From a virus: a DNA stretch of 24,638 bases. Location: positions 1-24,638 of IMG/VR virus record IMGVR_UViG_3300021425_001862. One strand, 5' to 3'. Below are positions 1-24,638 of the stretch, piece after piece (the stretch's first letter is position 1; every line of letters begins with the position of its first letter). The position numbers and the translations under genes are program-made. Under the pieces are notes generated by a model. It was not told where the DNA came from. It ran no database searches and saw only the letters and a list, made by a program, of their open reading frames with translations.

Positions 1-10
1 GTATAGCCAC

Positions 11-979
11 TTAAAATTTAGCGACCATATCCTGTGTGGCTGCAAGCTCAGGATCAGATACCAATCCGTACTCTGCCAATGGACCATCTGGTCCTGCAAT
101 CTCGTCTGATACGAAGAACTCAATGTACTCTTTTAACCCTGGAACTTGATCTAAATGTGCGTGCTTAACGTAGAATTGAAGTGGACGTGAAACTGGATAC
201 TCGCCACTCGCAATGCTTTCTGTCGATGGCATCACACCATTGATCTTTGCAGCGTAGATTGAGTCCGTGTTGTTCAGCAAGAAGCTCAGTCCGAAAACAC
301 CAACTCCGTTTACGTTCGCGTCTAGGCTTGCTAGAGTCTCTGTGTAATCCCCGTCGATATCGACTGATGCACCATCTGTACGCACTTTGAAACATGCTTT
401 CTCCGCTGGTTTTTTACCTAATGATTTGTCATATTCACCTGCTGCTTTACAGCCTGCTAGCATAACCTTTGTTTCAAACACTTCTCGCGTACCATGCTTA
501 GTGCCTGGAATAAATGCTTTGATTTCTACATTTGGTAGAGATGCATCAACATCTGCCCATGTCTTAGCGGTTGAACCTGCTTTTAATGCTTGATAGATTT
601 GCAATGGAGTTAGATCCTCAAAGCCTTTATTTTCATGACGCATTGAGAATGTAATACCATCATAACCAATGCGAACTTCAGTTACTTTACCAACCGTTGC
701 TTGACATGTTTCTGCTTGTTCTGCTTTCATAAGAGAAGAAGAATTCGCAATATCAATTGTGTTCAAGCCTACGCCTTCACACATACGTTTACGTCCGGCA
801 CCTGATCCGCCGCCTTCCACAATAGGTGTTGGGAATTCAAAGTTTTCGCCAAAAGCTTCCGCAACAATTGATGCGTAAGGTAGTACTGTTGATGAACCTG
901 CAATGTGAACCTGATCACGAGCAAGTACGGGTGTGGCTGCAATCACGATTGATGCAGCAAAAGCGGTTAGTAATTTCAT
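11..979 (-). CDS. pstS: Periplasmic phosphate-binding protein PstS
   Basis: Substrate-binding protein of the high-affinity phosphate ABC transporter; phage copies are thought to raise phosphate uptake in infected, P-starved hosts. Of 322 residues, 1-20 form a Sec signal peptide (K2, hydrophobic core, V-L-A cleavage site before R21). Mature-protein motifs are A27-G-S-S-T (phosphate-binding loop), G56-G-G-S-G-A-G and an S-S-S segment near residue 80, all as in the PstS family. The ATG at 977-979 has a GGAG SD. The gene stands alone at the 3' end of the leftward cluster, separated from the mazG-like gene by a terminator and a promoter region with a PhoB-box-like inverted repeat, so it is probably controlled separately. 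Family assignment is firm; the benefit during infection is inferred from other marine phages. Confidence 0.95.
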   Translation of the reverse strand: MKLLTAFAASIVIAATPVLARDQVHIAGSSTVLPYASIVAEAFGENFEFPTPIVEGGGSGAGRKRMCEGVGLNTIDIANSSSLMKAEQAETCQATVGKVTEVRIGYDGITFSMRHENKGFEDLTPLQIYQALKAGSTAKTWADVDASLPNVEIKAFIPGTKHGTREVFETKVMLAGCKAAGEYDKSLGKKPAEKACFKVRTDGASVDIDGDYTETLASLDANVNGVGVFGLSFLLNNTDSIYAAKINGVMPSTESIASGEYPVSRPLQFYVKHAHLDQVPGLKEYIEFFVSDEIAGPDGPLAEYGLVSDPELAATQDMVAKF

Positions 980-996
980 TGATTTCTCCGTGTGTT

Positions 997-1033
997 AAAA
1001 AAAAAGACTATACACTAACAGTAGTATATAGCC
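997..1033 (-). terminator. Rho-independent terminator upstream of pstS
   Basis: On the minus strand a 10-bp stem (1024-1033 with 1006-1015, two G-U pairs, 8-nt loop) is followed at once by nine T residues (complement of 997-1005). It should end the transcript of the mazG-like operon. It lies between that operon and pstS, so pstS needs its own promoter or read-through. Confidence 0.7.
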
Positions 1034-1036
1034 TTT

Positions 1037-1097
1037 ATTATATCACGATTTTGTAACAGTAATATTAGGTTTAGCTAGGTGTGACAAGTCGTCACAG
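1037..1097 (-). promoter_or_regulatory. Candidate phosphate-responsive promoter of pstS
   Basis: On the minus strand 1081-1097 reads CTGTGACGACTTGTCAC: two Pho-box-like half-sites (CTGTGAC and TTGTCAC, 10-bp period rather than the canonical 11) that also contain the inverted repeat GTGAC-N5-GTCAC. Possible -10 elements are TAATAT (1062-1067, 13 bp downstream) and a perfect TATAAT (1037-1042). Neither has a good -35, as expected of an activator-dependent promoter. Control by host PhoB is inference. Confidence 0.4.
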
Positions 1098-1553
1098 TTA
1101 CCAAGCGCTACGATCAATAGGTGTACGATCACGAATATTTTGTTGTGCTACATCTAACTCACCATGATTTCCTTCATGGCTTGGTGGTGTCCATCCACCT
1201 GGCTTCAGTAGATCTGGTAGACCAAATGGATTAGGGCGGCCAGGCTTTACACCTACTTTTTTGTTCATGTTAGCTGCATAGATCTCATCCCATGCTTTAG
1301 AGGCATCAACATTAAATACATCAAGTGTACCAATAGCAAAGACACATAGATCAATAAGACCGTCTACGATCTCTTCTGAATTACCTGAATTTACTGCTTG
1401 CATAGTTTCATGTAGTTCTTCTTGGCACATAAGTAGACGGAACATTAGGTACTTGTTCATCAGCACCTTATCATCTTTATGCTTTTCAAACCATTCATTG
1501 ACGCCATACTTTTTGTGCATGTCTGCCATATCTTGTACCCAATTAGTACTCAT
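1098..1553 (-). CDS. MazG-like NTP pyrophosphohydrolase-family protein
   Basis: All-alpha NTP pyrophosphatase fold: E45-E-L-H-E49 followed by E61-x-x-D64 and D68, the EExxE...ExxD metal-binding pattern of MazG/dUTPase-type enzymes. These hydrolyse (d)NTPs or alarmones; the substrate here cannot be read from sequence. The protein is 151 aa from the second of two close ATG codons (1551-1553), chosen because GAGG lies 9 nt upstream; the first ATG (1557-1559) would be only 3 nt from it. The start overlaps the preceding AbrB-like gene by 11 nt, so the two are translationally coupled. The C-terminal half (P-G-R-P-N-P-F-G and onward) lies outside the catalytic core. It is the last gene before the terminator at 997-1033. 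Confidence 0.75.
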   Translation of the reverse strand: MSTNWVQDMADMHKKYGVNEWFEKHKDDKVLMNKYLMFRLLMCQEELHETMQAVNSGNSEEIVDGLIDLCVFAIGTLDVFNVDASKAWDEIYAANMNKKVGVKPGRPNPFGLPDLLKPGGWTPPSHEGNHGELDVAQQNIRDRTPIDRSAW

Positions 1554-1725
1554 TATCATTATCCTCTGGTGTAGTTGTTTCTTTTTTAGTAATTAACCAA
1601 TTGCCATTGTCTTGTTGTGTCCAAGTGAGAATATCACCTGCTGTCCAACCCATTTGATCCATAAGATCATCAGGGAACTCAATGAAGAGCTCCCCGCTGT
1701 CATCTTGTTGTACTTCTAATTTCAT
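1543..1725 (-). CDS. Small AbrB/MazE-like protein
   Basis: 60 aa. The central segment, I-E-F-P-D-D-L-(x6)-W-T-A-G-D-(x3)-W, resembles the swapped-hairpin DNA-binding fold of AbrB/MazE antitoxin-like proteins (pattern: P..l.e.lGw..Gd.l). The tail is acidic (E-D-N-D-N-E-Y). Similar short proteins are common in marine T4-like phages and have no known role. It overlaps the cupin gene upstream by 4 nt (ATGA) and the mazG-like gene downstream. A transcriptional role is possible but unproven; there is no adjacent toxin. Confidence 0.55.
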   Translation of the reverse strand: MKLEVQQDDSGELFIEFPDDLMDQMGWTAGDILTWTQQDNGNWLITKKETTTPEDNDNEY

Positions 1726-2171
1726 CTTAGAGCCTCAAACTCTCCTGTAAGTGTACTGACTGTGATTGTCAAATCATCAGCTGATGAAGCCATTGTATCA
1801 TTTTTTAAATCAAGTGTAAACCCCTCATTGCCCATAAAACCAGTTGTTTCACGGACAATATCATTGTGAGCAAATTCAGCCCAATAAATCTCAAATGCCA
1901 CACCATCCTCAAGACATTCGAATTGATGATATAAACCGGGTTTTACCTTTGTATATTGACCAGCACCAATAACCGTCTCATCAATTAGGTCGTAATCTTT
2001 TTGCCACGTCTTAACACGCATTTTACCAGACTCAACATAGAATCCGTTCCACTTGTATTTGTGAAGATGCTTAGAACAAACACCATTCTTTTTCATCTCA
2101 ATACGATGAAATTCCATAGCACCATTCGCTTCAATAAGCTCTGTTGTGCCCCATACTTTACCTGCTTTCAT
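1722..2171 (-). CDS. Cupin-fold protein
   Basis: 149 aa single-domain cupin. Motif 1 is K34-H35-x-H37-(x9)-E47-S-G; motif 2 is around P78-G-x-Y-H82-x-F-E. Both match the beta-barrel metal site (His-X-His, Glu, His) of mannose-6-phosphate-isomerase-like cupins. The product could be an isomerase or a dioxygenase, or bind a small ligand; nothing in the sequence decides. The ATG (2169-2171) overlaps the stop of the 28-aa membrane micro-ORF upstream (ATGA), and the stop overlaps the AbrB-like start, so it sits in one coupled operon downstream of gp43 and the primase-like gene. Confidence 0.65.
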   Translation of the reverse strand: MKAGKVWGTTELIEANGAMEFHRIEMKKNGVCSKHLHKYKWNGFYVESGKMRVKTWQKDYDLIDETVIGAGQYTKVKPGLYHQFECLEDGVAFEIYWAEFAHNDIVRETTGFMGNEGFTLDLKNDTMASSADDLTITVSTLTGEFEALR

Positions 2172-2254
2172 TTCTTTGTCTCCGTTACTGCAATAATATA
2201 AAATCCAATAATAATTAAAGCCAATATGCTTATGGCTGTTAGTACTTCACTCAC
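2168..2254 (-). CDS. 28-aa single-pass membrane micro-protein
   Basis: This short frame fills the only gap in the operon exactly. A GTG start (2252-2254) overlaps the TGA of the primase-like gene (GTGA), and its TGA (2168-2170) overlaps the ATG of the cupin gene (ATGA). The product has a short acidic N-terminus, an uninterrupted hydrophobic stretch (about residues 8-23, rich in I/L/A/F) and a charged tail T-E-T-K-K, which is the layout of a one-helix membrane protein. The double overlap supports real translation. Function is unknown; a tiny inner-membrane modifier or an envelope-disrupting peptide are possibilities. Confidence 0.55.
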   Translation of the reverse strand: MSEVLTAISILALIIIGFYIIAVTETKK

Positions 2255-3189
2255 TGTATTACTCCATTCTTATATGCATACTCTAAAGCATTATTGGCCT
2301 CTGTCTCCATTGGCCTGTTCTCATACCAGTTACCAGTCTCTTTGTCAAACTGCCTACACATATCCACTATTTGATTAGCTGTTATTGGATAACCACGTTC
2401 AATAGCTCTACCTGCTATGGCTATCATTATACGGTACATTTGACTATACCATCCTGTACCTGAGATAGTTATATATTGTGCTGCTAAACTCTTAGGCCAG
2501 AATGGACAGTCATGATAACTTGACCATACAACATCGGTATTGTCCATCTTTGCCTTACGGTATTCAATAATTTGTTCTTTCCATGCATCGGGTAAACGAT
2601 CAAGGAAGTTCTTACTGTCTGCCTTGTCATTATATTCCCATTTAGCCATTAGTTCGTAAGGATCAACAGGTCTACCACGTCCACTACTAAATATGAAGTT
2701 GTTAGCACCAGCATAAGTTGCAGGTACAAAATACATGCGAGAGAGGTCTTTAGTCTGTTTATCTCCGATTGAACCGATTTCGGACTGGAGCGCATACCAA
2801 AAATGTTTGATTCGATCACACTCAACCGCTTCCGTAGTTGGAAATACCAACCGAAACTTCGGTAGAGAATCAGTAGAACTAGCAGTACTATAACAAATGA
2901 AATTCCAATGGCCAAATTGAGTACGGAGAACATCTTCTAGATCTCCCTCAAATTCATGATCATCAACATCAACAGCACACCAAGATCCCCAAGCAACGAC
3001 ATTCTTGTTTGCCCGTGTTGTGCCATGTACATAAGTAGCCGGTGATATAAGTTCAGCATCTTTCTTGCCCTCCAGTGGCCTCTCAGATAATTTATATAAA
3101 AACTTCTCAAACTTGTCCCACGTATCAAAATCCATACGACGATGGGTCTTGTTGTCAAACTTGCTCTTGAATACAGTCAGTGAATACAT
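2251..3189 (-). CDS. Archaeo-eukaryotic-primase (AEP)-like replication protein
   Basis: 312 aa. Residues 70-77 (W-C-A-V-D74-V-D76-D77) look like the hhDhD metal site of AEP primases/PrimPols. Residues 100-117 (Y-S-T-A-S-S...K-F-R-L-V-F-P) match the nucleotide-binding strand of phage and plasmid replicase AEPs, and D148-L-S-R-(x3)-V-P resembles their third motif. The C-terminal third is helical and could be a PriCT-like region. It is translationally coupled to the DNA polymerase gene (TAATG at 3187-3191), which supports a replication role such as primer synthesis. T4 itself uses the unrelated-looking DnaG-type gp61, so this could be an additional or replacement primase. The assignment rests on motifs only. 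Confidence 0.55.
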   Translation of the reverse strand: MYSLTVFKSKFDNKTHRRMDFDTWDKFEKFLYKLSERPLEGKKDAELISPATYVHGTTRANKNVVAWGSWCAVDVDDHEFEGDLEDVLRTQFGHWNFICYSTASSTDSLPKFRLVFPTTEAVECDRIKHFWYALQSEIGSIGDKQTKDLSRMYFVPATYAGANNFIFSSGRGRPVDPYELMAKWEYNDKADSKNFLDRLPDAWKEQIIEYRKAKMDNTDVVWSSYHDCPFWPKSLAAQYITISGTGWYSQMYRIMIAIAGRAIERGYPITANQIVDMCRQFDKETGNWYENRPMETEANNALEYAYKNGVIQ

Positions 3190-5744
3190 TATGCAAAAAA
3201 TTCTTCCAATGATGCTACAGGTTCAGGTGTCCAACCCACAGCATCTAGAATAGGACGAAGGGGTTCAACAAAGGTCTTATCAAACATTATAACATAGTCG
3301 ACATACTGATGTAAACCATATTCTTTAGGTAAAACACCAGGAAACGCAATTATATTCTCCTGAATAGGATTATTTGACCTCAGGTAGCAGAACTTGATCT
3401 TCTCGCCATTCTTAATTGACTCGTATTTCTTTGTCAGATCCAGGTTGTTCAACTGGTTGTTATACAGCAGAGAACCACGGACATGAATTGGTGTACCCTT
3501 TTTATATATGCTCAGTCTATCACGGAACTTATCAAGGCCTTGGACAGACCGAGGAAAAGACACCAACTCTGGATCAAGTTGAAAGAACTCCTTCTTAAAG
3601 TCGGCAATAAACTTATGAGTATCCTCTTGAGTGCCATTGATAATAACCTTAAAGATCTCTTTGAACTTATCACGGCAGACCTCAGGAGTAGAAGACTTGA
3701 TCGCCTCAATGCCCATAATCTTCAGTTTAGGCTCTGCATACTGAACACCTTCAGAGTTATGCACATTCAGAATGTATCTCTTCTTGGCAGTCCAGATACC
3801 ACGATCAGCAATGACCTCACGTGCCATTTCCATTCGAGGAGTATAACCATTAGTCACATGATAGAACTGATCATATGCATTCTTTAGAATAACTTCAAAG
3901 TGCTCCTGACAGATCTTGTCTAAGAACTTGACTGGATTCTTTGGTGCAAACTTTTCAACCAGAGGTCCCATGTTGATATAGACAGAGTCAGTATCAATAG
4001 CAACCACATAGTCTTTGTCAGTACCAAGCTGTTTGTTCATCTCGTTGTTGATGGCCTGTTCTGCCCAACGGATGACAGTCTGACCAGTCAAAGTTACTGA
4101 TTCAGCAAGAGCAAAGTTAAAGTACTTGAACCACTTGTTACCGAGTGCACCATACAATGAGTTGAGCAGGATCTTAATAGCCATCTGGTTGTTCTCAAGC
4201 TGATTGATCTTAGACTCAAGTGATTTGTCTTTAGTCTTCTCGTATTCAGACTGAGTGTCAAGCATCTCACGTTTGACTGACTTACGTTCAGAATAAAAGT
4301 CCACAATAATCTCAGGAATAATACCTTGTTTGTCTTTAGCGAAAGGAATGCCTGATGCACAGACAGAATAGTCTTTGCTAATCTTGTGCAGTCGATTGTG
4401 TTCGTTCAGATAATAGTCAGGTCCTTGTGGGAAACGAATGGTCTGATCGTGTAGGAAACACTCAGGTGAAATGTTAGACTGAACAATGATATTAGGATAC
4501 AGAGAGTTCAAGTCAAACGATACTACCCAATCGTGTGAACCAACCTGAGGGGGTTTAACATAACCACCCATCACAGCATCAGCAGTAGATCCATCATCAT
4601 AGACACGTTCGCCAACCGTCTTATAAGGAACCTTCTCAATCTGTTCAAGAGGACAGACAATATTATTTTTCATCAGACGACGGTAGATGATAGATTCCCA
4701 GATAGCAGTAGTACCAAATGTATCTTGTACATTTACACCACCCTTATATGCCATAGTTAAGGCTAGAGAGATCAAACCCATCTTCTGGTCAATACGGTCA
4801 ACCAGCTGTACGTCTTTGATGTTATAATCAATGAACTTCTGGTGATCCTCTTTATATAGTGTGTACAGGTTGCCGTGTTCCTCGTAGGATAGCTTCTTTT
4901 CTCCAACTACAACCTGACCTATGTGGTCAAGCTTATAAGATTCTTGTGGTCCATAAGAATAACCAAACTTCTTAAACAGCTCAAGATAGTCAGCCTGTTG
5001 GATACCTACAATCTCATAGGCAGGCAGAGTACGTCCACGTGAAGTAACATTACGTTCATTCACAAGATTCCATGGTGATAGAGTCCGAGCTGCCTGTTCA
5101 GTACCAATACCAGCAATACGGTTAACAATATATGGAATATCAAAGAAACGTGTGTTCCAACCAGTGATAACATCCGGATAGTTTTTAGTCCAGTATGCAA
5201 GGAACTTAGCAAGAAGTTCAGTCTCAGACTCACAATAGTGATACTGAATCTGATCACCTTTCATATCTACTTCAGTCTTAGATGGATCATAGTGATCGAG
5301 TCCCCAGACCTGATAGACAGAGGACTTACTAGACTTTAGAGCAATAGAAATAATAGGATAAGCAGCATGCTCAGGCTCAGGAAAACCATCGTCGGAAGCG
5401 ACCTCGATATCGAAATTAACCACATTAACATGGCGCATATCAAAAGGGATGTCATTAGGAAACTTCTCCGTGATAAACTGATGGATGAAGTTCTTCGTAC
5501 CATACATACGAGAGTTCTCGATGCCAGTCATCTCCTCCATCTTCTGTTTGGCTGCAGCCATACTAGGATACTTTACCTTCCGAAGGTTCTCACCATAGAA
5601 AGACTTGAAGACTGTTTGTTCACGAATAGGGTAAAAGAAAGATGGCTCAAACTTATACTTCTGTTTGATAGCCGTACCGTTATCTGTATATCCACGGTAA
5701 AGGATAGAATTGCCGTATCTGTTAACTGATGTGTAAAATGTCAA
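3189..5744 (-). CDS. 43: Family B DNA polymerase gp43
   Basis: 851 aa, close to T4 gp43 (898). The 3'-5' exonuclease has Exo I D112-I-E114, Exo II in the N-T-R-F-F-D-I-P-Y segment and Exo III Y-N-I-K-D-V. Polymerase motif A is D-L-N-S-L-Y-P-N, motif B is [10 protein letters not shown], and motif C is D-T-D-S. All catalytic aspartates are present and there is no intein. The start is TTG (5742-5744): no ATG is nearby and a perfect GGAGG lies 8 nt upstream. A sigma70-type promoter, TTTACA-N17-TAGAAT, precedes it. It is the first gene of the operon that continues into the primase-like, micro-protein, cupin, AbrB-like and MazG-like genes. Unlike in T4, it is not adjacent to regA; about 3 kb of accessory genes intervene. 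Confidence 0.97.
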
Positions 5745-5765
5745 AGTGAATACCTCCGTAAGTGT

Positions 5766-5794
5766 ATTCTATCATAATTTAGATATAATGTAAA
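5766..5794 (-). promoter_or_regulatory. Sigma70-like promoter of gp43
   Basis: Minus strand: -35 TTTACA (5789-5794), 17-bp spacer, -10 TAGAAT (5766-5771), with a short leader before the GGAGG SD and TTG start. Three conserved positions in each hexamer plus ideal spacing. It lies immediately downstream of the sulfotransferase stop. Confidence 0.65.
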
Positions 5795-5797
5795 CAG

Positions 5798-6439
5798 TTA
5801 ATTTAAGCTTTCCCAAAGATCCATGTCAGTCTTATAGAAATCCATAATGTTATTTTTTAACTCTTTATTTAAAACTACTGTTTTATTATAATCGTAATCC
5901 CGTTTATTATAATAAGTATATTCAGTTGGTTTTACGTAACAAACATTATCAGATATCCACTTAAAAAAATTAGTTTCGAAACCATTTTCAAATTTCCATA
6001 GTTTTGTATCATGGTTTATAAAATTTTTCTGGAAGACAAACCAATTATTATTATAATTTTTTACTCCCTCAAACATAATCATATAGTTAGTTTTAGTGAA
6101 TCTAAATCTTACTTTCTGTTTATTCATGAAATAGTTAAAATAATCTTTACTATCAAGCTTATCAAATCCTGGAAGATCACTTATTAACTTCGATGCTGAA
6201 ACAAATCTTGATACAGGATTTCTTATAATTGAAAAATTATTTGGAAGTTTTTTTAATTTGTAATAATGCAACGCTTCATTATAAGTAAGATGTATTATTT
6301 CTTTCATATTAAAATATACATAATCATGCTTAGCAGGACTCCAGCCATTAGCATGTATTAATTCACTTACATATCTACCACCTGTTCTAGGAATGTGGCT
6401 AAAATATAATTCATCTTTTAATTCTTTATTCCATAACAT
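5798..6439 (-). CDS. Sulfotransferase-like protein
   Basis: 213 aa from the ATG at 6437-6439 (a TTG four codons upstream lies next to a terminator U-tract without an SD and is rejected). Residues 13-23 (F-S-H-I-P-R-T-G-G-R-Y) match the 5'-phosphosulfate-binding loop of PAPS-dependent sulfotransferases, and R73-N-P-V-S-R-F the 3'-phosphate-binding motif, so the cofactor site seems intact. The acceptor is unknown; surface glycans or lipids are usual for this family. The gene is strikingly AT-rich and Asn/Lys/Tyr-rich compared with gp43, which suggests later acquisition. It lies just after a strong terminator with no promoter seen between, so it may depend on read-through. Confidence 0.65.
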   Translation of the reverse strand: MLWNKELKDELYFSHIPRTGGRYVSELIHANGWSPAKHDYVYFNMKEIIHLTYNEALHYYKLKKLPNNFSIIRNPVSRFVSASKLISDLPGFDKLDSKDYFNYFMNKQKVRFRFTKTNYMIMFEGVKNYNNNWFVFQKNFINHDTKLWKFENGFETNFFKWISDNVCYVKPTEYTYYNKRDYDYNKTVVLNKELKNNIMDFYKTDMDLWESLN

Positions 6440-6453
6440 AGCTTTTTCCAATT

Positions 6454-6473
6454 AAAAAGGGGCCGAAGCCCCT
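6454..6473 (-). terminator. Strong Rho-independent terminator
   Basis: Minus strand: AGGGGC-TTCG-GCCCCT (6-bp GC-rich stem, UUCG tetraloop, 6458-6473) followed by TTTTTAATT. Classic form. It ends the hsp20 to 76-aa gene transcript, just before the sulfotransferase-like gene. Confidence 0.88.
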
Positions 6474-6478
6474 AATTT

Positions 6479-6709
6479 TTATTTCTTTTCAGATACAAAC
6501 GAATACATTTCATTCGCCTTTTCCATCACTTCATCCATAGTATACATTTTAGGAATATATTTTTTCCAAGCTTCTTGAGCTAGTTCCATGTTATCTTTGT
6601 TAATATCATACATGGTTTGAGCTATTTTCATTTGGCTTTCGTATTGTTTGTCCAGCATGTCTTTTGCCATTGCTAGAACGTCAGTACGGATTTGATAAGG
6701 ATTAGACAT
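6479..6709 (-). CDS. Conserved-type small phage protein, function unknown
   Basis: 76 aa, hydrophilic and probably all-helical, rich in Met, Lys and Glu (M-A-K-D-M-L-D-K-Q near residue 15, then amphipathic stretches up to the C-terminal S-E-K-K). No signal peptide, cysteine or known catalytic motif. The start has GGAG 7 nt upstream. It is the last gene before the UUCG terminator, and a GC-rich hairpin (6740-6760) separates it from the 60-aa gene. It could be a small coiled-coil or phasin-like protein; I do not recognise it with confidence. Confidence 0.6.
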   Translation of the reverse strand: MSNPYQIRTDVLAMAKDMLDKQYESQMKIAQTMYDINKDNMELAQEAWKKYIPKMYTMDEVMEKANEMYSFVSEKK

Positions 6710-6739
6710 ATTATTTCTCCTGTGTCTGTGTTGTGATCT

Positions 6740-6760
6740 GAGGGGCCATGACAGCCCCTC
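6740..6760. other. GC-rich intergenic hairpin
   Basis: GAGGGGC (6740-6746), 7-nt loop, GCCCCTC (6754-6760): a perfect 7-bp stem in the leader between two small genes. There is no T-tract on either strand, so it is not a classic terminator. It may be an mRNA processing or stabilising structure, or a degraded terminator with a stem like the one at 6458-6473. Confidence 0.5.
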
Positions 6761-6776
6761 TGCTAAGATTCTTCTG

Positions 6777-6959
6777 TTAGCCTTTCAGCTTTGCAACTTG
6801 CATCATACAATTTTTTGATAGGTCATAATGACCTTGACTTGCAAGATGAGCAGCTGCTCTGCTATATCCAACAACTTCAGCCCAATTTAAAAATCCGTCC
6901 CAAAGTTTTTGGAATCTTGAACGATGATCGATAGTAACTCTATCTACTAAAAAAGCCAT
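6777..6959 (-). CDS. Small 60-aa protein, host-like, function unknown
   Basis: 60 aa with a central helix-like part (F-Q-K-L-W-D-G-F-L-N-W-A-E) and an Ala-rich segment (S-R-A-A-A-H-L-A-S-Q-G) ending in Q-V-A-K-L-K-G. The composition resembles short proteobacterial proteins often found beside DUF1127 genes. Its ATG overlaps the stop of the DUF1127-like gene (TAATG) and has GAGG 9 nt upstream, so the two are co-translated. This supports a joint role, possibly in small-RNA or phosphate/carbon stress control as proposed for DUF1127 proteins. That link is inference. Confidence 0.55.
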   Translation of the reverse strand: MAFLVDRVTIDHRSRFQKLWDGFLNWAEVVGYSRAAAHLASQGHYDLSKNCMMQVAKLKG

Positions 6960-7183
6960 TAGACAAATCCTCTTAGGTTAGGGTTAAAAGGAGCGATAAG
7001 ATGTGATTTTTTCATATCTATATCTTGTCTAGCAATAGCATAGATGTCACCTCTGCTAATACCAATATCGTTCAATTCTGCATCAGTTAGCTTACGCAAT
7101 TCGTTTTCTGTTTCTCTAATTGCTTTAGCCATCTGATAGTTGTTAATTAGCTTCTTGAAGAAGTTGTTTAGTGTCTGTGTCAT
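6959..7183 (-). CDS. DUF1127-like small protein
   Basis: 74 aa. Residues 29-52 (L-R-K-L-T-D-A-E-L-N-D-I-G-I-S-R-G-D-I) carry the DUF1127 signature L..Lsd.eL.DIGIsR.dI, found in many proteobacteria and abundant in Alphaproteobacteria. Some such proteins bind RNA and affect RNA turnover and phosphate metabolism. The N-terminal 25 residues form a basic amphipathic helix. The start is an ATG with AGGA 8 nt upstream and lies 41 nt inside the end of hsp20, an unusually long overlap. Its presence in a phage suggests capture of a host stress-regulation gene and points to a proteobacterial host. Confidence 0.7.
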   Translation of the reverse strand: MTQTLNNFFKKLINNYQMAKAIRETENELRKLTDAELNDIGISRGDIYAIARQDIDMKKSHLIAPFNPNLRGFV

Positions 7184-7607
7184 TTGTTAATTCCTCGTAA
7201 TGACCGATTTCGATTTTACGAGGACGCAGTGCTTCAGGAACTTCGTACTTCAATTCAATTGACAATACTCCGTCCTTGATGTCTGCTCCGTTTACGTGTA
7301 CATGCTCAGACAGCCTAAAGGTGCGTTTGAACTTCTTAGTGGAAATACCACGGTGAATGTACTCGCGACCTTTTGAAACGTGTTCACCCGTTACTGTCAA
7401 TGTTCTGTCTTTAACTTCAATTGACAACTCATCCTTCGTGAATCCAGCCACCGCTAGTTCAATCAAGTAATCTTGATCGCCAGTCTTTAGAATATTGTGG
7501 GGAGGATAATGATCGTTCGAATGCTTTGCTACATAATCTAATTCATTAAGTAGGTGGTCAAAACCAACAAAAGATGAACGGGGAAATAGTGATTGTACGC
7601 CTGTCAT
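7143..7607 (-). CDS. hsp20: Hsp20/alpha-crystallin small heat-shock protein
   Basis: 154 aa ATP-independent holdase. The alpha-crystallin domain spans about residues 38-135, with D-Y-L-I-E-L-A-V-A-G-F near the start and G-V-L-S-I-E-L near the end, and the C-terminal I/V-x-I-type anchor appears as K-I-E-I. The SD is near-perfect (AAAGGAG, 5 nt before ATG). IbpA-type proteins are frequent in T4-like cyanophages and pelagiphages, where they may protect capsid proteins or the scaffold. A dual early/late promoter lies about 60-90 nt upstream, so the gene can be made throughout infection. It heads the hsp20, DUF1127-like, 60-aa, 76-aa operon. Confidence 0.95.
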   Translation of the reverse strand: MTGVQSLFPRSSFVGFDHLLNELDYVAKHSNDHYPPHNILKTGDQDYLIELAVAGFTKDELSIEVKDRTLTVTGEHVSKGREYIHRGISTKKFKRTFRLSEHVHVNGADIKDGVLSIELKYEVPEALRPRKIEIGHYEELTNDTDTKQLLQEAN

Positions 7608-7667
7608 AGTTTTCTCCTTTTTACAAGCAAGAATTAAATGGAACCGAATGATTTCGCATTCCGATAT

Positions 7668-7700
7668 TATTTATATAGTGTCAGCTATACCAAATGTACA
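7668..7700 (-). promoter_or_regulatory. Overlapping early (TGTACA) and late (TATAAATA) promoters of hsp20
   Basis: Minus strand: -35 TGTACA (7695-7700), 17-bp spacer, -10 TATATA (7672-7677), and overlapping it the T4 late promoter octamer TATAAATA (7668-7675). Host-sigma and gp55-dependent starts would fall within a few bases of each other, about 60 nt upstream of the hsp20 ATG. Confidence 0.7.
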
Positions 7701-7720
7701 TAGCCGTTATTCATTTTTTT

Positions 7721-8260
7721 TTAAATATATGTAGAAGGATCTAGTCCTTCTATACCATGTGAGAATCCTACACGTGGTCCATATGGTTCTGATAAGTGAT
7801 GCTGATTCCTAGGAACATACACCAAATCACCTGGATATAATCTTCTAGATTCTATTTTTTCTTCTTTATTTTTCCACATAGACCATTCAACGCTACCGAC
7901 AGCCTGTAAGTAAATAACATCCATTCGATCAGCATGCACTTTCAGACTTCCTCCTTTGTCAACAAACGAGAACCACATTTGATTATCTAAATGGGTTTTT
8001 CTTGAATTGATTCCATCGCTTAATGTGTCATTTAAAATATCTAATATTTTTCTAGAAAATGCAGGAAGAGATGGACGATCTTGGCATTTATATAAAACAC
8101 AGAATTCTTCCTCTGGGTATATTTGTAAGTGGTCTTTTGGTGCTTTATAGATAAAATCTATGGTATTTAGCCAATTATAATCACCAATTTCAATCTCATT
8201 TTGAAAATAACCGTATTCTTTATTACGAATACAAGAAATAAGTTTGTCTAAATTATTCAT
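7721..8260 (-). CDS. JmjC/cupin-like 2OG-Fe(II) oxygenase, second of a tandem pair
   Basis: 179 aa from ATG 8258-8260 (GGA upstream; overlaps the previous gene by 8 nt). A longer frame to 8284 has no usable SD. The double-stranded beta-helix core carries the facial triad H109-x-D111 and H155, with R163 in the P-R-V-G-F-S-H segment as a candidate 2-oxoglutarate anchor. L-Y-P-G-D-L-V-Y-V-P before the distal His is typical of cupin_8/JmjC hydroxylases of proteins or small molecules. It shares motif spacing with the gene upstream, so the two are diverged duplicates. It is the last gene of the regA operon. The substrate is unknown; hydroxylation of a phage or host protein, or of the product of the halogenase cassette, are both possible. 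Confidence 0.7.
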   Translation of the reverse strand: MNNLDKLISCIRNKEYGYFQNEIEIGDYNWLNTIDFIYKAPKDHLQIYPEEEFCVLYKCQDRPSLPAFSRKILDILNDTLSDGINSRKTHLDNQMWFSFVDKGGSLKVHADRMDVIYLQAVGSVEWSMWKNKEEKIESRRLYPGDLVYVPRNQHHLSEPYGPRVGFSHGIEGLDPSTYI

Positions 8261-8780
8261 TGTTCCATCCAAAAGAAAATCCAACTCTAGAAGAATCCGG
8301 AAGCGCTACATGAGGTATTCCTGTAGGGACATAAACAAAATCACCAGGAATTAATCGCTTGGAAAATGTGGATCTAGATGTCATTGTTTTTGTTTTATCA
8401 TCATAATCGCATCCATCTTCAAAAATCTTCCATGGCATTGATCCTTTTATCATAACAAAAAATACCTCCATGTGATCGCTATGAGGTGGTGAGGCAATAG
8501 CATTTGGACTAAAACCAGCATAACAGTGGCAAGAAATATCAGCCCTATTTAAGAATCTACCTAATTCAGTTTTTATATATCTAACAATATCAAAATCATG
8601 AGTACCGACATTAACAAATATCTTATGAGGATCTCTAGCTCTTTTGTTTCCATTTAAAAAAGACCGGTCAAAATAAGGAACTAACTGATCCCAGCTAGGA
8701 TATAGATCATCTGGCAATTCTAGTTTGCCATGAAATGCTTTACGGTTAGTTATAGCATCTCTTAATTCTTCTGGTAGCAT
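8253..8780 (-). CDS. JmjC/cupin-like 2OG-Fe(II) oxygenase, first of a tandem pair
   Basis: 175 aa. H100-S-D102 and H157 form the Fe(II) triad, and R165 in S-R-V-G-F-S-F-G corresponds to the likely 2OG-binding arginine. L-I-P-G-D-F-V-Y-V-P-T-G-I-P-H matches the distal-His motif of JmjC/cupin_8 enzymes, and the W-K-I-F strand lies at 117-120. The length suits a minimal catalytic domain. The start codon overlaps the regA stop (TAATG at 8778-8782), so it is translationally coupled to replication genes. Together with its downstream paralogue it may act as a heterodimer. Metal and cofactor prediction is fairly safe; substrate is not. Confidence 0.72.
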   Translation of the reverse strand: MLPEELRDAITNRKAFHGKLELPDDLYPSWDQLVPYFDRSFLNGNKRARDPHKIFVNVGTHDFDIVRYIKTELGRFLNRADISCHCYAGFSPNAIASPPHSDHMEVFFVMIKGSMPWKIFEDGCDYDDKTKTMTSRSTFSKRLIPGDFVYVPTGIPHVALPDSSRVGFSFGWNNE

Positions 8781-9151
8781 TACTTATTACCAATGTTATA
8801 CTTCGGACATAGCTCCCACTGATTCTTTTCTTTAAATGGAAGAATCTTTATAAGACGTAAAGGTGCGCAGTTAGCAGCCTTATCACTATTTTCAATTGTA
8901 ACAAGACCCCAGTCACTCATAAGAGTGGCAATGGTATTCCGTCTTTGAATATCTGTTTCTTCTAGATTTGCTTTTTTACCGTCTAACATAAACAGCTCTT
9001 TGAAATGTACAATGAAGTACCGCCCTTGTTTATGTAGGATATGGCATGATTGGTATAGCTTCTTATCTTTACGAGATGCAACACCAATACGTGTTAATGT
9101 TTCACGAACTTTCAAGAAGTCATCTGGTTCATTCAGAGTAACTTCCAGCAT
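8780..9151 (-). CDS. regA: RegA translational repressor
   Basis: Sequence-specific mRNA-binding protein that blocks initiation on early phage mRNAs, often including its own. From the ATG at 9149-9151 the product is 123 aa and aligns end to end with T4 RegA (122 aa): M-L-E-V-T-L-N-E-P-D-D-F-L-K-V, then L-Y-Q-S-C-H-I-L, Y-F-I-V-H-F-K-E-L and the C-terminal C-P-K-Y-N-I-G-N. A GTG 13 codons upstream (9188-9190) extends the frame into gp62 but adds residues absent from T4; GGAG lies 10 nt before the chosen ATG. As in T4, it follows gp62. Confidence 0.93.
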   Translation of the reverse strand: MLEVTLNEPDDFLKVRETLTRIGVASRKDKKLYQSCHILHKQGRYFIVHFKELFMLDGKKANLEETDIQRRNTIATLMSDWGLVTIENSDKAANCAPLRLIKILPFKEKNQWELCPKYNIGNK

Positions 9152-9167
9152 GTCAGCTGGACTCCAT

Positions 9168-9554
9168 TCAACGATTACTTGTTCTTCCACCTTTGCTCAC
9201 CTTCTGTTTTATTATAGTTAATTGTTCAGGTGACAGAAGTGACAAGACTTGTCTAGCTTTCTCGTTGCTGTATCCATAGTACTCTTTGATCACTTCAATA
9301 TCACTCTCAGTTTGTGGTTTTACCCATTTCGAAAATCTTTTACGTTTACGAACTATATTTATCAAAAAATGATATTGAAGCTTTGAGTCTAGGTGGTGAT
9401 ACCGATTCATGACATTTGCCAGTCCTACAGTATCTGCGAAGTAAGATAAAGAACGATTTACCATAAAGGCTGGATATGCTTTTTCATCTTGGTCATCATT
9501 CATTATATCTTGTTTAGTATAGTTTATACTTGTTACATAATCAAAAGGATTCAT
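9168..9554 (-). CDS. 62: Clamp-loader small subunit gp62
   Basis: 128 aa. With gp44 it loads the gp45 clamp. The start M-N-P-F-D-Y-V, the D-D-Q-D-E-K-A-Y-P-A-F-M-V-N-R-S-L-S-Y segment (21-39) and I-V-R-K-R-K-R-F-S-K-W are characteristic of gp62 from marine T4-like phages; T4 gp62 is longer (187 aa). It has no ATPase motifs, as expected. The gene directly abuts the glutaredoxin stop (TAA-ATG), not gp44: the usual partner lies about 3.7 kb upstream, beyond the halogenase cassette. Equal synthesis of the two subunits must therefore work through a longer transcript than in T4. Confidence 0.9.
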   Translation of the reverse strand: MNPFDYVTSINYTKQDIMNDDQDEKAYPAFMVNRSLSYFADTVGLANVMNRYHHLDSKLQYHFLINIVRKRKRFSKWVKPQTESDIEVIKEYYGYSNEKARQVLSLLSPEQLTIIKQKVSKGGRTSNR

Positions 9555-9860
9555 TTAAATTCCTTGTTCAATTCCACTATCGGACCATGGCCAGTCTTGT
9601 TGATCTAATACATCAGCTATTATATCATATAATTCACCTGATGTATACTCTTGTGTGTTAGTTTTTTTGTTAATATGCACTTCTCCAACATATAATTGTG
9701 GAACAACTCTATGTCCCTGTTCTTTCATAAAATCTAATGCTTTCGAGTCTTGTTTAATATTGATAATTTCATATTTAATATTTTTTTCATCTAGCATTGA
9801 TTTCATTAAATCACAAAATGGGCAGTTTGGCTGTGTATATAATTTTATGTTCTTTTGCAT
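9555..9860 (-). CDS. grx: Glutaredoxin
   Basis: 101 aa thioredoxin-fold disulfide reductase. Dithiol active site C13-P-F-C16 after the first beta strand, cis-proline V53-P54-Q, and the C-terminal S-G-E-L-Y-D-I helix that contacts glutathione. T4-like phages often carry a glutaredoxin to reduce ribonucleotide reductase, but no RNR gene is in this window; here it sits at the end of the halogenase cassette and before gp62. The SD AGGAG is 5 nt before the ATG and overlaps the end of the 206-aa gene. Function is clear, partner is not. Confidence 0.92.
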   Translation of the reverse strand: MQKNIKLYTQPNCPFCDLMKSMLDEKNIKYEIINIKQDSKALDFMKEQGHRVVPQLYVGEVHINKKTNTQEYTSGELYDIIADVLDQQDWPWSDSGIEQGI

Positions 9861-9861
9861 T

Positions 9862-10482
9862 TTAACTCCTTAAATTTTCTAAGAAATTTAGAAAAGATTT
9901 ATCTATTTTTTTCTCAGGTTGCCATGCATTAAAGTAATGTACATTTTGCCGTATTCCTTTTATCAACATATCAAGCTCAGTGTAAAGATCGTAACCATAC
10001 CATCTTTTAGCGCGATGTCTTCCCATTATAAACTTTTGTTCATTATTAACTGCATCTACATGTCTTGTAAAAAACATAGTATCAATGCCATGGCTTTTTA
10101 ATATAGGTGCTAAATGTTTAGCATACATTTTATGTTCTTCTGCTACAAAAGAAAATTTTAATGGATTGTTTTTCTTATCAATTTTATATTGTCGCACATA
10201 ACATCTTGCTACATTAGTTGGTAATTGTGAATGTGTAGTAATAAAGAATCCATATACTGGTTTATCATTTTCTAACCATATTATTGCATACTTAAATTTA
10301 AGGTTTTTTAATTGTTCATACGTATATGGATTATCAATAAGACTTTTTAATTGTACATCATTATCTTTTTTATCGACCACAACATTCCAAATAAATTCGT
10401 CTAGATAATCATCAGCATGATTGTCAGTTATATACAATTCATAATTTGCATATTTACCATTAGCTCTTTTACGTAAATACAT
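9862..10482 (-). CDS. 206-aa protein of unknown function, halogenase cassette
   Basis: I do not recognise this protein. It is 206 aa, AT-rich and Lys/Asn/Tyr-rich. The middle (K-Y-A-I-I-W-L-E-N-D-K-P-V-Y-G-F-F-I-T-T, about 64-83) looks like successive beta strands, followed by V-A-R-C-Y-V-R-Q-Y and a helix before H-G-I-D-T-M-F-F-T-R. This order loosely resembles acyltransferases of the GNAT type (strand, strand, helix), but no clear acetyl-CoA loop (Q/RxxGxG/A) is visible. It lies 5 bp after the ANL ligase stop and shares its transcript. If it is an acyltransferase it could take an adenylated or thioesterified acyl group from the ligase; this is speculation. Confidence 0.55.
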   Translation of the reverse strand: MYLRKRANGKYANYELYITDNHADDYLDEFIWNVVVDKKDNDVQLKSLIDNPYTYEQLKNLKFKYAIIWLENDKPVYGFFITTHSQLPTNVARCYVRQYKIDKKNNPLKFSFVAEEHKMYAKHLAPILKSHGIDTMFFTRHVDAVNNEQKFIMGRHRAKRWYGYDLYTELDMLIKGIRQNVHYFNAWQPEKKIDKSFLNFLENLRS

Positions 10483-10487
10483 CTTTA

Positions 10488-11489
10488 CTACGCTGCTGAA
10501 ATAACAATTTTTTGATTTCTCTTTACTTTTCTTAAATTATCGTCTACTTCAATATGATCGACCTTTTTAGGTACTACATCGTATGCACATTTGTGTTCAT
10601 TTACAAACATTTTTGTATTCATGTTGCCTGTATAATAAACAACACATTGATTATGGACTTTACGACAAAGTGCTAATTCAGCACCACTTTCAATAGCAAC
10701 CTTCTCAATCTGCTCTGGATATACTCTATCGCCGCAATTTTCCATTTTAAACGCATTATGCTTTCTTCCAGCAAAATAAAATTCGCCGTTGTCTGCGTAT
10801 TCAATTAAGTCTCCACTATACCACCATTCATCTTGATCTTTGTATTTGCATACCCACTCAATAGAACCATCTTCATGATTTTCATTTTTGTAATCAATCA
10901 TTGGATTAATATCATTAAAGTGATATATGTCCTGTTTTTCAGTAGACATAATTAATGGTGGTACCTCTGTACTACCATAAGCAGTATTTACTTTTTGCGC
11001 GCCTTTAGATCTTAGATCTTCCATCATTCCGTTTGGTGTAACATCACTGCCTACTTGTACTTGCTTCATATTACTTAAGTCAAGGTTTTTCCATTTTTTA
11101 TGGCGATGCCAAGTTTTCCAAACATTAGGTAGAATAAGTGTATGAGTAGGATTTATTTCTTTTATTCTATCAGGGTAATTTGCAACTGTTGTTTCAATGA
11201 ATACATCGCATTGAGCGAGAGTGCATGGATATAAACTCATTGATGTAAAGCCAATACCACGTGGATTGTATAGTGCCATCATCGAGCTATTTTTTGTTAA
11301 TCCAAAATATTCAGCATTATGTTCAGCAATCTTTGTCATGAGTTTTGATGTATGCTTAAATGTTTTGGGTTTACCTGTTGTACCACTAGTACTAACAGTC
11401 ACATTCCAGTCATTTAAATAGTTGATAACCGCCGAACGGACATAATCATTATCGCTTTTAATATATTCAATACCATCAATATAGATCAT
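10488..11489 (-). CDS. ANL-superfamily adenylate-forming enzyme (acyl/aryl-CoA ligase-like)
   Basis: 333 aa. All main ANL motifs are present: P-loop S33-T-S-G-T-T-G-K-P-K42, A170-Y-G-S-T-E175 (A5), Y224-S-G-D227 (A7), G241-R-K (A8 hinge), and a C-terminal catalytic Lys candidate K327 in V-K-R-N-Q-K. These enzymes activate a carboxylate with ATP, then pass it to CoA, a carrier protein or an amine. The length is much below the usual 500-plus because the N-terminal subdomain before the P-loop is only about 30 residues, similar to short MenE-like or aryl-ligase forms. The ATG overlaps the halogenase stop (ATGA at 11486-11489), implying coupled synthesis. No carrier protein with a D-S-L site was found nearby. 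Confidence 0.82.
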   Translation of the reverse strand: MIYIDGIEYIKSDNDYVRSAVINYLNDWNVTVSTSGTTGKPKTFKHTSKLMTKIAEHNAEYFGLTKNSSMMALYNPRGIGFTSMSLYPCTLAQCDVFIETTVANYPDRIKEINPTHTLILPNVWKTWHRHKKWKNLDLSNMKQVQVGSDVTPNGMMEDLRSKGAQKVNTAYGSTEVPPLIMSTEKQDIYHFNDINPMIDYKNENHEDGSIEWVCKYKDQDEWWYSGDLIEYADNGEFYFAGRKHNAFKMENCGDRVYPEQIEKVAIESGAELALCRKVHNQCVVYYTGNMNTKMFVNEHKCAYDVVPKKVDHIEVDDNLRKVKRNQKIVISAA

Positions 11490-13165
11490 TTTCTTCCTGC
11501 CTGGGCTTCCTCTAATATTTCTTTACTAGTAGCTCCATCATAGATATGCTTTTTACAATAATCGTAAATGTTAGGTGCATAATCAGATAAAGCATTTGCT
11601 TTTGTTTTTAAATAGTTAAAGTCAATTTCTGCTAATGGTAGCAATTCTGGATCAACATTAAGTTTACAAATATCATCATCCCATCTATCTAAATAGTGAT
11701 GCTGTTGAGCCCACTGATAGTCTAAGTAAAGATTACGACCTAGATAGCCACTAGGATTACGGTATTCAAACCAATTTTTTTCTACATGGTTGTTTTCATC
11801 ACCATACTCTCCCCATTTTTTCCACATAGGGGAATCTCTACGTTTGCTTAATGTAAAATGATAAGAGACAAAATCACCAGTTTGTTTTTCTAACTTTTGA
11901 ATTCGACGAGACAATGCTTGCTTCGCTCGCTCTGGTATAATTCTATCTTCATACTTTGTAATAGCTTGATCTATCATTTGTATACCAGATTGAGCTATAT
12001 AAATGCTATTAGCTTCCATAGGATCAACAAATCCTTGGGCCATGCCAACACCAACAACGTTTTTAACCCATGAATCCTTATAATAACCCTGTTCCCACTG
12101 TATAAGTTTAGGATCACGAAGCATATTATAACCATCCCAGTATTTTATAAAACGTTCTCTTGCATCACTAGGATCTTCTGAATTAGCATCAAATATATAT
12201 CCGGATCCCATACGACTATACAAAGAAATAATAAAGTTCCAACCGTTCTTTTGAGCATGGCTTTGTGTATATGGTTTCATTTCTGTGTGTGGATCTTTGT
12301 ATTCAATAGGACACACCCAAACGCTTTGAGTAGGTAGATGATTCATTTTAACCCACTCTGGATTCATTCTTTTCAAGAGTAGTCTATTAAAACCGCTACA
12401 ATCAATAAACAAGTCACCTTTTAATTTTCTACCATCCTCTAGTTGTAAATATTTCACGTAACCATCTTCGTCTTTTACAACATCAGTCATATGACCTTCA
12501 ATGTGAGTTACACCCAGGGGTAAGGCAATTTGATCTCTCACTATTAGTGGAAATCTCTCAGCATCTACATGCCAAGAATATGGCTTCCAATCGCCTACGA
12601 GACAATCTTTGTTGTTATCATACGGACTTTTATTTTTAATAGCAAAATGATATTGTTCAAAACAATATTCAGATGTTTCCCACCAATTGTACTTTTTCTG
12701 TCGTAACAATTCTAACCAGTAATCAAAGCTCTTATGGTCTACACCAAATCTGCCATCATTATCATAAAAAAAGTCTTCAGTTTTGAATCCACTATAGAAA
12801 GAGTTTTTAAATGCTTTATCTCTCCATGTGTATGTAAAAGAATAAAATTGTTGTTCCCACGGCGGACATTTCCAATGATCAGTTACATGTGGTTTAGGAT
12901 CTTCAGTATTCCAAGCACTGAACATATTTCCGTGCTTATAAATGCTATGAGTCCCCCGCATCCATTTTTCTTCATCAACCTCTAACCATTGTAGCATATC
13001 GCCTAGTTGGGGAATTGTACTCTCCCCAACTCCTAAAATAGGAACTTGAGGTGATTCGGCTAATTGAATATTTAAATTGGGATGTCGTTTTTTAAGAAGA
13101 GCTGCTGTAAACCAACCTACAACCCCTCCACCTAAAATTGTAACTGTTTTAACTTTACTTTTCAA
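11486..13165 (-). CDS. Flavin-dependent (tryptophan-type) halogenase
   Basis: 559 aa FAD-dependent halogenase. FAD Rossmann motif G12-G-G-V-V-G17; G45-V-G-E-S-T near the isoalloxazine; catalytic Lys candidate K77 in S-I-Y-K-H-G (PrnA K79); F-I-D-C-S-G-F (253-259). The family W-x-W-x-I-P motif reads W309-N-F-I-I-S314, and the halide-loop region P-(L)-E-S-T-G reads P383-M-E384-A-N-S387, so both signatures are altered. FADH2 and halide should give HOX, used via K77 to halogenate an electron-rich substrate. A phage homologue, VirX1 of cyanophage Syn10, is a known iodinating halogenase. The start is TTG (13163-13165), with AGGGG 7 nt upstream, overlapping the stop of a 33-aa membrane peptide; it is coupled downstream to the ANL ligase. 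No flavin reductase is in the window. Confidence 0.88.
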   Translation of the reverse strand: MKSKVKTVTILGGGVVGWFTAALLKKRHPNLNIQLAESPQVPILGVGESTIPQLGDMLQWLEVDEEKWMRGTHSIYKHGNMFSAWNTEDPKPHVTDHWKCPPWEQQFYSFTYTWRDKAFKNSFYSGFKTEDFFYDNDGRFGVDHKSFDYWLELLRQKKYNWWETSEYCFEQYHFAIKNKSPYDNNKDCLVGDWKPYSWHVDAERFPLIVRDQIALPLGVTHIEGHMTDVVKDEDGYVKYLQLEDGRKLKGDLFIDCSGFNRLLLKRMNPEWVKMNHLPTQSVWVCPIEYKDPHTEMKPYTQSHAQKNGWNFIISLYSRMGSGYIFDANSEDPSDARERFIKYWDGYNMLRDPKLIQWEQGYYKDSWVKNVVGVGMAQGFVDPMEANSIYIAQSGIQMIDQAITKYEDRIIPERAKQALSRRIQKLEKQTGDFVSYHFTLSKRRDSPMWKKWGEYGDENNHVEKNWFEYRNPSGYLGRNLYLDYQWAQQHHYLDRWDDDICKLNVDPELLPLAEIDFNYLKTKANALSDYAPNIYDYCKKHIYDGATSKEILEEAQAGRK

Positions 13166-13263
13166 CTTAAAACCCCTAAGATAAATCCGTGTAATACTTT
13201 AAATAGAACTGCATCCTGATACAGCAACAACCATAATATAACTATTCCAACAGCTAATCTCAT
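13162..13263 (-). CDS. 33-aa membrane micro-protein coupled to gp44 and halogenase
   Basis: This frame fills the apparent gap between gp44 and the halogenase. The ATG (13261-13263) overlaps the gp44 TGA (ATGA), and its TGA (13162-13164) overlaps the halogenase TTG start (TTGA). The peptide begins M-R-L-A-V-G and has a hydrophobic stretch of about 13 residues (2-14, I/V/L/W rich), a short Y-Q-D break and a second hydrophobic part ending F-I-L-G-V-L-S. It could be a one- or two-segment membrane peptide. Double stop/start overlap strongly suggests translation. Its role is unknown: membrane anchor or substrate for the halogenase, or simply a coupling leader. Confidence 0.55.
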   Translation of the reverse strand: MRLAVGIVILWLLLYQDAVLFKVLHGFILGVLS

Positions 13264-14195
13264 TTAAAATCCACCTGTGCCATAATCTCTGTCATACATG
13301 CAACCATATTTAGTTCATGGTCAGCTACAAAAGCATCTTTGTACTGATAATCAGCTAGGATCAATACCAATTGTGGAATGCTTTGTGGCTGAACAAGCTC
13401 GTTCATATTATCGTATAAACCTCTTAGAATAGCAGTAGTATCTATATCCATGTGGTTCACGACCCATGATCTCATCTTTTTAAAGTCTTTAACCTTTAGA
13501 TGGCTGGCGAGTTCAGTAAAGCTGCCACTGCCAGTCCCACTATCACTAGGATTAATGCCGCTACCAGTAAGTCCAATACGCTGTCCTTCATTGAGAACTC
13601 TCCTCCAGTCTGGGGCGTATTTCATCACAAGGTCAGCTACTGCCTTTGGTTCATACGCCACATTTTCTTGTCCTAATATGTATATAAAACGCTTATAGAA
13701 TTGCGCTGCAAGATCTGCTAAATCTTTCTTTGATGTATTAAATTCATAGACACCACACCGAGAGTGGAGTGGTTCAATAATACGATTCTTAAAGTTACAT
13801 GTCAAAATAAACCGACAGTTATTACTGAACTCTTCTATGAATCCCCGCAGGGCAGGTTGTGTAGACTGGGGGTTAAGATAGTCAGCCTCATCGAGAATAA
13901 CTACCTTGTAACCACCCTGCAGGGAAACACTAGAGGCAAACTGTTTGATCTTGCCTCGTAGTGTATCGATGTTTCCTTCCTCTGATCCGTTAATAATAAT
14001 ATAGTCAAGGCCAAGTTCATTGCAAATAGCTTTAGCTACTGTTGTCTTGCCAAGACCTGCAGTGCCAGAGAACAACATATTTGGTAGTTCTCCGCCATCA
14101 ACGATTGCTTGGAAAGTGTCTTTCAATTGTGTTGGTAGAATGGCGTCAGCCACAGTCTGTGGACGATATTTTTCTACCCATAAAAAATCTTTCAT
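13260..14195 (-). CDS. 44: Clamp-loader ATPase gp44
   Basis: 311 aa from ATG 14193-14195 (T4 gp44 is 319). AAA+ motifs: E-K-Y-R-P-Q-T near the N-terminus, Walker A G44-T-A-G-L-G-K-T-T52, Walker B V-V-I-L-D-E-A-D (98-105), and the S-R-C (145-147) arginine-finger motif. It loads the gp45 clamp with gp62. An upstream in-frame extension to 14234 overlaps the preceding gene and adds residues not present in T4; the chosen start lies 4 nt after that gene's stop. A Ser/Gly/Thr-rich linker (T-G-S-G-I-N-P-S-D-S-G-T-G-S-G-S) near residue 210-228 is unusual and may be a flexible insert. Confidence 0.94.
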   Translation of the reverse strand: MKDFLWVEKYRPQTVADAILPTQLKDTFQAIVDGGELPNMLFSGTAGLGKTTVAKAICNELGLDYIIINGSEEGNIDTLRGKIKQFASSVSLQGGYKVVILDEADYLNPQSTQPALRGFIEEFSNNCRFILTCNFKNRIIEPLHSRCGVYEFNTSKKDLADLAAQFYKRFIYILGQENVAYEPKAVADLVMKYAPDWRRVLNEGQRIGLTGSGINPSDSGTGSGSFTELASHLKVKDFKKMRSWVVNHMDIDTTAILRGLYDNMNELVQPQSIPQLVLILADYQYKDAFVADHELNMVACMTEIMAQVDFK

Positions 14196-14199
14196 AATA

Positions 14200-15042
14200 T
14201 TATCTTTCATAAACAGGATGCCACGTATAACCATCCATCAAACCAAGATCTTCACATAACTCATCAGTGAATGTACCATCTACTCTGAGAGTATAACGAA
14301 ATGCATTCTCTGGATCAACCCCATGGTAGTCTCTATTATTAAAGAAATAGCTTAAAGCATTTGGCTCAAGATATGTTTTCTCTTTCTTTACTTCATCCCA
14401 AATATAACTTGGTCTGCTTTTTGTAAAGAACAAATTGATATTATGATCCTTATGAGCAGTTACTTCAGCATCTCTGTGTGCAATAACTGGTGCACCAGGG
14501 AAAGTAGTAAAAAATAAAACTCTACCAATATCTTTAAATGGTAGAGAGTGTAGATATTCAACAAGCATCGGAAAGTCTTTGGCTGCCTCTGCCCATTGAC
14601 CTCCTTGGGTCTTTTTATAGAAGTTATTTTCTTTAAGATATAAACCAAAAAACCAAGGGATGGCACCGTTCAGTGCATAGTAGATATATCGGTAAGCTGC
14701 CTTATAATCCTTTTTTATAAGTTCACCTAGTACTTCTATATGTTCAGGATAATCCTTTTCTATAGTATCCATAATAGAAGTCCATGATCTAACACCTAAC
14801 GACTGTTCTTCCTCAGGGGTAATAGCACCAAAGATCATTCCCTGTTTATAGAACCTCTCATTCAATGCCAGTCCTTTACAGCATTCAATATGAAGTTCTT
14901 TATTCAGAGAATGATCTATAAATTTATCCATTGATATAATAGGAGAACGGCTTTCACCTACTCCTTTGATACCATATTCCTCATAATCAAAATGAGGAAT
15001 TGATGCGCCCTTTATTACATTAATGGATTTTACTTTTTGCAT
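14200..15042 (-). CDS. Putative 2OG-Fe(II) oxygenase
   Basis: 280 aa. Candidate iron ligands are H189-R-D191 (or H197-K-D199) and distal H240 in Y-H-G-V-D-P, with R249/R253 in F-R-Y-T-L-R as the likely 2OG anchor; the strand I-N-L-F-F between them fits a double-stranded beta-helix. About 170 N-terminal residues are not recognised and are mostly helical. Similar proteins occur in marine T4-like phages. The gene sits between the small gene after gp45 and gp44, with the ATG overlapping the upstream stop (TAATG), so it is embedded in the clamp/clamp-loader operon. The substrate could be a small molecule or a protein; which of the two HxD motifs binds iron is undecided. Confidence 0.65.
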   Translation of the reverse strand: MQKVKSINVIKGASIPHFDYEEYGIKGVGESRSPIISMDKFIDHSLNKELHIECCKGLALNERFYKQGMIFGAITPEEEQSLGVRSWTSIMDTIEKDYPEHIEVLGELIKKDYKAAYRYIYYALNGAIPWFFGLYLKENNFYKKTQGGQWAEAAKDFPMLVEYLHSLPFKDIGRVLFFTTFPGAPVIAHRDAEVTAHKDHNINLFFTKSRPSYIWDEVKKEKTYLEPNALSYFFNNRDYHGVDPENAFRYTLRVDGTFTDELCEDLGLMDGYTWHPVYER

Positions 15043-15266
15043 TATTCAGATGCTTGTTCCTGTTGGTATGTTTCTGCCATTTGAATCATTTGCACAGCCT
15101 GATCACGTAGTTGACCAAGTGTAGATAGCTCTTCACCCTTAACTGCACCACGTTGTACCATGGTATCGATTACTGCTACTGTACTTCGACAAATGCGATT
15201 ACCTAGATCATAGACTGGTGCGTGTGACGCGTGTGCTTCTTTTACGATATTTTCTTGCTTAGACAT
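15042..15266 (-). CDS. 74-aa protein next to the sliding clamp, function unknown
   Basis: 74 aa from the ATG at 15264-15266, where GGAG lies 6 nt upstream and the gp45 stop only 2 nt away; a longer frame to 15296 would start inside gp45 without an SD. The protein is hydrophilic and helical with a Gln/Glu-rich C-terminus (Q-M-I-Q-M-A-E-T-Y-Q-Q-E-Q). Its position between gp45 and the oxygenase is suggestive of a replication-associated small protein, but I recognise no family. There are two T-M/V segments but no membrane helix. Confidence 0.65.
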   Translation of the reverse strand: MSKQENIVKEAHASHAPVYDLGNRICRSTVAVIDTMVQRGAVKGEELSTLGQLRDQAVQMIQMAETYQQEQASE

Positions 15267-15267
15267 A

Positions 15268-15942
15268 TTATTCTCCATATGTTGATGATTTTTCAAGTGC
15301 TACCCAATAAACAATGTTTGAGTCCTCACTTGTAAATTGTGAAATAAGTTTCTTTGATATTTTTACGTTGTAGGTTCCTTGAACCATTTTTAGATTTGCA
15401 ATGTTAATAATGAATTTAAATGCTTCGTTATTATATCCTCCATCAACAGTAATTGAATATTGGTTTGCTGTGCTGTTATCAGGATCTACAACCGAGAGTT
15501 TAATAGAACCATTGTCTGCCTCAATAACCATCTGACTATGACCAAAAATAGCAGCGGCCTTCTTGATACCAGCAACTGTAGTTTCGTCTAGAGTAAACCA
15601 TACATCCTCTTCAGGCATTGTAATTGGTTTGGTAGGTGTAGTTAGAATCTCTGGATCTGCATAGTAGTATGTCACAATAGCACGACCAGCATTACCATTA
15701 ATGTACATACTATCAGTACCAAATTTAACTGTAGGATTATCTACTAATCCTAACACATTTAGGAACTCTTGTAAATCATAAATTCCAGCAAGTGTGTCAA
15801 ATTCCTCTGGTACCTTGGCTTCGGCAAGGATATTCTTTGCCTCAGAGATAGTCATAATCTTGTTACCAGGTTTGATAACAATATTACTATTGATTGCAGC
15901 GAAGTTCTTAAGAACGTTTACTGTGTTTGCACTAATTTCCAT
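15268..15942 (-). CDS. 45: Sliding clamp gp45
   Basis: 224 aa, like T4 gp45 (228). The start M-E-I-S-A-N-T-V-N-V-L-K-N-F-A-A-I-N-S aligns with T4 S-K-D-T-T-A-L-L-K-N-F-A-T-I-N-S. I-Y-D-L-Q-E-F-L (second helix), F-K-F-I-I-N-I-A-N-L-K-M and the end Y-W-V-A-L-E-K-S-S-T are also shared. It forms the trimeric ring that tethers gp43 and, with gp55, activates late promoters. The start at 15940-15942 has AGGA 8 nt upstream; a TTG two codons earlier overlaps the gp46 stop and is not preferred. Confidence 0.95.
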   Translation of the reverse strand: MEISANTVNVLKNFAAINSNIVIKPGNKIMTISEAKNILAEAKVPEEFDTLAGIYDLQEFLNVLGLVDNPTVKFGTDSMYINGNAGRAIVTYYYADPEILTTPTKPITMPEEDVWFTLDETTVAGIKKAAAIFGHSQMVIEADNGSIKLSVVDPDNSTANQYSITVDGGYNNEAFKFIINIANLKMVQGTYNVKISKKLISQFTSEDSNIVYWVALEKSSTYGE

Positions 15943-15944
15943 AA

Positions 15945-17666
15945 TCAACTTCCTTTGATTTTACTAAAGTTTTTATCCTTGACGAATTCAAGCTTGTTTG
16001 CAAATTTGCCATCTAACATTTCACCTTTATGCGAGATAATAAAGATATTTGTATCATCACCAAGTGTATAGATGATCTTCATCAAATTGTCAATACCTTC
16101 ATGATCTAATGAACTGTCAAATGTTTCATCCAAGATTAGAAGGTTAGTGGCAACACTATTCTTCATCTTTGCGATCTGCCGCCATGTGAATAGAAGTGCC
16201 AAGTCAATACGTTGCTTCTCACCTTCAGAGAACGAGTCATATGTGAACGAGTCACGGAACCGAGATCTGATTGTTTCTTGAAAAGCCTCATCCAGATTGA
16301 ATGACACAAAGAAGTCAAGGATCTGGAGGTATTGATTGACAAGCTTATTTATAACAGGTAAGTACTGTTTGATGATTTTTGTTTTAATGCCTGTGTCCTT
16401 CAACATTTCAAGTATGACACCATTATAACTTAAAGATTCATTTAAGTACAATCTTTTTTCAAACAATGTATCTTTTTGATTATTGAGTTCTACTAGATCC
16501 TCTTTAGACTTGGCTACATCACCATCATTCCCGCTGATCTTGTCAATGGCATCGGAGAGATTTTGTATCTGTCCTTGCAGCCGTACGATTTCTCTACTGT
16601 TAGAAGATATAGCTGAGGTTTTGTCTCTGATTTGACCTGAGGCATCATTGAGCCGTTCAAGAGTTGATTCCACAAGAGCTGATTGCTCAGCGACATTGTC
16701 CAACGCTTCTTGTAATTCCGAGGCTTTAGTTTTGGCGGAGGCGAGCTTCTCAGATCGTAAGTCCTCACCAATATCTTGGGAACATGTGGGGCAAGTATCA
16801 TTTTCCTCGTAGAATTTTGAATCCTTGACAAGTGTTGAGACTTTTTGATTAAACTCGGCTTTGTAGTGTAAGAGACTTTGCTTTTTATCGTTGTTCTTTT
16901 TAAGCCCTTCTTCAAGCCCTTGGGATAAGGTTTCAATCTCTTCTGACAATTCGTTAATCTCAAGATTGAGCTCATCGATTTGATCTTGCGCTTCGTCGAT
17001 TTGGTCCTGCTTCTCTTCAATCTGATCATTACTCAGTGCCTCCACTTCATGGATATATTTCTTTTGTAGATCAATCTTATCTTTTGTTAGTTCAAACGAA
17101 TAGTCGTTGTCTTTAATCTCCTCTTTCAAAAGACTGTTCTTTTCCTTTAGAAGACTATTCATTTTAGAGAAAACATTAATGTCCAGAAGATCCTCGATAA
17201 CATCACGCCGATTCTGTGCACTCAGCTGCATGAAGGGAATGAAGGAGGAAGAGCCGAGAACAACGATCTGGTGGAACGACTTATGGTTCAACTTAATGAT
17301 GTTTTGCTCGAGGATCTTCTGGTACTCTTTGGCATGGGATGACTGATTCATCATCTCCTCGCCTTTCCATATCTCAAACTTATTTGGCTTAATGCCACGT
17401 ACTACACGAAAGTCTGAGCCTAATACGTTAAATGTAACCTCAACAAGAGTACCCTTACCATTGATACTGTTTACAAGTTGTGGCTTACTAATATTTCTGT
17501 GTGCCTTACCAAACAAGGCAAAGCTGAGGGCATCAAGCATAGTAGACTTACCAGCTCCGTTATGCCCTACAACCAATGTAGTCTTATGTGATTGGAAATC
17601 AATCTCTGTCCACTTGTCACCAGTCGAGAGAAAGTTCTTCCACTTTAGTGTCTTAAATTTAATCAT
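15945..17666 (-). CDS. 46: Recombination nuclease ATPase subunit gp46 (Rad50/SbcC-like)
   Basis: 573 aa (T4 gp46: 560). Walker A V33-G-H-N-G-A-G-K-S-T, long coiled coils (about 170-290 and 305-400) around the zinc hook C292-P-T-C295, the ABC signature S-F-S-E-G-E-K-Q-R-I-D-L-A near the C-terminus and Walker B L-L-I-L-D-E-T-F-D. With gp47 it processes DNA ends for recombination-dependent replication. The ATG overlaps the gp47 stop (ATGA, 17663-17666), consistent with 1:1 production. Confidence 0.96.
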   Translation of the reverse strand: MIKFKTLKWKNFLSTGDKWTEIDFQSHKTTLVVGHNGAGKSTMLDALSFALFGKAHRNISKPQLVNSINGKGTLVEVTFNVLGSDFRVVRGIKPNKFEIWKGEEMMNQSSHAKEYQKILEQNIIKLNHKSFHQIVVLGSSSFIPFMQLSAQNRRDVIEDLLDINVFSKMNSLLKEKNSLLKEEIKDNDYSFELTKDKIDLQKKYIHEVEALSNDQIEEKQDQIDEAQDQIDELNLEINELSEEIETLSQGLEEGLKKNNDKKQSLLHYKAEFNQKVSTLVKDSKFYEENDTCPTCSQDIGEDLRSEKLASAKTKASELQEALDNVAEQSALVESTLERLNDASGQIRDKTSAISSNSREIVRLQGQIQNLSDAIDKISGNDGDVAKSKEDLVELNNQKDTLFEKRLYLNESLSYNGVILEMLKDTGIKTKIIKQYLPVINKLVNQYLQILDFFVSFNLDEAFQETIRSRFRDSFTYDSFSEGEKQRIDLALLFTWRQIAKMKNSVATNLLILDETFDSSLDHEGIDNLMKIIYTLGDDTNIFIISHKGEMLDGKFANKLEFVKDKNFSKIKGS

Positions 17667-18724
17667 GCTATTTCGAGAGCTTGTGCCTCTGTCATCAACT
17701 CATGCATTTCTTTTTTGATACGATCTTTATCTAGTTCAGTATCTACTGCATCAACATAGCTGTCTAGTAATACTGTAGTATCCTCGACAGACACGCCCTC
17801 ATCCTCCACGTTATCCCCAAGAAACTCGTTAAAGTTCTCTGCAATTTTCAATTCATGTATTGCTCTATTCTGTATTCTATCAACAAATCTATCAAATGTA
17901 AACAGGTCATTTTTATTTTTTACAACTATTTTTACAAACTTACCATCTAGTTGTTCTAAGTCATAATCATCATAATCTGTGTTACTATCATCATAATAGA
18001 TACGATGGAAAAGAGTATGGGTATTACGAACAGGTGTGAGTTCTCTAGTTTCAGTATCAAGAACGTGAAAATATTTGTTATCGTGTGCATCATTCCAGAA
18101 GAACTCCATTTGTGAGCCAAGGTACTTGATATTGTCCTGCTCAGAGGTTGTATGAAAGTGGCCTGATAGAACCTTTTCAAATCGTTTGAATACATTACGA
18201 TCTAGACCATGTGGTGCACGCTGACCACGGAACATCTCATAACCTGCGATCTCAAAGTGGCCACCAATCCAGTCACATTTAGCATTCTTTAGAAACTCTA
18301 GTGAACGATCTTCATTCTCTTTATCAATCCATGGAACCAGACCCATCTTCATTGAACCATATTCCATTACGGTTGGTTCATGAATAATGTTGACCTCGTT
18401 CATATAGTGACCGAGTAGTTCTTTCAATGAATTTAATTCGCCTGTATTCTTATAGTATGTGTCATGGTTACCACGGATGATATCCATGGTCATCCCGTGT
18501 TCCCGTAGCGGTTTAAGGAAATGATGACGATTGCGGTGTAGAGCACGGAAATTAATAAACTTCCTGTTATCGTAGTAATCGCCAAGATGCAACACATGGC
18601 TAATACTATGTTCCACGCAATAAGGAAAAAATACATCAGAATAAAATTTTTCTGCATTATCGATAAAAATGTCAGAACTATTGCGAATTCCAGCATGGGT
18701 GTCATTCAGTATGGCTATTAACAT
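17663..18724 (-). CDS. 47: Recombination nuclease subunit gp47 (Mre11/SbcD-like)
   Basis: 353 aa (T4 gp47: 339) calcineurin-like phosphoesterase. Motif I N-D8-T-H10, motif II H-L-G-D-Y-Y-D-N-R, motif III R-G-N-H-D-T, motif IV G-G-H-F-E, and G-H-F-H at the metal site. All metal ligands are present, so the nuclease should be active. The acidic C-terminal region (about 310-345) probably contacts gp46. The ATG starts 23 nt inside the end of the SDR epimerase gene and only a weak GGA is found 8-9 nt upstream, so translation is likely coupled. Confidence 0.96.
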   Translation of the reverse strand: MLIAILNDTHAGIRNSSDIFIDNAEKFYSDVFFPYCVEHSISHVLHLGDYYDNRKFINFRALHRNRHHFLKPLREHGMTMDIIRGNHDTYYKNTGELNSLKELLGHYMNEVNIIHEPTVMEYGSMKMGLVPWIDKENEDRSLEFLKNAKCDWIGGHFEIAGYEMFRGQRAPHGLDRNVFKRFEKVLSGHFHTTSEQDNIKYLGSQMEFFWNDAHDNKYFHVLDTETRELTPVRNTHTLFHRIYYDDSNTDYDDYDLEQLDGKFVKIVVKNKNDLFTFDRFVDRIQNRAIHELKIAENFNEFLGDNVEDEGVSVEDTTVLLDSYVDAVDTELDKDRIKKEMHELMTEAQALEIA

Positions 18725-19445
18725 CTAGTATATTCCGTTGTGGTGTCCATCCAAGTTTAAGAAGGTATTCGACATTTGCCTTAGTATGCACTCGTTCACC
18801 TTGTGGATTCTCACTACGGTACTCACCGTCAAAACCCATAATCTTTGCAACAGAGGCAACATGGACAGGATGACCTGTACCAATATCTAAAACCTTCTCC
18901 TCTATTGTATCATAATTTTTATAGATTGTAAATATGCCTTCACATAAATCTTCACGATGAATATAGTCTCTATAATGATTCTCGTTGATATAAGTCACAT
19001 TGCCTTTTTGTAGGTTGCGATACAGCATATCATCACGACCTGGCCAGACTGTATGGAATCTCATTCCCTTTGCATTATAATCTGTGGCTGCTACCTCACA
19101 CATTTTCTTTGTAGCTGCGTATGGATTACCCCACCATTCGTATGCATTAGATGAAGAGGCATATAGCATCTTATTACAAAACTTATCTGCAAACTTAAGA
19201 GCTTCAATAGTACCATTGACGTTATGATCATAGTATTCTTCTGGATGTGAGAATGAACGACGTACACCTGCAATGGCTGCGAGATGGATCAGTCCATCCC
19301 ACTTCATGGTCTTATAGTTTTCCCATGCACCAGGATAGCGGATATCACCAGCAAACTCAGTTACATCGTAACCTTTCTCTGTAAATACTTCTTTCAGACG
19401 TGATCCTACACAACCTTGTGTGCCTGTCATCAAAATATTGTTCAT
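18702..19445 (-). CDS. NAD-dependent epimerase/dehydratase (extended SDR)
   Basis: 247 aa. N-terminal NAD(P) motif T7-G-T-Q-G-C-V-G-S, D-G-L-I-H-L-A-A-I-A-G, the S-S-S-N-A-Y active-site strand and the catalytic Y-x-x-x-K (Y-A-A-T-K). The family normally runs 300-340 aa; the C-terminal substrate domain here is shorter yet ends cleanly, so this is a compact form rather than a truncation. It probably acts on a nucleotide sugar. No other sugar gene is nearby; it sits between gp55 and gp47 with a 4-nt overlap at gp55 (ATGA). Related phage genes are widespread in marine T4-like phages, possibly modifying host glycan or a virion glycan. Confidence 0.85.
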   Translation of the reverse strand: MNNILMTGTQGCVGSRLKEVFTEKGYDVTEFAGDIRYPGAWENYKTMKWDGLIHLAAIAGVRRSFSHPEEYYDHNVNGTIEALKFADKFCNKMLYASSSNAYEWWGNPYAATKKMCEVAATDYNAKGMRFHTVWPGRDDMLYRNLQKGNVTYINENHYRDYIHREDLCEGIFTIYKNYDTIEEKVLDIGTGHPVHVASVAKIMGFDGEYRSENPQGERVHTKANVEYLLKLGWTPQRNILDVNSHTE

Positions 19446-20035
19446 AAAAAATCTCCAAGATCTGAATCAGTAGACGCCGTACGCTTTGATAGTTTCTTTT
19501 TCTTCTTTTCCTTTGCAGCAAACTCTTTAAACTCCGTATCCTTCTCACGGACCTTATCGATACGATCTTTGAGTTGACTTACAAAGGCATTCATTACCTG
19601 ACCTGATGTTGCATCACCATTCTCGATGATGAACTCCTCAACGCCAGACTGAGTCATATATTTAATCTTCACGTCCTGCTGTTTCTTTTCTTTTGCAATA
19701 CGACGTAAAAAAGCATACCATGAAATCTGAGTGAAATATGCAAAGGCATTAGGTTTACCCGTACGTGTGGCTGCTTCTAGATTGTAATTCTCAATTGCTT
19801 TTAAACAGTTCTCTACTGCATCCATAACCATCTCCTCACGATATGTGTATCGAATGAAGTTAGACTTGTGGGATAGACCTTCAGCAATCTTTAAGAAACA
19901 ACGAGCAATATAGTCAGGTACAATAGGCAACTCTGTACCAGCGTCTCTTGCTTCATTGAGAACGGTTACGTATTCTACTACTGCTTGTGAAAAGTTTGCA
20001 TTATTGACGTAATGCGGTTTGTCTTGTGGTTTCAT
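19442..20035 (-). CDS. 55: Late-transcription sigma factor gp55
   Basis: 197 aa (T4 gp55: 185). It recruits host RNA polymerase to TATAAATA late promoters together with the gp45 clamp. Shared segments: F-I-R-Y-T-Y-R-E-E-M-V-M-D-A-V-E-N-C-L (sigma region 2-like), F-A-Y-F-T-Q-I-S-W-Y-A-F-L-R-R-I and a charged Lys-rich region. The C-terminal tail D-L-G-D-F-L is an acidic/hydrophobic motif of the kind that binds the sliding clamp. The ATG has GAGG 8 nt upstream and is driven by a TGTACA-type promoter at 20056-20084. Confidence 0.93.
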   Translation of the reverse strand: MKPQDKPHYVNNANFSQAVVEYVTVLNEARDAGTELPIVPDYIARCFLKIAEGLSHKSNFIRYTYREEMVMDAVENCLKAIENYNLEAATRTGKPNAFAYFTQISWYAFLRRIAKEKKQQDVKIKYMTQSGVEEFIIENGDATSGQVMNAFVSQLKDRIDKVREKDTEFKEFAAKEKKKKKLSKRTASTDSDLGDFL

Positions 20036-20055
20036 AATATATTCCTCATGTAATC

Positions 20056-20084
20056 ATTCTATATTAGAGATACGGATTTGTACA
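20056..20084 (-). promoter_or_regulatory. Promoter of the gp55-gp47-gp46-gp45 operon
   Basis: Minus strand: -35 TGTACA (20079-20084), 17-bp spacer, -10 TAGAAT (20056-20061), just upstream of the gp55 SD. The -35 is the palindrome TGTACA shared with other promoters in the window. Confidence 0.65.
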
Positions 20085-20117
20085 CAAAAATATTTTCATT
20101 AAGTACTAAAATAGTTG

Positions 20118-20146
20118 TGTACAGTTCCGGAAAACCTGTGTATAAT
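20118..20146 (+). promoter_or_regulatory. Strong plus-strand promoter facing minus-strand genes
   Basis: TGTACA (20118-20123), 17-bp spacer, perfect TATAAT (20141-20146). It would start an RNA near 20153 that runs antisense to the 20180-20818 gene and onward. No plus-strand reading frame with an ATG and SD follows within about 150 bases, so the product is probably non-coding or antisense. Confidence 0.6.
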
Positions 20147-20179
20147 TAAAGAGTGGTGCTGAGGGGGAGAGAGTATACC

Positions 20180-20818
20180 CTATTCTTCCTCTCTTGTTTT
20201 ATACTGCCATTCATCAGTATGGCCCACTGACCATTTAGGTTCAGTTTCAACTGCATAGTTTTGAGTACAAACTTTAAAATCTGGTCGTTTTAATTTATCT
20301 AACGTTAAGGAGCTATCTCTGAAGAGAACCCGATTATTAGGCTGAGCAGCGAATTGACCATTGTCGAGTCTAATAACATTAAATGATTTGTGCTCAGGGT
20401 CGTGTTCTGAGAAGTTGGTGTCAATGACGGAAGTATCGCGGTGACAATTGTCGATGGTAAATTCGTATTCACCAGCGTGCATGCGTTTGTCTTTACCAAA
20501 AAATTCGCATCGTGACAAGATTGGTTTTTGGACAACGGTAATGTCGTAATCAAAACAATCCCAAAGCTGAAGCACATCAAGCGGAAGTAATTCTCCATGA
20601 TCTGTTTTCCAAACGAAAGCAGAGATTGGTAGCTTATCATATAGTGCGCCATAGTCAGTTAAAAGTGTTTCGAAATATAGTGCCTTGTACTTTACACTCT
20701 TTACACTGATCCATATGCCAGGCGTGAACTGACCTTCATATGCTGGATCTAGATCGTAAAGATATTCTTTTCGTACATAGACAGAGATTGGAGGTAAAGG
20801 ATGTACTAGAAAGGCCAT
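20180..20818 (-). CDS. Conserved T4-like phage protein, function unknown
   Basis: 212 aa. The N-terminus (M-A-F-L-V-H-P-L-P-P) and the segments Y-V-R-K-E-Y-L-Y-D-L-D-P, F-T-P-G-I-W-I-S-V-K-S-V-K, and L-Y-D-K-L-P-I-S-A-F-V-W-K are of the type conserved in marine T4-like phages next to uvsW. It is all-beta looking, with no signal peptide, membrane helix or catalytic motif. The start overlaps the stop of the 142-aa gene (TAATG). A late promoter octamer TATAAATA lies inside the upstream gene about 62 nt before the ATG, so it may be made late and could be a virion or packaging-associated protein; this is inference. Confidence 0.7.
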   Translation of the reverse strand: MAFLVHPLPPISVYVRKEYLYDLDPAYEGQFTPGIWISVKSVKYKALYFETLLTDYGALYDKLPISAFVWKTDHGELLPLDVLQLWDCFDYDITVVQKPILSRCEFFGKDKRMHAGEYEFTIDNCHRDTSVIDTNFSEHDPEHKSFNVIRLDNGQFAAQPNNRVLFRDSSLTLDKLKRPDFKVCTQNYAVETEPKWSVGHTDEWQYKTREEE

Positions 20819-21246
20819 TAATGTAATTTGCCCTTATCAAATTTTCCTAGATAAACAATATTATCTTGTGAGCTGTCTTTATTTATAGTGTCTTCCATCA
20901 TGTCTTCAAGCTTTTCAGCCATAGCAGTAACACGCTCTTCAAACTCTTCATCTTGTTTTTCAGTCTCACGGATTGCTGTCTGATATTGATGCAAAAGCTG
21001 AGGACTAGGATTACCTTCAGACACAATATGATTTGTATTAATAGTATTAAAAATCTCGTCGCCGATTTGATATAGCATCCATGGTCTTAATGTAAAATAT
21101 CTAATACCTCTAATAGGGTCATCGATTTGTACAACCTTAAAAGCTTTACGAACTATCATATCAGGATCGACTTCTGAGGCCCACTCTAATACCTCACAAA
21201 CGATCTCATCGCCATTTGCCATTATAAATTGTTTAATGTCAGTCAT
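20818..21246 (-). CDS. Conserved T4-like phage protein with possible Sm-like N-terminus
   Basis: 142 aa. The N-terminal 60 residues (F-I-M-A-N-G-D-E-I-V-C-E-V-L-E-W, I-V-R-K-A-F-K-V-V) look like a small SH3/Sm-type barrel; the middle (about 85-120) is acidic and helical (E-E-F-E-E-R-V-T-A-M-A-E-K-L-E-D-M-M-E) and the tail is Y-L-G-K-F-D-K-G-K. An RNA-binding role would fit the fold but is unproven. It lies between uvsW (8-nt overlap) and the 212-aa gene. Conserved next to uvsW in marine T4-like phages. Confidence 0.65.
   Translation of the reverse strand: MTDIKQFIMANGDEIVCEVLEWASEVDPDMIVRKAFKVVQIDDPIRGIRYFTLRPWMLYQIGDEIFNTINTNHIVSEGNPSPQLLHQYQTAIRETEKQDEEFEERVTAMAEKLEDMMEDTINKDSSQDNIVYLGKFDKGKLH
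20880..20887 (-). promoter_or_regulatory. T4-type late promoter inside the 142-aa gene
   Basis: Exact TATAAATA on the minus strand, about 62 nt upstream of the ATG of the 212-aa gene. The octamer recognised by gp55; its intragenic location makes it less certain than those at 7668 and 23739. Confidence 0.45.
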
Positions 21247-22726
21247 TGAGATCTACCTTTACGATTTTATATTTGAACTGTTCTTTTTCATATATCTTTA
21301 CTCGCTCTGCAGAGTGGAGGAGTGTGAAGTTTTTCTGTTGTTTCCAGTGCAGGTCGTCTGCAATGTCAAAGAGCTTCGTAGTCCTACCATCATCTGATTG
21401 TCTAAGTCCTCTACCAATTGACTGCAAGACTTTGATTTGTGACTTAGAGGGAGAAGCAAATATGATATTATGAAGATTGCGAATATTAATACCAGTACTG
21501 AAAGTTCCCAAGGAGGCCACGATAATCGCATTTTTTTGTTTCTCCACTATCTTACGAATAGCTTCTCTATCAGAAGTATCTGTTTCACCTGAGACATAGA
21601 ATACCTTTCTACCTTCCTCTGCTTTATTACTTATCAGTTCAAAGAGTGGCTTGCCATGAGCATCCACACGTTGGAATAAGACGAGAGTATTGCCATCAGA
21701 GCCCAAAGCCAAATTACGAATAAACCGATTACGACCTTCATGTCCCACAATAAAGTCAATTTCTTCTGCATATGTTTTCTTTCCAAAGTCTTGTCTTACT
21801 GATTCAGGATAGTTCATGAGTAAGACTTTAATATCAAGTGGTGCGAGTGTTCCGTCATCCTGTAGATTCTTCGTCTTTGTGACATTGTAGACTGGACCAA
21901 ATAAACCCTCAAGTACCAACTTATGCGTTTGAGTACCATCAAGTGTACCAGTAGTACCGAATCTATATTTGGCCTGTGTGGCTTTGTTCATAATAGATGA
22001 CAACGACTTTGATTTGAATCCATGGCACTCATCACCAATTACCATGCCAAACTGTTCAAACCATTTCTTAGGATATTTATAAATGCTCTGCCATGTTGAA
22101 ATAATGACACGCTTCTTTGTAACCTTATCTTTACCTGAATAAATCTTGTGACAAGAATTTTCGACTAACATACCATACTCTTCAAAATCTGCATACATTT
22201 GTTCAACAAGAGATGTAGTGGGTACGATTATAAGAATCTTACCTCTTTCTTCTAACATGGACATGTAGTATTTGATGAGTAAGTAGATGATAAATGACTT
22301 ACCAGAACCTGTAGGAGATAAGAGAATGGCTCTGGATCTTTGTAGTCCTTTAATCACAGCATCGTATTGATAGTCACGTGGTGGAAATGGCAGATCACAT
22401 ACTTTTAAAAATTCATCAAACTCTCTGACAGGTTCTGCCTGCATAGGTAGACCATAATCGGTCTCTTCAGTATCAACAGTATAACCACGTTCAGCGGCGA
22501 ACTTAAGTAGATAGACATAGAGACCAGCAGGAAGTTCTCCATTCATACGATTGAACAGACGAATTTTTCCATCCCATACCTTATTTTTATATGCGGGCAT
22601 CCACTTATAACCAGGCACATAGAAAGAAAAGTACTCACTTAGTTCTGCTGCATAACCAGCATCTAAGTCTACTTCTAACATTGAATAGTCTCTGAGTCTA
22701 CAAATTATATCAGCCACCGGCTTCAA
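21239..22726 (-). CDS. uvsW: UvsW RNA-DNA/branch-migration helicase
   Basis: 495 aa (T4 UvsW: about 503). SF2 helicase: Walker A S137-P-T-G-S-G-K-S144, D232-E-C-H235 (DExH), G-T-T-G-T-L-D motif III region, and Q-S-I-G-R-G-L-R-Q motif VI. The N-terminal domain with F-S-F-Y-V-P-G-Y and W-D-G-K-I-R-L-F matches T4 UvsW. It unwinds R-loops and branches, switching replication from origins to recombination. The predicted start is TTG (22724-22726), 17 nt inside the uvsY end; a GTG three codons on (22715-22717) aligns better with the T4 start but lacks an SD, so the exact start is open. Confidence 0.95.
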   Translation of the reverse strand: MKPVADIICRLRDYSMLEVDLDAGYAAELSEYFSFYVPGYKWMPAYKNKVWDGKIRLFNRMNGELPAGLYVYLLKFAAERGYTVDTEETDYGLPMQAEPVREFDEFLKVCDLPFPPRDYQYDAVIKGLQRSRAILLSPTGSGKSFIIYLLIKYYMSMLEERGKILIIVPTTSLVEQMYADFEEYGMLVENSCHKIYSGKDKVTKKRVIISTWQSIYKYPKKWFEQFGMVIGDECHGFKSKSLSSIMNKATQAKYRFGTTGTLDGTQTHKLVLEGLFGPVYNVTKTKNLQDDGTLAPLDIKVLLMNYPESVRQDFGKKTYAEEIDFIVGHEGRNRFIRNLALGSDGNTLVLFQRVDAHGKPLFELISNKAEEGRKVFYVSGETDTSDREAIRKIVEKQKNAIIVASLGTFSTGINIRNLHNIIFASPSKSQIKVLQSIGRGLRQSDDGRTTKLFDIADDLHWKQQKNFTLLHSAERVKIYEKEQFKYKIVKVDLND

Positions 22727-23153
22727 ACACCTTCCACTTAATCATATTACCAATTGTTTGATGCCGCCATCTCAGCGTATCAACTATTTCCTTTAGAGTA
22801 TCTATAAGAGTCTTAATGTACTGAATTTTAAGCTCTGACTCTTGGATCTCTTTATCAGAGTCATAATAGTAATCCATATCACCCTTCATGATTTTTAATC
22901 CATCAAATGGATCATAATCCCAGCCTTGAGCTTCAATTTCTTCTTTAGACATTTTACCATTGTAGTACATCCACTTTAATTTTAACAGTGATTTCTGGTC
23001 CATCTCTGCTTTTCTGAGACGCAGTTTAGCATTAGATAATAAACCTAAGTACTTTGCGTGTAGCTTAGGTGTTTCTCGAGATGCCTCGTCTAAATTGTTA
23101 GAGGGAATGTGAGAGTCTTTGGACCACTCGTCCAATACTTGTTCCAATGTCAT
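22710..23153 (-). CDS. uvsY: UvsY recombination mediator
   Basis: 147 aa (T4 UvsY: 137). It loads UvsX recombinase on gp32-coated ssDNA. Alignable features: M-T-L-E-Q-V-L-D-E-W at the start, L-K-L-K-W-M-Y-Y-N-G-K in the middle, and the C-terminal F-E-A-G-G, like T4 F-E-A-G-K. Mostly helical, no enzymatic motif. SD GGAG 6 nt before the ATG. It lies next to uvsW as in T4. A weak TGTACA-type promoter sits in the upstream tail gene. Confidence 0.88.
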   Translation of the reverse strand: MTLEQVLDEWSKDSHIPSNNLDEASRETPKLHAKYLGLLSNAKLRLRKAEMDQKSLLKLKWMYYNGKMSKEEIEAQGWDYDPFDGLKIMKGDMDYYYDSDKEIQESELKIQYIKTLIDTLKEIVDTLRWRHQTIGNMIKWKVFEAGG

Positions 23154-23170
23154 AATATACTCCGGTCAAA

Positions 23171-23713
23171 CTAGGTTAATTGGAAGTAGGAAAATCTGAA
23201 TGTTACAGGAAATGTGATATATTGTACATCACCACTTGTAGATTCAAGAGCCATGTCACCAAGGCTTGTTGGTACACAATCTATATATTTGATTGTTCTG
23301 GTTGTGTTGTTATGGCTTGATAGTATAGATAGTGTAATATCTGAATATGTAGGTGGATCGTTTTCTAGTCTATTTAAAGGTGTTGTATCCTTTGAGTCGA
23401 CTAATCTATCCATCCAGTTATACATCTCTGTATAGGCATTCAGATTCTCATCAACGATAATAATAGCTGTCAACTCACCAAATGTTAATTTGTCTCCAGC
23501 AAATGGAATAGATCCTAATCTTTTGATAGGCATCTCTACAGCATTCAAGGACATTGATGGATGTAGAATACTCTGACAAAAGAACTGTAGGTTAGGATAA
23601 TGCTTGCGGTCAATTGATAGTTGAAATGAAGTTGGCTGCAGATAACTGATACCAGTCACAGCTGATATGCTGTTATCTACATCTACTGTCACATTTGGAT
23701 TAAGGGTTGGCAT
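23171..23713 (-). CDS. Tail-tube-fold virion structural protein (gp19-like)
   Basis: 180 aa. F-Q-L-S-I-D-R near residue 30, the F-A-G-D-K-L-T-F-G-E-L segment, a D-E-N-L-N-A-Y-T-E-M-Y-N-W-M helix region, and a C-terminal I-T-F-P-V-T-F-R-F-S-Y-F strand match the beta-barrel of T4-type tail tube proteins and their baseplate relatives. It could be the tube monomer gp19, or a tube-initiator such as gp54/gp48; length (T4 gp19: 163) favours the first. A late promoter TATAAATA lies 26-33 nt upstream, as expected for a structural gene. It is the first gene of the leftward cluster on this side. Confidence 0.75.
   Translation of the reverse strand: MPTLNPNVTVDVDNSISAVTGISYLQPTSFQLSIDRKHYPNLQFFCQSILHPSMSLNAVEMPIKRLGSIPFAGDKLTFGELTAIIIVDENLNAYTEMYNWMDRLVDSKDTTPLNRLENDPPTYSDITLSILSSHNNTTRTIKYIDCVPTSLGDMALESTSGDVQYITFPVTFRFSYFQLT
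23200..23228 (-). promoter_or_regulatory. Weak TGTACA-type promoter before uvsY
   Basis: Minus strand inside the tail gene: TGTACA (23223-23228), 17-bp spacer, TAACAT (23200-23205), about 47 nt upstream of the uvsY ATG. The -10 matches TATAAT at 4 of 6 positions. It would allow uvsY and uvsW to be made early, independent of the late tail gene promoter. Confidence 0.4.
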
Positions 23714-23738
23714 ATTAAAATCCTTGATTCTTTAGCAC

Positions 23739-23746
23739 TATTTATA
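23739..23746 (-). promoter_or_regulatory. T4-type late promoter of the tail-tube-like gene
   Basis: Exact TATAAATA on the minus strand, 26 nt upstream of the ATG and in intergenic DNA. It fits gp55-dependent late transcription of a structural gene. Confidence 0.8.
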
Positions 23747-23769
23747 TGTTTACAAACTCATATAATTAT

Positions 23770-23798
23770 TGTACAATACTTTTAACGAAATGTAAATA
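23770..23798 (+). promoter_or_regulatory. TGTACA-type promoter of the DUF3310 gene
   Basis: TGTACA (23770-23775), 17-bp spacer, TAAATA (23793-23798; 3 of 6 to TATAAT). The palindromic -35 also points leftward, where TAAACA sits 17 bp away on the minus strand, so it could serve both directions. Confidence 0.45.
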
Positions 23799-23807
23799 GA
23801 GGTTTTC

Positions 23808-24047
23808 ATGTCAGACGAAATGGTTAACAATCCTGCCCACTATAACGCAGGTAATATTGAAACTATGGATTATATTATAGATTGCTTAGGTACTGAGAAT
23901 GCTGTGCACTATTGTCATGGCAATATCATTAAGTATCTGAGTACACGTCTATGGACTAAGGGTAAAGCCATAGAAGATGCTAAAAAGGCTCGTTGGTATC
24001 TCAATAAAATGATTGACCTTATGGAAGAAAATGAAAAAAAATTATAA
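23808..24047 (+). CDS. DUF3310 family protein
   Basis: 79 aa. The family signature N-P-A-H-Y (8-12), then G-N-I-E-T-M-D-Y-I, the C-x-G-T/N-(x)-H-Y-C-H-G-N-I-I-K-Y-L segment and A-K-K-A-R-W-Y-L-N-K-M define DUF3310, a short domain common in phages and sometimes annotated as nucleotide-kinase-associated; its role is unknown. SD AGAGG 5 nt before the ATG. It is the first plus-strand gene, diverging from the tail-tube gene. Its stop codon (24045-24047) lies within the repeat cassette that precedes the next gene. Confidence 0.85.
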   Translation: MSDEMVNNPAHYNAGNIETMDYIIDCLGTENAVHYCHGNIIKYLSTRLWTKGKAIEDAKKARWYLNKMIDLMEENEKKL

Positions 24048-24083
24048 GTTATTGATTTCATTGAAAACAAAAGTATGTACATT
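24034..24083 (+). repeat. Promoter-containing intergenic repeat, copy 1
   Basis: 50-bp element that aligns without gaps to 24583-24632 at about 40 of 50 positions (identical 15-bp AAAAAAAATTATAAG start, shared TTGATTT, GTACATT end). It runs from an A-tract through the stop of the DUF3310 gene to the -35 TGTACA of the next promoter. Confidence 0.8.
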
Positions 24084-24104
24084 CCCCTTTTAATATGTTA
24101 TAAA
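24076..24104 (+). promoter_or_regulatory. TGTACA-type promoter of the 59-aa gene
   Basis: TGTACA (24076-24081), 17-bp spacer, TATAAA (24099-24104; 5 of 6). The upstream A-tract and TTGATTT of the repeat may act as an UP element. A short leader with GAGGAG precedes the ATG at 24130. Confidence 0.65.
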
Positions 24105-24129
24105 GGTTATATCAAGAGGAGATAAACGA

Positions 24130-24309
24130 ATGAAATATCAAGTGCAAGCAAACAACGCTAAAGGCGATTTTGTAATCGAATTGTTTGAGTCAGCAAAAGA
24201 AGCAGACATTCGTCATAAGCAACTTTACAATGAAGTTGATGATCGTGGTCTTTGGAAGTGGGGTATGATCCGCACTACTAATCTAGAAGCTTTAAAAGGA
24301 GCAGCATAA
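24130..24309 (+). CDS. 59-aa early-type small protein, function unknown
   Basis: Short frame with ATG at 24130 and GAGGAG 8 nt upstream. The product starts M-K-Y-Q-V-Q-A-N-N-A-K-G-D-F-V-I-E-L-F, a beta hairpin-like start, then a charged helix (S-A-K-E-A-D-I-R-H-K-Q-L-Y) and a Trp-containing G-L-W-K-W-G-M strand. This alternation suggests a small alpha/beta protein. The stop overlaps the next ATG (TAATG). Its own strong promoter and position in an array of small plus-strand genes are typical of phage early host-takeover genes. I recognise no family. Confidence 0.75.
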   Translation: MKYQVQANNAKGDFVIELFESAKEADIRHKQLYNEVDDRGLWKWGMIRTTNLEALKGAA

Positions 24310-24581
24310 TGGCTTATTCAGATATTCAAAAATTCGCAATTGATAACTTGTTAATCGAAGAGGAGGGTCGCCGGATCGATCCATATGTATGTGAAGGTGA
24401 TATGCAAGCTGAGGTTAAATCAGACATGGGTCGCTGGGCAAAAGCTACTGGTGTTTGGGGAAACATGCACTATAGCCATATTGTTGAAGCTTTTGCTGAA
24501 GCTCGTGGTTGGACACAAGAAGGTTTTGATGAAATGGAAGTCATCGAACCATTTTGGGATTGGGTAGAAGATCCTCAGTAA
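24309..24581 (+). CDS. 90-aa acidic small protein, function unknown
   Basis: 90 aa, acidic (many Glu and Asp), six Trp. M-A-Y-S-D-I-Q-K-F-A-I-D-N-L-L-I-E-E-E-G-R and the middle M-G-R-W-A-K-A-T-G-V-W look helical; the C-terminus is W-D-W-V-E-D-P-Q. No catalytic motif or membrane segment. AAGGAG lies 7 nt before the ATG, inside the end of the 59-aa gene, so both are co-translated. Negative charge and small size would fit a DNA mimic or inhibitor, but nothing proves it. The next promoter cassette starts right at its stop codon. Confidence 0.75.
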   Translation: MAYSDIQKFAIDNLLIEEEGRRIDPYVCEGDMQAEVKSDMGRWAKATGVWGNMHYSHIVEAFAEARGWTQEGFDEMEVIEPFWDWVEDPQ

Positions 24582-24582
24582 A

Positions 24583-24632
24583 AAAAAAAATTATAAGCTG
24601 TTGATTTTAAACGAAACAAAAAGGTGTACATT
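24583..24632 (+). repeat. Promoter-containing intergenic repeat, copy 2
   Basis: Second copy of the 50-bp element, 549 bp after the first, following the stop of the 90-aa gene. It ends in the -35 TGTACA at 24625-24630; the matching -10 would fall near 24648, just outside the window, so another plus-strand gene probably follows. Confidence 0.8.
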
Positions 24633-24638
24633 TGAAAA

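Follow-up and report, generated by a model that had tools for sequence, protein, structure and literature searches.

The question raised by this locus is why a flavin-dependent halogenase should lie next to a carboxylate-activating ligase between the two clamp-loader genes of a virus, and whether the enzymes form a pathway. The window discussed here is a 24.6-kb IMG/VR virus fragment. In what follows, HAL denotes the halogenase, LIG the ANL ligase, u206 the family of the 206-aa protein and GRX the glutaredoxin, and L-numbers are IMG/VR contig groups. The features concerned are:

13260..14234, minus strand: gp44, clamp-loader large subunit, left flank of the module (phrog_168, E 3e-113)
13162..13263, minus strand: 33-aa membrane-type peptide, a resident of the gp44 downstream junction
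11486..13165, minus strand: HAL, flavin-dependent halogenase, TTG start (PF04820, E 1.4e-85)
10488..11489, minus strand: LIG, short-form ANL ligase, 333 aa (PF00501, E 1.6e-14, residues 34-184 only)
9862..10482, minus strand: 206-aa protein, predicted GNAT fold (no Pfam or PHROG family)
9555..9860, minus strand: GRX, glutaredoxin (PF00462, E 2e-16)
9168..9554, minus strand: gp62, clamp-loader small subunit, right flank (phrog_225, E 1.6e-45)
9862..13165, minus strand: inserted module of HAL, LIG and the predicted GNAT-fold gene, about 3.3 kb (from DNA comparison with L147 and composition)

On the minus strand the order is therefore gp44, 33-aa peptide, HAL, LIG, 206-aa ORF, GRX and gp62, and the family search of the window also identified regA (phrog_242, E 3e-60). 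The genes are tightly packed. The TGA stop of gp44 is overlapped by the ATG of the peptide (ATGA), the peptide stop shares 4 nt with the TTG start of HAL (TTGA), and the HAL stop shares 4 nt with the start of LIG (ATGA). LIG is followed after 5 nt by the 206-aa ORF, and this after 1 nt by GRX, which directly abuts gp62 (start at 9554, no gap). ORF calls and family searches thus bear out the genes, coordinates, order and 4-nt overlaps of an earlier sequence-only reading of this DNA.

That reading treated all five genes between gp44 and gp62 as a single cassette. In the nearest relative, L147, whose gp44 is 92% identical, the order is gp44-peptide-GRX-gp62, with no enzymes. The DNA alignment of L147 with the window runs through gp44 and the whole peptide, breaks at the start of HAL, and resumes inside GRX and gp62. 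A peptide 72-94% identical is found directly after gp44 in L147, L149, L178, L181 and L212, where no HAL or LIG was seen, and also in L052, where the module is present. We surveyed the junction in 80 IMG/VR contigs with a close gp44, 68 of which have both gp44 and gp62. The two genes abut in 14/68, are separated by HAL, LIG and the 206-aa gene in 6/68, and have other content between them in 48/68, often GRX alone or GRX plus one gene; GRX is the sole sizeable gene between gp44 and gp62 in many relatives. Because both the peptide and GRX occur at the junction in phages without the three enzymes, they are residents of the junction and not part of the enzyme module, and the five-gene cassette is ruled out. 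What stands is the unit of HAL, LIG and the 206-aa gene, a three-gene module that was either inserted here or deleted in L147. It is somewhat more AT-rich than the rest of the window, with a GC content of 33.3% compared to 37.6%.

The overlapping genes had also been read as wiring the cassette into translation of the replisome. This does not hold as a specific link to replication, since the junction accepts many kinds of cargo, 14 of the 68 relatives have gp44 and gp62 abutting, and related modules lie by tail-fibre-like genes or elsewhere. Isolate phages carry 2OG oxygenases, Dam or SpeD at the same junction, which is almost empty in Phage C48C1. The gp44-gp62 junction is thus a general cargo site in these phages, and the replication setting of the module is incidental; the module is probably expressed with the replication operon. 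It shares its insertion site with SpeD, Dam and the 2OG oxygenases, but these are mostly single genes whereas the module is a multi-step enzyme set.

HAL is by sequence a PF04820 halogenase. It matches 30 PDB halogenase sequences, including Thal (E 4e-60) and VirX1 (E 5e-53). The FAD-binding GxGxxG is present as GGGVVG (G12-G17), with its glycines invariant in 11 relatives. Lys77 and Glu384 are of catalytic type: they align with the matching residues of Thal and are invariant in the relatives. The catalytic residues of PrnA are Lys79 and Glu346. The WxWxIP position reads WNFII[STP] across relatives (WNFIIS in the window), so that the first Trp and the Ile are retained, the second Trp is replaced by Phe, and the Pro is variable. 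An HPF-type tryptophan-binding motif has been tabulated for tryptophan halogenases (PMC8269204). No HPF motif was found in HAL in the alignment of relatives, where that region reads DHW; tryptophan is therefore not an obvious substrate, and we do not class HAL as a tryptophan halogenase.

Halogenase homologues in marine T4-like phages, and the structure of VirX1, are already well known. The sequence-only reading was familiar with VirX1 alone, but T4-like marine phages often carry homologues (73 records), and halogenases have been reported in 20/153 cyanophages (PMC10452541). Isolate phage halogenases are about 23-30% identical to HAL, all those listed being below 30%. VirX1 and the halogenases of T4-like cyanophages (phrog_2928) resemble HAL in belonging to PF04820, in being carried by Kyanoviridae-type T4-like marine phages, and in having a motif region of non-tryptophan type. 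They differ in belonging to another close subfamily, and the ligase partner is a feature of the HAL subfamily: no adjacent ANL ligase or annotated acyltransferase was found for the halogenases of HTVC008M, S-B64 and Syn10. Carriage of the genes singly at unrelated loci, which had been named as telling against a joint pathway, was found for the wider halogenase family (HTVC008M and S-B64) and not for the HAL subfamily.

LIG is more unusual, and is classed from its motifs only as a short, ANL-type ligase. The P-loop TSGTTGxP and the motifs YG[SA]TE, SGD and GR, which include A5, A7 and A8, are invariant or nearly so in 16 relatives. Lys321 is invariant, within RK[VI]xRxQ, which matches by eye the GKIxRxQ of the full-length ligase of L070 and is likely to be the A10 position. 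The Pfam match begins at position 170 of 384, and most of the N-terminal subdomain is missing. The profile of LIG matches the ANL structures Cfl, FadD8 and luciferase. A truncated ligase of 215 aa, missing the P-loop and the C-terminal part, is found in L029, L054 and L041; of these, L029 and L054 have an intact HAL, and L029 and L041 an intact GNAT-fold gene. Neither LIG nor the 206-aa gene matched anything in isolate phage records. GTDB contigs were also searched for a bacterial origin of LIG, and of 41 pattern matches none was confirmed.

The 206-aa protein had been listed as an unknown within the five-gene block. Its AlphaFold model, of fair confidence (pLDDT 79.8, pTM 0.80), predicts a GNAT fold, which would supply a plausible third step. 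The top Foldseek matches are GNAT acyl- and acetyltransferases (E 1e-5 to 1e-4, probability 1.00, TM about 0.5), and the matches include protein acetyltransferases, BjaI and, at low rank, the phage Mu protein Mom (TM 0.37). The R/QxxGxG/A loop that binds the acyl-CoA pyrophosphate is absent from the alignments of u206 and of f11, a second partner family. Given a TM of about 0.5 and no CoA loop, the assignment is a cautious one, and u206 is described here as GNAT-fold, of acyltransferase type, and not as a CoA-dependent GNAT. The f11 model also has a GNAT fold, with Foldseek matches that include FeeM and CoA-dependent acyl/aryl-homoserine-lactone synthases. A match of the f11 profile to TAL-effector repeats in the PDB (E 8e-14) was taken as a repeat artefact. 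No sequence homology was detectable between u206 and f11 or f110; a GxxQ pattern near the C-terminus is common to them, by eye only. Below, the label GNAT-type is based on structural models in the case of u206 and f11; f110 and the L069 gene receive it as homologues of f11, and f80 and f180, unrecognized by Pfam, solely for their sequence pattern. Since the GNAT families differ and both of those modelled are predicted to be GNAT-fold, it appears to be the acyltransferase role that is retained, and not one particular gene.

The strongest evidence that these enzymes belong together comes from their association in other viruses. Five protein-based scans of IMG/VR gave 66 contig groups after near-identical loci were merged. 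Members of the HAL subfamily lie within three genes of LIG in 36/39 groups, nearly always as immediate neighbours; in the remaining three groups the contig ends at HAL, so that the pairing proposed by the sequence-only reading is conserved in 36/36 assessable groups. A GNAT-type gene, known or likely, is at most three genes from LIG in 53/63 groups. Of the remaining 10, seven are cut by the contig end, one (L058) has its GNAT-like gene at a distance of five genes, and in L112 and L134 no GNAT was recognized nearby.

The module is found in at least four unrelated contexts, which differ in gene order and in GNAT family. Context I is the gp44-gp62 junction, where the order HAL-LIG-206aa-GRX occurs in about 30 groups, some cut by the contig end; desaturase, 2OG-type and AhpD-like genes are optional additions, the fatty-acid desaturase being frequent. 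In context II (25 groups) the genes lie 3' of a tail-fibre-like gene, in a neighbourhood of radical-SAM and glycosyltransferase-like genes. Here a divergent halogenase (26-33%) adjoins LIG in 5/25 groups; when the whole records of the other groups were searched, most showed no further full halogenase. A context-II ligase gave only two weak matches to isolate phages. Context III (three groups) is near ThyX and PRPP synthetase. Context IV (L070, L071, L073, L227 and L228) combines a full-length ligase, HAL, a GNAT-type gene, a FabF-like ketosynthase and a desaturase, with AhpD-like genes in L070, L071 and L073 only. Two context-IV records contain an acyl-carrier protein tens of kb from the cluster, and no carrier protein was found in the gp44-gp62 phage records examined. 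Context V is represented by two contigs, on which LIG adjoins a possible GNAT. A psbA-type gene was found in 0/13 IMG/VR records tested, several of them fragments, and was detected in the S-B64 control; a non-cyanobacterial host is therefore more likely.

These contexts bear on whether the three proteins work together at all. HAL, LIG and the GNAT could act in separate pathways, and be neighbours simply because such sites gather auxiliary genes. The many unrelated genes at the junction in relatives fit this, as do LIG-GNAT pairs that lack HAL in most of context II and the cut ligases of three contig groups, which lie beside an intact HAL in two. We nevertheless think it quite unlikely, because where flanking sequence is present the HAL subfamily is never without LIG, across different contexts and gene orders and despite conflicting trees, a constancy that random cargo would not yield.

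The tree conflict is clear. In maximum-likelihood trees the HAL of the window forms a clade with those of L021 and L047 (100/99), which context III joins next. Its LIG groups with L002 and L044 (100/97), in a larger clade (99/97) that includes nine context-II ligases; the LIG of L021 lies in another clade. Given the high support for these conflicting positions, HAL and LIG have been exchanged independently and yet kept together. That the pairing survived reassortment argues for a functional tie, and not for shared descent of one block. Nei-Gojobori dN/dS is 0.03-0.06 for HAL (0.034 against L021), 0.07-0.08 for LIG and, for the 206-aa gene, 0.07-0.17, with several pairs close to saturation at synonymous sites; all three genes are under purifying selection. 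Recurrence in about 30 groups, together with dN/dS of 0.03-0.17, puts the arrangement far beyond chance.

Strong selection of this kind, together with movement between phages as is seen for accessory genes, would also fit a role in host takeover or counter-defence, in which halogenation or acylation inactivates a host metabolite or signal, or yields a compound that inhibits the host or rival phages. So would the place of the module in the replication operon, from which early or middle expression may be expected. We consider this improbable; in other phages the same core lies beside structural genes, suggesting late expression there.

Taking the observed gene content, association across contexts, selection and catalytic-type residues together with the predicted fold, we propose that a mobile module of HAL, a short LIG and a GNAT-fold protein at a cargo junction of a marine T4-like phage makes a halogenated N-acyl compound during infection, and we regard the chances of this being right or wrong as evenly balanced. 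LIG would adenylate a carboxylic acid (aryl or fatty acyl), and the GNAT-fold protein would then move the acyl group onto an amine. HAL would add chlorine or bromine to an electron-rich aromatic ring, located in either the acyl or the acceptor part, giving the halogenated N-acyl compound. We infer the order of these steps, the form of the acyl donor (CoA, adenylate or carrier), the substrates and the small-molecule nature of the product. The core would be the ligase-transferase pair, with HAL as a frequent partner: since most of context II has LIG and GNAT with no halogenase in the fragments, halogenation would not be essential to the ligase-GNAT step. In some phages, the presence of desaturase and ketosynthase genes suggests a fatty-acyl or polyketide-like component.

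Some observations run against this chain, namely the ligases of L029, L054 and L041 that lack the P-loop, the versions free of halogenase, the GNAT fold with no canonical CoA loop and a TM of about 0.5, the lack of a carrier protein in the gp44-gp62 records examined, and L112 and L134, in which LIG has no recognized GNAT close by.

The tail-fibre contexts make a macromolecular target a serious rival. LIG and the GNAT could acylate a macromolecule, such as a virion or tail-fibre protein, a host protein or phage DNA, with HAL modifying the attached group; the product would then be a decorated polymer instead of a free compound. Both LIG and the GNAT-type gene are directly 3' of tail-fibre-like genes in contexts II and V, with glycosyltransferase-like, radical-SAM and 2OG-oxygenase-like genes around them, and the Foldseek matches of u206 include protein acetyltransferases and the DNA-modification enzyme Mom. 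On the other hand, the module is away from fibre genes in contexts I, III and IV, context IV has enzymes of fatty-acid type, no known base-modification gene was noticed beside the module, and Mom is low in the ranking. On balance we think the decorated polymer unlikely.

The halogenated N-acyl compound has parallels in known systems. N-acyl amino acid synthases such as FeeM, and the CoA-dependent acyl/aryl-homoserine-lactone synthases BjaI and RpaI, working with a partner acyl-activating enzyme, follow the same logic of acyl activation and then GNAT-fold transfer to an amine. They resemble f11 (and BjaI also u206) at the level of fold only; the module has no sequence similarity to them, uses a very short ANL enzyme for activation, and has an additional halogenase. 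Halogenated natural-product clusters of the pyoluteorin type (PltF/PltA) and the bmp clusters, which combine an ANL enzyme and a flavin halogenase acting on carrier-bound substrates, are similar in pairing ligase and halogenase. The module differs from PltF/PltA-type clusters in having no carrier protein beside it, in having a GNAT-fold transferase instead, and in being phage-borne. No published description of a HAL-LIG-GNAT module was found in the literature searched.

Phage halogenases are mainly known as single orphan genes. A conserved ligase and GNAT-fold partner are a strong hint at what such a halogenase acts on, and three small proteins make this question testable. A wider possibility, which we put forward tentatively as somewhat less probable than not, is that lytic marine phages carry and exchange a natural-product pathway that makes a halogenated N-acyl signal or inhibitor in infection. 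It would consist of the ligase-acyltransferase core plus HAL, extended in one group by a ketosynthase, a desaturase and an acyl-carrier protein elsewhere in the genome. The recurrence of the module at unrelated places suggests that these viruses make or attach a halogenated compound. If this is true, the output of lytic ocean viruses would include halogenated small molecules or decorations, products with which they are not usually credited.

The shortened form of the ligase, which is 215 aa long and lacks the P-loop and the C-terminal part, occurs in the IMG/VR contigs L029 (2910-3557), L041 (38-685) and L054, where it is still an open frame inside the module of halogenase, ligase and GNAT-fold gene. 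Its pN/pS is 0.31 for L029 versus L041. A full-length ANL ligase is found in the phage cluster at L070:8601-14512, together with a halogenase, a GNAT-type gene, a FabF-like ketosynthase and a desaturase. Clusters of this type, bearing the ketosynthase and desaturase, are also present in L071, L073, L227 and L228; an AhpD-like gene is added in L070, L071 and L073, and the L071 and L073 records encode an acyl-carrier protein too.

At L088:8489-11576 and similar loci (context II), a tail-fibre-like gene is followed immediately by a ligase and GNAT-fold pair, which is flanked by radical-SAM and glycosyltransferase-like genes. A small DUF6356 membrane protein adjoins the ligase in context II and in context III, near ThyX/PRPP synthetase (L114:9605-9823, L046:12688-12954).

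The window also contains these two genes:
1722-2171, cysteine-dioxygenase-like gene (phrog_7851)
5798-6451, sulfotransferase-like gene (phrog_3347)

Two JmjC_2/cupin-type oxygenase genes lie in tandem directly after regA (7721-8780), and the first keeps its place beside regA in relatives. Immediately upstream of gp44 is a weakly Asp/Asn-hydroxylase-like protein (14200-15042), which is 28% identical to L103:13008-13814, two genes from the L103 halogenase.

The gp44-gp62 junction varies in other phages. In L148 (7936-9283) and L168 (7915-9563) it holds a desaturase or TauD-like gene and a possible GNAT-type gene, with neither halogenase nor ligase. In L151 (7942-8982) and L164 (7930-8940) it holds a glutaredoxin with a fused C-terminal domain, which by eye looks HAD-phosphatase-like.
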